Assembly: GCF_002224245.2 (NCBI RefSeq)
Contig: NZ_NKHK02000005.1
Location: forward strand, 124,001 to 188,000
Source: Moraxella sp. VT-16-12
Lineage (GTDB): Bacteria; Pseudomonadota; Gammaproteobacteria; Pseudomonadales; Moraxellaceae
Direction of reading: 5' to 3'
DNA: 64,000 nucleotides
Position numbers and translations under genes: made by a program. Below are positions 1 to 64,000 of the stretch, piece by piece. Below the pieces are notes generated by a model. The model worked only from the letters and a program-made list of their open reading frames with translations. It was not told where the DNA came from and did not search any database. Position 1 is the first letter of the stretch. Every line of letters starts with the position of its first letter.

Positions 1-1581
1 GTTGCCGTTTTGGTAACAGGTTATTTTGTTTATGGCAAAATTATAGAAAAAATCTTTGTCATCAACCCCAATAAAAACACGCCTGCCTACACCATGGCAG
101 ACGGCGTGGACTATATACCCATGTCCAAAGGACGCATTTGGCTCATTCAGCTACTTAACATTGCAGGCACAGGTCCGATATTTGGACCTATCTTGGGAGC
201 GTTATACGGTCCTGTGGCAATGTTGTGGATTGTGCTGGGCTGTATCTTTGCGGGGGCAGTTCATGACTATATGTGTGGCATGCTTTCAGTACGCAACCGT
301 GGGGCAAGTATGCCTTATTTGACAGGCAAATACCTAGGTCAACCCATCAAGCATTTTATCAACCTATTGGCGGTGGTTCTGCTGATACTGGTCGGTGTGG
401 TTTTTGTGGCAAGCCCTGCCCAACTGCTTAGCTCCATCACCATGGACACCTTTGGTAGCGGTGCCACTGGTGCAGTTTCGGTGAACAATGCCGAAGCCAT
501 CACCCAAGCCACCCAAGCTGCCACCGATACCGCTTTTGGCATGACCAAAGAGATGATTATTGTGGTGTGGACGGCGATTATTTTTATTTATTATATCATT
601 GCCACCTTGCTACCAATTGATAAAATCATTGGCAGAATTTATCCTTTCTTTGGTGGGCTACTGCTCTTTATGTCGCTGGGCATGACTTATGGTTTGGTCA
701 AAAACGAGCTTGGCGGACAAGGCGATTATTTCTTTAATAGCATGGGCGGTCTTAGTGTAGAGAGCTTTTTTCAAAACTTACAACCTAAGGGGGATTTGCC
801 CATCTGGCCTTTGCTGTTTTTAACCATCACCTGCGGGGCATTGTCAGGCTTTCACGCCACCCAAACGCCCTTGATGGCAAGATGTGCCATGAATGAGTCC
901 GAAGGTCGCTTTATTTTTTATGGTGCCATGATTACCGAAGGCATCATCGCCCTGATTTGGTGTGCGGTTGGTATGTCTTTCTATCCTGATTTACCCAGCT
1001 TACAAGAAGCCATCAAAGCAGGCTCACCCTCAAAAGTGGTCTATGACAGCTCCATCGCTTATCTTGGAACAATCGGTGGCATCTTTGCAGTTTTGGGCGT
1101 GGTGGTACTGCCGATTACCTCTGGCGACACCGCATTTAGAGCAGCACGGCTTATCATTGCTGAGTTTTTAAACATGGAGCAACGCACGCTACTAAAACGT
1201 TTGTGGATTGCCATTCCGCTATTTGTGATTGGCTTTATCGTCTCAAAAGTGGATTTTCAGATTTTGTGGCGGTATTTTAGCTGGGCAAACCAAACCGTTG
1301 CGGTGGTCATGCTGTGGACGGCAGCAGGATATTTGTACCGTTATCGCAAATTCCACTGGATTTGCACGCTCCCTGCCATCTTTATGAGTACGGCGTGTTA
1401 CACCTTCCTTGCTTATAATAAAATCGGCTTTGGGCTGGATTACACCCTATCGGTCTATATTGGTATTGGACTGACTGTTTTGACGGCATTGGCATTTTTT
1501 ATGCTGGTCAAACGTGAAGCGGTGGCAGGCGACCCTGATGCCCTCGTGGTAGAACAAAAAATCTCCCACATCAAAGCCTAA
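1..1581 (+). CDS. cstA: Carbon starvation protein CstA-family peptide/pyruvate transporter (5' end outside window)
   Basis: This is a polytopic inner-membrane protein of the CstA/BtsT family, whose members take up peptides or pyruvate under nutrient limitation. The reading frame is open back to base 1, so the TTG near base 10 is probably internal and the N-terminus lies upstream. The CstA signature is visible: a YTMADGVDY segment, then GTGPIFGPILGALYG, then a conserved AVHDY motif. At least ten hydrophobic segments follow. The 526 visible residues suit the shorter CstA form better than the roughly 700-residue E. coli proteins. Family assignment is firm; the substrate is not determined. A terminator follows directly. 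Confidence 0.9.
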   Translation, partial: VAVLVTGYFVYGKIIEKIFVINPNKNTPAYTMADGVDYIPMSKGRIWLIQLLNIAGTGPIFGPILGALYGPVAMLWIVLGCIFAGAVHDYMCGMLSVRNRGASMPYLTGKYLGQPIKHFINLLAVVLLILVGVVFVASPAQLLSSITMDTFGSGATGAVSVNNAEAITQATQAATDTAFGMTKEMIIVVWTAIIFIYYIIATLLPIDKIIGRIYPFFGGLLLFMSLGMTYGLVKNELGGQGDYFFNSMGGLSVESFFQNLQPKGDLPIWPLLFLTITCGALSGFHATQTPLMARCAMNESEGRFIFYGAMITEGIIALIWCAVGMSFYPDLPSLQEAIKAGSPSKVVYDSSIAYLGTIGGIFAVLGVVVLPITSGDTAFRAARLIIAEFLNMEQRTLLKRLWIAIPLFVIGFIVSKVDFQILWRYFSWANQTVAVVMLWTAAGYLYRYRKFHWICTLPAIFMSTACYTFLAYNKIGFGLDYTLSVYIGIGLTVLTALAFFMLVKREAVAGDPDALVVEQKISHIKA

Positions 1582-1592
1582 TATCCACCAAC

Positions 1593-1620
1593 AAAAAACC
1601 GCTCTTTTGGGCGGTTTTTT
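1593..1620 (+). terminator. Rho-independent terminator after cstA
   Basis: An AAAAAACCGC arm, a short loop and a GCGGTTTTTT arm form a GC-core hairpin with a U-tract, 12 bases after the cstA stop codon. Confidence 0.85.
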
Positions 1621-1710
1621 ATACACATTATGAAAATTTTTTATCAGTCAAACACACACCTTATTTTAAGATATAATCTAAAAGATAATGCAGCAAACCA
1701 AGGGCAATTC

Positions 1711-2571
1711 ATGATACACAAACAACTCATCAAAGCCACCAACATCATTGCTCTGACAAGCATTTTATTGCTCATCTATTGTGTGTTTGCAATCATTTTG
1801 ATTGTAGTATTTGACTTAAAAATATCTCAAACCAACATCAAAAACATCTTTGAGATGAGCCTTTTTGGCATTTTAATCATGTTGGTGGGGTCATTTATTT
1901 TAAATGTCATGCTCAACCTAACTTATATCGCCAAACAAAAAGAGTATCTCGCCAAGATAACCAATGACACTCAGCCCACTCAAACTTCGCTAAAACGCTA
2001 TGTTGGTGCAATAATTATGGTGTTTTTGTTGCTTGTAGTTGGTCTGTTTTTTGGTGATTATTCCCTGCAACACAAAAGATTTGCACTCATGGAGCAATCA
2101 GCCCAACAACTGATACAAAGCCATCATGACGGCTTGGCGTTTTTGGAAAAATACCGTTTTGATGAAGCATGGATTAAACAAGTTTTGTTGCAAATTGAAA
2201 TACTGCAAGCCACCAACACCAACATCAGACAAACCACCATCATCACCCCTGATAAGATTGGCGATAACAGCGTTTATCTTGCTTTTGGTGAATCAAAATC
2301 TGTACCCACGCACACAGGCACGCCCAGTCAAATTGATATTAGCAATCACAACATCACCTATTTAGACACACAGACCACAGATGGCACAAAAGAATATCTA
2401 AAAAAATCCGATTTTATTTTTACTACGGATACCACCACAAAAACCATCTTAGATGAAATGTTTGACGGTCGCACCACCCCGCACCAAAGCTTACAAAATG
2501 GCGATTATGAAATGTTTTATCCTTATCAAATCAATGGTAAAACCGTGGCAGTATTATATTTCTATGACTAA
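1711..2571 (+). CDS. Hypothetical membrane protein with three N-terminal transmembrane segments
   Basis: I do not recognise this 286-residue protein. Three hydrophobic segments lie at about residues 12-34, 50-72 and 98-116. A soluble C-terminal domain of about 165 residues follows, rich in Thr, Asp and Asn. The frame stays open further upstream, but the ATG at 1711 has an AAGGG ribosome site and starts just before the first membrane segment, so I prefer it. The protein is topologically like a membrane-anchored sensor or envelope protein, but no sensor, kinase or protease motif is visible. The gene is isolated between the cstA terminator and convergent xerD. Confidence 0.65.
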   Translation: MIHKQLIKATNIIALTSILLLIYCVFAIILIVVFDLKISQTNIKNIFEMSLFGILIMLVGSFILNVMLNLTYIAKQKEYLAKITNDTQPTQTSLKRYVGAIIMVFLLLVVGLFFGDYSLQHKRFALMEQSAQQLIQSHHDGLAFLEKYRFDEAWIKQVLLQIEILQATNTNIRQTTIITPDKIGDNSVYLAFGESKSVPTHTGTPSQIDISNHNITYLDTQTTDGTKEYLKKSDFIFTTDTTTKTILDEMFDGRTTPHQSLQNGDYEMFYPYQINGKTVAVLYFYD

Positions 2572-2583
2572 ATGGAGCAATAA

Positions 2584-3516
2584 TCAGCCCCTAGGGTGAT
2601 GCTCTTCATGCAAACTTTGCAATCTGGCGGTCGCCACATGAGTATAAATCTGCGTGGTGGACAAATCACTATGCCCCAACAGTAACTGCACACTACGCAA
2701 ATCCGCCCCATGATTGAGCAAATGCGTGGCAAAAGCATGACGAAGTGTGTGTGGGGATACATCGGTTTGAATGTCAGCAAGAGCAGTATATTTTTTAATC
2801 AAATGCCAAAAATTATGGCGAGTCATATAGCCACCCTGCTCAGTCAAAAACACCGCCTGACAGTCTGCTTTGCCAACAGGTTGTAGCTCACCACGGCGTA
2901 CCAAATAGGATTTTAGGGCATTTAGGGCATATTCGCCAAGCGGTATCAGTCGCATTTTATTGCCCTTGCCAGTGATTTGTAGCCAGCCTGATGACAGATT
3001 CACCTCATCAAGCGACAGATTAACCAGTTCTGACACACGCAGTCCGCAAGCATACATGACCTCCAACATGGCTTTGTCACGCAGTCCCAAAATCGCTGTC
3101 GTATCAGGGCTGTCCAAAAGACGAGTGATGTCATCTTCTGAGAGTGTTTTTGGTAAGGGCTTGCCAACTTTGGGGTTTTTGATGTGCTCACAGGGATTAT
3201 CCTCTCGCAAACCATCGCCCACCTGCCACAAAAAAAACTGTCGTAAACTTGCCAACATACGAGCTTGGGTGCGTGGAGACTTGTCTTGAGCGGTCAGATA
3301 ATGCAGGCAGTTAATCACATCACTTTCTTGCCATTGGTTTAAGGGTTTGTCCGTGCTTTGCATACACACTCTTAAATCACGGATATAGGCATTGCGTGTG
3401 CGTGTCGCCAATCCCCGTGCCAACATGGCAATCCGAAACTCAGTCAAAAACGGTGGGTCGTCATCGGTGATGGTCAAAGATGGCAGGCGGGGTTTGGTGG
3501 CTCGGGTTTTACTCAT
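2584..3516 (-). CDS. xerD: Site-specific tyrosine recombinase XerD
   Basis: XerD works with XerC at dif to resolve chromosome dimers at division, under FtsK control. The 310-residue protein has an N-terminal core-binding domain (about 20-105) and a catalytic domain. The tyrosine-recombinase residues are present: R160, K184, H256-x-x-R259, H282 and nucleophile Y291. The C-terminal LLGHSDLSTTQIYTHVA block and HHPRG ending are typical of XerD rather than XerC. It lies 8 bases before tusA in the same direction and is probably co-transcribed with it. Confidence 0.93.
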   Translation of the reverse strand: MSKTRATKPRLPSLTITDDDPPFLTEFRIAMLARGLATRTRNAYIRDLRVCMQSTDKPLNQWQESDVINCLHYLTAQDKSPRTQARMLASLRQFFLWQVGDGLREDNPCEHIKNPKVGKPLPKTLSEDDITRLLDSPDTTAILGLRDKAMLEVMYACGLRVSELVNLSLDEVNLSSGWLQITGKGNKMRLIPLGEYALNALKSYLVRRGELQPVGKADCQAVFLTEQGGYMTRHNFWHLIKKYTALADIQTDVSPHTLRHAFATHLLNHGADLRSVQLLLGHSDLSTTQIYTHVATARLQSLHEEHHPRG

Positions 3517-3524
3517 GGCTGACC

Positions 3525-3761
3525 TTATTTTTTAGCAATCAAATAATGATACATCTCACCCTCTTGACTGTGTTCAAGCAGTTCATGCCCCAAATGACGA
3601 CAAAAATTGGGAATGTCTCTGGTGGTGGCAGGGTCGGTCGCCAAAATCTTGATATGCTCGCCACTTTTGGCTTGGCGTATGGTTTTGTGCAGTAGCATAA
3701 TCGGCTCAGGACATATCAGTCCTGTGGTGTCTAAGGTGTGGCTGATGGTTTGGGCGGTCAT
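3525..3761 (-). CDS. tusA: TusA-type sulfurtransferase / sulfur carrier
   Basis: This small cytoplasmic sulfur carrier of the TusA/SirA/YeeD family typically receives persulfide sulfur from IscS for tRNA 2-thiouridine synthesis. The 78-residue protein has the family signature LDTTGLICPEP, with C17 as the persulfide cysteine in a CPxP motif at the first helix. Length and fold fit TusA. The gene is upstream of xerD in the same direction. TusA itself rather than another family member is an inference. Confidence 0.85.
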   Translation of the reverse strand: MTAQTISHTLDTTGLICPEPIMLLHKTIRQAKSGEHIKILATDPATTRDIPNFCRHLGHELLEHSQEGEMYHYLIAKK

Positions 3762-3844
3762 AAAATGTCCAAAAATGTTTTATCCAATAAAACATACATT
3801 ATAATACATCACACCAAGCAAAACCATGACCATCAAAACACGCC

Positions 3845-4459
3845 ATGAAACACACACCCATCATTCGCCTAAATGACAAATCCCTACCTGAACTTTTGGC
3901 ACTGTTTATGGTAGAGATTGCCAATGACAGCGAGTATTATGATGAGTTGGCGTTTTGTCTGTTAAAAGACCATAGTCAGTGGACGCTTGAACACTTTGAC
4001 AGCTTTTCATCAGTACGCCAATGTGCCATCATTCGGGCGTTATCTTGGGCGGATAAGGACATTGATTTTGATGGACTGGGCATTGACAGACAAGCGTTTT
4101 TATTGCCCTTACTAGACCGCTTTGATGACTGGGTCATATTTGCCACCATCAACTCACTTAGTGGTATCAGTCAGCCCCATTTGGATAAAATCGCCCCTTA
4201 TCTACATCACGCCAATGCCTATGTACGCAGTGCCAGTGTGATTTATTTTGCCAAACGGCTGGGAATGGCGCACAAAGACGCACTCATCGCTTATCTTGAC
4301 GACCCCCACCCGCTCATTAGAGAGACCGCCCTTGATGAGCTGGACGAGATGAACGAGCTTGGTGATGATGAGCTTATCAAGATTGTCAGTAACTGTCTCA
4401 ATGATGACGACAACACAGTTAAAGATTTGGCAGCTTATATCATTGGTAGCAGGCGATAA
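3845..4459 (+). CDS. HEAT-repeat domain protein
   Basis: This is a 204-residue, acidic, all-helical protein. From about residue 85 it shows repeated helical pairs typical of HEAT repeats: DDWVIFATINSLSGIS, then NAYVRSASVIYFAKRLG, then HPLIRETALDELDEM and NTVKDLAAYIIGSRR. Such proteins are protein-protein scaffolds or adaptor subunits. No catalytic motif is visible and the specific role is unknown. It is divergent from tusA and convergent with the following minus-strand gene, with a single base between the two stops. Confidence 0.7.
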   Translation: MKHTPIIRLNDKSLPELLALFMVEIANDSEYYDELAFCLLKDHSQWTLEHFDSFSSVRQCAIIRALSWADKDIDFDGLGIDRQAFLLPLLDRFDDWVIFATINSLSGISQPHLDKIAPYLHHANAYVRSASVIYFAKRLGMAHKDALIAYLDDPHPLIRETALDELDEMNELGDDELIKIVSNCLNDDDNTVKDLAAYIIGSRR

Positions 4460-4460
4460 C

Positions 4461-4913
4461 TTAGGGCGTGGTGGTGTCTTGTAAAAATTTTAAAAACTTT
4501 TTTAAATTGACCCGAAATAGATAAGGCATACCAAACCACGCCATCATGGTCAAAAACACACTCATAAAAAATCGTGTTCCCACACCATCCACAGCATAAA
4601 ACACCGCACTGATGATGCCACCGCCCACCCCTGTGGCTAAGATGAGTAGCAATATCCCCGCCTGCACCACTTTATAGCGTGAAAGTAGCCACCACAAATA
4701 CACGCTCACAGGCACAGAAAAACCTATCAACACATAGGGCAAATAATGAAAGGCGACATAAATCAGCTGACTGTCTTTAAAACTTGCCATGCTTGCCAAA
4801 GTACCAAACACACAAAACGCCATCACTGCCATCAGCCCCAGATACACACTGATGTTAGCTAGCTTGATGGCATGGCTGATGAGTGCGATAAGGCGTTGTT
4901 TGTTGATGTTCAT
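4461..4913 (-). CDS. Hypothetical small integral membrane protein
   Basis: The 150-residue protein has four predicted membrane segments (about 17-40, 53-75, 83-107 and 115-132) and a basic C-terminal tail. I recognise no family. Its start overlaps the ruvX stop in an ATGA arrangement, so it is translationally coupled as the last gene of the recN-yqgE-ruvX run. Confidence 0.65.
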   Translation of the reverse strand: MNINKQRLIALISHAIKLANISVYLGLMAVMAFCVFGTLASMASFKDSQLIYVAFHYLPYVLIGFSVPVSVYLWWLLSRYKVVQAGILLLILATGVGGGIISAVFYAVDGVGTRFFMSVFLTMMAWFGMPYLFRVNLKKFLKFLQDTTTP

Positions 4914-5413
4914 GGCTTATCCTTATCTGTACCAGCTTGGTCGTGATAGTTGCCCACATAAATGGCAAATTGTGGGGCATAAAAATAACCATCTAATAAC
5001 ACACAGGCTGCCACATCATCAATGGGCTGTTTTTCGTCTGTTATCCAACCACGCTCCCACGCAAGCGATTTGGCTTCTTGGGAACTAAGACGCTCATCAT
5101 ACAAAAATACTTTGGTAGGGATATGACGCTCACCCAAGCGGTGCGACAAACGCCGAGCAAACTTAGCAGCACGTTTGGTGAGCATGGATTGACTGCCGTC
5201 CATATTTAACGGCAAGCCCACCACAATCAGCCCCACCTGCCATGTCTGTATCATGCCAAGCAGATTTTCCCAATCAGGCTGACCATTATCCATCGCCAAA
5301 ATATCAAATGGCGTAGGCTCTTGGGTCAGCGTATTTGCCATTGCCATGCCCATTTTTTTTGTGCCATAGTCCAGCCCTAGCACAACGATTGGTTTATCCA
5401 TCTTGTTATCCAT
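4910..5413 (-). CDS. ruvX: RuvX/YqgF putative pre-16S rRNA nuclease
   Basis: YqgF has an RNase H-like fold, is implicated in maturing the 5' end of 16S rRNA, and was earlier called a Holliday-junction resolvase. Visible motifs are GLDYGTKKMG near the N-terminus (metal-binding Asp), GLPLNMDGS in the middle, and DERLSSQEA plus DDVAACVLLDGY at the C-terminus. The ATG at 5413 overlaps the yqgE stop (TGATG) and gives 167 residues. A TTG one codon upstream is possible but less likely. Pairing with yqgE is conserved across gammaproteobacteria. Confidence 0.9.
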   Translation of the reverse strand: MDNKMDKPIVVLGLDYGTKKMGMAMANTLTQEPTPFDILAMDNGQPDWENLLGMIQTWQVGLIVVGLPLNMDGSQSMLTKRAAKFARRLSHRLGERHIPTKVFLYDERLSSQEAKSLAWERGWITDEKQPIDDVAACVLLDGYFYAPQFAIYVGNYHDQAGTDKDKP

Positions 5414-5970
5414 CAAGCCCGCCCAATTTGGTCGGTGTATTTATCAAGGTTAATGCCCAGCTTTTGATACGCCAAAGACAATCTGTCAGCAAAGTCCGCC
5501 CCAAACAAAATCTGTAAATCAGACGGACAAATCAGCCAATCTCCCTGCCTGATTTCTCGCTCTAACTGTCCTGCTTGCCAATTACAAAAGCCCATACATA
5601 GCAGATAATGAGACAACTCATCACAAGATAGGCGTTGCAAAATATCCTTACTGGTGGTCAAGCACACATTTTCACCAATCACAAAAGACGAACGATATTC
5701 AGGCAATCCTGTATGTAGCACAAAACCTGCCTCAGGTCTGACAAAACCGCCATGCATGGCAGGCGTGTTCATGTTTCTTTGGGAGCTAGGCAAATCCAGC
5801 TCATCTAAAATTGACCCCACCGAACCGATGTTTAATGGTTGATTGATGATAAAACCCCATGCCCCTTGTAAGGTATGCCGACACACATAAATGAGTGCAT
5901 CAAAAAACCGTTCATCATTCATCGTGGGGCTAGGGATTAAGAAGTGGTGGGTAAGATTTTTAAAAGTCAT
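5413..5970 (-). CDS. yqgE: YqgE/AlgH family protein (UPF0301)
   Basis: This is a conserved gammaproteobacterial protein of poorly known function; AlgH was named from alginate regulation in Pseudomonas. The family features NLTHHFLIPSP, the ALIYVCRH block, and GAWGFIINQPL are present. Starting at the ATG at 5970 gives 185 residues, close to the E. coli length, and begins at the conserved LxHHFL motif. An in-frame ATG at 6003 would overlap recN and add 11 unconserved residues. It is coupled to ruvX downstream. Confidence 0.88.
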   Translation of the reverse strand: MTFKNLTHHFLIPSPTMNDERFFDALIYVCRHTLQGAWGFIINQPLNIGSVGSILDELDLPSSQRNMNTPAMHGGFVRPEAGFVLHTGLPEYRSSFVIGENVCLTTSKDILQRLSCDELSHYLLCMGFCNWQAGQLEREIRQGDWLICPSDLQILFGADFADRLSLAYQKLGINLDKYTDQIGRA

Positions 5971-5977
5971 GAGATTT

Positions 5978-7654
5978 TTAGGTTTTGGGTTTATTGATGT
6001 CATCAACCAAACTTTTTACATGAGCCAAAGTTGCATCTGTGATATTGACACCACCTGACATACGAGCCAGCTCTGTTAGTTTTGTGTCGTCATCTAGCAC
6101 GCTGATTTGACTGGTGGTTTTTTCGCCATGTTCTTTATAAACCAACAAATGACGATGGGCAGCGGCGGCAACTTGGGCTTGATGTGTGATGGCAAGCAGT
6201 TGCTGATGAGCACCCAAACTGCGAAGTAGCTCCCCCACCACCTGAGCGGTCGCCCCACTGATACCCACGTCCACCTCATCAAACACCAATGTCGGACAAG
6301 CAACGTTCTCTTTGCCTGCCACCAACACTTGCATGACCAACGCCATCCGAGACAGCTCACCACCTGATGCAACTTTATGCAAAGGTTGAGCGGGCATACC
6401 GACATTCGCACTAAACAGCAAAGAAATGTCATACATGCCATGTGTGCTGTACTGCTCTTGGGGTTTTTTGACAAAGACAAACTCACAATGAGCATTGGGT
6501 AGAGCAAGTTTGACAAGTTCTTGTTGGAGCTGCTGACAGACCACAGGGGCAGCCGTTTGACGAGCGGTGTTTAACTTGTTGGCACACGCCACATATTGTT
6601 CATAAGCTTGCAAAACTTCTTTGTCTAGTGTGTCGCCATCTGGCATATTTTCTAAGCGGTCAAGCTCATCTTGCCAATTTTTGGCTTCATCAGACAGCTC
6701 ATTAGGCAGTAGCTGATATTTTTTTGCCAAGCGGTGCGACAGTCCCATGAGCGTATTTAGCTCATCTAGGCGTGCCTCATCAGGCAAAGACTGCTCAGCA
6801 TAATCACTCAGGCGTGAGATAACATCATCTATTTGCTCGCTGGCAATCATCAACGCTTGACTGCATTCATCAAACACACGGCTTGTATCAGCATGATTAT
6901 CACAGATTTTCATGGCTTTGGCAAGCAAGTTTCGCACGCTTGGCACATCATCATTATCTAATGCCACCACTGCTGATACGGCATCTTGCATGAGATTTTC
7001 AAGGTTGGACAGCTCATCGTATTCGCTTTCTATTTCGTCCAAATCCACACCCAAAAGTGGCTCTACATCACTTAGCTTGCTGCTAAGTAGTGCCATGCGG
7101 TCAGCACGTTGGGCGGACATGGCGTGTGTTTCATCAGCTTGTTTTTTTAGAATTTGCCAATGATGATGGCTGTCTTTGGTGGCTTGTTTTTGGGTGGTTA
7201 GTCCCCCCATGCTGTCCAACCAATCCACCACAAATTGCGGTTTTAATAATGCCAGTCCTGCATGCTGTGAGTGAATATTTACCAAAATATGACCCAAAGA
7301 TTTAAGCTCACTGATACTCGCTGGCACACCATTTATCCATGATTTTGAGCGTCCATTTGCCCCCACTTTACGGCGAATGAGTAAGGTGTCATCAAACTCT
7401 CGCTCATGTTGAGCAAACCACGCCTGCACCACAGCATTATCCGTTACATCAAACTCACCAAACACGTCCGCTTCATTTGCCCCATGACGCACAAGCCCTG
7501 CGTCCGCTCGCTCCCCCACACACAAAGATAATGCATCTAAAATGAGCGACTTACCTGCACCTGTCTCGCCTGTGATGACATTAAACCCCCCATCAAAACT
7601 GACTTCGTGGCGGTCTATGAGTGCTAGGTTATTTAAAGTTAAAGATATGAGCAT
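5978..7654 (-). CDS. recN: DNA repair protein RecN
   Basis: RecN is an SMC-like ATPase that helps double-strand break repair by recombination. Walker A is GETGAGKSL at about residues 29-37, the ABC signature is ASGGELSRMALVMQVL, and Walker B is TLVFDEVDVGISG. Between them lies the long helical, coiled-coil middle region. At 558 residues the length is normal. It is the first gene of a minus-strand run with yqgE and ruvX and is divergent from the LysR gene. I saw no convincing LexA box in the 163-base upstream gap. Confidence 0.94.
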   Translation of the reverse strand: MLISLTLNNLALIDRHEVSFDGGFNVITGETGAGKSLILDALSLCVGERADAGLVRHGANEADVFGEFDVTDNAVVQAWFAQHEREFDDTLLIRRKVGANGRSKSWINGVPASISELKSLGHILVNIHSQHAGLALLKPQFVVDWLDSMGGLTTQKQATKDSHHHWQILKKQADETHAMSAQRADRMALLSSKLSDVEPLLGVDLDEIESEYDELSNLENLMQDAVSAVVALDNDDVPSVRNLLAKAMKICDNHADTSRVFDECSQALMIASEQIDDVISRLSDYAEQSLPDEARLDELNTLMGLSHRLAKKYQLLPNELSDEAKNWQDELDRLENMPDGDTLDKEVLQAYEQYVACANKLNTARQTAAPVVCQQLQQELVKLALPNAHCEFVFVKKPQEQYSTHGMYDISLLFSANVGMPAQPLHKVASGGELSRMALVMQVLVAGKENVACPTLVFDEVDVGISGATAQVVGELLRSLGAHQQLLAITHQAQVAAAAHRHLLVYKEHGEKTTSQISVLDDDTKLTELARMSGGVNITDATLAHVKSLVDDINKPKT

Positions 7655-7817
7655 GAATAACTCTCCAAAGTGTTTGCCCCATCATGCAAAAATCAAGCCG
7701 TTTATCATAATGCACCAAGATGATTTTAGCAAATGAAAATATCAACCGCCAAAAACACTTGTCAAGCAAAAATTATCATTTATAATATCTACTTATATAT
7801 TTATCAAGGTAAATAAT

Positions 7818-8735
7818 ATGAGTACCACCCTACGTCAGCTAAAAGCCTTTGTGCTTGTTGCCGAACAAAACAGCTTTACCAAAGCCGCCGAGTCTTTGTG
7901 CCTGACCCAATCTGCTTTAAGCGGACTGATTAAAGAGCTAGAACAAAACCTTGATGTCAAGCTGTTTGACCGCACCACACGCAAATTACACCTGTCAGAT
8001 GCAGGGGGACGACTGCTCCCTCAGGCTCGCCGTGTGCTTAATGAGATGGCGGTACTCAACGAACAAGTTGCCAGCCTAAAATCATTGCAACAAGGGCACG
8101 TTCATTTGGCGGTCTCTCAGCAGCTGTCCGCATCCACCATGCCAAAATTTATTGCCAAGTTTTGTGAATTACACCCAAATATTGAAGTAACGCTCACCGA
8201 CTGCTCGGTAGACGATGTTGTGCGTCATATTGAAAACTTGGAAGCGGATTTGGGCATTGCTCCTGAGCGGTCATATAGCGATGATTTGCACGCCGATACT
8301 TTGTTTAGCTCACCGTTTTATCTGGTGCTACCAACCAGCCACCCATTCGCCCAAAAAGATGAGCTGTCATGGACTGATTTGTTAAATGAACGCCTGATTA
8401 CCTTAAATGGTCCTTTTATCAAGGCATTACAAACAGAACTACCATCGGACATTTCTAGCCATATTTTTAACTCAGATTTTGAAGTAAACTTCTTATCTAC
8501 CGCACTTGGCATGACACGCATGGGACTTGGGGTAACGCTATGTCTTCTGTATGCTGCCGAATGGGTGGAGCAAAATGGACTGACCATGCGACCGATTACC
8601 GACCCTGTGGTGGAGCGTAAATTTTTACTTTATACCCACAAAAACCGCTCGCTGTCGCCTGCTTCTTTGGCATTTAAAGAGTTTTTGATTGCCAATGCTC
8701 ATGAGTTTTTGGTCAGCCAACCCAGCACCATCTGA
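7818..8735 (+). CDS. LysR-family transcriptional regulator
   Basis: The 305-residue protein has an N-terminal winged helix-turn-helix (residues 1-60; TLRQLKAFVLVAEQNSFTKAAE and TQSALSGLIKELEQNL) and a substrate-binding effector domain from about residue 90. An AAGGT site precedes the ATG. LysR proteins usually control a divergent neighbour, but here that is recN, so the target is unclear. The effector cannot be read from the sequence. Confidence 0.88.
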   Translation: MSTTLRQLKAFVLVAEQNSFTKAAESLCLTQSALSGLIKELEQNLDVKLFDRTTRKLHLSDAGGRLLPQARRVLNEMAVLNEQVASLKSLQQGHVHLAVSQQLSASTMPKFIAKFCELHPNIEVTLTDCSVDDVVRHIENLEADLGIAPERSYSDDLHADTLFSSPFYLVLPTSHPFAQKDELSWTDLLNERLITLNGPFIKALQTELPSDISSHIFNSDFEVNFLSTALGMTRMGLGVTLCLLYAAEWVEQNGLTMRPITDPVVERKFLLYTHKNRSLSPASLAFKEFLIANAHEFLVSQPSTI

Positions 8736-8833
8736 TGATACTCAATAATTATACAATCTCATAAAAAAATTTAGCAGAAAATCCTTGATACTAATGTGGT
8801 ATTATGTTAATCTATCTGTATAGAAACTAATCA

Positions 8834-9057
8834 ATGCCAAGATTGCCAACCATAAATGACAACGCCCCTAAGTTCACAGACGATGGTTGGATTGACATGA
8901 AAATACTCAGAAAATTTGTTTACGAGAAAGAAAAGGCAATCCGAACATTATCAATATGCTTGTCAAAGACATCATGACAATGCCAAAATTTTTAGAGTAT
9001 GTCAAACAAAGACAATCATCAGATGATTTAAACAACCGCCCCAATGATAAGGAGTAA
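8834..9057 (+). pseudogene. Small gene of unknown family interrupted by a -1 frameshift
   Basis: Two overlapping frames make one plausible protein of about 74 residues. The first frame opens at the ATG at 8834 and runs through DDGWIDMKILRKFVYEKEK. It loses sense at an A-rich run near 8929-8935. The other frame continues GNPNIINMLVKDIMTMPKF and ends at 9057. A single lost A in the run explains it. A -1 slip at the A_AAG in GAA-AAG would also restore the protein. The stop is 3 bases before the next gene, whose ribosome site AAGGAG lies inside this one, so the two form a pair. I recognise neither protein. Confidence 0.55.
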
Positions 9058-9060
9058 ATC

Positions 9061-9312
9061 ATGAGCGACATCAACCATCAAGAGTTTTATGAGTTCTTTC
9101 AGCAAAAAGTGGCAGAAAATCCACAAATGAGCATTGAACAAGCAATGACTGAGTTTCAGGCAAGTCAGCAGTTAAAAAAAGAAACTCAATCTACCAATGA
9201 AGATGTTCACATTGAACCTAGTGAATACATCAAATCAAACCTAAATCAAGAGCAGCTTGACAGATTTATCACTACTGACATTCAAAAGCAACAAGGCGTG
9301 CCAGTACACTAA
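9061..9312 (+). CDS. Small hypothetical protein
   Basis: This 83-residue hydrophilic, Gln/Glu-rich and probably helical protein starts at an ATG with a strong AAGGAG site. Its N-terminal half resembles a short helical hairpin (HQEFYEFFQQKVAENPQMS). There are no known motifs. It is apparently co-transcribed with the frameshifted gene upstream and closed by its own terminator. The pair sits beside a tnpB element, suggesting an accessory patch; toxin-antitoxin-like size and spacing are noted, but nothing in the sequence proves that role. Confidence 0.6.
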   Translation: MSDINHQEFYEFFQQKVAENPQMSIEQAMTEFQASQQLKKETQSTNEDVHIEPSEYIKSNLNQEQLDRFITTDIQKQQGVPVH

Positions 9313-9316
9313 TCTC

Positions 9317-9342
9317 AAAACCCATCTGATGATGGGTTTTTT
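9317..9342 (+). terminator. Rho-independent terminator
   Basis: AAAACCCATC, a TGAT loop, and GATGGGTTTT followed by T residues form a perfect 10-base-pair hairpin just after the 83-residue ORF. Confidence 0.85.
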
Positions 9343-9395
9343 AATGCATTGTTGATATAAAGACGGATTAAATTTTTATTAAATTTTATCATCCT

Positions 9396-9437
9396 TTGCC
9401 GTAAAACCACCAACTTTAGGCAGTGGATATAAGGCAA
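9396..9437 (+). repeat. Left-end imperfect hairpin of the tnpB element
   Basis: Outer stem TTGCC (9396-9400) pairs with GGCAA (9433-9437). Inner stem CCAC (9407-9410) pairs with GTGG (9423-9426). In IS200/IS605 elements such subterminal hairpins are bound by the TnpA tyrosine transposase. The role here is inferred from position. Confidence 0.5.
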
Positions 9438-9481
9438 CTTCATAGCTATGCTTACGCATGAATATTGTTTGGTGTTGTACT

Positions 9482-9508
9482 CTTACATTTTTAATGATAA
9501 AATGTAAG
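9482..9508 (+). promoter_or_regulatory. Perfect 10-bp hairpin covering the tnpB ribosome-binding site
   Basis: CTTACATTTT (9482-9491) pairs perfectly with AAAATGTAAG (9499-9508) around a 7-base loop. The 3' arm contains most of the TAAGG Shine-Dalgarno-like sequence (9505-9509) before the ATG at 9511. The hairpin would hide the ribosome site in mRNA and limit tnpB translation. Confidence 0.55.
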
Positions 9509-9510
9509 GC

Positions 9511-10629
9511 ATGAAACATCGTGCTTATAAATTCCGCTTTTACCCAACCGATGAACAAATAAAACTGCTTGCTCAAACCTTTGGTTGTGTGCGGTTTGTC
9601 TATAACACGATTTTGCGTTGGCGTACTGATGAATACTACCAAAGCAAAGCCAAAATTGGCTATATTCAAGCCAATGCTAGATTGACATGGCTTAAAAAAC
9701 AGCCAGAATTTGCTTTTTTGAATGATGTGTCCAGTGTTGCTTTGCAGCAAGCTCTTAGACACCAACAAACGGCTTTTAAGAACTTCTTTGAGGGTCGCGC
9801 TAAGTATCCAACATTCAAAAAGAAAACTCATAAGCAATCGTCAGAATTTACCAAAAGTGCCTTTAAATACACAGACGGCAAAATCTACATTGCCAAAAGC
9901 AAAACACCGCTTAATGTTTGTTGGTCTAGGCAACTGCCAAGTAAGCCTAGCACCATCACCATTTCCAAAGACTGTGCAGGACGCTATTTTGTATCGTGCC
10001 TGTGCGAATTTGAAAACCAAATTTTGCCAAAATCTGATACCGTCGTTGGTATTGATGTTGGCGTTAAACACCTGTTTGTTGCCAGCAGTGGTCTCAAAAT
10101 TGACAATCCTCGCCTGACAGCCAAATACGCCATCAAACTTACCAAAGCCCAAAAAGCTCTGAGCCGTAAAAAGCTCGGTTCGGCTAATCGTGCCAAAGCT
10201 CGTTTGAAAGTAGCTCGTATTCATGCCAAAATTTGTGATTGTCGGTTGGATAACTTGCACAAGTTATCTCGTAAATTAATCAACGAAAACCAAGTGATTT
10301 GTGTTGAATCGCTGCGTGTAAAAAACATGATTAAAAACCCCAGATTAGCCAAACACATTGCTGATTGTGCTTGGGGAGCTTTCTTAACCCAATTAGAGTA
10401 CAAAGCCGATTGGGCAGGGCGAACACTTGTCAAAATAGACCAGTTTTTCCCCAGTTCTAAACGTTGCTGTAATTGCGGTTTTACTTTGCCTTTTTTAAGC
10501 CTTGATACTCGCCATTGGGATTGCCCTGAGTGCAAAACCACACATGACAGAGACATCAATGCTGCTAAAAACATTTTAACCGCAGGGCTTGCGGGGTTAG
10601 CCTTTGGAGAGAATGTCAGTCTTGTGTAG
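9511..10629 (+). CDS. tnpB: RNA-guided nuclease TnpB (IS200/IS605 OrfB)
   Basis: TnpB proteins are omega-RNA-guided nucleases, ancestors of Cas12, that help the element persist at its donor site. The 372-residue protein has the N-terminal helix-turn-helix/WED-like start (KFRFYPTDEQ), then a split RuvC domain: D182 in GIDVGVKH, E266 in ICVESLRV, and the aspartates of HDRDINAAKN (346, 348). The zinc ribbon is intact, with C319, C322, C338 and C341. All catalytic positions are kept, so this is probably an active nuclease rather than an inactivated TldR-type regulator. Length is typical. No partner tnpA is present. Confidence 0.92.
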   Translation: MKHRAYKFRFYPTDEQIKLLAQTFGCVRFVYNTILRWRTDEYYQSKAKIGYIQANARLTWLKKQPEFAFLNDVSSVALQQALRHQQTAFKNFFEGRAKYPTFKKKTHKQSSEFTKSAFKYTDGKIYIAKSKTPLNVCWSRQLPSKPSTITISKDCAGRYFVSCLCEFENQILPKSDTVVGIDVGVKHLFVASSGLKIDNPRLTAKYAIKLTKAQKALSRKKLGSANRAKARLKVARIHAKICDCRLDNLHKLSRKLINENQVICVESLRVKNMIKNPRLAKHIADCAWGAFLTQLEYKADWAGRTLVKIDQFFPSSKRCCNCGFTLPFLSLDTRHWDCPECKTTHDRDINAAKNILTAGLAGLAFGENVSLV

Positions 10630-10717
10630 TCAGTCTGCATAAGCAAATCTCGTTGAATTAGGAAATACCTAGTAGTGATACTGGAAATCCCCGAACGATA
10701 GGGAGGGGAGAAGTCAA
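10630..10717 (+). ncRNA. Probable omega RNA 3' scaffold / right end of the tnpB element
   Basis: In this family the guide RNA overlaps the 3' end of tnpB and runs through the right end into flanking DNA. Structured elements seen here are a TAGG-x5-CCTA stem near 10660-10672 and a TCCCC ... GGGGA hairpin (about 10688-10709), followed by GAGAAGTCAA. The RNA would begin inside the tnpB reading frame at an undetermined point. The guide would be the roughly 16-20 bases after 10717. Confidence 0.45.
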
Positions 10718-10727
10718 AAAAAATTCC

Positions 10728-10756
10728 TGCACAAAAAGGCGATTTTACGTTATACT
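10728..10756 (+). promoter_or_regulatory. Candidate sigma-70 promoter of tyrB
   Basis: A -35 TGCACA (4 of 6) and a -10 TATACT (5 of 6) are separated by 17 bases, about 50 bases before the tyrB start. The -35 lies only about 10 bases beyond the tnpB element's right end. Confidence 0.5.
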
Positions 10757-10806
10757 GATGAGATTTGGTATCTTGTGTTTTTTCACTCACAACCTAAGGA
10801 AATCCT

Positions 10807-12003
10807 ATGTTTGAACACGTTACCCCCTACGCTGGCGACCCAATTTTGGGCTTGATGGACAAATTTGCCAATGACCCACGCACCGACATCAAAGTCAATC
10901 TTGGTGTGGGCGTGTATTATACCGAAGATGGCAAGCTGCCCGTGCTTGAATGCGTCAAAACCGCCGAAAGCCAAATTGCCAACCCACCCCGCCCCCGTGG
11001 CTATCTACCAATGGATGGCTTGGCAGGCTACAAAAAAGCGTGCCAAAACTTACTGTTTGGGGCAGACAGCGACGTACTCAAACAAGGACGTGTGGCGACC
11101 ATTGCCACTTTGGGGGGTTCTGGAGCATTAAAAGTGGGGGCAGACTTTATTCACGAGTGGTTCCCATCTGCCAAATGCTATGTGTCTGACCCGACATGGG
11201 GCAACCACATCAGCATCTTTGAAGGTGCAGGCATTGAAGTGGGCAAATATCCTTATTATGATGGGGCGACCATTGGTGTCAAATTTGATGACATGTGCAA
11301 GTTTCTTAAAGACTTAAACAAACATGATGTGGTACTTTTACACCCATGTTGCCACAACCCTACTGGCGTGGATTTGACTAATGAGCAATGGGACAGCTTG
11401 CTTAGTATCATCAAAGACAAAGAGCTTATCGCCTTTATGGACATCGCCTATCAAGGCTTTGGTGAAGACATGGAAGGTGATGTGTACGCCATTCACCGTG
11501 CCGTAGAGATGGGTTTGAACATTTTTGTTTCCAACTCATTTTCCAAAAACCTATCACTTTATGGTGAGCGTGTTGGCGGTCTGTCAGTGGTCTGTCCCAC
11601 CAAAGAAGAAGCAGATACTGTCTTAGGTCAGCTAAAATTTACCGTCCGCCGTATCTATTCTAGCCCACCAGCTCATGGTAATGCGGTGGTGGATATTGTG
11701 ATGAATGATGAAACGCTTTATAATCAATGGGTTGGTGAAGTCTATGAAATGCGAGACCGTATCCGTGATATGCGTCAAAAACTCCAAGACACCCTAAGTG
11801 CCAAGCTGCCCGAGCGTGATTTTAGCTATTTTACCAAACAACGTGGTATGTTTAGCTTTACAGGGCTAACCAAAGAGCAAGTCATTCGCCTAAGAGACGA
11901 ATTTGCTGTTTATATGGTAGAAAATGGGCGTATGTGTATTGCCGGCTTAAACAACAAAAACGTTGAGTATGTCGCCAATGCCATGGCAGAAGTGCTAAAA
12001 TAA
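10807..12003 (+). CDS. tyrB: Aromatic-amino-acid / aspartate aminotransferase
   Basis: This is a class I PLP-dependent aminotransferase of subgroup I-alpha, giving the last step of Tyr/Phe synthesis or Asp-oxaloacetate exchange. The 398-residue length is typical. The N-terminal VNLGVGVYYTEDGKLPVL motif, HPCCHNPTGVD, the aspartate contacting PLP in MDIAYQGFG, and the Schiff-base lysine in SNSFSKNLSLYGERVG are all present. TyrB and AspC cannot be separated by eye. A good AAGGAAA ribosome site precedes it and a terminator follows. Confidence 0.9.
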   Translation: MFEHVTPYAGDPILGLMDKFANDPRTDIKVNLGVGVYYTEDGKLPVLECVKTAESQIANPPRPRGYLPMDGLAGYKKACQNLLFGADSDVLKQGRVATIATLGGSGALKVGADFIHEWFPSAKCYVSDPTWGNHISIFEGAGIEVGKYPYYDGATIGVKFDDMCKFLKDLNKHDVVLLHPCCHNPTGVDLTNEQWDSLLSIIKDKELIAFMDIAYQGFGEDMEGDVYAIHRAVEMGLNIFVSNSFSKNLSLYGERVGGLSVVCPTKEEADTVLGQLKFTVRRIYSSPPAHGNAVVDIVMNDETLYNQWVGEVYEMRDRIRDMRQKLQDTLSAKLPERDFSYFTKQRGMFSFTGLTKEQVIRLRDEFAVYMVENGRMCIAGLNNKNVEYVANAMAEVLK

Positions 12004-12008
12004 ACCCA

Positions 12009-12040
12009 AAAAAGCCATTTGCGTATGCAAGTGGCTTTTT
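12009..12040 (+). terminator. Rho-independent terminator after tyrB
   Basis: AAAAGCCA-TTTGC, a short loop, GCAA-TGGCTTTTT form a long hairpin with a U-tract, a few bases beyond the tyrB stop. Confidence 0.85.
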
Positions 12041-12116
12041 ATTACAAGCAATTTATCACGAGCGGATTGATTGCAACACCAATTTATCACCACTAATTAT
12101 CGCAACTTAAGTTTAC

Positions 12117-12650
12117 ATGGCAAAATTACCGCCTACGCTTTGCCGTCTGCTTATGGCACTGACACGCCGTTTATTGCGTTTTGGCGTATTTGTATTGTGC
12201 TGGGCATTATGTGCCACGCTGTATTATCAGTTTGCCAAGCCTGATTTTAGACCTGCCACCCATATAAAACATTTTGGTATTTGTGCTGACAAAATAAGTG
12301 ATAGCCCCAGCGATTATCCCATCCATCCCTTAGAGCAAATCAGACAAAACCCCAACGCTTATCGGCTGTGTGATACACCTAGGCAATGGCAATCTGACAA
12401 TGTCTTACGCATGGAGCTTAGCCAAAACAGCGATGGCAATTGGCATTTAAAACAGTGGACGGATAGCATGGGCGATCCGTTTGAAACCATCTATCTCCTA
12501 GATGGCAATGCCATCACCCCGTTGTTTTATCGTACAGGCACACAGATGACACAAGCAATGAGCATATTTTTTGGGTTGTTCTTAGGTTTGGGGCTAAGCA
12601 AACTTTTTTGGTGGTTTTGGTATAACTTTTATAAAAAATCTGATGAATAA
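12117..12650 (+). CDS. Hypothetical two-pass membrane protein
   Basis: The 177-residue protein is not recognised. It has a basic N-terminus, one hydrophobic segment at about residues 20-40 and another at about 146-168. A periplasmic-type loop between them holds two cysteines (C56 and C84). The stop overlaps the start of the next gene by 8 bases, so the two are probably translated together. Confidence 0.65.
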   Translation: MAKLPPTLCRLLMALTRRLLRFGVFVLCWALCATLYYQFAKPDFRPATHIKHFGICADKISDSPSDYPIHPLEQIRQNPNAYRLCDTPRQWQSDNVLRMELSQNSDGNWHLKQWTDSMGDPFETIYLLDGNAITPLFYRTGTQMTQAMSIFFGLFLGLGLSKLFWWFWYNFYKKSDE

Positions 12651-13257
12651 CCTATCTTGCTTTTTACAAAAACAGTGGCAAAGTCTTTGGCAGGGCGATG
12701 ATTATACTGTCTTGTTTGATACACTCATGACACACTACCAGCAAAGCCACCGTCATTATCACAACCTAACACACTTGCATGAATGTTTTGCTTATTTTGA
12801 TGACATCAAACATCAACTAAAAAGCCCCAAAGTGGTCGCTTTGGCACTGTTTTATCATGATGTCATCTATCAGCCCAAAAGTAGCAGTAACGAACAAGAC
12901 AGTGCCAACTTTGCCAAATCTGCATTATCTGGTAAAGTGACCGAAAATGAGCTAGACACAATCTATCATTATATCTTAACCACTCAAGATCACAAAAACA
13001 CCTTGGGCGATGGCGATTTGGATTATCTATTGGATATAGATTTGGCGATTTTGGGGGCGGATTGGCAACGTTTTATGCAATATAATCACCAAATCCGTCA
13101 AGAATACAGCCATGTTCATACTTGGTTTTATACCCTAAAACGCCGCCAAATCCTCAAAATGTTTTATCAGCAATCACCACTATTTTTGACACCCTATTTT
13201 TATCAGCTCCTTGAGCAAAAAGCAAAAGCCAATCTAAAACACGCACTCACCACCTAA
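12643..13257 (+). CDS. HD-domain metal-dependent phosphohydrolase-like protein
   Basis: The 204-residue cytoplasmic protein belongs to the predicted HD-superfamily group often misannotated as an NMDA-receptor subunit. Metal-binding motifs are visible: RHYHNLTHLHECF near residues 37-49, the HD pair in ALALFYHDVIYQP, and a later conserved Asp in LLDIDLAILGA. Substrate is unknown. It overlaps the upstream membrane-protein gene. Confidence 0.8.
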   Translation: MNNLSCFLQKQWQSLWQGDDYTVLFDTLMTHYQQSHRHYHNLTHLHECFAYFDDIKHQLKSPKVVALALFYHDVIYQPKSSSNEQDSANFAKSALSGKVTENELDTIYHYILTTQDHKNTLGDGDLDYLLDIDLAILGADWQRFMQYNHQIRQEYSHVHTWFYTLKRRQILKMFYQQSPLFLTPYFYQLLEQKAKANLKHALTT

Positions 13258-13269
13258 ACAAACCTCCAA

Positions 13270-13893
13270 TCAGCCACGCAAATAATGCTCAAATACTGCC
13301 CCAAAATCATATTGGCGAATGTGTAACAAACGCTCATGATAGCTTGATTCTACTTGGTGTGTGGTTTGATTGATGATGTCAGGCAAATTTAAAATCACCG
13401 TTTCAGGCAACGCTTTTAGACCAAACATCCCCACCACACTATCAAAGGATTTGTTTAAAATATGCTCATTTTGCTTGATGGTGGCACATTTATCAGCGAT
13501 GGCACTTAGGGCTTTATAAATATCACGCACGCCTTCTATTTGGGCTTTATCAATATCAATGCTAAACGCCATACCACCCAAACTAAATTTTAGCTCCACA
13601 TCCAAATCCATCGTGCCTGCGGTCTCTATCATCACATCACTTGGGGCATAATGGCGGTAGGGATAGCGTTTGAGCAAGCGTTTTTTGCTTGTGGCAGACT
13701 GTCCGTCCAGATGGATAAACGCCAAATTGGTAAAGCAATATTCGTCTGATTTGGATTTGATGACAAAATAAATTTTTTCGTTGTCTTCATGAAAAATATA
13801 ATCATCAATGTCAGTTTGGTTAAACTGGCTTGGCGGTATGATTTTACCAATATCGGATAAACCTAAGGCATCTGAGGCAAAACTTTTAAACAT
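13270..13893 (-). CDS. Bacterial PH-like domain protein (bPH_1 type)
   Basis: The 207-residue protein has an N-terminal half matching the bacterial pleckstrin-homology-like family: a LGLSDIGKIIPPSQF start, then EKIYFVIKSKSDEYCFTN, an ALLKRYPYRHY-like strand region, and a DLDVELKFSLGG strand. The C-terminal about 80 residues are helical and unassigned. Function is not established. It is convergent with the HD-domain gene. Confidence 0.7.
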   Translation of the reverse strand: MFKSFASDALGLSDIGKIIPPSQFNQTDIDDYIFHEDNEKIYFVIKSKSDEYCFTNLAFIHLDGQSATSKKRLLKRYPYRHYAPSDVMIETAGTMDLDVELKFSLGGMAFSIDIDKAQIEGVRDIYKALSAIADKCATIKQNEHILNKSFDSVVGMFGLKALPETVILNLPDIINQTTHQVESSYHERLLHIRQYDFGAVFEHYLRG

Positions 13894-14239
13894 AAAATCT
13901 CTCCTGTGTGATTAATACAAACCATCATATCAATCTTAAAAATAATTGTAAATACCACAAATCAGCTCCTAGACACACACTCATCACATCAAGCCCAAAA
14001 ATTCACCTAATTTATGTTGTGATAACCAAAACATTATGTGCATAAGGATAAATGCACATCAAAATTGGCAATAATTTACCCATACTGCCATTAATAAAAT
14101 TTTATTGATGACTAATAAAGCCATTAAAAAGCACCAACACTCTCTTGTCTGTTTTTAACACCACAAAACACTCAATGCTCATCAGATACAAAATGATAAT
14201 CAGCTCGTTTAAATACAAACAACCAACAGTAAACAATTC
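13894..14239. other. Intergenic region with one inverted repeat
   Basis: No gene is supported here. TGTGCAT (14037-14043) and ATGCACA (14052-14058) form an inverted repeat around an 8-base loop. A 66-codon minus-strand ORF nearby lacks a ribosome site and conserved features. The rpmI promoter begins at the right end. Confidence 0.4.
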
Positions 14240-14268
14240 TTGCAATTTGCTCAATAATGCCCTATAAT
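14240..14268 (+). promoter_or_regulatory. Strong sigma-70 promoter of rpmI-rplT
   Basis: A -35 TTGCAA (14240-14245, 5 of 6), 17-base spacer and consensus -10 TATAAT (14263-14268) predict transcription starting near 14275, giving a leader of about 73 bases. Confidence 0.8.
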
Positions 14269-14284
14269 AGCCGTCCCACCTTCC

Positions 14285-14335
14285 GCTAATCCAAATTAGC
14301 AAAAAGGTTGATAATCGGATAACCGATTTTTATTT
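14285..14335 (+). promoter_or_regulatory. Structured rpmI-rplT leader, possible attenuator or L20 operator
   Basis: Hairpin 1 is GCTAAT (14285-14290) with ATTAGC (14295-14300). Hairpin 2 is AATCGG (14313-14318) with CCGATT (14323-14328), followed by TTTATTT like a weak terminator. GGTT (14306-14309) can pair instead with AACC (14321-14324), which would break hairpin 2. Ribosomal protein L20 represses this operon in other bacteria through leader RNA. Confidence 0.45.
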
Positions 14336-14347
14336 AAAGAGGCTATT

Positions 14348-14539
14348 ATGAAACTAAAAACCAAACGTGGTGCGGCAAAGCGTTTCAAAAAAACCGCAAA
14401 CGGCTTCAAACGCAAGCAAGCGTTCAAACGCCACATTCTCACCAAAAAATCTCCTAAGCGTATCCGCCAACTTCGTGGTTGTGTCATGGTTCATGTCGCT
14501 GACGTTCCATCAATCCGCCGTATGTGCCCTTATCTATAA
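14348..14539 (+). CDS. rpmI: 50S ribosomal protein L35
   Basis: The 63-residue very basic protein of the large ribosomal subunit begins [20 protein letters not shown] and contains the conserved [16 protein letters not shown] block, as in all L35 proteins. An AGAGG ribosome site precedes the ATG. rplT follows 14 bases downstream in the usual rpmI-rplT operon. infC is not immediately upstream; a strong dedicated promoter is there instead. Confidence 0.97.
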
Positions 14540-14553
14540 TTTAGGAGAATAAA

Positions 14554-14910
14554 ATGGCTCGTGTAAAACGTGGTGTACAGGCAAATCGCCGTCATAAAAA
14601 AGTACTTGCTCGTGCAAAAGGTTACTACGGAGCTCGCTCTCGTGTGTATCGTGTTGCCGTTCAAGCCGTGATGAAAGCAGGTCAATATGCTTATCGCGAC
14701 CGTCGCAACAAAAAACGCTCTTTCCGCCGTCTGTGGATTGCTCGTATCAATGCAGGTGCTCGCCTAAATGGCTTGTCTTATAGTCGTCTTATCAATGGCT
14801 TAAAAAAAGCAAATGTTGAGATTGACCGCCGTATCCTAGCAGACATTGCCATGCATGATGCAGCAAGCTTTACTGTCATCTGCGAAAAAGCAAAAACTGC
14901 TTTGGCATAA
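14554..14910 (+). CDS. rplT: 50S ribosomal protein L20
   Basis: L20 binds 23S rRNA early in large-subunit assembly and often represses its own operon. The 118-residue protein has the family start [18 protein letters not shown], the long basic helix through [15 protein letters not shown], and the C-terminal globular part with [25 protein letters not shown] site precedes it and a strong terminator follows. Confidence 0.97.
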
Positions 14911-14924
14911 TCTGCCACACGCAT

Positions 14925-14952
14925 AAAACCTGCCTTTGAGCAGGTTTTTTTT
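14925..14952 (+). terminator. Rho-independent terminator after rplT
   Basis: AAAACCTGC, loop CTTTGA, GCAGGTTTT with a further run of T residues, 15 bases after rplT. Confidence 0.9.
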
Positions 14953-15100
14953 GTTGAACAGTCCGACCCATCAAAACTGACATCACAAAATCATCATCAA
15001 TGCTGGCTGATGTTTATTTTATTTATACTACTGAAAATTAATGGTTTTTGTAGTAAAATAGACTAAAACAAACATACCCCACAGCCATCATTTGACAGCC

Positions 15101-16483
15101 ATGAACACAGCCCATTTTGCGTCCGTTAGTTTTGATGAAGCCCTAATTCAAAAATACAACCATCAAGCCCCACGCTATACGTCCTACCCCACCGCCTTAG
15201 AATTTGCTCCGATGGCAGATGGGGCAGAAGAGCAGATTTTACAAAATCGCGACCTTGACACGGCTTTGTCGCTGTATGTCCACATTCCATTTTGTCGGCA
15301 TTTGTGCTATTACTGTGGCTGTAACAAAATCATCACCAAAAAAAACAGTGATGCTGGCGACTATTTGGATTATTTATTTGCTGAAATTTTGCACAAAAAA
15401 TCGCTCTTATCAGGCACGCCAATTGTCAAACAAATCCACTTAGGAGGTGGCACACCCACTTTTTTAAGCGATGATGAACTCACCAAACTTTGGCAGTTTT
15501 TACAAACACATTTTACACTTGACCCAAACGGCGATTATTCCGTTGAGATTGACCCCAGAGAACTTCGCCCTGACACCTTACCCATATTAAAATCATTGGG
15601 GGTAAATCGCTTGTCTTTTGGGGTGCAAGATTTGGATGAAACGGTACAAATCGCTGTCAATCGTGTTCAGCCTGTCGCTTTGATTAATGCGGTTATGGCA
15701 GATGCAAAAGCTCTTGATTTTGGTTCTATCAATGTAGATTTGATTTATGGACTGCCCCATCAAACCCCCAAAAGCTTCGCCCAAACGCTAGATGCCATCA
15801 TCGCTTTATCGCCTGAGCGTTTGTCGGTGTTTAACTACGCTCACCTGCCTGAGCGTTTTGCTCCCCAAAAACGCATTCGTGGTGATGACCTACCAAGCCC
15901 CAACGACAAACTTGCCATGTTTAAAAACGCCATTTTAAGCCTAACATCAGCAGGTTATCAATATGTGGGTATTGACCATTTTGCCAAACCAGATGATGAG
16001 CTGGCGGTCGCTCAACGAGCTGGTAAGCTTCACCGCAATTTTCAAGGTTATACCATCTTGGGCGAGTGTGATTTGTTAGGATTTGGCGTGTCGTCCATCA
16101 GCCAAATCGGTCAGCACATCACCCAAAATCCCACCGCCTTGGCAGATTATCAAGCAAAAATCAATGCCCACGTCCTGCCTGCGGTCAAACACATACAAAG
16201 CAATGACAAAGATGCTCTACGCAAAGATGTGATTATGGGTTTATTGTGTCATGACCGCTTGGTATTTGATGACTTAGACGCACGTTTTGGCATAGACAGC
16301 AGACAGTATTTTGCCAAAGAGCTGGCACAACTGCAAAAAATGGCAAACGATGAGCTACTGAGCATCAGCGATTGGGGCGTGCAAATCCTACCCAAAGGGC
16401 GTATTTTGGCTCGTCATGTGGCTGCTGTTTTTGATGAATACTTAACCCACAAATCTCCCCAACGTTTTTCAAAAGTCATCTGA
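15101..16483 (+). CDS. hemN: Oxygen-independent coproporphyrinogen III dehydrogenase
   Basis: This radical-SAM enzyme converts coproporphyrinogen III to protoporphyrinogen IX anaerobically in heme synthesis. The cluster motif C-x3-C-x2-C-x-C is in HIPFCRHLCYYCGCNK. GGGTPTFL and VEIDPREL (SAM binding) and the NVDLIYGLPHQT block follow. The C-terminal HemN domain is present, including GFGVSSISQIG. I chose the ATG at 15101 over a TTG three codons earlier; it gives 460 residues, as in E. coli. No clear FNR box was found upstream. Confidence 0.93.
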   Translation: MNTAHFASVSFDEALIQKYNHQAPRYTSYPTALEFAPMADGAEEQILQNRDLDTALSLYVHIPFCRHLCYYCGCNKIITKKNSDAGDYLDYLFAEILHKKSLLSGTPIVKQIHLGGGTPTFLSDDELTKLWQFLQTHFTLDPNGDYSVEIDPRELRPDTLPILKSLGVNRLSFGVQDLDETVQIAVNRVQPVALINAVMADAKALDFGSINVDLIYGLPHQTPKSFAQTLDAIIALSPERLSVFNYAHLPERFAPQKRIRGDDLPSPNDKLAMFKNAILSLTSAGYQYVGIDHFAKPDDELAVAQRAGKLHRNFQGYTILGECDLLGFGVSSISQIGQHITQNPTALADYQAKINAHVLPAVKHIQSNDKDALRKDVIMGLLCHDRLVFDDLDARFGIDSRQYFAKELAQLQKMANDELLSISDWGVQILPKGRILARHVAAVFDEYLTHKSPQRFSKVI

Positions 16484-16538
16484 TTGCCACCATTTCGCCT
16501 AAAAATCCGACAAAATGTTGAATTTTTCAGATAAAACA

Positions 16539-16567
16539 TTGCTAATACGTTGATAATTCTTTAAAAT
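16539..16567 (+). promoter_or_regulatory. Candidate sigma-70 promoter of pheST-ihfA
   Basis: A -35 TTGCTA, 17-base spacer and -10 TAAAAT lie 33 bases before the pheS ATG. I saw no attenuation leader peptide in the short gap. Confidence 0.55.
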
Positions 16568-16599
16568 ATCGTGAATTTTTGTAAACTTTTAAGCCAAAT

Positions 16600-17637
16600 A
16601 TGAATACAATAACCATTCCTAACCTAGCCAGCGAACAACTGACTAAGCTGACCGAACAAGACTTTACTCAATTTGGTGAGCGTGTGCTTGAACTGATTGC
16701 CAATACTCATGATGAAAAAAGCCTGTCAGAACTTCGTGCATTATTACAAGGCAAAAAATCCCCCATCAGTGCCTTATCTAAACAAATGGGGTCGCTAGAC
16801 GCTGACGGCAAAAAACGCTATGGGGCATATCTGCACGAGCTACGCACACGCATCGGCAGTGCCTTTGATGAGCAAAACGACAAACTTGCCAAACTTGCCC
16901 TACACGCCAAACTTGCCAGCGAGCAGATTGACATCAGCCTGCCAGCTCGCCACATCACCCAAGGCGGACTACACCCCATCACGCTCACCACCGAACGCAT
17001 GAAACAGTTTTTTGTCCAAGCAGGATTTAGCGTGGCGACAGGTCCAGAAGTAGAGAGCGATTATTATAATTTTGAAGCACTCAATATCCCAAGCCATCAC
17101 CCTGCTCGTGCCATGCATGACACGTTTTATTTTGATGCCCATTATTTGCTACGCACGCACACCAGTAGTGTTCAGATTCGCACGATGGAAAACAGCGAGC
17201 CACCTTTGCGTATCATTTGCCCAGGACGAGTGTATCGATGCGACAGCGACCAAACGCACTCACCCATGTTTCACCAAATGGAAGGACTGATGATTAGCAA
17301 ATCCAGCAGTTTTGCCGAGCTCAAAGGGGTGATTCATGAGTTTTTAAATGCGTTTTTTGGCAAAGAGCTGACCGTACGTTTTCGCCCTTCGTTTTTTCCA
17401 TTTACTGAGCCGTCCGCCGAAGTGGATATTTTATCCGATACTGGCAAATGGCTAGAAGTGCTTGGCTGTGGCATGGTACACCCCCAAGTGCTACGCAACT
17501 GTGGCATAGACCCTGAGCAGTACACAGGCTTTGCCTTTGGGCTGGGGATTGAGCGATTTGCCATGTTGTATTATGGCATTGATGATTTAAGGGTGTTTTT
17601 CCAAAACGATGTCCGCTTTTTAAAACAATTTGCCTAA
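16600..17637 (+). CDS. pheS: Phenylalanine--tRNA ligase alpha subunit
   Basis: This is the catalytic subunit of the alpha2-beta2 synthetase that charges tRNA-Phe. The N-terminal coiled-coil tRNA-binding region spans about residues 20-110. Class II motifs follow: motif 2 around RIICPGRVYRCDSDQTHSPMF and motif 3 GFAFGLGIERFAML. The Phe-pocket region FTEPSAEVD is intact. At 345 residues it is about 18 longer than E. coli PheS at the N-terminus; an internal start is not obvious. pheT and ihfA follow in the conserved order. Confidence 0.96.
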   Translation: MNTITIPNLASEQLTKLTEQDFTQFGERVLELIANTHDEKSLSELRALLQGKKSPISALSKQMGSLDADGKKRYGAYLHELRTRIGSAFDEQNDKLAKLALHAKLASEQIDISLPARHITQGGLHPITLTTERMKQFFVQAGFSVATGPEVESDYYNFEALNIPSHHPARAMHDTFYFDAHYLLRTHTSSVQIRTMENSEPPLRIICPGRVYRCDSDQTHSPMFHQMEGLMISKSSSFAELKGVIHEFLNAFFGKELTVRFRPSFFPFTEPSAEVDILSDTGKWLEVLGCGMVHPQVLRNCGIDPEQYTGFAFGLGIERFAMLYYGIDDLRVFFQNDVRFLKQFA

Positions 17638-17739
17638 ACAGCAACCGAAGCGAGCATCAACATCACAAAAGCTATCAGCTTGCTAAAATTAGATTAAAAT
17701 TTGAACAATTTGGCAAATCGCCACCAATTAGAGTTTATT

Positions 17740-20136
17740 ATGAAAATCAGCGAAAACTGGCTAAGACAATGGGTAAACCCCACCAACACCTCAGAAGAAC
17801 TGGGCGAACAGCTCACCATGCTTGGGCTAGAACTGGACGATATACAAATGATTGCCCCACCCTTTACAGGTGTGGTGGTCGGTCAAGTCATCAGCTACAC
17901 CGCTCACCCTGATGCTGACAGACTAAAAGTTACCACCGTCAATATTGGTGCGGATGAACCTTTGCAAATCGTCTGCGGTGCACCCAATGTGCGTGTGGGA
18001 CTAAATGTGGCAGTTGCTACCATAGGTGCTGTACTACCCCCGATTGATGGCAAGCCCTTTACCATCAAAAAAGGCAAATTGCGTGGCGTAGAAAGCCAAG
18101 GCATGCTTTGTGGCGCTTCCGAACTTGGGCTGACAGATGAGATTGATGGGCTGCTCGAACTGGATGATGATGCTCCCATTGGCACAGATGTGCGTGAGTA
18201 TTTGGGACTAAATGGACAGATTTTTGATGTGGCAATTACCCCCAACCGTGGCGATTGCCTAAGCGTGTTGGGTTTGGCTCGTGAGATAAGCGTGGCAAAT
18301 CAGTTGCCCCTAAACCGCCCAACCATCAGCACCACCGCTCCCACCACCGATAAAGCTGTCGGCGTTAGCGTGGCAGATGATGATGCTTGCCCACGTTATC
18401 TTGCTCAATATATCACGGAGATTGACCGCACCGCCACCACACCAAAATGGCTCAAAGACGCACTGATTTCTAGTGGTTTACGCACCCATGATTTTTTGGT
18501 GGACGTTACCAACTATGTGCTTTTAGAGCTAGGACAGCCCTTGCACGCTTTTGATGCCGACAAAATCGTTGGGGATATTGTGGTGCGTTTTGCCCACAAA
18601 GACGAGACCGCCAAGCTACTAAATGAGCAAACCATCACGCTGACAGGCGATGAGCTGGTGATTGCTGATGATGTTGGTGTGCTTGCTTTGGCGGGCGTGA
18701 TGGGTGTTTTACGCTCAGCCGTAACAGACAGCACCACAAATATCGTGCTAGAATCAGCTCATTTTAATCAGCTTGCCATCGCAGGGCGTGCCAGACGTTT
18801 TGGGCTACATACAGATGCCAGCCAACGCTTTGAACGTGGGGTGGATTTTGAGCTACCAAAAATCGCTCTTGACCGTGCCACCACGCTGATAGCACAGATT
18901 GCCAAAGGGCAAGTCGGTCAAATCACTTGCGTAGAAACTGTGGACAAACTGCCAAAACGACAACTTATCAATGTGCCGTTTAGCAAAGTTGAAAACCTGC
19001 TTGGTATTACACTTATCGCCAATGATGTGGTGGATTTGCTAAATCACCTAGAAATCCACACCACCTTTGATGGCAAACACCTAAAATGCCTGCCCCCAAG
19101 TCATCGTTTTGACCTAAACATCGCCGAAGACATCATCGAAGAGATAGCTCGTGTGTATGGCTACAACAACATCGCCCCACGCCTGCCAGAGTTTGCGGTG
19201 GATATGCGTTATGATGATAGTGCTGACCTGACACATACGCTCAAACTCAAACTGGCAAATACAGGGTATTTTGAAGCGGTGAGTTTTAGTTTTTGTGATG
19301 AAAAACTAGAAAAACTGCTTGATGATGACAAATTGGGTGAGATTTTGGCACTTGCCAACCCCATCTCATCTGAGCTTGCAGTGATGAGACGTACGCTGTT
19401 GTCAAGTTTGTTGCCGATTGTGCAATACAACCTAAATCGCCAGCAGTCATGTGTGCGTTTGTTTGAGACCGGTTTGAGCTTTGTGGGCAAAACCGTTGCC
19501 AAGCTACAACAAACCCCAAGTCTTGCCCTGATTGCCACGGCAAACGCACCAAACACCATGCACAACACGCCAGCAATGGACTTTTTTGACCTAAAACGCG
19601 ATGTGGAAAACCTGCTCCCCAGCCATCTTAATACAGCCAGCATTGACTATCAGCGTGCTGATTTGGCATTTTTGCACCCCGGTCAAAGTGCCAATTTGTT
19701 TGTTGATGGCGAGCATATTGGCTATTTTGGTCAGCTACACCCTGCCATCTGTGATGAGCTTGATTTGCCTGTGATATGGGTGGCTCAGTTTGAGCTTAAC
19801 AAGCTCATCAAACTCCATCAAAGCATAAAAGCCATTGCTCTACCAAGCAAATTCCCAAGCGTTCATCGTGATTTGGCATTTTTGGTGGACACCTCTTTGT
19901 CATGGCAAGATGTCGCTCAGACGGTTTGGCAGTCAGTGGGTGAGCATTTGACCGATTTGGTGCTGTTTGATGTCTATCAAGGCGACAAACTGCCACAGGG
20001 CAAAAAATCTTTTGCCTTTACCATGACCTTGCAAAACCCCAATGCCACGCTTGATGATGATGCCATCAAACACGCGATGGATAAAGTGATTGTTGCCTTG
20101 ACTGATACATTTAACGCCCAGCTTCGTGATAGCTAG
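17740..20136 (+). CDS. pheT: Phenylalanine--tRNA ligase beta subunit
   Basis: The beta subunit provides tRNA recognition and editing of misacylated Tyr-tRNA. In order: an EMAP-type tRNA-binding domain (about 39-150), the B3/B4 editing domain (about 210-380), B5 with its RFDLNIAEDIIEEIARVYGYNN helix, and a C-terminal FDX-ACB anticodon-binding domain starting near KFPSVHRDLAFLVD. The ATG at 17740 (MKISENWLRQWVNP, the conserved start) is chosen over an upstream TTG and gives 798 residues. Confidence 0.96.
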   Translation: MKISENWLRQWVNPTNTSEELGEQLTMLGLELDDIQMIAPPFTGVVVGQVISYTAHPDADRLKVTTVNIGADEPLQIVCGAPNVRVGLNVAVATIGAVLPPIDGKPFTIKKGKLRGVESQGMLCGASELGLTDEIDGLLELDDDAPIGTDVREYLGLNGQIFDVAITPNRGDCLSVLGLAREISVANQLPLNRPTISTTAPTTDKAVGVSVADDDACPRYLAQYITEIDRTATTPKWLKDALISSGLRTHDFLVDVTNYVLLELGQPLHAFDADKIVGDIVVRFAHKDETAKLLNEQTITLTGDELVIADDVGVLALAGVMGVLRSAVTDSTTNIVLESAHFNQLAIAGRARRFGLHTDASQRFERGVDFELPKIALDRATTLIAQIAKGQVGQITCVETVDKLPKRQLINVPFSKVENLLGITLIANDVVDLLNHLEIHTTFDGKHLKCLPPSHRFDLNIAEDIIEEIARVYGYNNIAPRLPEFAVDMRYDDSADLTHTLKLKLANTGYFEAVSFSFCDEKLEKLLDDDKLGEILALANPISSELAVMRRTLLSSLLPIVQYNLNRQQSCVRLFETGLSFVGKTVAKLQQTPSLALIATANAPNTMHNTPAMDFFDLKRDVENLLPSHLNTASIDYQRADLAFLHPGQSANLFVDGEHIGYFGQLHPAICDELDLPVIWVAQFELNKLIKLHQSIKAIALPSKFPSVHRDLAFLVDTSLSWQDVAQTVWQSVGEHLTDLVLFDVYQGDKLPQGKKSFAFTMTLQNPNATLDDDAIKHAMDKVIVALTDTFNAQLRDS

Positions 20137-20159
20137 TCATGCCAAACTAAGGAAATCTC

Positions 20160-20453
20160 ATGAGTACATTAACCAAAGCCGACATGATAGACCACCTTAC
20201 CATTCGTCTGCGTATGCCTCGCCAAGATGCTCGCTTGATTGTGGATACTTTTTTTCGTGAAATCAGCCAAAGTCTTGCTGACGGCAAAGAAGTCAAGTTG
20301 TCAGGGTTTGGCAATTTTGAGCTCAAAGACAAAAAATCCCGCCCCGGTCGCAACCCAAAAACCGGCGAAGAAATCCCCGTCAAGGCACGCCGTGTGGTTA
20401 CTTTTAAGGCAGGTCAAAAGTTCAGAAGTGAGATTAAGCCCAAAAAGGACTGA
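20160..20453 (+). CDS. ihfA: Integration host factor alpha subunit
   Basis: IHF-alpha is a DNA-bending HU-family protein that pairs with IHF-beta in replication, recombination and transcription. The 97-residue protein has the dimer-forming helices (TKADMIDHL...), the beta-arm with [12 protein letters not shown] whose proline intercalates in DNA, and [14 protein letters not shown]. It is the third gene of pheS-pheT-ihfA, with an AAGGAAA ribosome site 23 bases after pheT. Confidence 0.95.
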
Positions 20454-20460
20454 CCCAATC

Positions 20461-20488
20461 AAAAATCCTCCTTTGGGCGGATTTTTAA
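20461..20488 (+). terminator. Rho-independent terminator after ihfA
   Basis: AAAAATCC, a loop of about 10 bases, and GGATTTTT lie between convergent ihfA and the RNA helicase gene; it may act in both directions. Confidence 0.75.
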
Positions 20489-20500
20489 TATCAAGCAAAG

Positions 20501-22279
20501 CTACAAATCGCCAAAACGTCTGCTTTTTTTGGCTTGGCGTTTGTTAAAAAACACTTCTTCTATGGGTTTTTGTTTTTTGGCGTAAGACGCATGAAAAGAT
20601 TTTTTGCCAACGCCATCGCCCCTGACTTTTTTGCCAGCCCCATCAACATCACGCTCGGCACGGACAAATGATGACCCCAAAGACCTGCCCTTAAATCCAT
20701 CATCACGCTTAGCACCTTTGACATGACTGGCATGACTTTTGGCTTGGTATACTCCACCATCGCTGACCGCTTGTCTGGTCTTTTTGCCATACAGTCCGCT
20801 TTTGGGGTGATAACCATGTTCTGTACCATCAAAGCCTTTATCTTTTTTGCCAAAATGCTCAGATTTTTCGGTACACTCCAAGCGACCAAAACGCTCATAG
20901 GGGCTGTCAATTTTGCCAAATTTATCAAAAGCACGCTCGCGAGATGTTTGATAAAAATCACCTGATTTGTCTGCACGTCTGCTGAAACGCTCATTTTTAT
21001 CAAATTTTTTGCGGGTATTTTTGCGTTTATCATCGCCTTTTTTGGGGGTAAATTTGGGTTCTAAGCCTGTGATGACACACGTTTTCATGTCTCGCCCCAA
21101 ATAGCGATTAATGTGGCTTAGCTGGCGGTGGTCATCACGACTGCACAAATTCATCGCCACACCTGTACGCCCAGCTCGCCCACAACGCCCAATGCGATGT
21201 ACATAATCTTCTACCTGACGGGGCAAATCGTAATTAACCACATGACTGATGGTAGCAATATCAATACCACGAGCGGCGACATCAGTGGCAATCAAAAAAT
21301 CACATTTGCCTGTTTTTACGTCCGTGATGATGCGGTTACGCTTGCCTTGTGGCAAATCGCCATGCAAATAGCGAGCAGATAAGCCTTGGTCATTTAAGGT
21401 CTGTGCAAGCTGTTCGGTGCTACGTTTGGTGGCAGTAAATATAATCGCCTGCCCGATGTTTTCATCAGATAAAAGTGCAGATAACAGCTTGTTTTTATGA
21501 TTAAAATCATCACAAAAATACACACTTTCATCAATATGTGCCGACTGCACCTTGATGGAGACACGCTCTGGATTGTTTGTAAAGCTTTCAGCGATTTTAC
21601 CAACTTGTCCATCCCATGTGGCAGATGACATCAATGTTTGGCGGTCGGTTGGCACTTGGGCAAGAATCGTCTCTATCGCATCAGCAAAACCCATGTCCAA
21701 CATACGGTCAGCTTCATCAAGCACCAACACATCAAGCTCTGACAAATCCACGCGCCCATCATTGATGTGGTCAATCAGTCTGCCAGGGGTGGCGATGATG
21801 ATTTGCACACCCTTAGTTAAAGCTCGGATTTGTCCACCATAAGGAGCACCACCAACAAGCGGTACGCTAAACACGCCTTTCATACAGCTGCTGTATTTAC
21901 GCACATTGTCTTGAACTTGCATGGCAAGCTCACGTGTGGGTGTTAATATCAAGGCTTTGATGGCAACTTTTTGGTGCTTGCGGTGGGATTTTTGGCTAAA
22001 ATCCCCTGTGTGTTCAGGTTTGGCTTTGGGGGTTTTAGCCAGCTTATCCAAAATCGGTAGCACAAAGCTTGCCGTCTTGCCTGAGCCAGTTTGAGCGGAC
22101 AGCAGTAAATCTCGTCCGCCTAATGCGTGTGGTATCGCTCCTGCCTGAATGGGTGTGGGGGTGGTGTAGCCTGATTTGCTAAGTGCCTTTAAAATCAATG
22201 GATGCAAACCCAATTCATCAAAAGTCGTGGCAGTTTGGGGGTGTGTTTGTGTGCTAAAATTGTCGTGGTGATGTGTCAT
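20501..22279 (-). CDS. rhlE: DEAD-box ATP-dependent RNA helicase, RhlE-like
   Basis: The Q-motif (FDELGLHPLILKALSKSGYTTPTPIQ), Walker A AQTGSGKT, DEAD box, SAT motif and the C-terminal HRIGRCGRAGRTG motif are all intact. These helicases remodel RNA in ribosome assembly and mRNA decay. The roughly 200-residue C-terminal tail is unusually long and basic (Lys, Arg, Gly, Phe rich, for example SRRADKSG and ERFGRLE), probably an RNA-binding tail. The ATG at 22279 has an AGG site and starts just before the Q motif, giving 592 residues; the upstream frame extension looks non-coding. RhlE rather than DeaD is a judgement. Confidence 0.87.
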   Translation of the reverse strand: MTHHHDNFSTQTHPQTATTFDELGLHPLILKALSKSGYTTPTPIQAGAIPHALGGRDLLLSAQTGSGKTASFVLPILDKLAKTPKAKPEHTGDFSQKSHRKHQKVAIKALILTPTRELAMQVQDNVRKYSSCMKGVFSVPLVGGAPYGGQIRALTKGVQIIIATPGRLIDHINDGRVDLSELDVLVLDEADRMLDMGFADAIETILAQVPTDRQTLMSSATWDGQVGKIAESFTNNPERVSIKVQSAHIDESVYFCDDFNHKNKLLSALLSDENIGQAIIFTATKRSTEQLAQTLNDQGLSARYLHGDLPQGKRNRIITDVKTGKCDFLIATDVAARGIDIATISHVVNYDLPRQVEDYVHRIGRCGRAGRTGVAMNLCSRDDHRQLSHINRYLGRDMKTCVITGLEPKFTPKKGDDKRKNTRKKFDKNERFSRRADKSGDFYQTSRERAFDKFGKIDSPYERFGRLECTEKSEHFGKKDKGFDGTEHGYHPKSGLYGKKTRQAVSDGGVYQAKSHASHVKGAKRDDGFKGRSLGSSFVRAERDVDGAGKKVRGDGVGKKSFHASYAKKQKPIEEVFFNKRQAKKSRRFGDL

Positions 22280-22687
22280 AAAATACCTAATCAAAAAGCC
22301 CCTTGATGAAATTATTTTATGAGCAACAAAAGACCCTAATACACCATGCAACCAGGGTATGCCATAAAAATCAAATATTTTGAAGGGGTGGGTTGTCGCT
22401 GTTTTGTTTGTCATTTTAATCACATGACTAAAATCAAACACCAAAATCATCGCAACAAAATATTAGGCAGGGTAAACCAAATGGAATGTAAGCTTGTGCC
22501 GTTGGTAAAAACCAAAACAAAAATAGCGATGTCATCAAAAGCGAAAGAGTGTTATTGTAACACAGTTTTTGATATTTTGGAAATTTTATATTCATCATGC
22601 AACTGGCAAATTTTATCTGTTTTGGCTTTAAAAATACCCCTAAAAATGCCATAATGTCTTTATAGCTTGATAAGACAAGGATAAAGC
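22280..22687. other. Divergent intergenic region rhlE / relA
   Basis: About 400 bases with no supported gene. It must hold the promoters for the helicase (minus) and relA (plus). A CATAAT-like -10 lies near 22650 but lacks a well-placed -35. I saw no terminator or strong repeat. Confidence 0.4.
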
Positions 22688-25063
22688 ATGGTACAAATCA
22701 GAGACAGCTTGCCACTACTTAGCGATAAGGGTCGCGGTAGCACCGACCAAGACAGTGCAAGCATGGCAGCAGGGCTTGTTGCCCAAATCCAAAATGCCCT
22801 ACCCCCTGATGTCAAAGCCCAGCTTAGCACACGCAAACTCGCCACCACACATGACCACACCGACACCAAAATCACCCCATCAGCTTTGTCCGAAGATGAC
22901 ATTGACATAGATGCGTGGCTTGCCAGTGTCGCCAAACGCATTGGCAAAGATGAGTTGCCTGTACTAAAAAAAGCCTGCGATTTTGTCAAAACCCAAGTAA
23001 ACCGCCCCCACATTACCCGCTCTGGCACATACATCACAGGCGTGGGCATGGCAGATATTTTGTGCTACCTATTTCAAGATGAAACCGCCCTTGTTGCCGC
23101 CATGCTTTATCGCACCGTCCGCCGTGAGATTGTCAGCTTAGAAACAGTGGCTCAGCATTTTGGCTCGGAGATTGCTCAACTGGTTGCTGACACCTTGGCG
23201 ATGGGCAAACTGTCCGAAACCATAGAAGAAAACAAACGCTTAGAAGATTATTTTAACAGCAATAACAAAGAGCAATTATCCACCATCTATAGCATGCTCA
23301 TCAGCACCACCAATGACGTGCGTGCGGTTTTGATTAAACTTGCCGAACGCACCTTTGCCATGCGTGAGTTATCCTTTGCCAGTGCTGACCGCCAAAAACG
23401 GGTGGCTCGTGAAGTGATGACCATCTATGCCCCACTGGCTCACCGCTTATCCATCGCTCAGCTTAAATGGGAGCTTGAAGATTTGGCGTTTCGTTATCTT
23501 GCCCCTGATGAGTACAAACAAATCGCCAACTTACTTGCCGAAAAACGCAGCGAACGTGAGTTGTACATTGAACAAGTCAAACAAACACTCACAGATGAAC
23601 TTAAAAAAGTTGGCATAGAGTGTGAAGTTTCAGGACGTGTCAAACACATCTACTCCATCTATCGCAAGATGAAAAAGAAAAACCTATCTTTTGACCAGCT
23701 CTATGACATCAGGGCATTGCGAGTACTTGTTGGCACAAACGCCCAATGCTACCACACGCTTGGGGTGGTGCATGGCTTATGGCGACACGTGCCTGAGCAG
23801 TTTGATGACTACATCACCAATCCTAAGCCCAATGGCTACAAATCACTACATACGGTTGTCATCGCCCAAAACCGCACCCTAGAAATCCAAATTCGCACCT
23901 TTGATATGCACTTTGAAGCTGAACTTGGTAAAGCTTCCCACGTCAATTACAAAGAAGGCTTAAAGGGCAAAACCGATGATTATTTGACCGCCAAAATCAG
24001 CTCATTAAGACAGCTTTTAAGCAATGACAAAACCGCCACCGATGAAGAGCTTGACCTTGAAAACACCGAACAAATCTATGTATTTAGCAGAGATGGCGAC
24101 ATCATAGAGCTTCCCAAAGGGGCAACGGTGCTAGATTTTGCTTATTATGTACACACAGGTGTGGGCAATACCGCCCAAGGAGCAAGGGTGAATGGTCGCT
24201 ATGTACCACTGACTCACCAGCCCAAAACAGGCGACCAAGTAGAGATAGTTACTCGCCCAAGCCGTGAGCCAAATCGTGATTGGCTGGTGCCAGCTTTGGG
24301 CTATATCCATACCGCTCGTGCCAAAAGCAAACTGCGTCAATGGTTTAATAAACAAGACAAAGACAAAAACATTCAAATCGGCAAAGCACTCATCATCAAA
24401 GAGTTTGAACGGTTGGGCATCAATCTTTCACAAGTGAATTTGGGGCAGATTTGCCGTGAATTTGACCGCCACAACGAAGATGAATTATGTTTGGCGGTGT
24501 TTATGGGTGAGCTTGGGGCAACGCAAATCGCCACCAAAATCATGGGGAGCATTCAACCACCCACGCCCACACCTGCCGAAACCACCATTCACATCAAACA
24601 AAGCACTCGCCCCAACAAATACAAAATTGACCTTGATGGGCTAGACAATGTTGAGATACACCTTGCCAAATGTTGCAACCCCGTGCATGGTGAACCTATC
24701 GTGGGTTTTATCACCCAATCACAAGGGGTCAGTATCCACCAAAAAGACTGCCCTGAGTGTCTTCGTCTTGCCCAAAAAGACAGTGAACGTATCGTAAACG
24801 CAAGCTGGCAAAGTGAGTTTGGGCGTTATCAGCCCATCACCATCATGGTAGAAGCCCTACCCAGAGATGGTTTGTTACGTGATTTGGTCAATACCATTGA
24901 CAAAGAAAAGGTGAATATCCACCGAGCTGAAACGGTCTTTGCTGATGACAGTGCTTGCCACATGAAATTTTTTGTAGAAGTGGCGGGTATTGCTCATTTA
25001 TCACGCCTGCTTGCCAAAATAGAACAGCAGCCAAGCGTACTGCACGCCAGAAGAAGTGCCTAA
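22688..25063 (+). CDS. relA: GTP pyrophosphokinase RelA, (p)ppGpp synthetase
   Basis: RelA is the ribosome-associated synthetase of the stringent response alarmone. In order: a pseudo-hydrolase domain (about 85-230), synthetase domain with YDIRALRVLVG and PKPNGYKSLHTVV (about 260-390), TGS domain (about 450-510), a helical/zinc-finger region with AKCCNPVHGEPIVGF, and a C-terminal ACT domain from about residue 715. The HD metal motif of the hydrolase is replaced by LYRTVRREIVS, so this is the synthesis-only RelA type; a separate SpoT is expected elsewhere. At 791 residues it is somewhat longer than E. coli RelA. Confidence 0.93.
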   Translation: MVQIRDSLPLLSDKGRGSTDQDSASMAAGLVAQIQNALPPDVKAQLSTRKLATTHDHTDTKITPSALSEDDIDIDAWLASVAKRIGKDELPVLKKACDFVKTQVNRPHITRSGTYITGVGMADILCYLFQDETALVAAMLYRTVRREIVSLETVAQHFGSEIAQLVADTLAMGKLSETIEENKRLEDYFNSNNKEQLSTIYSMLISTTNDVRAVLIKLAERTFAMRELSFASADRQKRVAREVMTIYAPLAHRLSIAQLKWELEDLAFRYLAPDEYKQIANLLAEKRSERELYIEQVKQTLTDELKKVGIECEVSGRVKHIYSIYRKMKKKNLSFDQLYDIRALRVLVGTNAQCYHTLGVVHGLWRHVPEQFDDYITNPKPNGYKSLHTVVIAQNRTLEIQIRTFDMHFEAELGKASHVNYKEGLKGKTDDYLTAKISSLRQLLSNDKTATDEELDLENTEQIYVFSRDGDIIELPKGATVLDFAYYVHTGVGNTAQGARVNGRYVPLTHQPKTGDQVEIVTRPSREPNRDWLVPALGYIHTARAKSKLRQWFNKQDKDKNIQIGKALIIKEFERLGINLSQVNLGQICREFDRHNEDELCLAVFMGELGATQIATKIMGSIQPPTPTPAETTIHIKQSTRPNKYKIDLDGLDNVEIHLAKCCNPVHGEPIVGFITQSQGVSIHQKDCPECLRLAQKDSERIVNASWQSEFGRYQPITIMVEALPRDGLLRDLVNTIDKEKVNIHRAETVFADDSACHMKFFVEVAGIAHLSRLLAKIEQQPSVLHARRSA

Positions 25064-25100
25064 ATACAGGAAAAATCAATAAAAACATGAAGGAGCCATC

Positions 25101-25949
25101 ATGAAAAAACGATTTTTACTCCTATGCTCTATGCTAACATTTGTTTTATCAACATTAACTGTCCAACCTGCTTGGTCAGCGTTTTCTGCTCACAAGATGG
25201 CACAGGTGCGTGTTGATAGCTTGGAATTTAAGCACATCATGCGTGCTTTATATGCTGGCAAGATGGTGCAGTATTATGTTGATGACGATGATTTAACCGC
25301 CTATCCGCACATCGGACTGACAGAAAATTTTGATGACGGCAAAACCTTAGCACTCATGCACCCTGTTGTAACTTATCAAAACCACCAAGGTCAAACCCGT
25401 CATCTGGTGGTGATTGAAAAAGTTGCCATCAATGATGATGGAAATTTAATTAGTGGTCATGTTGGTTATGCCAAAGCGGATTTATACATCTTTAAGCAGG
25501 TGGCTGGTGGGTATCAGTTGGTCAGCAAAAGCAATAAAGATGATGAATTTACAGGCAGTTGGGGGCGATTAAATTTGGACTTAACAATCGTTGCAAAAAA
25601 CATACAGCCCCTTGGCAAAAATTTAACAGGCAGCCTGATTGACAATGGTTATTGCAGTACAGGGTCTTGTGAGATGTGGTGGGAAGCTTTGTTCTTAGCT
25701 GAAAATGATTATGTGCGTACAGTATTTGTCGCCGAAGCAGGGGGCAATAATGCAGGCATGTATGAAGAAGGCAGTCCATTGTCTTATGACTTTGACAGCA
25801 CGTTTAAAGTGGTGAATGATGGCTCATCTTATTATCCCATTGCCATCCACTATACAGGCGAAAAACCAGATGATGTTTATGAACACATCAAACCCATCAA
25901 TCGTGAGCAAATCTTTCGCTTTTCACCCACTGAAAACCAATATCAATAA
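25101..25949 (+). CDS. Exported protein of unknown function
   Basis: The 282-residue protein has a clear signal peptide: MKKR, a hydrophobic core, and a probable signal-peptidase I site after QPAWSA (about residue 27). The mature part is rich in aromatic and Asp residues. It carries a cysteine pair in GYCSTGSCEMWW that could form a periplasmic disulfide. A GGAG ribosome site precedes the ATG. I recognise no family. It sits between relA and mutM, 37 bases after relA and 14 before mutM, and may be co-transcribed with them. Confidence 0.7.
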   Translation: MKKRFLLLCSMLTFVLSTLTVQPAWSAFSAHKMAQVRVDSLEFKHIMRALYAGKMVQYYVDDDDLTAYPHIGLTENFDDGKTLALMHPVVTYQNHQGQTRHLVVIEKVAINDDGNLISGHVGYAKADLYIFKQVAGGYQLVSKSNKDDEFTGSWGRLNLDLTIVAKNIQPLGKNLTGSLIDNGYCSTGSCEMWWEALFLAENDYVRTVFVAEAGGNNAGMYEEGSPLSYDFDSTFKVVNDGSSYYPIAIHYTGEKPDDVYEHIKPINREQIFRFSPTENQYQ

Positions 25950-25963
25950 CCAAAGACAACACC

Positions 25964-26776
25964 ATGCCCGAATTACCCGAAGTAGAAACCACCAAAGCCA
26001 GTCTAACACCCCTGATTGGCAAAACCATCAATGACATTTATCTCTCAGGCTGTCGTTTGCGTGAGCTGGTGCCTGATGATTTAGATGAGATGGTGGGGGC
26101 GACCTTTGTTCGTGCTGTCCGCCGTGCCAAATATTTGATATTATCTTTTGATAAAGACGGTCAAATGTTGGATTTGCTTATCCATTTGGGGATGTCAGGT
26201 AGTCTGCAACAACACCCAAACACCACCCCACGCAAACATGACCATGTGATTTTTGGCTTTGGTGATGTCCGTTTGCATTATCACGACCCTAGGCGATTTG
26301 GCATGGTGATGTGGGCAAAAGATGGTCAGCGATATTTGGATAAGCTGGGTGTTGAACCCCTAGATGACGCCTTTGATGTGAAGTATTTGTTAAAATTTAC
26401 CCAAAAAACCCAAAAGCCCATCAAAACACTCATTATGGAGCAATCAGTGGTGGTGGGCGTAGGCAACATCTATGCCGTAGAAAGCCTTTTTTTATCAGGG
26501 ATTCACCCTGCCACACCTGCCAACACACTCAGCCAAGACAAACTTGCCATGTTGGTAGAAAATATCAAAATGATACTTGCTCGCTCCATAGAACAAGGTG
26601 GCTCAACGCTCAAAGATTTTACAGTGGGGGCAGGCAAAACGGGCTATTTTCAGCAAACTCTGCTGGCTTATGGGCGAGCAGACAAACCCTGTGTCAATTG
26701 CCAAGAGCCACTACAAAACATCAAAATCGGTGGACGAGCCAGCGTGTTTTGCCCTATTTGTCAGCCCCTAACCTAA
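25964..26776 (+). CDS. mutM: Formamidopyrimidine-DNA glycosylase (Fpg/MutM)
   Basis: MutM is a bifunctional glycosylase and AP lyase that removes 8-oxoguanine and formamidopyrimidines. The catalytic N-terminus MPELPEVET is exact (Pro2 and Glu3). HDPRRFGMV and the helix-two-turn-helix GVGNIYAVESLF are present. The C-terminal zinc finger C-x2-C-x16-C-x2-C runs from CVNC to CPIC. The 270-residue length is standard. Confidence 0.96.
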   Translation: MPELPEVETTKASLTPLIGKTINDIYLSGCRLRELVPDDLDEMVGATFVRAVRRAKYLILSFDKDGQMLDLLIHLGMSGSLQQHPNTTPRKHDHVIFGFGDVRLHYHDPRRFGMVMWAKDGQRYLDKLGVEPLDDAFDVKYLLKFTQKTQKPIKTLIMEQSVVVGVGNIYAVESLFLSGIHPATPANTLSQDKLAMLVENIKMILARSIEQGGSTLKDFTVGAGKTGYFQQTLLAYGRADKPCVNCQEPLQNIKIGGRASVFCPICQPLT

Positions 26777-26777
26777 C

Positions 26778-27497
26778 TCACAAGGAGCGATACACCACAT
26801 CAAATGGCACACGGTATCGCTCGCCCCATACGCCATGCTCACTACGCAGCCCACAAGAGACGACCATTGTTATTTCAGCCTCTTTTGGCAGTGCCAAAAT
26901 CTCCTTGACATACACTCCATCAAAGCCCTCCATCGGACAAGTGTCTAGCCCCTGCTCTGCCATCGCCAGCATAAAGGTTTGAGCCACCAGCCCACAGCTT
27001 TTGTGCATGACCACTCTCATGTCATCATAGGACAAATCAGCCTGCATGGGGCGAAGTTTTTGCACCACACACGCCAACGTGCTACGAGCCACAGGCACAA
27101 AGGGTTTTTGGGAGTAGATGAGTGGCATCAAATAATTGTAATACTGGTCAAATTTTTTGATGCGTCCTGCCACCTTATTGGCAGGACTATAAGTGGCAAC
27201 GTTTTGTTTTTCAAATTCAAACACGGACTTAGCACGCACTCGGTGCAAATCAGGACGCACCACAAATACCACCATTTGATCAGCCGTTGTGGCAGATTTT
27301 TGTGATAGGCAGGCTTTGGCAAGGCGTGTCAAAATCGCCTTATTGGTGATGTGATACAGCTCATACAGTTGCATATTTGAACTGGTGGGAGCAAGCGTGG
27401 CAAGTTTTAAACATTCTTTGACAACATTTGGGTCAATCGGCGTTGGCAAATATTCACGCACCGCACGGCGGTATTCTAGTGTGGTCTTTAAGGTCAT
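26778..27497 (-). CDS. Nitroreductase-family flavoprotein
   Basis: The 239-residue protein is of the FMN-dependent nitroreductase fold. The N-terminal RRAVREYLPTPID and LATLAPTSSNMQ motifs contact FMN, and the C-terminal region has GLDTCPMEGFD and a VVSCGLRSEHGVWGERYRVPF segment. Substrate is unknown. Its start overlaps the tatC stop by 4 bases, placing it at the end of a hisIE-tatABC run. Confidence 0.85.
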   Translation of the reverse strand: MTLKTTLEYRRAVREYLPTPIDPNVVKECLKLATLAPTSSNMQLYELYHITNKAILTRLAKACLSQKSATTADQMVVFVVRPDLHRVRAKSVFEFEKQNVATYSPANKVAGRIKKFDQYYNYLMPLIYSQKPFVPVARSTLACVVQKLRPMQADLSYDDMRVVMHKSCGLVAQTFMLAMAEQGLDTCPMEGFDGVYVKEILALPKEAEITMVVSCGLRSEHGVWGERYRVPFDVVYRSL

Positions 27498-28264
27498 ACA
27501 ATCTCCTTGGTGGTAGGTTTTTTGAGCATTTTTGCCATCAACAATCCAAATTCAAACAAAATACACATGGGTATGGCAAGCATGAGCATACTTGCGCCAT
27601 CTGGGGGCGTGATGATGGCAGACACAAAAAAACAGCCCACAATGATGTACCGGCGTTTATCAGCAAGCTGTTTTGGGCTGACAATGTTCAGTAGCACAAG
27701 CAGCAAAGTCGCCACAGGTATCTCAAACATCAACCCAAATGCCAAAAATAACTTTACCACAAAATCCAAATAGCTCTCAATGTCTGTCATGGGCAAAACA
27801 TTATCCGGAGCAAACAACACCAAAAATTTTAAGGCAGGTATCAGCACCACAAAATACGCAAACGCCACCCCTACATAAAACAAAATGATGGCAGACAACA
27901 ACAATGGCACGACAGCACGTTTTTCGTGCTTATATAAAGCAGGCGACACAAAACCCCAAAGCTGACCCACGATAAACGGCACACAGATAAATATCGCCAC
28001 AAAAAACGCCAATTTAATCGGTGCTAAAAATCCAGACACCACTTGGGTGGCGATGATACTGGCATTATCTGGCAATAACGCCACCAAAGGGTTGGAGATG
28101 GCGTCATAAAGTGGACGGCTAAAATACACAAGCGACAAAAATACCACACCCACGCCCAAAAAAATACGGATAAAGCGAGTGCGAAGTTCGGCAAAATGTG
28201 CCATCAGTGGCATATCGCCATCATCACTGACAGCTTGGGATTTATCAAGGTTTAAATCGCTCAC
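27494..28264 (-). CDS. tatC: Sec-independent protein translocase TatC
   Basis: TatC is the polytopic core receptor that, with TatB, binds twin-arginine signal peptides. The 256-residue protein has the N-terminal MPLMAHFAELRTRFIR motif, six hydrophobic segments, and the conserved FVSPALYKHEKR cytoplasmic loop. Its start overlaps the tatB stop by 4 bases. Confidence 0.95.
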   Translation of the reverse strand: MSDLNLDKSQAVSDDGDMPLMAHFAELRTRFIRIFLGVGVVFLSLVYFSRPLYDAISNPLVALLPDNASIIATQVVSGFLAPIKLAFFVAIFICVPFIVGQLWGFVSPALYKHEKRAVVPLLLSAIILFYVGVAFAYFVVLIPALKFLVLFAPDNVLPMTDIESYLDFVVKLFLAFGLMFEIPVATLLLVLLNIVSPKQLADKRRYIIVGCFFVSAIITPPDGASMLMLAIPMCILFEFGLLMAKMLKKPTTKEIV

Positions 28265-28734
28265 ACGCCCCCCTGATGTAGCAATTTATCAGCTTTATAG
28301 TTGGGCATAAAAGGTGGCGGGGGCAGACGGCGTTTTTTGTCATAATCGCCCAACAAAAAAAAGCGATACGTTAAGGGCAGATTGTCAAAATGGGGCGGAT
28401 TGTTATGGCTATCTTTGTCGGTTTGGCGTTCTTGTTGGTTGTGCAAAATGGTGGTTTGGTCGGTTTGGCGGATTTTGGTTTGTAGCTCTTGCATTTGGGC
28501 TTTCATGCGAGCCTCAGACGCACGAATTTCATCAATCTCAGCTTTTAGGGCGTTTTGCACTTCGGCAAGCTCCAGCTCGCTGACCAGCTCACTTTGTAAG
28601 CGTGCTGACATACGGCGAAATTTGCCATACCACCGACCAAGCGTACGAGCGGTAGTGATGAGCTGTTTAGGCCCTAGGACAATCAGTGCAATCACCCCAA
28701 GCAGCCCAAGCTCAAACAGCCCCAAATTAAACAT
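28261..28734 (-). CDS. tatB: Sec-independent protein translocase TatB
   Basis: The 157-residue protein has one N-terminal membrane segment with the TatB signature FELGLLGVIALIVLGPKQL, then an amphipathic helix and a charged cytoplasmic tail. It forms the twin-arginine receptor complex with TatC. It lies between tatA and tatC in the standard order. Confidence 0.94.
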   Translation of the reverse strand: MFNLGLFELGLLGVIALIVLGPKQLITTARTLGRWYGKFRRMSARLQSELVSELELAEVQNALKAEIDEIRASEARMKAQMQELQTKIRQTDQTTILHNQQERQTDKDSHNNPPHFDNLPLTYRFFLLGDYDKKRRLPPPPFMPNYKADKLLHQGGV

Positions 28735-28740
28735 AAGGTC

Positions 28741-28965
28741 TTAAACCGAATCGTCTTTTTTAAGCTTAATGTCTTCTACTTGTGCTTTTTGGGCGTTGGT
28801 GTCATCTGTGGTGAGTTTGGGTTTGTCTTCTTCTTTGACAGCGTCTTTAAAGCCTTTGACGGCTTGCCCTAGGTCTTTGCCTGCGTTTTTTAATTTGCTT
28901 GTGCCAAACAAAATCACCACCACCACAAGCAAAATCAGCCAATGCGTGATTGAAAAACTGCCCAT
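28741..28965 (-). CDS. tatA: Sec-independent protein translocase TatA
   Basis: The 74-residue pore-forming subunit has a short N-terminal transmembrane helix ([20 protein letters not shown]), the conserved FG hinge, then the amphipathic helix [17 protein letters not shown] and an acidic tail. It is the first tat gene, directly after hisIE. Confidence 0.95.
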
Positions 28966-29010
28966 ACACTACCCCCTTTGACGTATCTAAAAATGATATT
29001 CTAGCACAAA

Positions 29011-29769
29011 TCAGCCCATACGTGCATTTTTCTCATCAATGCCTGACAAACCAAAACGCCGACCAAGCTCATCTAACACGTCCGCCCCAGATAAACCTAG
29101 CTGATGTAGTGCTACAAGGCTGTGAAACCACACGTCCGCCACTTCGTACACCACATCTGATTTTGCTTGGGTGTCATCTTGGTGCTGACTTTGTACAAGC
29201 TGTAATTCTTTGGCAGCGATGATGGCTTCGGTGGATTCTTCACCCACTTTTTCCAAAATCTTGTTTAGCCCTTTGTGATATAGACTTGCCACATAAGAGC
29301 TGTCTTTATCAGCAGATTTACGCTCATCTAAAATGCCATCAAGCTGACTGATAATCATACTGTTTGCACAAGACTGATTTGCCTTGCCGTAAATCTCATT
29401 TGGGTCTTTAATGATGTCATCCACCGCCTGCCAGATACCACGTTTGCTGTCTAATTTTTGATAAAAACAGCTTTGTCGTCCTGTATGACAAGCAATGCCC
29501 CCCACCTGTGTGATGACGAGTGTGATGACATCCATATCGCAGTCGGTATAAATCTCATGAACGATTTGAAAGTGTCCGCTTGTTTCGCCTTTGTGCCACA
29601 GTTTGCCACGAGAACGGCTAAAATATACCGCCTGTCCTGTTTGAATGGTCAATGCCAACGCTTCACGGTTTTGCCATGCCATCATCATGATACGCCCTGT
29701 ATCACGGTCTTGGGCAATGGCAGGAATCAGTCCATCTGCGTTAAAATTTAAACCATCAAGATAATCCAT
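29011..29769 (-). CDS. hisIE: Bifunctional phosphoribosyl-AMP cyclohydrolase / phosphoribosyl-ATP pyrophosphohydrolase
   Basis: It catalyses steps 2 and 3 of histidine synthesis. The N-terminal HisI half (about 1-115) has [25 protein letters not shown] and the zinc-site region [10 protein letters not shown]. The C-terminal HisE half (about 140-250) has [20 protein letters not shown] and [16 protein letters not shown]. The ATG at 29769 has AGGAG five bases upstream and is preferred to a GTG two codons earlier. A his-tat adjacency is also known in Acinetobacter, where I recall hisI and hisE as separate genes. Confidence 0.93.
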
Positions 29770-29971
29770 AGACACTCCTAATAAACGATGTGTTTGACCT
29801 TTGTCATGCTTTAAAACAATCTGTGATGTGAACTGGCGTATTTTTAAACAAGCTTGCGGTTATTTTTTAAATTTTATCAAGATAATCACAATGTTAATAT
29901 TTAAAAACATGGCGGTCTGACATCTTTAAATTTTACCATAAAATCGCCAGATTCGGATTTAAGTAGCGAAC

Positions 29972-29998
29972 AAAAAAGCCATTCAGATTGAACGGCTT
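29972..29998 (-). terminator. Rho-independent terminator of the mur/fts cluster
   Basis: On the minus strand AAGCCGTTCA and TGAATGGCTT flank a 3-base loop and are followed by a T-run, just after the mraY stop at 30005. Confidence 0.8.
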
Positions 29999-30004
29999 GT
30001 TTGA

Positions 30005-31114
30005 TTATCTTAATTTTAATGTCATCAAACCAAGTACCACCAAAATAATACACACAATCCAAAAACGTATCACCACTTTGGTTTCTTTGAGTCCTTTTTC
30101 TTCAAAATGGTGGTGCAAAGGCGCCATGAGCAAAATGCGTTTTTTGCGAAGTTTATAAGAGCCCACCTGCCCGATGACCGACAGAGCTTCTGCCACAAAA
30201 ATCCCCGCCATCAAGATAAATGCCAACTCTTGACGTGTCATCACCGCCATCGTGCCAAGCATGCCACCTAGCGACAACGCCCCCACATCACCCATAAATA
30301 CCTCAGCAGGGGATGCATTGTACCACAAAAAGCCCAAACACGCCCCAATGATGGATGCACAAACCACCACCACCTCGCCATTATAGATGATGTATGGCAC
30401 AGACAAATAATGAGCCCACTCCATATGACCTGACACATAAGCAAATACCCCAAGCCCTGCTGATACCAAAACCACAGGCAGTGCCACCAAGCCATCTAAA
30501 CCATCAGTCAGATTAACCGCATTAGATGTGCCATTGATGGTAAAATAAGTCAAAATGATGAACCCAAGCCCAAATGGCATGGCAGACAAAGGAATGACCC
30601 AATTTTTAAAGACAGGCATGAGCAAATCTTGCATGGCGTGCATGGTGGCGGTGTCTTGTTGCAGTGCAATATAATACAAAGAGCCACCAGCGATTAACGC
30701 TCCGACAGATAGCCAAAAATATTTTTTGCGAGCGATTAAGCCTTGGGGGTTTTTATGTTTGATTTTTAGCCAATCATCTGCCCAACCGACCGCCCCAAAA
30801 ATGACCATCACCACCATCAAAATCCACACATAAGGATTGGACAAATCCGCCCAAGCCAGCGTTGAAATGCCAATCGCCGCCAAAATCAGCACGCCCCCCA
30901 TGGTTGGTGTGCCTTGTTTGACAAGATGCGTTTTAGGACCGTCCGTGCGTACTGCTTGACCGTATTTTAAATTACGCAGATAGGCGATGACAGGCTTGCC
31001 CATAACAATGACAATCAAAAAACTGCTCACTACCGCCAACAAACTTCGCAAACCCAAAGATGCGATGGTATCACTTCTTAAAATATCAAAAAAATCAATC
31101 AGCCAATATAACAT
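30005..31114 (-). CDS. mraY: Phospho-N-acetylmuramoyl-pentapeptide-transferase MraY
   Basis: This integral membrane enzyme makes lipid I from UDP-MurNAc-pentapeptide and undecaprenyl phosphate. The 369-residue protein has ten hydrophobic segments. Active-site motifs are [19 protein letters not shown] (Mg2+/lipid phosphate aspartates), NLTDGLDGL and the APLHHHFE loop. It begins one base after the murF stop and ends the cluster. Confidence 0.97.
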
Positions 31115-31115
31115 A

Positions 31116-32612
31116 TCATTTGCCTTGTTGCTTTGTGTCTATCAAATCTTGGATGAGTGTTTCCATACGAGCGGTGCGTGAACCTTTAAATAGCACGCTG
31201 GCAGTATCCTTTGTTAATAATTCTTGTAAACGTGTCAATAATTGAGCTTTGGTCGCAAAATGCTGTGCCAACTCTGCTCGGACTTGATTGGCACAACTGA
31301 CACAATGTGCCATCAGCTCACCCACCGCCAAAATATGGTCAATCTGTAAGCCCGCTAATGCTGCTCCCAGCTTGCCATGCTCACTGACCGCTTCATCGCC
31401 CAGCTCACCAATATCGCCCAGCACCAAGATTTTTTGAGCCGTTTCGGCTGTCAAGACCTGTGCTGCCGCCAAAATGGAGTTGGGGTTGGCGTTGTAGGTG
31501 TCATCAATGAGTGTATGCTCACCAAACACCATGCGAGTTAGGCGTCCTTTGGGGGGCGTGGCAGTTTCTAGTCCTGATTTTATCTTGTCTATTGGCACGC
31601 CCAAAGCGATGGCACAACTTGCCGCTGCCAAAGCATTGCCGACATTATGCTCACCCACAAAGGGCAGATTCACATTTGTACTGTCAATCTCATCTACCGC
31701 CAAATTTGCCACCAGATCAAAAGTGCTGTGTGTGGGGTGCACTTCTATGTCATCAGCAAACACATCGCCCATAACCAACACGCTATCTAAAGTGGATAAT
31801 TCATCAATCTCGGCTTGGGATAATTTATTAAAATCTAGGGCAACATCAGGGCGTTCAGCACGCTCACCAAAGCTGATGTATTGCTTGGTAAATTTATCAC
31901 TTTCGCTTTTTAAAAAGTCAAAAAACTCATCACCAAAGGGCAATACCGCCACGCCATTTTCACCAAGTCCTTGAAAAATCTCGGCTTTGGCACGGGCGAT
32001 ATTTTCTCGTCCGCCAAACTCGCCCAGATGAGCCGTGCCGATATTGAGTACACACGCCACATCAGGACGCACCAAAGATGTGGTATAAGCAATCTCACCC
32101 ACATGGTTTGCCCCAATCTCCATCACAGCAAATCGATGCTCATCAGTCAGCTCAAGCAGCATCATCGGCACGCCAAGGTCATTGTTAAGATTACCACGTG
32201 TGATGAGCGTGGGGGCAAACTGCCCAAAAATCGCCCCAAGCATTTCTTTGGTGGTGGTTTTGCCTGATGAACCCGTCAGAGCAATGACTGTCAAATCAGG
32301 ATGAACATCACGGCGATATTTGCCAAGTTTTCCCAAAGCTAGGCGAGTATCACTCACCACAATTTGAGCAAACTCACCCACCTGACGACTGGTAATCGCC
32401 AAAGATGCCCCTTTGTCAAAAGCGGTTGCGACATAATCATGTCCGTCAAAGTTTTCGCCTTTTAATGCCAAAAAAATATCACCTTGATTGATACTGCGTG
32501 TGTCAGTGGCGATTTTTTGGCTGCGAGTAAAGTGATTGGCATGATGCCAACTTGGGTTTAGGTCAGCAAGTGCTTGTGTTAGGTTGTCGGTTTGCCAAAG
32601 GTAGGGGGTCAT
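31116..32612 (-). CDS. murF: UDP-N-acetylmuramoyl-tripeptide--D-alanyl-D-alanine ligase MurF
   Basis: MurF adds D-Ala-D-Ala to UDP-MurNAc-tripeptide in the cytoplasm. The 498-residue protein has an N-terminal substrate domain, the ATP-binding [11 protein letters not shown] motif, the central [18 protein letters not shown] motif and a C-terminal [15 protein letters not shown] block. It starts 8 bases after the vapC stop, so its translation may depend on the toxin gene upstream. Confidence 0.96.
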
Positions 32613-32620
32613 AAAGAACT

Positions 32621-33043
32621 CTATTTATTTAATTGCTGAAATTCAATGATGGATGTCATGCCTGCTTTTTCATAGGCAGTTTTGTCAAAAGTAACAGTGT
32701 TATTACAAGAAAAAGTTTTATTGATTTGACAAATAACCAAATCAGAATAGTCAGCTTTGGTTGTTTTATATAGGTGCAATGCTTGCAATAACACTTGGCG
32801 ATTTTCAAACTCAAACACAGGTATGGATAAAATCTCATCTAAAATCATCGCAATCTGTGCTCGTGATTTTTTATAAGCACGACTAAGCACCCAAACCACT
32901 TCCACCATAACCACATGATTGATAAATCCTTGGTTTTGAGTCGTTAAGCTCTCTAAAAAATCGCTGGCAATCTTGGATTGATCATCATCTTGGGTGATAT
33001 AGCGTATAAGCACATTGGTATCAATGCCAATTTTATTCACCAT
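32621..33043 (-). CDS. vapC: PIN-domain toxin, VapC-type ribonuclease
   Basis: The 140-residue protein has the PIN-domain acid residues D8 (GIDTNVL), E48 (MVEVVWVL), D98/D101 (KADYSDLVI) and D120 (TFDK), which bind metal for RNA cleavage. VapC toxins typically cut tRNA or rRNA when not bound by VapB. The ATG at 33043 overlaps the antitoxin stop (ATGGTGAATAA), the usual coupled VapBC arrangement. An earlier in-frame start would add 13 unconserved residues. It interrupts the normal murE-murF order. Confidence 0.85.
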   Translation of the reverse strand: MVNKIGIDTNVLIRYITQDDDQSKIASDFLESLTTQNQGFINHVVMVEVVWVLSRAYKKSRAQIAMILDEILSIPVFEFENRQVLLQALHLYKTTKADYSDLVICQINKTFSCNNTVTFDKTAYEKAGMTSIIEFQQLNK

Positions 33044-33248
33044 GTATCGCCCCATCAACAATCGCTTCATTGATTTGTTCAAGGCTCATGACCACATCAC
33101 TTTTAGCAATGCCTTTTAAGCGACGAATATCACCCTTAGGGTAGGTATCTACAAATTTTTGACTAATCAAATCAGCAACGCTAATGCCCTTGATTTGTGC
33201 TTCATTGATAATGATCTGTTCAATATGTGGTGGCAAATCAATAATCAT
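33033..33248 (-). CDS. vapB: VapB-type antitoxin of a PIN-toxin pair
   Basis: The 71-residue protein has an N-terminal ribbon-helix-helix-like stretch (IDLPPHIEQIIINEAQIKG) for DNA binding and a C-terminal tail expected to wrap VapC. The start at 33248 has AAGGA 7 bases upstream and is preferred to an ATG 54 bases earlier. It overlaps vapC by 11 bases. Family assignment rests on partner and layout as much as sequence. Confidence 0.75.
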   Translation of the reverse strand: MIIDLPPHIEQIIINEAQIKGISVADLISQKFVDTYPKGDIRRLKGIAKSDVVMSLEQINEAIVDGAIHGE

Positions 33249-33311
33249 AAACAATCCTTTTTTATTGGCTGATACAACGTTTTTGGTCTGATTTTTATCC
33301 ATTTAAGCTTA

Positions 33312-34838
33312 TTAACTTAAAAACCCTTGCACCACTGCCACATCATCAAAATCATGACGCACGCCTTGGATTTCTTGATAAGTCTCATGCCCCTTGCCAG
33401 CAATCACCACAATATCGCCTGCTTTGGCATTTTGTACGGCGTGCTGTATCGCCAATCTGCGGTCAGGCTTAATGATGGTGCGGTAATGGTCATCGCAAGT
33501 CATGCCTGCTTGCATGTCATTTAAAATGGCGTTGGGATTTTCGCTTCTGGGGTTATCACTGGTCAAAACCACCTGATTTGCCAAACTAAGCCCTGCCTGT
33601 GCCATCAAAGGGCGTTTGCCCTTATCCCTGTCGCCCCCACAGCCAAACACCGCCCACAGCTCGCCTTGGGTGTGAGCTTTTAGGCTGGTGAGCACTTGGG
33701 TCAAGGCATCAGGCGTGTGAGCATAATCCACGATAAACACCGCCCCTGCCCTGCTTGTGCCGACCACCTGCATACGCCCCCTTGCCCCTTGTAGCTTGGG
33801 AATGATGGTGGTTAATGTGTCAAATTTATCAGGAAAAACCGCCAAAAATCCTGCCACACTTGCCAGCAGATTGCTGACATTAAACTGCCCCAATAGTGGA
33901 CTGACCACCTCCACCTTGCCAAAAGGTGTGTAGAGCTGCAAGCCCACCCCATCTAGGCTTGGCGTGATGTTATCAGCAAAAAAGTTGGCGGTGCGGTCAG
34001 TGGTGCTGTATGTCCAAAGGGTCAAATCATCATTTGGGGTCTTGTGCTGCAAATCATGGGCTATTTTTTTTCCAAACTCGTCATCAAGGTTGATGACAGC
34101 GCATCTAAGCTCTTTAAAATAGCTGTTATCAAATAGGCGTGCCTTTATTGCCCCATACTCGTCCATATCCGCATGATAGTCCAAATGGTCTCGAGATAAA
34201 TTAGAAAACACCGCCACATTGACGCCCACACCTTGTAAGCGGTGCTGATGAAGTCCATGACTGCTGGCTTCTAGGGCAACCATCTCCACGCCATCTGTCG
34301 CCATCTGGTGCAAAAACTCATGGACTTTGACCACTTCGCTGGTGGTGTGGGTGGACTGCACAAGTTGTCCAAGTCGCCCGTTGCCTGCCGTTCCCATAAT
34401 GGCTGATGGCTTGCCTGACAGCTCACCAAGCTGAGCGGTAAGCTGACTGATGGTGGTTTTGCCGTTGGTGCCTGTTACTGCTAGGATTTTAGGTGATGAA
34501 ACTGGCTGTTTTTTATTTAGATGAGCTTTGATAAAATCACCCAAAGTCAAACGCAAATCAGCGATATGAATGATGGGTGCTTTGGGTGGATTTTGTTCAT
34601 CATAACCCATCTGGCTTGCTGAAATCTCAGACAGCACCGCCACAGGACTGATGCCATCAATATAGCTTTTGGCTTTGTGTTTGGTGTCAGGATTGATGGA
34701 TAGCAACGCAAATACTTCACCATTTGTTACCATTCGGCTGTCAGTCACAACGCCTGTGATGGGCAAATCCTTGACACGCTCCCAGTCGTCTTGACCAATA
34801 TGAGGCATCAACACATCAGCAAAATCAGCAAAAATCAT
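33312..34838 (-). CDS. murE: UDP-MurNAc-tripeptide synthetase MurE
   Basis: MurE adds meso-diaminopimelate to UDP-MurNAc-L-Ala-D-Glu. The 508-residue protein has the ATP-binding VTGTNGKTTIS motif, LEASSHGL, SNLSRDHLDYH, and FGCGGDRDKGKRPLM. The DNPRSE sequence in TSDNPRSENPNAIL is the DNPR-type motif that indicates diaminopimelate rather than lysine. It is followed on the minus strand by a 63-base gap and the vapBC pair. Confidence 0.96.
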   Translation of the reverse strand: MIFADFADVLMPHIGQDDWERVKDLPITGVVTDSRMVTNGEVFALLSINPDTKHKAKSYIDGISPVAVLSEISASQMGYDEQNPPKAPIIHIADLRLTLGDFIKAHLNKKQPVSSPKILAVTGTNGKTTISQLTAQLGELSGKPSAIMGTAGNGRLGQLVQSTHTTSEVVKVHEFLHQMATDGVEMVALEASSHGLHQHRLQGVGVNVAVFSNLSRDHLDYHADMDEYGAIKARLFDNSYFKELRCAVINLDDEFGKKIAHDLQHKTPNDDLTLWTYSTTDRTANFFADNITPSLDGVGLQLYTPFGKVEVVSPLLGQFNVSNLLASVAGFLAVFPDKFDTLTTIIPKLQGARGRMQVVGTSRAGAVFIVDYAHTPDALTQVLTSLKAHTQGELWAVFGCGGDRDKGKRPLMAQAGLSLANQVVLTSDNPRSENPNAILNDMQAGMTCDDHYRTIIKPDRRLAIQHAVQNAKAGDIVVIAGKGHETYQEIQGVRHDFDDVAVVQGFLS

Positions 34839-34849
34839 ACAAACTCCAT

Positions 34850-36835
34850 CTATTTTTGGGCGACATCAAGTGGTTTATCAAATGGCACATTATACAAACG
34901 CAACACTTCTTTCATCACTTTGGCAAATACGGGGGCGACTGTCTGTCCTGCGTATTTTTGTTTTCGGGGGTCTTCTGCCACAATCACCACCGCAAATCGC
35001 GGGTTACTTGCTGGGGCAACGCCAGCAAAAATATTACGATACTGACCTTCGGCATAGCCCCCTTTGACAGGGTCAATACGTCTTGATGTGCCTGTTTTAC
35101 CTGCCACATGATAGCCATTAATCGCAGCATCCAAAGCCGTACCGCCTTGTTCAGTAACCGTACGCATCATAGCAACAATGCTTTGAGCGTGCGACTCACT
35201 AATGATACGTTTAGATTGGGGAGCAGGGTCATCTTTAATCAAACGCAACGGATGCATGACCCCATTATTACCAAGCGTTGCATAGGCTTGGGCGATTTGA
35301 GCGAGCGTTACTTCCTGACCATAGCCATACGCCATGGTCGCTCTTAGGGCAATCTCACCACGTTTGGGGGTACGCACCACGCCTGCCACTTCACCTGCCA
35401 TATTTAAGTTGGTTTTTTGACCAAACCCAAAACGTGTTTGAATCTTGGCGATGGCATCAGCAGGTAAACTTAGGGCGATTTTGGCAGAGCCGACATTGGA
35501 CGATTTTTGAATGAGTTTTGCCATCGTGATGGAGCCATAATTCGCCGAATCTCTAATCACACGCCCATCACCAACAGATAAAGTACCGGGGCTTGTGTGA
35601 ATCAATGTATTAAGGTTATATTTGCCAGAATCCAAAGCGGCCGCCACCGTAAACGGCTTCATCACCGACCCCGGCTCAATGGCATCCATCACAGGTCGGT
35701 TGCGTTCATTGGTGCCATTAAGCTCAGATAAATTATTGGAATTATAAGACGGCCAAGAACTCATGGCAAGCACATCACCTGTCAAAACATCAACCACCAT
35801 GCCTGATGCCGAGCGCACTGACTGTATCCGTGCCAACTCTACCAGCTCCTTATACAGTATGTATTGCAAACGTGAATCAATGGTTAATGTGAGATTTTCA
35901 CCATCTGTTCTGGGCTTAATTTCTTTGACTTCTTCAATCTGCGTGCCAAAGCCACGAAGCATGAGCATCTGCCCGGCTTTACCCGATAAGTACTCATTGT
36001 GCGTCAGCTCCAATCCAGAACGCCCTGTATAAACACTCTTTTTTCCTTTGGTAATTTGCGACATATAGCCCAAAATATGAGCATTTGGCTCAGGCTGTAA
36101 ATAAAATCGCTGTTCGTGTTTTTCAACACTAATCCCCGCCATGTTTAAATCAATAACGGTTTGAGCAATTTCAGGCGTGGTTTTGTTAAAGACCACCACA
36201 CGTCTTGACCCTGTGCCTTTTGGCAGTGCTGCTTTGATTTCTTCTTCTTTTTTAACATTGACCTTGTCATCAATTTTTACCATCGCTTGCAACGTCTGTT
36301 TTGGGATATTACTGACACCCGCCAAACGAGTTAAATCCATATTTTGCAAGGCTTGACTGTAACGTTTTTTGGCACTTTCGCTTTGGGCTTCTTGTAAAAA
36401 GCGTTTGTTGGTATAATACGCATTTGCATAATCATAAGGGCTAAACACCACCGTCATCAATGGGGCATTTGCTGCCAAAGGTACGCCATTGGTATCTAAA
36501 ATCATGCCCCGTTGCACAGGCAAGTTTTGGCGAAAGGTGATAAATTCATTGGCTTTTTGAATATAAAAATCGGCGTTATGCACCTGCAACCACCACGCCC
36601 TGCCAAATAAAATAGCCAAAAATATCACCATGATGACCCAAATCGCCTGAAAACGCTGAACATCGTGCAGCCCTCCAATCAACACCACGCCTTGATGAGA
36701 TTTGTTTTTTTTGGGAAGTTTTTTTTGGCTAGATTTATCGGTTTTTTTGCCCAAACTGCCTAATTTACCAAGTTTATCTGCCAAATCAGACTCTTGGGAT
36801 TTTTTTTTGGGTTTTTGTGGCGTTGGTTTTTTCAT
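34850..36835 (-). CDS. ftsI: Septal peptidoglycan transpeptidase FtsI (PBP3)
   Basis: This is the septum-specific cross-linking enzyme and a beta-lactam target. A single membrane anchor lies at about residues 62-80, followed by the pedestal and the transpeptidase domain. Active-site motifs are S390-V-M-K393, SSN at 445-447 and KTGT at 580-583. The cytoplasmic N-terminus of about 60 residues is unusually long and lysine-rich with LGKLG/SLGK repeats; E. coli FtsI has a much shorter one. The start overlaps the ftsL stop by 4 bases. Confidence 0.95.
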   Translation of the reverse strand: MKKPTPQKPKKKSQESDLADKLGKLGSLGKKTDKSSQKKLPKKNKSHQGVVLIGGLHDVQRFQAIWVIMVIFLAILFGRAWWLQVHNADFYIQKANEFITFRQNLPVQRGMILDTNGVPLAANAPLMTVVFSPYDYANAYYTNKRFLQEAQSESAKKRYSQALQNMDLTRLAGVSNIPKQTLQAMVKIDDKVNVKKEEEIKAALPKGTGSRRVVVFNKTTPEIAQTVIDLNMAGISVEKHEQRFYLQPEPNAHILGYMSQITKGKKSVYTGRSGLELTHNEYLSGKAGQMLMLRGFGTQIEEVKEIKPRTDGENLTLTIDSRLQYILYKELVELARIQSVRSASGMVVDVLTGDVLAMSSWPSYNSNNLSELNGTNERNRPVMDAIEPGSVMKPFTVAAALDSGKYNLNTLIHTSPGTLSVGDGRVIRDSANYGSITMAKLIQKSSNVGSAKIALSLPADAIAKIQTRFGFGQKTNLNMAGEVAGVVRTPKRGEIALRATMAYGYGQEVTLAQIAQAYATLGNNGVMHPLRLIKDDPAPQSKRIISESHAQSIVAMMRTVTEQGGTALDAAINGYHVAGKTGTSRRIDPVKGGYAEGQYRNIFAGVAPASNPRFAVVIVAEDPRKQKYAGQTVAPVFAKVMKEVLRLYNVPFDKPLDVAQK

Positions 36836-37197
36836 GGTGTCATCTCCCCTTGTTTGGGGGGTTCAGGTGTCAAAGTGATGACTTGACGATGTTGTTTGGT
36901 GGGGTAAAACATGCCCAATTTATCCACAGACAATCTGACCACCTGTGATGTGGCACTAAATGTCTGCTGTTCTATCATTAGGCGTTGTTGTTCACTTTTT
37001 AAGGTGGCGTGCTCACGTTTTAGGGTCTGCAATGTGCGATAAGCTTCATGGCGTTCTTGGGTTTGTAGAGCAATGGCTGCCCCTGTCAATAAAATCAGTA
37101 GCGACAACAAAATCAGTATCAACCAATAAACTCCCACAGGACGTGTGCTACTGGCAAAACTTTCTATGTCAAAATTTGGTAGCTTGGGTTTGCTCAT
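36832..37197 (-). CDS. ftsL: Cell division protein FtsL
   Basis: The 121-residue bitopic protein has a cytoplasmic N-terminus, one membrane segment (about residues 23-45) and a periplasmic leucine-zipper-like coiled coil (YRTLQTLKREHATLKSEQQRL) that pairs with FtsB. Position between rsmH and ftsI, with 4-base overlaps on both sides, confirms it. Confidence 0.92.
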   Translation of the reverse strand: MSKPKLPNFDIESFASSTRPVGVYWLILILLSLLILLTGAAIALQTQERHEAYRTLQTLKREHATLKSEQQRLMIEQQTFSATSQVVRLSVDKLGMFYPTKQHRQVITLTPEPPKQGEMTP

Positions 37198-38165
37198 TGG
37201 TCTGCCTGCTCATCAAGTCGTTTTGCTCCACGCAAATAGGCACTTCTGGCTCGTGGATTGCTTTTTATCTCATCATCAGTTGGTGCAATGCGATATGGCT
37301 TACCAAAGTATTTGGGACGTGCTGGTGGTAATGGTAGTTTATCATCACCATCATGTCGCCCACGACTGTGGTTATTTAAAAATTGCTTGATAATCCTATC
37401 TTCTAGCGAATGAAAACTTATCACCGCCAAAATCCCACCTGCCTTTAATGCTGTCAAAGTTTCATCTAAAAACTGTTTGACATCACCAAGCTCATTATTA
37501 ATAAAAATCCGCATCGCCTGAAAACTTTGTGTCGCAGGGTGTTTGCCCTTTTGCCAAGCGGGGTGAGCTTGTTTTATCACTTCGGCAAGCTCTAAGGTGG
37601 AATGATAGCTTTCCATGGATTTGATGGCACGAGCAATGCGTCTGCTGTGGCGTTCTTCGCCATATTCATACAAAACATCCGCCAAAGTCGTCTCATCAAC
37701 AGTTTTTAACCACTCACCCACGCTCTGCCCACGACTGGTGTCCATACGCATATCTACCACACCATCACGCATAAAACTAAACCCACGAGACCCATCATCA
37801 AGCTGGGGACTGGACACGCCCAAATCTGCCATGATACCGTCCACTTGCTGCATGCCAAGTTTGGTGAGATTTTTTTGCAAATGAGCAAAACTGTCATGCA
37901 CCACTTTAACACGCCCATCTGCCTTGGCAAGCTCTTGTGCCACTTGTATCGCTTGGGGGTCTTTATCAAACACAATGAGCGTGCTGTCATCGCCTAGATG
38001 ATTTAACAACAAGCGACTATGCCCCCCGCGCCCAAATGTTGCGTCCACATAAACGCCCGTCTTTGGGGCGGTCAAATCTGCCAAGTTTGCCACACCCAAC
38101 AACAAAGCAACCGTTTCGTTCAGCAAAACAGTTTCATGGACAAATGAGATGACGGGCATATTCAT
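37194..38165 (-). CDS. rsmH: 16S rRNA m4C1402 methyltransferase RsmH
   Basis: RsmH methylates N4 of C1402 in 16S rRNA. Motifs are SFVHETVLLNETV near the start, VDATFGRGGHSRLLL (SAM binding), GIMADLGVSSPQLDDGSRGFSF, and ISFHSLEDRIIKQF. The ATG at 38165 gives 323 residues; a GTG at 38222 would add 19 unconserved residues. It is the first gene of the cluster; no mraZ is visible upstream, where a convergent-free 80-base gap leads to the FKBP gene. Confidence 0.94.
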   Translation of the reverse strand: MNMPVISFVHETVLLNETVALLLGVANLADLTAPKTGVYVDATFGRGGHSRLLLNHLGDDSTLIVFDKDPQAIQVAQELAKADGRVKVVHDSFAHLQKNLTKLGMQQVDGIMADLGVSSPQLDDGSRGFSFMRDGVVDMRMDTSRGQSVGEWLKTVDETTLADVLYEYGEERHSRRIARAIKSMESYHSTLELAEVIKQAHPAWQKGKHPATQSFQAMRIFINNELGDVKQFLDETLTALKAGGILAVISFHSLEDRIIKQFLNNHSRGRHDGDDKLPLPPARPKYFGKPYRIAPTDDEIKSNPRARSAYLRGAKRLDEQADQ

Positions 38166-38245
38166 GGTGATGGCGTTTTTAATTTGATGAATGATAATAA
38201 CACCAAAACCAAGTGCGAACACTTGGCTTAGTGTTCACCGACAGC

Positions 38246-39067
38246 TTACTGTTTGGGCTGGTCTGCTGTGGCAGTTTGGGCTTGTTTTTGCAGTTCTGCT
38301 AGCTGAGCTTGCATTTTTGCCTGAGCGTCTTGGGCGGCTTTTTTGGCAGCAGCTTCATCTAATAGCTCCACGGTAAAAATCAACACGCTGTTTGGCTCAA
38401 TAGATGGGTTACCCGCTTCGCCATAAGCCAGCTCTGATGGGATATACAGCTCATACTTACTGCCTTCACTCATCAACTGCACACCTTCTGTCCAGCCTTT
38501 GATGACTTGATTTAATGGGAACTGCACAGGCTCACCACGCTCATAAGAGCTGTCAAACACCTTGCCATCAATGGTCTTGCCTTCATAATGCACAGTAACC
38601 GTATCGGTGGCTTTGGGTTTTTTGCCCGTACCTTCGGTAATGACTTTGTATTGCAGTCCTGATGCGGTGGTTTGTACGCCATCTTTTTTGGCATTTTCAG
38701 CCAACCATTTTTCGCCTGCTTCTTTGTTGGTTTTGGCTTTTTGCTCTATCTCTTTCACCATCTCTTCTTGGCGTTTTTGTTGGTAGGCTTCCAAAACTTT
38801 TTGCATTTGCTCTTCGGTTAAGGCACGCTTTTTCTCATCGCCACTGTAACCATCAGCAAACCCTTTTTCAAAGGCTTGTAAATTTAGGTCAGGTATGTCT
38901 TGTTTGCTACCACTTGCCATAAAATAACCAATGCTATAACCCACCTGTTCAAGCTCAGGGCTTTTGTCGGTGATGGTGATGTTTTTTTGTTGGTTGGCAG
39001 AGTTGCAGCCCGCCATCGCAAGCGTAGATACAGTCAGCATACTCACCAAAAGGGTACGATATTTCAT
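38246..39067 (-). CDS. FKBP-type peptidyl-prolyl isomerase, lipoprotein (FkpA/Mip-like)
   Basis: The 273-residue protein has a lipobox LAMAGC (C20) after a signal peptide, so it is probably lipid-anchored. An N-terminal helical dimerisation region (about 30-130) is followed by the FKBP domain: [39 protein letters not shown], and the [10 protein letters not shown] motif. A Gln/Ala-rich, Lys-containing C-terminal tail ends it. It acts as a periplasmic or outer-membrane folding factor. Confidence 0.92.
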
Positions 39068-39209
39068 AAATGTCTCAATGGGTAAAAAATAACAACCTAT
39101 AATAACAAAAAATTAACACAGATACCATGCACCCAATAAGAAAATTTTTAAGAGATTTCAACACTTTGGTAAAAAATTGTTATTTTAAATAAATTTTTAC
39201 GAAAAATAC

Positions 39210-39238
39210 TTGGATTTTTTATAAAATTGTAATATTAT
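39210..39238 (+). promoter_or_regulatory. Sigma-70 promoter of rpmJ2
   Basis: A -35 TTGGAT (39210-39215), 17-base spacer and -10 TATTAT (39233-39238) lie 32 bases before the ATG. The Zur-like operator overlaps the -10. Confidence 0.6.
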
Positions 39239-39244
39239 AACATT
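39228..39244 (+). promoter_or_regulatory. Zur-like operator
   Basis: TGTAATATTATAACATT matches 15 of the 16 defined positions in the core of the gammaproteobacterial Zur consensus (TGTTATAnTATAACATT). It covers the -10 of the gene for a zinc-independent L36, a classic Zur target. Confidence 0.65.
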
Positions 39245-39270
39245 ATATTTATTTTCAGGAATATTCACTC

Positions 39271-39411
39271 ATGCAAGTCCTATCATCGCTAAAATCTGCC
39301 AAAAACCGCCATGAAGATTGTCAAGTGGTTCGTCGTCGTGGTCGCACCTTTGTCATCTGCAAATCCAATCCCCGTTTTAAAGCGGTACAAGGTGGTAAAA
39401 AACGCAAATAA
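39271..39411 (+). CDS. rpmJ: 50S ribosomal protein L36, type B (zinc-independent paralogue)
   Basis: The 46-residue protein starts [20 protein letters not shown] and ends with [16 protein letters not shown], the pattern of E. coli YkgO. It is the longer type B form lacking the zinc ribbon of ordinary L36, with only two cysteines (C17 and C30). It replaces the zinc form when zinc is scarce. An AGGA ribosome site lies 10 bases upstream. The Zur-like box in its promoter fits this role. Confidence 0.92.
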
Positions 39412-39420
39412 GCATGAGTG

Positions 39421-39469
39421 TGCCTAATTTTTGTTGGTGATGTCTCAAAATTTGCTCATCAATTAGGCA
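39421..39469 (+). repeat. Inverted repeat with 9-bp arms
   Basis: TGCCTAATT (39421-39429) and AATTAGGCA (39461-39469) flank a 31-base loop that can itself pair (GATG/CATC). It lies just after the L36 gene, without a clear U-tract. Role unknown. Confidence 0.4.
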
Positions 39470-39629
39470 GTATGCTCCATAATCACCAAACTGGGATTTG
39501 TGGTTTACGCCTTATCGGAAAAACTTACCGTTGATATAGTTTGATGACATTTTGGCTTGCCAAAGAACATCAAACTTGCTTTAATAGTCTTATTATTTGG
39601 GTAATCTGCCCCAACAAAAGGAAAAAACC

Positions 39630-40031
39630 ATGAAAATCAACCATCTAGCCCTTGCTGTGGTGGCAAGTTTGAGCATTCATGCCTATGGTGCTACTGAGAT
39701 TAACGAAAATCATTTTGGTCCAAATTATGGCACGGCTGCTGCTGATTTGATTGTCGCCAAACCCTTACAACTGGCAGGAGCGGTCGCTGGCACTGCTTTG
39801 CATGTGGTAGGTCTGCCATTTTCTGCGGCATCTGACAGCGTGGAGACTTCTTATGAAGTGCTAGTCAGACAGCCTTGGGAAAAACTCAACCGTGGCGTAG
39901 GATATAGCGAAGAGTACGACACCCACATCAAAAATCAATACACCAATCCCAATGAAGTGCGTTTTGTGGTGGACAGACCCTCAGAGATTATCATCAACAC
40001 CGACCAAAGCGTACAGGTCAATCCCTACTAA
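39630..40031 (+). CDS. Small exported protein of unknown function
   Basis: The 133-residue protein has a signal peptide (MKINHLALAVVASLSIHAYG, cleavage probably after HAYG or YGA). It is followed by an Ala/Gly-rich hydrophobic patch (VAKPLQLAGAVAGTALHVVG) and a polar C-terminus. AAAGGA lies 7 bases before the chosen ATG. It may be a periplasmic or outer-membrane-associated protein; no family recognised. Confidence 0.65.
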   Translation: MKINHLALAVVASLSIHAYGATEINENHFGPNYGTAAADLIVAKPLQLAGAVAGTALHVVGLPFSAASDSVETSYEVLVRQPWEKLNRGVGYSEEYDTHIKNQYTNPNEVRFVVDRPSEIIINTDQSVQVNPY

Positions 40032-40041
40032 CTGCCCAAAA

Positions 40042-40064
40042 TAAAGCCCCGTTTGGGGTTTTAT
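40042..40064 (+). terminator. Rho-independent terminator
   Basis: AAAGCCCC, loop GTTT, GGGGTTTT and T residues follow 10 bases after the exported-protein gene. Confidence 0.75.
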
Positions 40065-40247
40065 TATTTGGCTTTTAAGTTCAAACTGACACCCAAACAT
40101 TAAATCAAACCATCACATTTTAACCCATCAAAATGGCTTTTGGCACAAATCCCTTCAATACCCCACTTTAAAAATAAAACACTCATGATAGCCAATTTGG
40201 GCAAATATCGGTTAAAATGGCGTTTATTTTACCAATCTGGAAACATC

Positions 40248-41081
40248 ATGAACCTATTTACCTTAGCTCAAAATCTTGCCCCCCAACAAGCCCTATCACA
40301 GATGGCAGGTCATCTTGCCAAAAGCCAAAACCCCTACATCAAAAAAGCCTTTATACACAGCTTTGCCAAGGTGTATGACATTGATTTGGCAGAATATCAG
40401 CGTGGCGATTTGAACGATTATGTCAGTTTTAACGACTTTTTTACTCGTGAATTAAAAGATACTGCCCGCCCCATTGATAAAACAACAAACAGCATCATCA
40501 GTCCTGCTGACGGCAAAATCAGCCAAATTGGCAACATCAAGCATGGACAGCTATTACAAGCTAAGGGGCGTGATTATGACGTGGGACAACTGCTGGCAGA
40601 TTTTGAGCTTGGCAAAAGCTTTTTAGATGGCTCATTTGCCACAATCTATCTTGCCCCCACCAACTATCACCGTGTACATATGCCCTTTGATGGCAAACTG
40701 ATTGCCACTCGCTATGTGCCTGGCACGCTGTTTTCGGTCAATAACACCACCGCCGAACATGTGCCTGACTTATTTGCCCGTAATGAACGTTTGGTGTGTG
40801 AGTTTGAGAGCGATTTTGGGCGTGCGTGCGTGGTTTTGGTAGGGGCGATGATAGTCGCTGGCATTGAGTGCGTGGCAACAGGTGCCATCAAACGCACGCC
40901 ATACATTCAACACCGCACGCATGATTTGACCCTACAAAAAGGTGATGAGCTTGGGCGGTTTTATCTGGGCTCTACGGCGATTATTGTCCTGCCAAAATCG
41001 GCACAAACAGCATGGGGCGATGATTTTGTGCATGGCAAAGTCGTCAAAATGGGGGAGAAAATTGGTCAATTTTACCAGTGA
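40248..41081 (+). CDS. psd: Phosphatidylserine decarboxylase proenzyme
   Basis: Psd makes phosphatidylethanolamine at the inner membrane. The 277-residue proenzyme has the conserved FNDFFTRELKDTARPID, SPADGKISQIG, NYHRVHMP and LFSVN motifs. The autocleavage motif LGST is present in GRFYLGSTAIIV; its serine becomes the pyruvoyl group. The ATG at 40248 matches the family's N-terminus; upstream in-frame starts would add 36 residues with no family counterpart. The following membrane-protein gene overlaps its 3' end. Confidence 0.94.
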   Translation: MNLFTLAQNLAPQQALSQMAGHLAKSQNPYIKKAFIHSFAKVYDIDLAEYQRGDLNDYVSFNDFFTRELKDTARPIDKTTNSIISPADGKISQIGNIKHGQLLQAKGRDYDVGQLLADFELGKSFLDGSFATIYLAPTNYHRVHMPFDGKLIATRYVPGTLFSVNNTTAEHVPDLFARNERLVCEFESDFGRACVVLVGAMIVAGIECVATGAIKRTPYIQHRTHDLTLQKGDELGRFYLGSTAIIVLPKSAQTAWGDDFVHGKVVKMGEKIGQFYQ

Positions 41082-41526
41082 TAACTCTGACACTTATCCG
41101 ATTGGCTCGCTATTATTGAATGCCATTGGCTCTGTGCTGATGGTTTGGGCGTGCTTGGTAGTGGCGTTTTTTATCAATAGCATCAATTTTGGCTTATTTG
41201 CTGGCACAATGTTGGCATATCTTGTTTTGATTATGCTCAAATCACAAAAGCCCATTTGGTCTGTGGTGCTGTTAATCTATTTGATGGTCAATATCTTGGC
41301 AATCATCACACTATCATACCATGACAACACCCATGATGATTGGTACATGGCAATGGTGGTTATTAACTTACTTGTACACACCATCACTGCCGTCAAGCTA
41401 TTTAATACCAATGCCCACCAAGTGCCAAAACAAATGGGCATGAGTTTATTGTTTTTGCTGCGTTATGGGCTGCCAAGTTTGTTTGGCATGGCGGTCTTTT
41501 TGGCGATAAGTAATGTTTCTGTTTAA
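41062..41526 (+). CDS. Hypothetical four- to five-pass membrane protein
   Basis: The frame is distinct from psd and overlaps its last 20 bases. The TTG at 41062 has a GGGGGAG ribosome site 5 bases upstream and gives a 154-residue, highly hydrophobic protein. Earlier ATG codons lie deep in psd and are unlikely. Four or five membrane segments are visible with a YHDNTHDDWYM loop. No family recognised; probably translationally coupled to psd. Confidence 0.65.
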   Translation: MVNFTSDNSDTYPIGSLLLNAIGSVLMVWACLVVAFFINSINFGLFAGTMLAYLVLIMLKSQKPIWSVVLLIYLMVNILAIITLSYHDNTHDDWYMAMVVINLLVHTITAVKLFNTNAHQVPKQMGMSLLFLLRYGLPSLFGMAVFLAISNVSV

Positions 41527-41532
41527 GACTAG

Positions 41533-42429
41533 CTACCACTGCAAAGACAAAGCTGACTCAAAACAAAACATCTCACCAGTAACAGGGTCAATGAATGACA
41601 GTGTTTTGGCAAGCAGTTGTAAGGGTGAGCTAAAATCACCCGCTTGGCGATGGCAAACTTTGGGATAATAAGGGTCATTTTTGATGGGGATACCCAAGTG
41701 CGACAGATGAACCCGAAGCTGATGAAGCTTACCAGTGGTGGGGGTTAGCTCATATTTTGCCCATTTGCCACGCCTATCTAACAAACGAATATTCGTACAA
41801 GTATTGGCAGGTTTGTCAGGATTGACACGCATGGTATAAAACGGCTCGCCCCGCTCTAAATGCAGGCACAAACTGGCAGGCAACCACTCACGATAAGGGG
41901 CGATGGCGTGGTAGGTTTTTTTGATGGTTTCATGAGCAAATAACGCATGATACAGATGACGACTGGCAGGATTTTTGCTGATGAGTATCAGTCCTGCGGT
42001 GTCTTTATCCAAACGGTGAAGCGGCGACAGATGAGTGTTGCCTGTATGGTTTTTTAGGCGGGTAAGTAGGGTTTGTTGAACGTGTTGTCCTGCGGGGGAA
42101 ACCGCCAAAAAATGCGGTTTATCCACCACCAAAATGTCCTGATTTTCAAAGAGTACTTGATGAGCAAACGGCACAGGCATCTCTGTACTAAGCTGTCTAT
42201 AATAATAAATACACCTACCATACTCATAAGGCGTGCTGACTGGCAAAGGCTGATGTTTATCATCTAGCACTTGGTTTGACTTAAAACGCTCTTGCCAAAC
42301 ATCACGGCTGATGTGCAAAAATTTTTGGCACAAAAAATCAATGAGTAGCTTTGGCGGATTGGGAAGCTTTTCAAGATAAAGCACGCTTGGCGAGACGCCA
42401 TTTTTCATGGGGGGCTTCATGGTCATCAA
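41533..42429 (-). CDS. RluA-family RNA pseudouridine synthase
   Basis: The 298-residue protein has the catalytic motif HRLDKDTAGLILISKN, whose Asp is the nucleophile, the QDILVVDKPHFLAVSP block, and GKLHQLRVHLSHLGIPI. The target (rRNA or tRNA) is not decidable by eye. The start overlaps the acyltransferase stop by 4 bases. Confidence 0.9.
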   Translation of the reverse strand: MMTMKPPMKNGVSPSVLYLEKLPNPPKLLIDFLCQKFLHISRDVWQERFKSNQVLDDKHQPLPVSTPYEYGRCIYYYRQLSTEMPVPFAHQVLFENQDILVVDKPHFLAVSPAGQHVQQTLLTRLKNHTGNTHLSPLHRLDKDTAGLILISKNPASRHLYHALFAHETIKKTYHAIAPYREWLPASLCLHLERGEPFYTMRVNPDKPANTCTNIRLLDRRGKWAKYELTPTTGKLHQLRVHLSHLGIPIKNDPYYPKVCHRQAGDFSSPLQLLAKTLSFIDPVTGEMFCFESALSLQW

Positions 42430-43088
42430 GGATTGTGATTGGTCATCAGCTCTTTTAGGGGCTTAGAAAGGTTTTGGCGGTGCTTTGGCACCACCCCAAC
42501 AAAATACTGATAAATCTTTGGCAAATCTGCATCAATATCACCTGTGGGATAAAACGGCGTCATAAAACGGATTTCTTTGGTAGCATAATCCATCGCCACA
42601 GGAATGATGGGCACGCCTGCTTGCCATGCCAAATAATAAAAACCCGTCTTCCAACTTTGCGTATAACCACGAGTGCCTTCTGGAGCAAGTGCCAAAAATA
42701 GCGGTTTGCCAGTGTTAAAACGGTCAATGTTTGCTTGTAGCACCGAGCCTTTTTTGTCCCTATCAATGGGTATCACGCCTGCCCAACGCAAAAACTGCGA
42801 CAGCAAAGGCACGGCAAACAGCTCTTTTTTGCCCATAATACGCGCGTCCAAATCTAAACCAATCACCATCGGAATGGCGTATAGCCCATCAATGTTGGAT
42901 GTGTGTGGCACACCAATCAGCACTGCTTGGCTGATGTTGGGAAGCTGTCCAACAGTTTTCCAGCCACACCACCGATAAAACCACCCTGCCAGTCGTTTGC
43001 TGATGTTGCCATGTCTGCGTGGCACTTTATCACCGAGCATATCAGCGGTCAAGGCGGTGTTGGTGTAATGAGTATTTGCCATCATCAC
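42426..43088 (-). CDS. PlsC-family 1-acyl-sn-glycerol-3-phosphate acyltransferase-like protein
   Basis: The 220-residue protein has the glycerolipid acyltransferase HX4D motif as HTSNID (about residues 59-64) and the EGTRG motif at about 136-140, with a hydrophobic surface typical of a peripheral membrane enzyme. Because a housekeeping PlsC usually has NHxxxxD, this may be a second or specialised acyltransferase. It is coupled to parE upstream (4-base overlap) and to the pseudouridine synthase downstream. Confidence 0.82.
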   Translation of the reverse strand: MMMANTHYTNTALTADMLGDKVPRRHGNISKRLAGWFYRWCGWKTVGQLPNISQAVLIGVPHTSNIDGLYAIPMVIGLDLDARIMGKKELFAVPLLSQFLRWAGVIPIDRDKKGSVLQANIDRFNTGKPLFLALAPEGTRGYTQSWKTGFYYLAWQAGVPIIPVAMDYATKEIRFMTPFYPTGDIDADLPKIYQYFVGVVPKHRQNLSKPLKELMTNHNP

Positions 43089-44983
43089 GCCCCCAAATCC
43101 GCCAAATCTCCCTTATCTTCTAGCCACACTTTTCTGTCTGATGCACGTTTTTTGGCAAGTAGCATGTCCATCACACTGGTAGTGGTCTGTAAATCGTCCA
43201 AATCCAGCTGCACCAAACGGCGTGTGTCAGGATTCATGGTGGTTTCACGAAGCTGCACAGCGTCCATCTCGCCCAAGCCCTTAAAGCGAGTGATTTGTGG
43301 CTTGGATTTGTTTTTGCTTTTTTTCAAAATGGCAGCCAGCTCAATATCATCTAGGGCATAATGCACTTCTTTGCCAATATCAATGCGATACAAAGGCGGC
43401 ATGGCAACAAACAAATGTCCTGCTTCCACCAAAGCACTAAAATGCTTGACAAATAAGGCACAAATCAAAGTGGCAATATGTAGCCCATCGCTGTCAGCGT
43501 CCGCCAAAATGCAAATTTTTTCGTATCTTAGCTCAGACAAATCATCAGAAGCTGGGTCCACCCCAATGGCAATGGCAATGTCATGAATCTCTTGACTGGA
43601 CAGCACCGTATCGTGTGAGACTTCCCATGTGTTTAAAATTTTACCACGCAATGGTAAAATCGCCTGAAAATGGCGGTCTCGGGCTTGTTTGGCAGACCCA
43701 CCAGCACTATCGCCTTCCACCAAAAACAGCTCCGCACCATCTTTAAACTCCCCCTTACAGTCTGCCAATTTACCCGGCAGAGCAGGGCCTTGGGTAATTT
43801 TTTTGCGGGCGACTTTTTGGGCAGATTTTAGGCGTTTACCCGCTTTGGTGATGGCAAGCTCAGCAATGGTTTTGGCGGTGTCTGGATGAGCGTGCAGCCA
43901 CAAGCTAAATGCGTCTTTGGCAAGCGTTTGTACCAAGGGGGCGGCCTCACGACTGGACAGACGCTCTTTGGTTTGTCCGCTAAACTGCGGTTCGGCAAAT
44001 TTTAAGGACAACACAAAACACACACCATCCCACACATCATCTGCCGTCAGGCGAACGCTTCTGGGCAATAGATTATGAATGTCACAAAATTCTTTTAATG
44101 CCTCAGTGATGCCTGTACGCAGCCCATTAACGTGCGTTCCCCCTTGGGCGGTGGGGATAAGATTGACGTAGCTTTCAGTGATGGGCGTACCACCCTCAGG
44201 CAGCCACGCAATGGCAAACGTTGCCCCACCACGCTCGCCTGTTTGTGGCTCAGCACTAAAATAAAATGGCAACTCAGGCAAAATCGCCATATCACCCAAC
44301 TCATCGGTCAAATACTGCACCACGCCATCACTGTATTGCCAGCTTTGGCTGTCATTTGGGTCAATTTCACTCACAAAATCAATTTTTAGCCCTGCTGACA
44401 GCACCGCTTTGGCTTTTAGGCTGTGTTTGAGTGCTTTGATGGCAAATTTGGGGCTGTCAAAATACTTGTCATCCACCCAAAAACGCACCTGAGTACCACG
44501 TTTTTTCTTGTTTGAACTTGGATTTTGGACAAGGGGCGTGGTTGGTACACCTTGCTCAAAATCCATAGTAAACTGACTGCCATCACGCCAAACAGTTACT
44601 TCAACACGCTTGGATAAAGCATTGACCACACTAATGCCCACCCCATGCAAACCGCCACTGATGGCATAATTATCGGTGCTAAATTTACCGCCTGCGTGTA
44701 GCCGCGTCAAAATCAGCTCCACGCCAGACTGCCCAAACTCTGGGTGAATGTCGGTCGGCATACCTCGCCCATCATCAAGCACAGACAGCGAACCATCGTC
44801 ATGCAATGTAACCACAATATGCTTGGCGTAGCCTGCCAAAGCCTCGTCCACTGAGTTGTCTATCACTTCTGCCGCCAGATGATTGGGGCGGGTGGTGTCA
44901 GTGTACATACCGGGGCGGCGACGGACAGGTTCTAGTCCTTCTAGAACTTCTAAGTTTTGGCTGGTGTAGTGCTTGGTACTCAT
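43085..44983 (-). CDS. parE: DNA topoisomerase IV subunit B
   Basis: ParE is the ATPase subunit of the enzyme that decatenates daughter chromosomes. The GHKL ATPase domain (GMYTDTTRPNHLAAEVIDNSVDEAL, LHGVGISVVNALS) is at the N-terminus. The TOPRIM metal site is in ELFLVEGDSAGGSAKQAR and LADADSDGLHI. MYTDTTRP distinguishes ParE from GyrB. The length of 632 residues is normal. parC is about 1.3 kb away on the same strand. Confidence 0.95.
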   Translation of the reverse strand: MSTKHYTSQNLEVLEGLEPVRRRPGMYTDTTRPNHLAAEVIDNSVDEALAGYAKHIVVTLHDDGSLSVLDDGRGMPTDIHPEFGQSGVELILTRLHAGGKFSTDNYAISGGLHGVGISVVNALSKRVEVTVWRDGSQFTMDFEQGVPTTPLVQNPSSNKKKRGTQVRFWVDDKYFDSPKFAIKALKHSLKAKAVLSAGLKIDFVSEIDPNDSQSWQYSDGVVQYLTDELGDMAILPELPFYFSAEPQTGERGGATFAIAWLPEGGTPITESYVNLIPTAQGGTHVNGLRTGITEALKEFCDIHNLLPRSVRLTADDVWDGVCFVLSLKFAEPQFSGQTKERLSSREAAPLVQTLAKDAFSLWLHAHPDTAKTIAELAITKAGKRLKSAQKVARKKITQGPALPGKLADCKGEFKDGAELFLVEGDSAGGSAKQARDRHFQAILPLRGKILNTWEVSHDTVLSSQEIHDIAIAIGVDPASDDLSELRYEKICILADADSDGLHIATLICALFVKHFSALVEAGHLFVAMPPLYRIDIGKEVHYALDDIELAAILKKSKNKSKPQITRFKGLGEMDAVQLRETTMNPDTRRLVQLDLDDLQTTTSVMDMLLAKKRASDRKVWLEDKGDLADLGA

Positions 44984-44999
44984 CTTGGCTTTATCAATA

Positions 45000-45371
45000 A
45001 AAATAGGCGTCTATTGTACAACAAAGGCAAGATTTTGAAAATGCACCTTGATTGATGGCAGTTAAGTGAATAAATAACTATTTTCAAATCACAATTTGCC
45101 ATCTAAACGCTTATCTTGGATAAAAATAAACAACAACACGAAACATCATCAAACATTGAGAGGTTTAAACATTAAAATACAATAACAAAATGATTCACCC
45201 AAAGACAGATTTAAATCAATTAAATGGGTGCAAATTGGCGTGTTTAAAAATAACATTTGGATAAAAACCATGAATTATTTTTGGATTGTTATCAATCTTA
45301 ATAGTTGTAATGATGAGGGTGATTTTTGGTCATTATCTTTTTATATGGATAGCTTACAAAGCTAATACAAA
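45000..45371. other. Intergenic, no supported gene
   Basis: This AT-rich stretch between parE and the hairpin at 45372 presumably holds the parE promoter. A 31-codon ORF with the ATG near 45270 has no ribosome site or recognisable features. Nothing else is visible. Confidence 0.35.
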
Positions 45372-45410
45372 CACGATAAAACCGCAAATGGGGGATTTGC
45401 GGTCTATCGT
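45372..45410 (-). repeat. Long near-perfect hairpin
   Basis: ACGATA pairs with TATCGT outside, and ACCGCAAAT (45381-45389) pairs with ATTTGCGGT (45395-45403) inside around GGGGG. It is not followed by a U-tract in either direction. It lies next to a coding-like fragment and may be a right-end hairpin of a decayed IS200/IS605-type element. Confidence 0.5.
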
Positions 45411-45552
45411 AGGAGGCTGTCGCTTCTTGCTATGTCCATACCTGTTCTGTCCATGATAACAGCGTTCGTCCTTGTGGCATTCCTACCTAAAACTGCTAGG
45501 GCTTTTTGCCTATCCTGTGCTGTTGGGTGTATTATGCCAAAATTGATAAGTT
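45408..45552 (-). pseudogene. Possible C-terminal remnant of a mobile-element gene
   Basis: On the minus strand a frame is open for about 48 codons up to a stop at 45408-45410. It reads through AQDRQKALAVLGRNATRTNA and MDRTGMDIARSDSLLR, with no start codon and ribosome site of its own and a stop codon just upstream. Placement next to a strong hairpin is what the 3' end of a tnpB gene with its guide-RNA end looks like. It is not similar to the intact TnpB at 9.5 kb, so the call is tentative. Confidence 0.35.
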
Positions 45553-45599
45553 AAGAAAATACGCCAATGTCGTCAAATTTTGTAAGCAAATGCTGACAT

Positions 45600-46238
45600 T
45601 TACTCACCAGTACGTACCCTAAGCTTGCTTATCCCGCAATATGTCTCATCCATTGTAAATACAAATACTTCACAATTTTTGGGACGAACAGACAGTTCAA
45701 ACTCACGAAATTTTTTCATATCAAACACCCTTGGGCTGTCGCCGTGCATCAGCTGCCACATGAGCATACCTAGCCACATACCATGTGTAAACACCACATA
45801 ATCACCATCTGGCAAACGCCCAAACTCATCACGCACCACTTTGACACGAGCCACTAAATCAGCAAAGTTATCCGTTGCGGGACTGTCTGCATATTCACTG
45901 TCTGCTTTTGCCCAAAATTTATCTGCCATGTCCGTGATTTGAGCAAAGGTTAAGCCTTTGATATGCTCATAATCCAAATAATTAAATTCACGAAGCTCAT
46001 CCATTTGTGTTGGTGTCATACCAATTTTATCCAAATAAGGGTAAGCTGTTTGGTGTGTGCGTACATAAGATGACACAAACACCCCATCTGGCGTGGCAAT
46101 GTGCTGATAGAGCCAATCAGACAGTTTGACCGCCTGATGTCTGCCAAGCTCAGTCAAGGCAATCTGATGATTTGGGCGAACCATCAGCCCAGCATTAGAC
46201 TCAGACTGAGCATGGCGAATCAGATAAAATTTTTTCAT
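45600..46238 (-). CDS. Histidine phosphatase family protein (phosphoglycerate mutase-like)
   Basis: The 212-residue protein has the RHAQSESN motif, whose first His is phosphorylated, and the second catalytic His in [10 protein letters not shown]. It may be a small-molecule or protein phosphatase. Its start overlaps the parC stop by 4 bases. Confidence 0.87.
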
Positions 46239-48508
46239 ACAAGCGTATCCGTATTTGACATGACTGCTGTGGGGACAGATTGAGTTTTGTCGGCAGTTTG
46301 TTCAGTACTGAGCTTTATCACCGTCATAAACCCTTTGGGCAACACACCGCCACGCCCTGCTCGTTTGCCTTGATAATTTATCCAATCAGATGGTTTTAAG
46401 GTCAGTTTACGTTTGTTGGTATGTACAATCAAATTATCCGTCTGACCCAAACCACAGACCGCAACCACCGTTTCATTATCCTTTAAATTGATGAGTTTGT
46501 TGCCCTTACCCTTGGCAAGCACAGGCAACTCATCACGGGCAAAGATGAGCAAATGACCGCCACTGCTCACCACAGCAATATGCGTGTTGTCTGCCACAGG
46601 TACTAAGGGGAGCAAACTGGCTGTACTGTCCAAATTCACCACCACCTTGCCTGATTTTTGGGCGGTATCCATATTGATGACATCACCGATAAAACCATAA
46701 CCCAACGAACTGGCAATGATGACAGGATTTGGTTGATAAAACATCATTTGTTCAATTTTGGTGCCATTGGCAAGACTTAGCATACTAGACACAGGCTCAC
46801 CTTGACCACGAGCAGATGGCAAATTGGCGGTATCTAGCCCATAACTACGCCCTGTATTATCCAGCAAAATCAGTCGCTGATTGGTTTTACCCAAAGCGTG
46901 TGTGGCGTACTCATCGCCAGTGCGGTAATTTAGGGCAACAGGGTCAATCTCATGACCTTTTGCCATGCGTATCCAGCCTGCTTTTGAGACAATCACCGTT
47001 ACCGCTTCGCTTGGGGTCAGCTCCGATGCTTTGACCGCCACCGCTTCATCACGCTCCACCACGGGCGATTTGCGTTTATCACCATGGGCTTTCATATCGG
47101 CAGTCAGCTCACTGATGAGTAAGGCAGTCAAACTGTCAGGATTGTTGATTTGGTCAGCAATGATGGCACGCTCTGCTTTGAGTGCATCTTGCTCGGCGTT
47201 TAGTTCAATCTCTTCTAATTTAGCCAACTGACGCAATTTAATATCCAAAATCGCATCTGCTTGTAGCTCTGACAGGCCATAACGGCTCATCAGTACCGCC
47301 TTAGAGTCATCTTCACTACGAATGATGTGTATCACTTCATCAATGTGCAAATAAGCAATGAGCAAGCCTGCCAAAATATGCAAACGTCTATCAATCTTAT
47401 CTAGGCGGTTTTGCAGTCGCCTTAACACGACCGTTTTGCGTGATTGTAGCCATTCAGACAAGATTTGTTTTAAATTTTTAACGCTTGGCTTGCCGTTTAG
47501 CCCAATCATATTCATATTAACACGATATGATGTTTCTAAATCGGTGGTGGCAAACAGATGCGTCATGATTTTATCAATGTCAATTTTGCCTTTTTTAAAC
47601 TCAATGACGATACGACAGGCGTTTTCGTGGTCAGACTCATCATTGATGTCTGTTATCCAAGGCAGTTTTTTGTCGCTCATCAAACGAGCGATTTGCTCAA
47701 TGATTTTATTGCCTGATACCTGATACGGCAAAGCATCAATGATTACGGTATTTTTATCAGTGTTATCAATATGATAAGTCGCCCGCATTTTGTAGTTGCC
47801 ACGTCCTGTTTCGTACAGTTTGATAAGCTCATGGTGGGGCGTAATAATCTCAGCCGATGTTGGCAAATCAGGGGCAACAATAATTTTGCACAGCTCACCA
47901 ATACTAATGTCAGGGTTTTTTAAAAGTTTGATACACGCTTTGACAGTCTCTGTTAAATTATGGGGTGGAATGTCAGTCGCCATACCGACAGCAATCCCTG
48001 TGGTGCCATTTAATAAAATGTTTGGCAAACGAGCAGGCAACGTAGCAGGCTCGCTCATCGTGCCATCAAAGTTGGGGATAAAATCTACCGTACCATCGTT
48101 AAGCTCAGACAGCAATGTATTGGCATAGCTACTCATCTTAGCTTCGGTGTATCGCATGGCAGCAAAGGATTTGGGGTCATCAGGGCTGCCCCAGTTGCCT
48201 TGACCTGACACCAGTGGATAGCGATAGCTAAATGGCTGAGCCATCAGCACCATCGCTTCATAACAAGCACTATCGCCGTGGGGGTGATATTTGCCCAACA
48301 CATCACCAACCGTACGAGCAGATTTTTTGGGTTTGGCAGTATGGCGAAGTCCCAACTCATTCATGGCGTAGATGATACGTCTTTGAACAGGTTTTAAACC
48401 ATCTGCAATGTGGGGTAATGCCCTATCCATGATGACGTACATGGCATAATTTAGATAGGCAGATTCGGTAAATTCAGCAATGGAGCGGGTGTCAAACTCA
48501 GATTTCAT
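46235..48508 (-). CDS. parC: DNA topoisomerase IV subunit A
   Basis: ParC is the breakage-reunion subunit of topoisomerase IV. The N-terminus has [20 protein letters not shown] and the catalytic tyrosine region [11 protein letters not shown]. The quinolone-determining region reads [12 protein letters not shown], with Ser and Glu at the usual resistance positions, thus wild type there. The shortened C-terminal beta-pinwheel, about 270 residues, is typical of ParC rather than GyrA. Length 757. Confidence 0.95.
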
Positions 48509-48620
48509 GACTTATTTTAATGACAAAAAGCGTTATGATAACAGCTAAACTCCCCAAGCACAACACCCACAAAAAATCTCCTGACAGCACCAAACTGCCA
48601 AGAGATACTGGTTTTTGGAA

Positions 48621-48956
48621 CTAGGCTTTTTTGACCACACTAGATTTTAGTTTCATCGCCCCAAAACCATCAATTTTACAATCAATGTCATGGTCATCAG
48701 GCGCATCATAAATCACGCGAATGGATTTGACTTTTGTGCCAACCTTGATGGGCGTGGATGAGCCTTTTACCTTTAAATCCTTAATCACCGTAACGCTGTC
48801 GCCATCTGTCAGCACATTGCCCACCGCATCTTTGATGATGGGTGTCTCATCACCATCGTCCGCTCCCCACTCATGACCGCACATGGGGCAGATGTATAAA
48901 CTGCCATCTTGGTAGCTAAAATTTTCATCACATTTTGGACAATTTGGCAAACTCAT
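48621..48956 (-). CDS. PhnA/YjdM-family zinc-ribbon protein
   Basis: The 111-residue protein has an N-terminal zinc ribbon (C-x2-C in NCPKC and C-x2-C in ICPMC) and the PhnA domain [22 protein letters not shown]. It is often annotated as alkylphosphonate utilisation, but a role in phosphonate use is not supported for this family. The ATG at 48956 has GGAG upstream and is preferred to a TTG at 48968. Confidence 0.88.
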
Positions 48957-49062
48957 CACTTTCTCCAATAAAAAAGTGTATTATAAACGATTTTTCCAAC
49001 TTATCATTGAAAAATACTCCATCATCGCCCATAAAGGGTCATATTTACAAAAAGAGACCATC

Positions 49063-49755
49063 ATGACTGCCTTTTGTGCCATCACCCTGACAGGCAAAGA
49101 TGCCGAAAAATTCCTACAAGGGCAACTGACCATCAACACCGCCAAGTTGACCGCAACACCCATGCCATGTGCCATTTGCAACCTAAAAGGGCGAGTTACT
49201 TTTGGGTTGTGGGCCAGCCAGCTTTCTGATGGCTATCAGCTCATCAGCTCTGCTGATTGTATGGACGAATTAATCTTGCACATCAAAAAATATGGGGCAT
49301 TTTCCAAATTTGAGCTGTCCGCCCCAACCGCCATATTTGCCACCGTGGCAGATGGTGTACCAAGTTTTAGCGATAACAAACACGATGATGATTTTGAAAA
49401 TTGGTCGGCTGTCAGCCTAAGTGTGGGCAACTACTGGATAACCAAAGCCACTCAAAACCAGTTTCAACCCCAAGAGCTACGCCTACATCAACGTGGGGGC
49501 GTGGATTATGACAAAGGGTGTTATTTGGGTCAAGAGATTGTGGCACGGCTGTATTTTAAATCCAGCCCAAAAAGCTATCTGCACCGTGTTTATCTGCATA
49601 GCCCTGCTAGCCAAGGCGATAAAGTAGGCAAAGTGGGCATTGTCAATGCGATAGGTCTGGATGCTTTGGTGGTAGGCTCACCTGATGATGTGGCACAGAT
49701 TGGCAAGATTTTAGCCTTGCCTGATAAGCTTAGCCAAAGTGTTGCTCGTGGCTAA
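49063..49755 (+). CDS. ygfZ: YgfZ/GcvT-domain folate-binding protein
   Basis: YgfZ is a folate-dependent factor for assembly or repair of certain Fe-S enzymes. The diagnostic motif KGCYLGQEIVAR is present with its conserved Cys. The 230-residue protein from the ATG at 49063 is shorter than E. coli YgfZ (about 325). Upstream in-frame extension is unlikely to be coding. The last 8 bases overlap dadA. Confidence 0.88.
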   Translation: MTAFCAITLTGKDAEKFLQGQLTINTAKLTATPMPCAICNLKGRVTFGLWASQLSDGYQLISSADCMDELILHIKKYGAFSKFELSAPTAIFATVADGVPSFSDNKHDDDFENWSAVSLSVGNYWITKATQNQFQPQELRLHQRGGVDYDKGCYLGQEIVARLYFKSSPKSYLHRVYLHSPASQGDKVGKVGIVNAIGLDALVVGSPDDVAQIGKILALPDKLSQSVARG

Positions 49756-51091
49756 ACCCACCGTAACCATCTTGGGGGCAGGCGTTACAGGCGTGGCGAC
49801 AGCATGGTATTTATCGCAAGCAGGTTTTGATGTTACAGTCATAGAACGCCACCACGCCCCAGCAATGGAGACATCATTTGCTAATGGTGGTCAAATCTCA
49901 GTCTGCCATGCCACCCCTTGGGCAAACCCTGCCACCCCCTTAAAAGCCCTAAAATGGCTAATCCGTCCTGATGCACCACTTTTGTATCGTCCCACATTAT
50001 GTGCCGAGCAGTGGCGGTTTTTGTGGCGGTTTTTAAAAGAATGCACTCACACACAGGCAGACGCCAATTTGGTGGCATTGGTTAGTCTAGGGCTGTACTC
50101 TCGCACGGCTTTGTTGGCACTGATTGACAAGCTAAATTTACAGTTTGAACAGCGACATCAGGGGATTTTACATTTTTATACCAGCCACACAGAATACCAA
50201 AATGCCATCGCACCAACACTGCTTATGCAAGAGCTGGGCTGTCATCGCACCTTACTTAGCCCCAAACAAGCAACAGACACCGAACCTGCCTTATCATCAC
50301 TTGGTGATGGACTGATAGGAGCAACTTTTACCAACCAAGATTTATCAGGTAATGCTCGGCTGTTTACCAATGAACTTGCCAAACATTGTGCGGCAAATGG
50401 CGTGTCATTCATCTATAACACCACCATCACCAACATTCACCGCCAACAAAACGCCATCAGCCATCTTAGCCTAAACCAACACGGACAAAACATCACTCAC
50501 CAAAGCGACCATTATGTCGTCTGTCTGGGCAGTTATGGCAAGCGTTTATTAGATGCCATTGGTGTGGATTTACCAATTTTTCCTGCCAAAGGCTACTCTG
50601 CCACCTATCGCGTTAAAGACCCCGCTTGTGTGCCACAGGTGAGCCTGATAGATGATGAGTACAAACTTGTCATGAGTAGGCTAACATCTGATGATGACAA
50701 ACTCAGGGTGGCAGGCACAGCAGAATTTAACGGCTATAACACCAATCTGAACCTAATACGCTGTCAAGCCATCACCAATAGAGTCCAAGCATTATTTGGT
50801 GATGTGCTAGATTATGATGAGCCAAATTATTGGACAGGTCAAAGACCAATGACTCCATCAAACGTACCATTGATTGGCAAAGCTTACTTAGGTCTCATCT
50901 GGCATGGCAGGCATGGACAAAACATAGACAATCTGTGGCTAAACACAGGACATGGCACGCTTGGATTTACGCACGCTTGTGGTTCGGCATTGGCACTAAG
51001 TCTGCTCATGCAAGGGCAAACACCGCCTTTGGCATTTGACTTTACTGGCATAAAAATACCAGCTCTTAGAACTGGTATGTCATCTTTATAG
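49748..51091 (+). CDS. dadA: D-amino acid dehydrogenase small subunit-like FAD oxidoreductase
   Basis: This FAD-dependent protein oxidises D-amino acids (D-Ala in DadA) to oxo acids. The Rossmann FAD motif VTILGAGVTGVATAWYLSQAGFDVTVIER is at the N-terminus. The substrate region has SFANGGQISVCHATPWANP, and GTLGFTHACGSA near the C-terminus closes the FAD site. A GTG at 49748 overlaps the ygfZ stop; another GTG at 49739 is possible. 447 residues is slightly long. Its 3' end overlaps the convergent LysM gene by 6 bases. Confidence 0.87.
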   Translation: MAKPTVTILGAGVTGVATAWYLSQAGFDVTVIERHHAPAMETSFANGGQISVCHATPWANPATPLKALKWLIRPDAPLLYRPTLCAEQWRFLWRFLKECTHTQADANLVALVSLGLYSRTALLALIDKLNLQFEQRHQGILHFYTSHTEYQNAIAPTLLMQELGCHRTLLSPKQATDTEPALSSLGDGLIGATFTNQDLSGNARLFTNELAKHCAANGVSFIYNTTITNIHRQQNAISHLSLNQHGQNITHQSDHYVVCLGSYGKRLLDAIGVDLPIFPAKGYSATYRVKDPACVPQVSLIDDEYKLVMSRLTSDDDKLRVAGTAEFNGYNTNLNLIRCQAITNRVQALFGDVLDYDEPNYWTGQRPMTPSNVPLIGKAYLGLIWHGRHGQNIDNLWLNTGHGTLGFTHACGSALALSLLMQGQTPPLAFDFTGIKIPALRTGMSSL

Positions 51092-52234
51092 CTCAGATGG
51101 TGGCAACAACAAATCACCATTACTCAAAGGCAATTCAGCCGAAAGCACATAAGCATAGCTGATTTTGTCAAATGCTTTAAAGACCATTATCTGACCAATT
51201 TTTTCGTTTGGCAGACGGATAACTTTATTGTTATCTTGTGTGTCTTTAATCAGTGCTCCCTTGCGATAAACATCAAGCACATGACCTACTCTTGCCCCCT
51301 GTGTTGCCCCTAAATTGATGGCAACTGTGTCATTTTTACCCCCTAGGGCAATGCCACTTTTTACCAAGGAGCGATTAGGCAATGTGGGATTAACGATGGC
51401 TTTTTTATCCACTTGCCCCATGATACGCACAATCATACCCCCACGAGTAACCTCAGCAGGCACAGGATAGAACGCTGGTGGCAATGGTGAGCTTATCGGC
51501 TGAAATACCTTATCGCCCTCTTTGATTTCAGCTTCATAAGCATGCTCAATTTTTAGGCTAGATACGCCATTTACTGCCACACTCTCCACACGGCCAAGTG
51601 CCACCTGTATCACCTCTGATGCCACGATTTGACCTGTGGCAGTGTCCACATAAGGCTCAGATTGACGATAAATGCCATAGGTTTTGCCCAAATCCAACGC
51701 ACGATTTGCATAGATGGTATCACCCACAGAAGTCAATGTTTTGCCTTGTTTGGCAGCGATAATGTGGGGTGTTCCTGCCAAATCCAATGGACTGACAATC
51801 TCTGCCCGATTTAGCCAATGGCGGATATTTGCCAGTGGAATGAGTGAGATGCTATTATCACTAGAATTGATGTTGATAGGCTTATCTTTGGCGGGTGGCT
51901 GCATATTTTTTTCAATGCCCGCACAGCCTTCGCCAGTATCTACCCCCACCAAAGTTCTGCCTTTGATGATACATAGGATAAGCACGTCATTTGGGTAGAT
52001 AAGATGGGGGTTTTTTAGCTGTTTGTTGGTCGCCCAAATCTCACGCCAGCGATGTGGTGCATTTAAATATTTGCCAGAAACATCCCAAAGCGTATCGCCT
52101 TTTTTGACGATATAACGGTTAGGTGCATCTGCCTTGATGGTCGGTGGCGGATTATTTTTGGCATACGCCACAGGAGCAACAAACGCCCCAAGCAAGCACA
52201 GCGTCATCAAACCTTTAAGTGGATTTAGCTTCAT
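51086..52234 (-). CDS. Exported LysM peptidoglycan-binding protein
   Basis: The 382-residue protein has a signal peptide (cleavage about after PVAYA), then a LysM domain at about residues 40-85 (NRYIVKKGDTLWDVSGKYL to IYPNDVLIL). The rest, about 300 residues, is beta-rich with repeated G-x-V-x-x motifs and no enzyme signature. It is probably a periplasmic cell-wall-associated protein. Confidence 0.85.
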   Translation of the reverse strand: MKLNPLKGLMTLCLLGAFVAPVAYAKNNPPPTIKADAPNRYIVKKGDTLWDVSGKYLNAPHRWREIWATNKQLKNPHLIYPNDVLILCIIKGRTLVGVDTGEGCAGIEKNMQPPAKDKPININSSDNSISLIPLANIRHWLNRAEIVSPLDLAGTPHIIAAKQGKTLTSVGDTIYANRALDLGKTYGIYRQSEPYVDTATGQIVASEVIQVALGRVESVAVNGVSSLKIEHAYEAEIKEGDKVFQPISSPLPPAFYPVPAEVTRGGMIVRIMGQVDKKAIVNPTLPNRSLVKSGIALGGKNDTVAINLGATQGARVGHVLDVYRKGALIKDTQDNNKVIRLPNEKIGQIMVFKAFDKISYAYVLSAELPLSNGDLLLPPSEL

Positions 52235-52250
52235 AAGAGTATCCGTTGTT

Positions 52251-52292
52251 ATGCTAAGAAAAGGTGGGTATCACCCAAATTTACCCTAGCAT
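52251..52292. repeat. Palindromic element between lysM gene and thrC
   Basis: ATGCTA and TAGCAT form the outer arms; GGTGGG and CACCC form an inner hairpin with a short loop. On the thrC strand the sequence after the inner hairpin is TTTTCTT, so it could be the thrC terminator, or a leader structure for the LysM gene. Confidence 0.45.
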
Positions 52293-52326
52293 AACAAAAT
52301 CACTCTTATCATTAAAGCATTTATCG

Positions 52327-53742
52327 CTATCTGGCAGTAACTTTCCGATAGATTTCATCAGCAACAAGACGAGCGTCATTTTCAAGCACGGTTACATATT
52401 GCAGATTATCTTCTAGCCCTATGGTGTGGGGTGGACGTGGCAAATCAATTTTGCCCAGTGCTTGTGTGATGGTTTCTTCAAATTTAATTGGCAACGCCGT
52501 CTCCGCCACCACGATTGTCTCGCCTTGTTTTTGCACATCTAGTGCCACTTTAACCCCATCGGCGGTGTGTGGGTCAATCAGACGTGTGGTTTCATCATAG
52601 ACTTTTTTAATGGTGGCTAAGCGGTCAGCGTGTGTGGATTTGCCAGAGACAAAGCCAAATTTGCCCTGAATGTCGGTCAGTTTGTCCGCCAAATCAAAAC
52701 CTTTGCCAGTTTTGACATCATCAAACAGTCGTGATACTTGACTGCCGTCTTGGGCAAGTAGTGTATAGACAAACCGCTCAAAATTAGACGCTTTGGAGAT
52801 GTCCATAGATGGGCTAGACGTTACATGGGTCTCATGTGCTTTTCTGGGAGCGTAGTTGCCCGTGGTAAAAAATTCGTGCAACACATCATTTTCGTTGGTT
52901 GCCACAATCAAACGGTCAATCGGCAATCCCATCATGCGGGCAATATGAGCGGCACAGACATTGCCAAAGTTACCAGACGGCACACAAAAGCTCACCTTTT
53001 CGTCATTATGGGTGGTTGCCCCAAAATAGCCTTTAAAATAATAGACAATCTGAGCCAAAATCCGCCCCCAGTTGATGGAGTTTACCGTGCCTAGGCTGTA
53101 TTTGGCTTTAAAATCAGCGTCTTCTTGTAAGGCTTTGACAATGTCTTGGCAATCATCAAACATACCTTTGATGGCAATGTTGTGGATATTTTTGTCGTCT
53201 AGGCTGTACATTTGGGCTCGCTGAAACGCACTCATTTTGCCATGTGGCGACATCATAAACACTTCAATATTTTCTTTGCCACGCAAAGCGTATTCTGCCG
53301 CAGAGCCTGTATCGCCAGAGGTTGCTCCAATCACTGTCAAACGCTCGCCTTTTTTGGTCAACACATATTCAAACGCATTGCCCAAAAACTGCATTGCCAT
53401 GTCTTTAAAAGCAAGCGTTGGACCATTGGACAGCTCCAACAAAAACACCTTGTCATACAGTGGCGTTACAGGCGTGATGTCATCACTATTAAAAACAGTG
53501 CTCGTATAAGTTTTGTCAATGAGTGCCTTTAAATCATCACTTGGGATGTCGCTGATAAACAAGCTCATAATCTCAAAAGCAAGCTCGGTGTAGCTAAGAT
53601 GCCGCCAAGTATCCAAAGTGGCACGGTCAATCTGTGGATAAGTCTCAGGCAACATCAGTCCGCCGTCAGGTGCAAGCCCCATGAGTAGAACGTCGCTAAA
53701 TTGCATTTTTGGCGTATTGCCACGTGTGCTGATATAGTTCAT
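52327..53742 (-). CDS. thrC: Threonine synthase
   Basis: ThrC converts O-phosphohomoserine to threonine (PLP enzyme). The N-terminal MNYISTRGNTPKMQFSDVL and the PLP-lysine region TLAFKDMAMQFLGN are present, with GATSGDTGSAAEYALRG binding phosphate and PSGNFGNVCAAHIARMMGLP. Its 471 residues match the longer gammaproteobacterial type. Confidence 0.94.
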   Translation of the reverse strand: MNYISTRGNTPKMQFSDVLLMGLAPDGGLMLPETYPQIDRATLDTWRHLSYTELAFEIMSLFISDIPSDDLKALIDKTYTSTVFNSDDITPVTPLYDKVFLLELSNGPTLAFKDMAMQFLGNAFEYVLTKKGERLTVIGATSGDTGSAAEYALRGKENIEVFMMSPHGKMSAFQRAQMYSLDDKNIHNIAIKGMFDDCQDIVKALQEDADFKAKYSLGTVNSINWGRILAQIVYYFKGYFGATTHNDEKVSFCVPSGNFGNVCAAHIARMMGLPIDRLIVATNENDVLHEFFTTGNYAPRKAHETHVTSSPSMDISKASNFERFVYTLLAQDGSQVSRLFDDVKTGKGFDLADKLTDIQGKFGFVSGKSTHADRLATIKKVYDETTRLIDPHTADGVKVALDVQKQGETIVVAETALPIKFEETITQALGKIDLPRPPHTIGLEDNLQYVTVLENDARLVADEIYRKVTAR

Positions 53743-53916
53743 AAAATTCCAAATGATTGCAAATTATTAAATTTTAACACAGTTTTATTTTAAAAGTAGC
53801 TTTTGTACTTTTTAAAAGATAAATAAATCACCTTGGGCTTTTGGTAAGGACTTATAAGCCGCTGGCTCTACCTTAACATTGATTGAGATTTTTAAATTAT
53901 TTAAGTTTATGAGTGC

Positions 53917-54747
53917 TTATGGATAAGTTTTATAGCCCATCAGCACAAACGATTTTTTCATCACAGGGACATATTTCATCGCCTTGCCAATCAGCCACCC
54001 CATACGTTCCACATCAGGTAAATCACCAAAATAGACGTGTTCTAAATAATACAAATGGTCATGCCAAGTGGTCATCATCATGACATCATCAACCCCACAA
54101 GCAAACTCAGCACGCATCTGTCCGACAGTATCGTGGCGTTTACGGTGTTTATACACCCAACCACTTGACACATCAAAATAAATCTGAGCATGGTCAAACC
54201 TATCTGCCAATGCCGTCATAAATTGCCTATTGTCATCATGACCAAAGTACATCATCACCCCTTCGGCAATAAATAATATCGGTACATCAGCATATTTACA
54301 AGCAAGCTCATCAAGCCAAGCAATATCAAGCATTGATGCAGACAAATAAGTTTCATTTGCCATCGCTGGAATCAGTTGCTCACGCAAAGCCATGCTTTCG
54401 GCAATGTCTAAACTAAAAAATGGTGTTTTTGCCAATAAATCAGGGGCTTTGGCACACAGTCTTTGACAACGAGTATCCAGTCCGCACCCAACATTAACAA
54501 TCACACCCACGGTGTTATCCTGCAAAAATGCCATACATTTATCATCAAAATGGCGAATGCGTAACGCTGTACCAATCTCAGACGCTGGTTTATTATCAAA
54601 TTTACTAAAATCATAATCTATTTGTCGCACCAACTCCACTGCCCATGGGTCAGCAATGATGGGATTCACCCTTTGGCTTTGCAACGCTCGCATATATAGC
54701 GGTATCAGCAATGTTTCAGCAATCGGGTCATCAAATACAATGGACAT
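53917..54747 (-). CDS. Class I SAM-dependent methyltransferase (LCM/TcmP-like family)
   Basis: The 276-residue protein begins MSIVFDDPIAETLLIPLYMRAL and has the SAM-binding glycine motif VIVNVGCGLDTRCQRL. It belongs to the leucine carboxyl methyltransferase-like group that also includes O-methyltransferases for small molecules. Substrate unknown. A good promoter with a Fur-like box precedes it, so iron control is possible. The gene stands alone. Confidence 0.82.
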   Translation of the reverse strand: MSIVFDDPIAETLLIPLYMRALQSQRVNPIIADPWAVELVRQIDYDFSKFDNKPASEIGTALRIRHFDDKCMAFLQDNTVGVIVNVGCGLDTRCQRLCAKAPDLLAKTPFFSLDIAESMALREQLIPAMANETYLSASMLDIAWLDELACKYADVPILFIAEGVMMYFGHDDNRQFMTALADRFDHAQIYFDVSSGWVYKHRKRHDTVGQMRAEFACGVDDVMMMTTWHDHLYYLEHVYFGDLPDVERMGWLIGKAMKYVPVMKKSFVLMGYKTYP

Positions 54748-54764
54748 GGCATCATTCCTTAAAC

Positions 54765-54783
54765 AAGAATTATTATCATTATA
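54765..54783 (-). promoter_or_regulatory. Fur-like box over the -10 of the methyltransferase gene
   Basis: Read on the minus strand, TATAATGATAATAATTCTT matches about 15 of 19 positions of the E. coli Fur consensus GATAATGATAATCATTATC. It overlaps the predicted -10. Confidence 0.5.
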
Positions 54784-54806
54784 ACGCCATTAAACATCAG
54801 ATACAA
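54778..54806 (-). promoter_or_regulatory. Sigma-70 promoter of the methyltransferase gene
   Basis: A -35 TTGTAT and consensus -10 TATAAT on the minus strand are separated by 17 bases, with the -10 about 30 bases before the start codon. Confidence 0.65.
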
Positions 54807-54847
54807 TTCATCAACACACAACCGCCCACTTGTTTGACAAAGTTTAT

Positions 54848-56215
54848 TTAACTTTTACGCACCAACGCATAATAAAAACCATCACCACCATCCATCTGTG
54901 GCAAACATTGACGACCCACGTTTTGGGGCAGCCCCCAATCGCCATAGAGCTTAATCTCAGTAGCATCATGATGTCGTGCCAAAAAGTTGGTCATTTGCGT
55001 TTCGTTTTCTGCCTTTAAGACAGAACAGGTGATATAAAGCAAAAATCCGCCCTGTGCCACCAAAGACCAAAGATTGTCCAAAATCACCGCTTGCAATGCG
55101 ACCACCTTTTCAATGTCAGCAGGTGTTCGTAGCAGGTTAATGTCAGGGTGCCTTCTTATCACGCCTGTGGCACTACACGGAGCATCTAGCATGACAACGT
55201 CAAAGGGTGTGTCGCCATTCAAGGTAGTGGCATCAGCGACTTTGACAAACAGCTTATCGTCTAGCAAATGGGCAAAACCAAGCCTGTCAATATTATCATA
55301 CACGCGTTTTAGGCGGTTTTTGTCATTATCAATGGCGGTCAAAGCAAAATCATGCCCCACACCCAAAGTACCATCGGTGAGCTTGGCAAGCCAATGGGTC
55401 AGTTTGCCAGCAGGGGCGGTGCAAGCGTCCAACAAATTGGGTACAGGTTTGTCAAACTGACTCATCACCGATGAGACGATTGCTCCCGACAGCTGAGCAT
55501 GTAGGTCTTGCACGGTAATTAGCCCATCATCAAAGCCCGTCAAGTTTGCCATCTGTCCGCCTGACAGCTTGATTGCTTGTGTGGTGTATGTTTGACTGGT
55601 GTTATCAAAATCTATTTTACCATCAAGCGTCACTTCTTGTACGTCAGCCACATTTGTTAGCTGCTTGATATAGTCATCATGGCTGATTTTAGCGGTGTTG
55701 GCTCGTACAAATATCGGAGCAGGCGTTCGCAAAACCTGTCCTAGCGTTTCATAATTTTCTGCCCAGTCTTGTTTGAGCTGTTTGGCAAGATGGTTGGGTA
55801 AACTGTGGTTTTTTTGCACCTTTTTGGCAAATTTATCTTTTTTGTCTGCCACTTTTCGCAAGATGGCGTTAATTAGCCCAACGCCATAAGGTTTATTGAC
55901 TGCTTTGACGGCATTTAAGGTTTCATTGATGACGGCATAATCAGGTGTGTGCATATACAAAAGCTCATACAAGCCCATATTTAACGCACAAATAACACCC
56001 ATATCGCTGGGCGGTTGTTTTATCAAACTCTCACCAATGCGAGACAACGCCCACCACTGGCGTAGCGTACCCAATAATAATTCGTGAGCAAAACCTTTTT
56101 CATTGTCTTTTAATGAATTTAATAACGGGTCTAGCAGTACAGATAATGACTGTCCTTGATTGATTTTTTCAAGGGTGAGAATAATCTTGGCTCGGACGGA
56201 TAAATTATGATTCAT
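54848..56215 (-). CDS. rsmB: 16S rRNA m5C967 methyltransferase RsmB
   Basis: RsmB (Sun) methylates C967 of 16S rRNA. An N-terminal NusB-like RNA-binding domain (about 1-140) precedes the SAM domain. Motifs are LLDACTAPAGKLTHWL (SAM), VMLDAPCSATGVIRRHPDI with the PC catalytic Cys, and LYITCSVLKAENE with the TC release Cys. The 455 residues are slightly long. In most gammaproteobacteria it directly follows fmt; here a small gene intervenes. Confidence 0.94.
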   Translation of the reverse strand: MNHNLSVRAKIILTLEKINQGQSLSVLLDPLLNSLKDNEKGFAHELLLGTLRQWWALSRIGESLIKQPPSDMGVICALNMGLYELLYMHTPDYAVINETLNAVKAVNKPYGVGLINAILRKVADKKDKFAKKVQKNHSLPNHLAKQLKQDWAENYETLGQVLRTPAPIFVRANTAKISHDDYIKQLTNVADVQEVTLDGKIDFDNTSQTYTTQAIKLSGGQMANLTGFDDGLITVQDLHAQLSGAIVSSVMSQFDKPVPNLLDACTAPAGKLTHWLAKLTDGTLGVGHDFALTAIDNDKNRLKRVYDNIDRLGFAHLLDDKLFVKVADATTLNGDTPFDVVMLDAPCSATGVIRRHPDINLLRTPADIEKVVALQAVILDNLWSLVAQGGFLLYITCSVLKAENETQMTNFLARHHDATEIKLYGDWGLPQNVGRQCLPQMDGGDGFYYALVRKS

Positions 56216-56230
56216 AAATACATTTTTTAT

Positions 56231-56572
56231 TTAAGACTTAATGACGACATTATCTAATAATACCAAAAATCCACCACCATTTTTAAACATAAATGCCTGT
56301 GCTTTTTTAAGCGGATTTTGATGATAAGTGCTTGGCACACAAATCCCTGCTTTTAATTCATAGCGAAAATTAATTTGGGTAATATCCATCACTTGACCTG
56401 TTATGTAAAATTGTTTCGCATATTCATCAGCGTGAGCGTCATAATAATAATCACACGCCACCAATGCACCATCATCTCCTTTAACACAAACCCAATTAAC
56501 ATCATCGCCAATTGCAAACGGATCGCCGCAGCAGTCCATTTGCCAATCTTCATAAAAAATCATCGCTTGCAT
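56231..56572 (-). CDS. Small hypothetical protein (possible DUF6578-like)
   Basis: The 113-residue cytoplasmic protein has an aromatic, Cys-rich N-terminus (FYEDWQMDCCGDPFAIGDDVNW) and mainly beta-strand character. The EDWQMxCCGxPFxxGDxV pattern recalls actinobacterial DUF6578 proteins, but I am not certain. It lies between fmt and rsmB with short gaps (6 and 15 bases), interrupting an otherwise conserved pair. Confidence 0.6.
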   Translation of the reverse strand: MQAMIFYEDWQMDCCGDPFAIGDDVNWVCVKGDDGALVACDYYYDAHADEYAKQFYITGQVMDITQINFRYELKAGICVPSTYHQNPLKKAQAFMFKNGGGFLVLLDNVVIKS

Positions 56573-56578
56573 TTTTTC

Positions 56579-57574
56579 TTATTCAAACCGCCAACCATCT
56601 TTGAGCTTATCACCCACCGCAATCTGCTCGGCAGTTAATGGCTTACCGCCTGCCCATTGCATTTTTGTGATATTTATCAAATGCTTATTGCCATTTTCAT
56701 CAGCACCACACGACACCAAAATCGCCTTACGCCCCACACTAATCACTTTACCTGCCGTCTCGGTGGTGGTTTGTTCGGACTTAATCGGCAAACACTCCAA
56801 AATTTTAATACGTTCGCCATTTAATAGCGTATAAGCATTTAAGGCACAGATTTGGCGGTTGATGGCGTGAGCCTGTTGTTGCCAATCTATCAAACCTTCA
56901 TCTGTGGTGATTTTTTGGGCATAATTGGCAAGGCTGTCGTCTTGTTTTTTGGCTTTGACTTGATAATCAGATAGGTTGGATAGCACTTCAACCATCGCCT
57001 GTCCGCCAAGCTCAGCAAGTTTGTCATGCAGTGTTTGGGTGGTGTCAGTATCAGCAATCTCACAGCTTGTTTTATAAAGCATATCGCCCGTATCTAGCCC
57101 TTGTGCCATCTGCATGATGGTAATGCCTGTGTGGCTATCACCTGCCAAAATCGCTCGCTGAATGGGTGCTGCCCCCCGCCAACGTGGGAGCAATGAAGCG
57201 TGAATATTTAAGCAGCCCAGCCTTGGTGTATTTAGCACTCCAAGCGGTAAAATCAGCCCATAAGCTGCCACAATCATCACATCAGGGCGATAATTTGCCA
57301 AAGTTTCACGTGAAACACGTCCGCTTTCATGCTCATTTTCAAATTTTAGGCTAAAACTGGTCGGCTGCTCTACAGGGATATGGTGAGCAAGAGCAAGCTC
57401 TTTGACGGGGCTTGCAGTGAGTTTTTGCCCCCGTCCTGCCTTGCGGTCTGGCTGAGTATAAACTGCTACGATATTGATGTTTAGGGCGGTTTGATGGTCA
57501 ATCAAGGCTTGTAAGGCGGTGGCGGCAAACTGGGGTGTGCCAGCAAAAACAACATTTAAAGGTGGTTTATTCAT
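56579..57574 (-). CDS. fmt: Methionyl-tRNA formyltransferase
   Basis: Fmt formylates initiator Met-tRNA. The N-terminal VVFAGTPQFAATALQALI, the catalytic HASLLPRWRGAAPIQRAIL region (conserved Asn-His-Asp set), GDSHTGITIMQM and a C-terminal anticodon-side domain are present. 331 residues. A def gene, often upstream, is not here; a decayed gene and ribE precede it. Its coding sequence contains a parS-like palindrome. Confidence 0.95.
   Translation of the reverse strand: MNKPPLNVVFAGTPQFAATALQALIDHQTALNINIVAVYTQPDRKAGRGQKLTASPVKELALAHHIPVEQPTSFSLKFENEHESGRVSRETLANYRPDVMIVAAYGLILPLGVLNTPRLGCLNIHASLLPRWRGAAPIQRAILAGDSHTGITIMQMAQGLDTGDMLYKTSCEIADTDTTQTLHDKLAELGGQAMVEVLSNLSDYQVKAKKQDDSLANYAQKITTDEGLIDWQQQAHAINRQICALNAYTLLNGERIKILECLPIKSEQTTTETAGKVISVGRKAILVSCGADENGNKHLINITKMQWAGGKPLTAEQIAVGDKLKDGWRFE
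57302..57317. promoter_or_regulatory. parS-like ParB-binding site 1 (inside fmt)
   Basis: AGTTTCACGTGAAACA matches 15 of 16 positions of the parS consensus TGTTTCACGTGAAACA and is a 14-base perfect palindrome. Confidence 0.7.
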
Positions 57575-57698
57575 AACTTCTCACAAAGGTCAATCAAGTG
57601 TTTTAGTGTCTTGGTTCATATCGCATCAAGTAAATCCATCAAAGCCGTGCATTTATCAAAACACAAATCACGTTGAACATCATTGGTTGTTTGTTTGG

Positions 57699-58075
57699 TC
57701 ATCGGTTGGCGACTGTGGCAGTTTTATACTTTGGCTTTTCAAGCTGACAGATATGCACCTGTTTTTGCTGTTTTTTGGCATAATCAATGGTGTATTTACA
57801 CTCATAGATTTACCTTCCCAAAACACAATCAGAACATCGGCAGTATCCACAATCAGCCAATTACAAAAAAGCAGTAGCACGCCCATGACGTTGATAATCA
57901 GGCTTCAAAATCATCTTTTGTAAATCATACTCATCAGCAAAATACTTAGCGAGACTGTCTACTCCTTTTACACCACGCACCATTGTATGCAGTGCGGATG
58001 TCAATCAGCTCATGGGATTTTTACAACAAAACGCATAATCACAAAACCACGAAAGCCAATAATAGCAAGTCCCAT
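57699..58075 (-). pseudogene. Decayed SLOG-family (DUF2493, cpYpsA-related) gene
   Basis: No single frame is open, but fragments in several minus-strand frames line up with the family in order. They are LAIIGFRGF, then CDYAF (after a frame change), ELIDIRTA, VRGVKGVDSLAKYFADEYDL with KPDYQRHGRATAF, then NWLIVDTADVLIVFWEGKS, and IDYAKKQQKQVHICQLEKPKY. At least four frame changes separate them. The total of about 125 codons matches an intact member (Rossmann-like nucleotide-binding fold). It starts 13 bases after the ribE stop. The original function is unknown. Confidence 0.75.
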
Positions 58076-58087
58076 CACCAACCAAAT

Positions 58088-58753
58088 TTAACGCCCAAAC
58101 CCACTTCTCACAAGTAACTCTTCGGTAATATTGCTCTGTGGTGTGCTACCGCCCTTCGCCCCAATCAATCTCTCCAAATACCGTGCCACCAAGTCCACTT
58201 CTATATTAACACTTCGCCCGACCAACCAGTGGCGAGCAATGTTGGTCATGTCAGCCGTGTGCGGAATGATATTTAGGCAAACAATATGCTCAGATGGCTT
58301 AATGCGATTGGTCGTCAAACTAATCCCATCAACCGTGATAGAACCTTTATCCGCCGTATATTTCATCAGCTCAGGCGGTATGGCAACTTCTATATAGACC
58401 GAGCGGGCGTCTTTGGCAATTTTGGCGATTTTGCCCACACCATCCACATGACCTGCCACGATATGACCACCAAAGCGAGTGGTGGGCAACATGGCTTTTT
58501 CTAGGTTTAGTGTGTCGCCCACTTTCCATGCGTTTAGGGCGGTGATGGATAATGTTTCACGTGAAACATCAACGGCATAGTTGTTGCCATCAAGAGCCAC
58601 CACCGTCAAACAAATGCCATTGGATGCAATAGAATCGCCCAATTTCACATCGCTAAAATCTAGCTTTGGTGCGTTGATGGTCAGCCTAACATCACCCCCT
58701 ATGGGCGAAATGGCGGTGAGTGTGCCTGTGGTCTCTATAATACCTGTGAACAT
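58088..58753 (-). CDS. ribE: Riboflavin synthase alpha chain
   Basis: It makes riboflavin from two 6,7-dimethyl-8-ribityllumazine molecules. The 221-residue protein has two homologous barrels: MFTGIIETTGTL then SIASNGICLTVV, and GGHIVAGHVDGVGKI then SITVDGISLTTN. It contains a perfect parS-like site (58553-58568). No FMN riboswitch was seen upstream. Confidence 0.95.
   Translation of the reverse strand: MFTGIIETTGTLTAISPIGGDVRLTINAPKLDFSDVKLGDSIASNGICLTVVALDGNNYAVDVSRETLSITALNAWKVGDTLNLEKAMLPTTRFGGHIVAGHVDGVGKIAKIAKDARSVYIEVAIPPELMKYTADKGSITVDGISLTTNRIKPSEHIVCLNIIPHTADMTNIARHWLVGRSVNIEVDLVARYLERLIGAKGGSTPQSNITEELLVRSGFGR
58553..58568. promoter_or_regulatory. parS site 2 (inside ribE), perfect match
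   Basis: TGTTTCACGTGAAACA matches the ParB-binding consensus at all 16 positions. Confidence 0.85.
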
Positions 58754-58922
58754 AATTTTCTCTACAAATTTATTTTATTAAAAATAAATCATCTTAACAC
58801 AAATCATTTTATAAATCTTAGTGTCGCTCATATCTGCCGCATAAAACCTGATCTGGTTGTGGATAACTTTTTATACGTCTTATCATCATCGCACGCCAAC
58901 CAACTTATCCACAGCCTGTCTA

Positions 58923-58938
58923 TGTTTCATGTGAAACT
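58923..58938. promoter_or_regulatory. parS-like site 3
   Basis: TGTTTCATGTGAAACT matches 14 of 16 parS positions, in the ribE-ribD gap between two DnaA boxes. Confidence 0.6.
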
Positions 58939-59045
58939 TTTATTCACAAACTGTTTTTACATAAAACGCACACAATGTAAGGTCAGCAGAGGTGTTTTTG
59001 TTTTGTAGCACAAAGCATTTGATATGAATACAAAAAGTTTTCCAC

Positions 59046-59061
59046 AGTTTCATATGAAACA
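59046..59061. promoter_or_regulatory. parS-like site 4, degenerate
   Basis: AGTTTCATATGAAACA keeps the palindrome but the central CG is TA (13 of 16), adjoining a DnaA-box match. Confidence 0.45.
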
Positions 59062-59090
59062 TATCAAGCAAACTTTTGGTGCATGAGATA

Positions 59091-60203
59091 TCATGATTGG
59101 GTTGTGGATAACTTATCATGTCGTTTCACAAATACCAGTTTAATATCATCGCCCAATCTTTCCACATTGGTAAGCGTAAAATCCAATTTGTCAGACAATC
59201 TGTCAATTTGTCCCAAAAACATTGGGCGAGCAGTAGCACCAAGCAGACAAGGGGCTTGATACACCACCAATTCATCAATCAACCCTTGTTCCAAAAAAGC
59301 CGTTGTCAATGTCGCCCCTGCTTCTACCAATACATCATAACATTGATACTCTGCCACCAAAGTTTTTAGCAAAGACACCAAATCATCTCGCCAAATTAAG
59401 CCATCAGAGTTTTGAAATACAACATAATCATCATCAGTATCTAGGCGATGACTTCTGTCTAGCACCACGATGTTTGGCTGGGGTATGGCGGTTTTGCCAA
59501 TAGGCAAATCCACATCAGCCAAACGCACGTTTAATTTGGGGTTGTCAGCAATAATCGTGCTAGAGCCTGTGATGATTGCCCCACTTATCGCACGCAAATA
59601 CTGTACATCTGTACGTGCCATCTGCCCTGTTATCCATTTGGATTCACCACTTGACATGGCAATACGCCCATCAAGGCTGATACCCATTTTTAGACGCACA
59701 TAAGGCAAGCCTGTTGCCATCGCTTTTAAAAAACCTGCATTTAATGCCCGTGCCCGCTTTTCACGCACACCAAGCGTTACCATAATCCCTGCGTTTAACA
59801 GTTTGATAATACCTTGTCCTGCCACTTGTGGATTGGGGTCAGCACAAGCAATCACCACACGCCCCACACGCTCTTTAATCAACATATCCACACAAGGGGG
59901 CGTGCGACCTGTATGACTACACGGTTCAAGCGTTACATAAACACTCGCTCCTGTGATGTCTATCCCTTGCTCTTTGACGTGGTTGGTGGCAAACACTTCG
60001 GCATGGGGATAGCCTGCCTTAGGGTGAAAGCCTTTGCCAATAATGACATCATCTTTGACAATCACACAGCCCACACAAGGGTTGGGACGGGTGGTCAATC
60101 GCCCTTTGCTGGCTTCATCTAGTGCCAAGGTCATATAAAATTCATCGTTTGGCAAACTTGGGCTTAGCTGACCGTACACTTCATCTGATAAAAATTGGGT
60201 CAT
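59091..60203 (-). CDS. ribD: Bifunctional riboflavin biosynthesis deaminase/reductase RibD
   Basis: RibD has a deaminase half (zinc residues in the HAEV and PCSHTGRTPPC motifs) and a reductase half from about residue 155 (YVRLKMGISLDGRIAMSSGESKWI). It performs the second and third steps of riboflavin synthesis. The length of 370 residues is typical. Its last codons contain a DnaA box. nrdR lies 3 bases upstream. Confidence 0.94.
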   Translation of the reverse strand: MTQFLSDEVYGQLSPSLPNDEFYMTLALDEASKGRLTTRPNPCVGCVIVKDDVIIGKGFHPKAGYPHAEVFATNHVKEQGIDITGASVYVTLEPCSHTGRTPPCVDMLIKERVGRVVIACADPNPQVAGQGIIKLLNAGIMVTLGVREKRARALNAGFLKAMATGLPYVRLKMGISLDGRIAMSSGESKWITGQMARTDVQYLRAISGAIITGSSTIIADNPKLNVRLADVDLPIGKTAIPQPNIVVLDRSHRLDTDDDYVVFQNSDGLIWRDDLVSLLKTLVAEYQCYDVLVEAGATLTTAFLEQGLIDELVVYQAPCLLGATARPMFLGQIDRLSDKLDFTLTNVERLGDDIKLVFVKRHDKLSTTQS

Positions 60204-60206
60204 GAC

Positions 60207-60698
60207 TTACTCACTTTTACCGTCATCAACTTTGTGTTTGTCATCAAGTCTGGGGGTAAAATTTTCAAGCTCCGCCTTAAAAGCTTCTATATCCTGAAAA
60301 TCCCGATACACACTGGCAAAACGCACATAAGCCACATCATCTATCGCTTTTAACTCACCCATGACAATCTCGCCCAAAGTACGGCTAGACACTTCTCGCT
60401 CACCAGTTTGACGAAGTCGCTGTTCAATGCGATGTACGATGGCATCAATCTCATCAATGCTGACAGGGCGTTTTTGTAGGGGCAATGCCATAGAGCGACG
60501 AAGTTTATTATAATCATAAGGTTCACGCAAGCCATTACTTTTGATGATACGTGGCATGACCACCTCCATCACTTCAAAAGTGGTAAAACGCTCACCGCAT
60601 TCGGTACATTGGCGACGGCGACGAACCTGCGACCCTTCGGCAGCAAGACGTGAATCAATCACTTTGGTATCAACAGCACCACAAAACGGACAATACAT
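60207..60698 (-). CDS. nrdR: Transcriptional repressor NrdR
   Basis: NrdR represses ribonucleotide reductase genes in response to dATP. The start [19 protein letters not shown] has the first half of the zinc ribbon, and [13 protein letters not shown] the second. The ATP-cone domain follows to about residue 140. The ATG at 60698 with an AGGGG site gives 163 residues; an ATG 8 codons earlier is less likely. The nrdR-ribD pair is conserved. Confidence 0.95.
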
Positions 60699-60706
60699 AT
60701 CTGCCC

Positions 60707-62119
60707 CTATTTTCCAATACAAAAACTGCTAAAAATCCGCCCCAACAACTCATCACTACTCATCTGCCCCGTCATCTCACCAAGTGCCTGCTGTGATAGC
60801 CTTAAACTCTCTGCCACCAGCTCGCCCGCCTGATAAACAGTCAATTGTATATAAGCATCATGAGCATGAGACTTAGCACGTTTTAGAGCATCAAGATGAC
60901 GTGTACGAGCAATCAGGCTGTTTTCTGGGGGGTGAAAACCCACTTTGTTTTTTAGCACCGCCACCAATTTATCAATACCTTGACCTGTTTGACAAGACAC
61001 ATTGACATGAGCGGATGGTACATTATCCATCAAATGAGCTGATGTTTCATGTGAAACATCAGGTAGCAAATCGCTTTTATTGGCAACCATGACAAGTTTC
61101 TGCTCAAAACTTTCTTGCCCCAGCTCTGCAATGACATCAAAAAACAGCGCTTTTGCCAACTCAAAAGGGGCATTTTCTTTGCTAACATCATAAACAAACA
61201 ATAACACATCTGCCTGCCTGACCGCCATTTTGGCTCGGTCTATGCCGATTTTTTCCACCTTATCGTGCGTGTCTCTAAGTCCTGCTGTGTCGGTCAAATG
61301 CACCGTCAAACCATCAAGCACCAACATCTCTGACAGCGTGTCTCGGGTCGTCCCTGCCACGTCAGTTACGATGGCGCGCTCCACGCCTGCAAGGCGATTT
61401 AACAAACTTGATTTGCCCGCATTGGGCTTGCCTGCCAACACCACTTGCACACCATCTCTTAAAAGCTGACCCTGTTTGGCATTGTTTAAAATACCATCAA
61501 TTTGCTGTAAGATACTGCTGATTTTTTGCTCAATCACCCCATCTGATAAAAATTCCACGTCCTCTTCATCACTAAAATCAATGCTGGCTTCCACGTACAG
61601 ACGAAGGTTGATAATTTTTTCATTTAAGTCATTGATTTTATTTGAAAATTCACCAGATAAAGAACGAATCGCACCTCTTGCCTGAGCCATGCTTGTTGCA
61701 CTGATGGCGTCCGCGATTGCCTCAGCTTGCAGTAAGTCAATTTTATCATTTTCAAAGGCACGCATGGAAAACTCGCCAGCGGTCGCCTGCCTTGCTCCAA
61801 GCTCAAAACAACGAGCCAAGAGCATATTTTGTAGCACCATGCCGCCATGCCCTTGTAGCTCTACCACATCCTCGCCTGTAAAAGAATGCGGGGCATTAAA
61901 ATAAATCACCACCCCTTCATCAATCACGGTCTCTTTATCATCTTTAAATGTGGCAAAATGGGCGTGGCGTGGTATCAGTTTGGACTTACCCGTGATGGCA
62001 CAGCCAATCTGATAGGCGGTGCGACCTGACAGGCGAATGATGCCCACGCCACCTTGACCGATAGGGCTGGCGATGGCGGCAATGGTGGGTTGTTGGTATT
62101 TTGACATGACATGAGACAT
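60707..62119 (-). CDS. mnmE: tRNA modification GTPase MnmE
   Basis: MnmE with MnmG makes the 5-carboxymethylaminomethyl modification at U34 of tRNAs. A formyl-THF-binding domain is N-terminal, then a helical domain and an inserted G domain with [14 protein letters not shown] (G1), DVAGTTRDT (G2), DTAGLR (G3) and NKSD (G4). The C-terminus ends CIGK, carrying the conserved CxGK motif. 470 residues, or 466 from an internal ATG at 62107. It contains a parS-like palindrome. Confidence 0.96.
61043..61058. promoter_or_regulatory. parS-like site 5 (inside mnmE)
   Basis: TGTTTCATGTGAAACA matches 15 of 16 positions of parS. Confidence 0.65.
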
Positions 62120-62163
62120 TGATAAAATGATGTTATTTTAGCATTTTTAAAGATTTTTATCAT

Positions 62164-62196
62164 AAAAAAATCCCACTTGCTGACAAATGGGATTTT
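62164..62196 (-). terminator. Rho-independent terminator after yidC
   Basis: On the minus strand AAAATCCCA and TGGGATTTT pair around 12 bases and are followed by Ts, just after the yidC stop at 62218. Confidence 0.8.
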
Positions 62197-62217
62197 ATGT
62201 GGATTAAATTTATCCAA

Positions 62218-63870
62218 TTAAGCGGCTTTGGTAGCCATCTGTTTTTCAATGCGTTTATTGACAAGGTGCTGATGTGCCATGCTAAATAGGTTATTGACTG
62301 TCCAATACAGCACCAAACCTGCTGGGAAAAACAGCATAAATACCGCAAAAATCAATGGCATGATTTTCATCATCTTGGCTTGCATGGGGTCAGAAGGCTG
62401 TGGATTAAGCAGTTGTTGGACATACATGGTTGCCCCCATAAAAATCGGCAACACAAACCAAGGATCCATGGCAGACAAATCTTTAATCCACAAAATCCAC
62501 GGAGCATGACGCAGCTCCACACTCTCCACCAAACACCAATACAGCCCCAAAAAAATCGGCATTTGTAGCAAAATGGGCAAACAGCCTGCCATTGGGTTGA
62601 CTTTTTCATCACGATACAACTGCATCATTGCCTGACTCATCGCCATGCGGTCATCGCCATGTTTTTCTTTTAGAGCTTCTAATTTAGGTGCAATGGCACG
62701 CATTTTTGCCATAGACACATAGCTTTTGTTGGACAGCCAAAACAAGGCAATTTTAACAATCAGTGTCAAACCAATAATCGCCCAGCCCCAGTTGCCTAGC
62801 ACTTTGTATAGCATTTCTAGTATCATAAATAATGGCTTAGAAATGGGCCAAAACACCCCATAGTCCACTGTTTTTTCCAAACCATCAGCAACTCCAGACA
62901 GCTCTTTTTGCACTTTGGGACCGGCATAAAGCGTGGCATCCAAGGTCATCTGCTTACCTGCTGGCACATTCACCACAGGGCTATTAAAGCCAATAAAATG
63001 CTCATTATTTTGGGAGCGACTATAAAATTGACCATCAAAATTGCCTGATGGTGTCCACGCTGACACAAAATAATGCTGAATGATGGCAACCCAACCATCT
63101 TTGTCTTGACCTTTTAACTCGTCATCATTAAACTCTTTGAATTTTAGTTTATTATAAGGGCTATCAGGTGTGCCCCACGCTCCCCCCAAATAAGTTGCCA
63201 TGCCCATCATGCCCTTATCATCAAGACCAGGGTCAGCACTATCATCACGTTTTAGTTGAGCGTACATTTGCCCTTGCCAATTATTTTCGGTGGCGTTATT
63301 AATGTTGTAGCTGACTGTGATGGGGTATTCACCCGCCTTAAAAGTATAAGTTTTAGTGATGGTTAAGCCATCTTTTTGATAAATAAGCGGTACTTGCAAT
63401 GTCCCTGATGTTTCGTTGAGCACATAATGTGTCTGCGGACTGGTGTATGTGGCACGCCCTGCATTGGTATCAATACCATCTTGCCCAATAAGTCCAGATT
63501 GAGCCACATAAGTACGCCCCCTTTGACCACTTTCTAGCAACACAAAAGGCTCATCTCCCCCCAAAACAGCATCATACTGCTTCAAGGATGCAGAAACCAC
63601 ATCGCCACCCACAGGGTCTATCTTAATGTCATAACGGTCTGTTGAAACACTAATCAGCTGACCTGTTTGCACAGGCACAGACGCTACTTGGGCAGTACTT
63701 ATGACTGGCACATCGCCACCTGCTGACATTGCAGGCACATCATTGGTATTAGTAGCAACGGGTGTGGTGGCGGGCTTTGTGGTGGCATAGTCATCACGCC
63801 ATGCCAAAATCAACAAATAACAAGTGATGAGCATCGCAATGATGATTAATATCCGCAGAATTTTTTGCAT
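62218..63870 (-). CDS. yidC: Membrane protein insertase YidC
   Basis: YidC inserts and folds inner-membrane proteins, alone or with SecYEG. The 550-residue protein has an N-terminal membrane anchor, a large periplasmic beta domain (about 60-340), and five C-terminal membrane segments. NPMAGCLPILLQMPIFLGLYW and MPLIFAVFMLFFPAGLVLYW are the conserved insertase motifs. A rho-independent terminator separates it from mnmE. It is a marker of the origin-proximal yidC block. Confidence 0.96.
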   Translation of the reverse strand: MQKILRILIIIAMLITCYLLILAWRDDYATTKPATTPVATNTNDVPAMSAGGDVPVISTAQVASVPVQTGQLISVSTDRYDIKIDPVGGDVVSASLKQYDAVLGGDEPFVLLESGQRGRTYVAQSGLIGQDGIDTNAGRATYTSPQTHYVLNETSGTLQVPLIYQKDGLTITKTYTFKAGEYPITVSYNINNATENNWQGQMYAQLKRDDSADPGLDDKGMMGMATYLGGAWGTPDSPYNKLKFKEFNDDELKGQDKDGWVAIIQHYFVSAWTPSGNFDGQFYSRSQNNEHFIGFNSPVVNVPAGKQMTLDATLYAGPKVQKELSGVADGLEKTVDYGVFWPISKPLFMILEMLYKVLGNWGWAIIGLTLIVKIALFWLSNKSYVSMAKMRAIAPKLEALKEKHGDDRMAMSQAMMQLYRDEKVNPMAGCLPILLQMPIFLGLYWCLVESVELRHAPWILWIKDLSAMDPWFVLPIFMGATMYVQQLLNPQPSDPMQAKMMKIMPLIFAVFMLFFPAGLVLYWTVNNLFSMAHQHLVNKRIEKQMATKAA

Positions 63871-63948
63871 AAAACTATCCTAAACTGGCAAAATCTTGCC
63901 ACCAAAAATCATAAAACAGGCTATTTTACTAAAATTTTAGCAAAAAAC

Positions 63949-64000
63949 CTAGCCCTTCATCAGATGATTTCGCCAAGCGCTGTAGCTTAATTTGTCTTTA
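63949..64000 (-). CDS. Partial C-terminus of an upstream gene (possibly yidD or rnpA)
   Basis: A minus-strand frame is open from the right edge to a TAG at 63949-63951, ending in LSYSAWRNHLMKG. Position upstream of yidC suggests yidD or rnpA, but 16 visible residues are too few to identify either. The 12-base palindrome CTAAAATTTTAG (63929-63940) follows the stop. Confidence 0.3.
   Translation of the reverse strand, partial: KDKLSYSAWRNHLMKG

What the first reader, a model, noticed from the sequence alone, without database searches (positions are those of the whole stretch)
58754..59111. Origin-like DnaA-box cluster between ribE and ribD
Three exact TTATCCACA matches (58858-58866 minus, 58905-58913 plus, 59103-59111 minus), TTATTCACA and TTTTCCACA occur in 254 bases, next to an AT-rich stretch (58754-58822) that could unwind. 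Two parS-like palindromes are interleaved. Such density in a protein-free gap is the classic layout of oriC. The mnmE-yidC block alongside is usually origin-adjacent. However, in Pseudomonas-type genomes oriC sits between rpmH and dnaA, and mnmE and yidC are transcribed away from it. Here they are transcribed leftward, so a canonical oriC could lie to the right, making this a secondary DnaA-titration or regulatory site.
Basis: partly seen in the sequence, partly recalled or inferred. Interest (0 to 1): 0.8.

Follow-up and report, generated by a model that had tools for sequence, protein, structure and literature searches.

The report
Replication-initiator sites fused to chromosome centromere
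About 6 kb from the real replication origin, Moraxella, Psychrobacter and one related genus keep a small DNA element in which binding sites for the replication starter DnaA are interlocked with likely binding sites for the chromosome-segregation protein ParB, which may be a switch linking copying of the chromosome to its partition.

Summary
They are not the origin: the canonical oriC (seven exact DnaA boxes upstream of dnaA) lies just right of the window at extended coordinate 65086-65292, the GC-skew minimum is near it (64382), and genes between the clusters have leading-strand skew. The ribE-ribD cluster is still a real, conserved element. In 51 ribE-ribD gaps from three genera there are 154 exact boxes (0.47 expected). 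Spacer sequence is not conserved, but spacing is: box1-box2 is 47-48 or 57-59 bp in 41 of 51 gaps, never 49-56; box3-box4 is 65 bp in 15 of 20 Moraxella. Boxes are interleaved with 95 parS-like palindromes (0.1 expected); in 22 of 51 gaps one abuts a box. All five strict parS sites of the window genome lie within 3.8 kb here, so this looks like the centromere. Relatives, though not the window's own subclade, carry an exact IHF consensus between box2 and box3 (19 of 36 spacers, 1.27 expected); the window's subclade has parS-like sites there instead. I propose a DnaA-regulating site under ParB control, working like Vibrio cholerae rctA/parS2-B combined with E. coli datA. Binding and function are untested. 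My literature searches found no description of it.

The parts
58858..58866 (-). DnaA box 1, TTATCCACA
   Evidence: inverted partner of box 2 at 47 bp; pair kept in 41 of 51 gaps
58905..58913 (+). DnaA box 2, TTATCCACA
58924..58937 (.). parS-like palindrome GTTTCATGTGAAAC, 10 bp after box 2 and 2 bp before TTATTCACA
   Evidence: same 10-bp offset from box 2 in G002, G005, G008, G011, G019
58940..58948 (+). DnaA box-like TTATTCACA
59038..59046 (+). DnaA box 3, TTTTCCACA
   Evidence: 65 bp from box 4, as in 15 of 20 Moraxella gaps
59047..59060 (.). parS-like palindrome GTTTCATATGAAAC, directly abutting box 3
   Evidence: abutting arrangement in 22 of 51 gaps
59103..59111 (-). DnaA box 4, TTATCCACA, inside the 3' end of ribD
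58754..58822 (.). AT-rich stretch (85.5% AT) between ribE and box 1; conservation as an unwinding element not shown
58554..58567 (.). parS GTTTCACGTGAAAC inside ribE (codons VSRET)
   Evidence: strict parS here in 9 of 20 Moraxella, 19 of 25 g9, 5 of 6 g7, 0 of 7 other loci
57303..57316 (.). parS GTTTCACGTGAAAC inside fmt
61044..61057 (.). parS-like GTTTCATGTGAAAC inside mnmE
58088..58753 (-). ribE, riboflavin synthase (left neighbour)
   Evidence: NF006767, 230.8 bits, above cut-off
59091..60203 (-). ribD (right neighbour)
   Evidence: TIGR00326, 336.6 bits, above cut-off

Best explanation
It is a composite DnaA/ParB control element in the centromere (parS cluster), about 6 kb from oriC; it is not the origin. 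Two inverted pairs of DnaA boxes (box1/box2 and box3/box4) at fixed spacing are joined by a spacer that carries an IHF consensus in many relatives and parS-like sites in the window's own subclade. Folding of that joint by IHF or ParB would bring the DnaA molecules of the two halves together. Most likely mechanism: an origin-proximal site that binds and restrains DnaA (sink, perhaps also inactivation as at datA), doubled as soon as a fork leaves oriC, and tuned by ParB, which loads at parS palindromes abutting the boxes and would compete with or reshape bound DnaA. Shown: conserved sites, fixed spacing, fusion to parS, IHF consensus in relatives, centromere location, oriC elsewhere. Inferred: binding by DnaA, ParB and IHF, competition, and the effect on initiation.
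For: 154 exact boxes in 51 gaps against 0.47 expected from dinucleotide shuffles. Box1-box2 spacing 47/48 or 57-59 bp in 41 of 51 gaps with none at 49-56, box3-box4 65 bp in 15 of 20 Moraxella, while the DNA between is unconserved. Box2-box3 distances in 17 Moraxella gaps (99, 112/113, 123, 133/134) step by about a helical turn. 95 parS-like sites against 0.1 expected (mononucleotide shuffles), abutting a box in 22 of 51 gaps. An exact IHF consensus lies in 19 of 36 box2-box3 spacers against 1.27 expected, at +48 to +60 from box2 in 7 of 10 Moraxella of the 57-60-bp class and +55 to +58 in 11 of 24 g9. All five strict parS sites of the genome lie at window 57303-61057, and the genome encodes a ParB. 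A separate oriC lies at dnaA. The fused motif was in 0 of 368 other gammaproteobacterial genomes drawn. Precedents: V. cholerae rctA/parS2-B (PMC3141006 abstract, PMC3688505 passages), DnaA at Caulobacter parS (PMC6399470 and PMC9945499 passages), E. coli datA (PMC10380432 passages).
Against: No binding or phenotype data. One Moraxella genome (G017) has lost all exact boxes in this gap and two (G009, G021) keep only part, so the element is dispensable or replaceable. Eight of 51 gaps have no parS-like site, abutment is a minority state (22 of 51), and six Moraxella gaps with boxes (L013, L014, L016, L018, L024, L030) have no parS-like site at all, so the DnaA part can stand without an internal parS. 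The window's own gap has no exact IHF consensus, and IHF is not enriched inside the two inverted pairs. Genes for IHF were not searched. The direction of any ParB-DnaA effect is a guess.
Confidence: 0.5

Rival explanations
1. Plain datA-like or DARS-like DnaA titration, inactivation or reactivation site; the parS sites are merely neighbours in the centromere.
For: DnaA boxes flank an exact IHF consensus at fixed distance in many relatives, as at E. coli datA, where box spacing to the IHF site matters (PMC10380432 and PMC4585315 passages); my search also finds the IHF site between the boxes of E. coli datA. Six Moraxella gaps have boxes without parS. DnaA boxes are enriched near oriC in E. coli (PMC12371093 section 6).
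Against: 0 of 8 gaps of the window's own class have the exact IHF consensus after box 2, while parS-like sites abut boxes far beyond chance.
Confidence: 0.2
2. DnaA-triggered segregation, Caulobacter style: DnaA bound at the centromere licenses ParB-parS movement. The target of regulation is segregation, not the DnaA pool.
For: In Caulobacter DnaA binds parS directly and promotes its translocation (passages in PMC6399470; PMC9945499). The boxes here are inside a parS cluster.
Against: The paired geometry, four strong boxes and an IHF site in relatives suit a DnaA-regulating assembly more than a simple mark. No cell-biology data for these genera.
Confidence: 0.15
3. Second or bipartite origin: replication starts here, or this cluster loops to the dnaA-side oriC during initiation.
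For: Box density, a nearby 85.5% AT stretch, an IHF consensus in relatives, and persistence beside oriC in three genera.
Against: Skew minimum at 64382 and leading-type 4-fold skew of the genes between; minima nearer the dnaA cluster in 40 of 41 usable loci. A richer cluster with an AT run sits at dnaA.
Confidence: 0.1
4. Transcriptional control of ribE (and downstream genes) by DnaA or ParB.
For: The element lies upstream of ribE.
Against: Distance from box 1 to the ribE start varies from 17 to 676 bp while box spacings stay fixed. The only Rfam match to E<=1 is far below its gathering score.
Confidence: 0.04
5. Chance cluster or relic without function.
For: Lost in G017 and partial in G009 and G021.
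Against: 0 of 20000 shuffles reach three boxes; at least one exact box in 50 of 51 gaps of three genera, with unconserved spacers.
Confidence: 0.01

Closest known systems
Vibrio cholerae chromosome II rctA / parS2-B
   Same: A parS site next to an initiator-binding site beside the origin; ParB2 and the initiator RctB both bind, and ParB2 relieves the inhibition exerted by rctA (PMC3141006 abstract; PMC3688505 passages).
   Different: Initiator is RctB with 39-mers, not DnaA with 9-mers; secondary chromosome; rctA flanks its origin, whereas here it is the main chromosome and about 6 kb.
Caulobacter crescentus centromere bound by DnaA (Mera et al. 2014; original not held, seen through PMC6399470 and PMC9945499 passages)
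   Same: DnaA binds at the parS centromere near the origin of a single main chromosome.
   Different: Alphaproteobacterium; fixed inverted box pairs and boxes abutting parS are not mentioned in the passages read.
E. coli datA
   Same: Non-coding DnaA-box site with spacing-sensitive boxes flanking an IHF site (PMC10380432, PMC4585315, PMC10950094 passages); relatives of the window have an IHF consensus between two direct boxes, as in the E. coli piece I fetched.
   Different: The window's own subclade lacks the exact IHF consensus and has parS-like sites instead; extra inverted box pairs; different gene context. No parS in datA is known to me (recalled).
Bipartite oriC (Helicobacter pylori; recalled, only its title seen in a reference list)
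   Same: Two DnaA-box clusters flanking genes.
   Different: Here the clusters are about 6 kb apart with at least five reading frames between, and skew points to one of them.

Membership tests
chromosomal replication origin (oriC) | cluster of three or more DnaA boxes | tested here: met
chromosomal replication origin (oriC) | at the GC-skew minimum | tested here: not met
   minimum at 64382, not 58.9 kb (87.7 kb of one contig); nearer the dnaA cluster in 40 of 41 usable loci of 51 (exception L088)
chromosomal replication origin (oriC) | next to dnaA, as usual in this order (recalled) | tested here: not met
   another cluster of seven exact boxes sits there
chromosomal replication origin (oriC) | AT-rich unwinding element | tested here: inconclusive
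   58754-58822 is 85.5% AT; conservation as an unwinding element not shown
chromosomal replication origin (oriC) | autonomous replication | not testable with these tools
   needs a plasmid assay
datA (DnaA-inactivating locus) | IHF site between DnaA boxes | tested here: inconclusive
   exact consensus between box2 and box3 in 19 of 36 spacers (1.27 expected), but 0 of 8 in the window's own class; no enrichment inside the inverted pairs (42 and 26 spacers)
datA (DnaA-inactivating locus) | promotes hydrolysis of DnaA-bound ATP | not testable with these tools
   biochemistry needed
DARS1/DARS2 | core of DnaA boxes I-III | not tested
   core arrangement not compared
chromosomal parABS centromere | parS palindromes clustered near oriC | tested here: met
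   five strict sites at 57303-61057, the only ones in the draft genome; three relaxed ones right of oriC in 87.7 kb
chromosomal parABS centromere | ParB encoded in the genome | tested here: met
   C11:313559-314101, TIGR00180, 169.7 bits
chromosomal parABS centromere | ParB binds these sites | not testable with these tools
   ChIP or gel shift needed
initiator-binding centromere (Caulobacter parS type) | DnaA boxes within the parS region | tested here: met
initiator-binding centromere (Caulobacter parS type) | DnaA binding there starts segregation | not testable with these tools
   cell biology needed
V. cholerae rctA | parS beside an initiator site near the origin | tested here: met
   by sequence only
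V. cholerae rctA | RctB 39-mers and rctB gene | not tested
   not searched; works-like claim only, no membership claimed

The most novel reading that the evidence does not exclude
A DnaA-regulating element of the datA kind whose folding has been handed from IHF to the partition protein. In Moraxella the joint between box2 and box3 holds either an exact IHF consensus (7 gaps) or parS-like sites (11 gaps), never both among the 18 gaps with the box1-box2 pair. In the window's subclade ParB clamps, loading at parS that shares an edge with DnaA boxes, would fold or evict the DnaA complex, so that the state of the centromere directly gates the next initiation on a main chromosome.
Probability: 0.25. 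Interest if true: 0.85.

Novelty: new variant of a known kind. Interest (0 to 1): 0.65.

Why it matters
How bacteria tie the start of replication to segregation is open in most species. Here the two machineries appear to share one small, conserved, easily mutated DNA element on a main chromosome, with natural variants (IHF joint, parS joint, lost) to compare. It also warns origin-prediction programs: a strong DnaA-box cluster 6 kb from dnaA is a centromere element, not oriC.

Tried and rejected
Main origin: rejected on skew and on the second cluster at dnaA. RNA element or riboswitch: only a sub-threshold chance Rfam match. Promoter architecture: one weak consensus promoter against 3.0 expected, and the distance to ribE varies.

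Two early conclusions of mine were wrong and are mended. (a) I first tested IHF only inside the two inverted pairs (no enrichment: 6.93 vs 6.63 and 7.04 vs 6.86 of 9 positions) and took datA-like architecture as refuted. A re-check of the box2-box3 spacer found it enriched. I therefore raised the plain datA-like rival (0.15 to 0.2) and the second-origin rival (0.09 to 0.1) and lowered the Caulobacter-type (0.2 to 0.15) and ribE-control (0.05 to 0.04) rivals. (b) I thought other Moraxellaceae lack parS near oriC; that rested on the strict pattern GTTTCACGTGAAAC. With GTTYCAYRTGRAAC the loci have parS-like sites near oriC, in 11 of 12 on the dnaA side (the twelfth ends before dnaA).

Limits: searches used two forms of the fused motif in one order of sites; hybrid parS forms and the parS-then-box order were not searched in other families. 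One search's draw held one other Moraxellaceae genome (G026) and no Psychrobacter. The form is absent from the window genome too. Species are related, so gap counts are not independent; the 47/48 class is probably one ancestral change. The helical-step test uses distinct values only and ignores the tree: at period 10.5, 54 of 5000 random sets matched box1-box2 in Moraxella, 96 box2-box3, 1794 box3-box4 (no phasing seen), 390 box2-box3 in g9. Skew minima are partly confounded by gene direction; the 4-fold-site test is per strand but from one genome with mechanically called frames. Of 22 genus genomes G007 gave no match to any query and G014's ribE was not found, so 20 gaps were used. For one search, 41 of 51 loci reach oriC and 10 were not usable; an earlier count on 38 gave 37. 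In g7, L090 has no ribD match (600 bp taken) and L091 is rearranged (4.8 kb gap); both were left out of the IHF test.

Full report
Observation. The window is contig C55:124001-188000 of a 2.15-Mb draft in 60 contigs. The genus is Moraxella by inference: the ribD contig of genus member G019 has the same length, 13540 b, as a record titled Moraxella sp.. Three exact boxes in 254 bp is far beyond chance (0 of 20000 shuffles). One correction: the third box lies in the last codons of ribD.

The origin is elsewhere. dnaA is at C55:189505-190827 (397.9 bits). Seven exact boxes lie at C55:189086-189292 just upstream, with a long AT run between them. Cumulative GC skew over 87.7 kb of this contig has its minimum at 64382. 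Four-fold-site skew of the five leftward frames between the clusters (179 G, 176 C) resembles leftward genes further left (1074/1227; Fisher p 0.19) and differs from lagging-strand genes (131/201, p 0.0045; 587/982, p 8e-6). Forks therefore pass these genes leftward from the dnaA side. In 41 of the 51 loci that reach oriC the local minimum is nearer the dnaA cluster in 40; L088 is the exception and 10 loci were not usable.

The element is conserved. I examined the ribE-ribD gap in 51 genomes: 20 Moraxella (g1), 25 g9 (Psychrobacter by inference: G111's contig has the length of the P. lutiphocae record) and 6 g7 (genus unknown). They hold 154 exact boxes against 0.47 expected; 50 of 51 have at least one. 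The inverted pair box1(-)/box2(+) with exact boxes is present in 17 of 20 g1, 24 of 25 g9 and 0 of 6 g7. Its spacing is 47-48 bp in 8 and 57-59 in 33, none at 49-56; G021 has an imperfect pair at 60. In g1, box3(+)/box4(-) is 65 bp in 15 of 20, 62 and 55 in one each, absent in three. The DNA between is not conserved, so the boxes and their distance are what is kept. Box2-box3 distances in 17 g1 gaps are 99, 112/113, 123 and 133/134, again steps of about a helical turn (96 of 5000 random sets as phased at period 10.5). This fits a protein complex needing a defined face of the helix, but related species are not independent.

parS is built in. The strict pattern GTTTCANRTGAAAC occurs five times in the draft genome, all within window 57303-61057: in fmt, in ribE, twice in the gap, and in mnmE. 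Relaxed matches also occur at 68549, 80700 and 81282 in extended coordinates. In the 51 gaps there are 95 parS-like sites (up to 2 mismatches) against 0.1 expected, in 43 gaps; in 22 gaps one directly abuts a DnaA box. In g1 the unit is TTWTCCACA|GTTTCAYRTGRAAC; in g9 it is often parS, 4 bp, TTATACACA, parS, and in G101 this repeats with a 27-bp period. In 4 g7 gaps a parS lies 2 bp before a box. A strict parS is also written into ribE codons VSRET in 9 of 20 g1, 19 of 25 g9, 5 of 6 g7 and 0 of 7 other loci; two of those seven encode VSRE without parS. The genome encodes ParB.

An IHF joint in relatives. Using the consensus WATCAAnnnnTTR (printed in PMC10380432), an exact match lies in the box2-box3 spacer in 19 of 36 spacers against 1.27 expected. 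Within 80 bp after box2 it occurs in 7 of 10 g1 gaps of the 57-60-bp class (at +48/+50 or +60, again about a helical turn apart), in 11 of 24 g9 (+55 to +58, other strand) and in 0 of 8 of the 47/48-bp class, to which the window belongs. Reading together, in the 18 g1 gaps with the pair the box2-box3 spacer has either an exact IHF consensus (7) or parS-like sites (11), never both. In g9 both can occur in one gap. Inside the inverted pairs IHF is not enriched. As a control the same search finds an exact match between the two TTWTNCACA boxes of E. coli datA.

Distribution. In six other Moraxellaceae genera sampled (g15, g2, g10, g13, g5, g11; one genome each) and in Acinetobacter sp. A2 ribE-ribD holds no boxes and was not seen beside yidC or dnaA. 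The element thus goes with the joining of the rib genes to the origin region. One form of the fused or close (0-12 bp) motif was absent from 368 other gammaproteobacterial genomes; a second form was absent from all 145 genomes of an order-level draw, the window genome included. Exact boxes are absent in G017 and partial in G009 and G021.

Mechanism. Shown: paired DnaA boxes with fixed spacing, parS fused to them, an IHF consensus in relatives, centromere location, oriC elsewhere. Inferred: DnaA, ParB and IHF bind. The last base of box 3 falls inside the 16-bp parS (length from the start of the PMC8494293 abstract), so binding of both at once would be tight and competition is likely; ParB would thereby gate an origin-proximal DnaA-restraining site. 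The nearest working precedent is V. cholerae rctA, where ParB2 binding to parS2-B relieves inhibition by an RctB-binding site (PMC3141006 abstract; PMC3688505 passages). In Caulobacter DnaA binds parS and promotes its movement (PMC6399470 passages; PMC9945499 passages; original not held). At E. coli datA, IHF bending is thought to bring DnaA on flanking boxes together and spacing matters (PMC10380432, PMC4585315, PMC10950094 passages). Origin-proximal titration has recent support in E. coli (PMC12371093 abstract and section 6).

Novelty. Literature searches (listings and starts of abstracts seen, open-licence papers only) showed no report of this element in Moraxella or Psychrobacter. Passages of PMC4948915 and PMC7174414 gave nothing on it. 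It is a new variant of a known kind, an initiator-binding centromere.

Verdict. Not an origin, not chance: a conserved composite DnaA/parS element near oriC. That it is a selected DnaA-box/parS element I hold at about 0.93; the specific mechanism, a ParB-tuned DnaA-restraining site, at about 0.5.

Noticed in passing
L104 12375-12479 (G025); L109 6358-6471 in the mnmE-reversed frame (G050); L108 and L110 likewise with two boxes: In another Moraxellaceae genus (g5), and weakly in g12, exact DnaA boxes (six in G025 and G050, two in G040 and G032) are packed inside the mnmE coding sequence 3.6-3.8 kb from oriC; in G025 one frame stays open across them. This looks like a second, independent origin-proximal DnaA cluster written into a gene.
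   Followed up: partly
window 58554-58567, 57303-57316, 61044-61057: parS palindromes are encoded inside ribE (as VSRET), fmt and mnmE, so the centromere seems to constrain codon choice in household genes.
   Followed up: partly
window 57575-58087: About 510 bp between fmt and ribE with no leftward frame of 80 aa or more; contains GTATCCACA at 57843. Possibly decayed sequence.
   Followed up: no
L026 (G017) ribE-ribD gap: This Moraxella has no exact box or parS-like site in the gap but keeps its oriC cluster: a natural knock-out for comparison.
   Followed up: partly
genome G007: A 2.0-Mb single-contig genome of the same genus gave no match for RibD, RibE, DnaA or parS; perhaps withheld or unusual.
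   Followed up: no
L116 18564-18760 (G057): Three exact DnaA boxes in about 200 bp, 6 kb beyond the end of the dnaA match in a g15 genome.
   Followed up: no
L007 15311-15832 (G000:C7): Hda-like fragment (TIGR03420, 139.1 bits on 174 aa, below the whole-protein cut-off of 194.8), suggesting that replication-coupled DnaA inactivation exists alongside.
   Followed up: no
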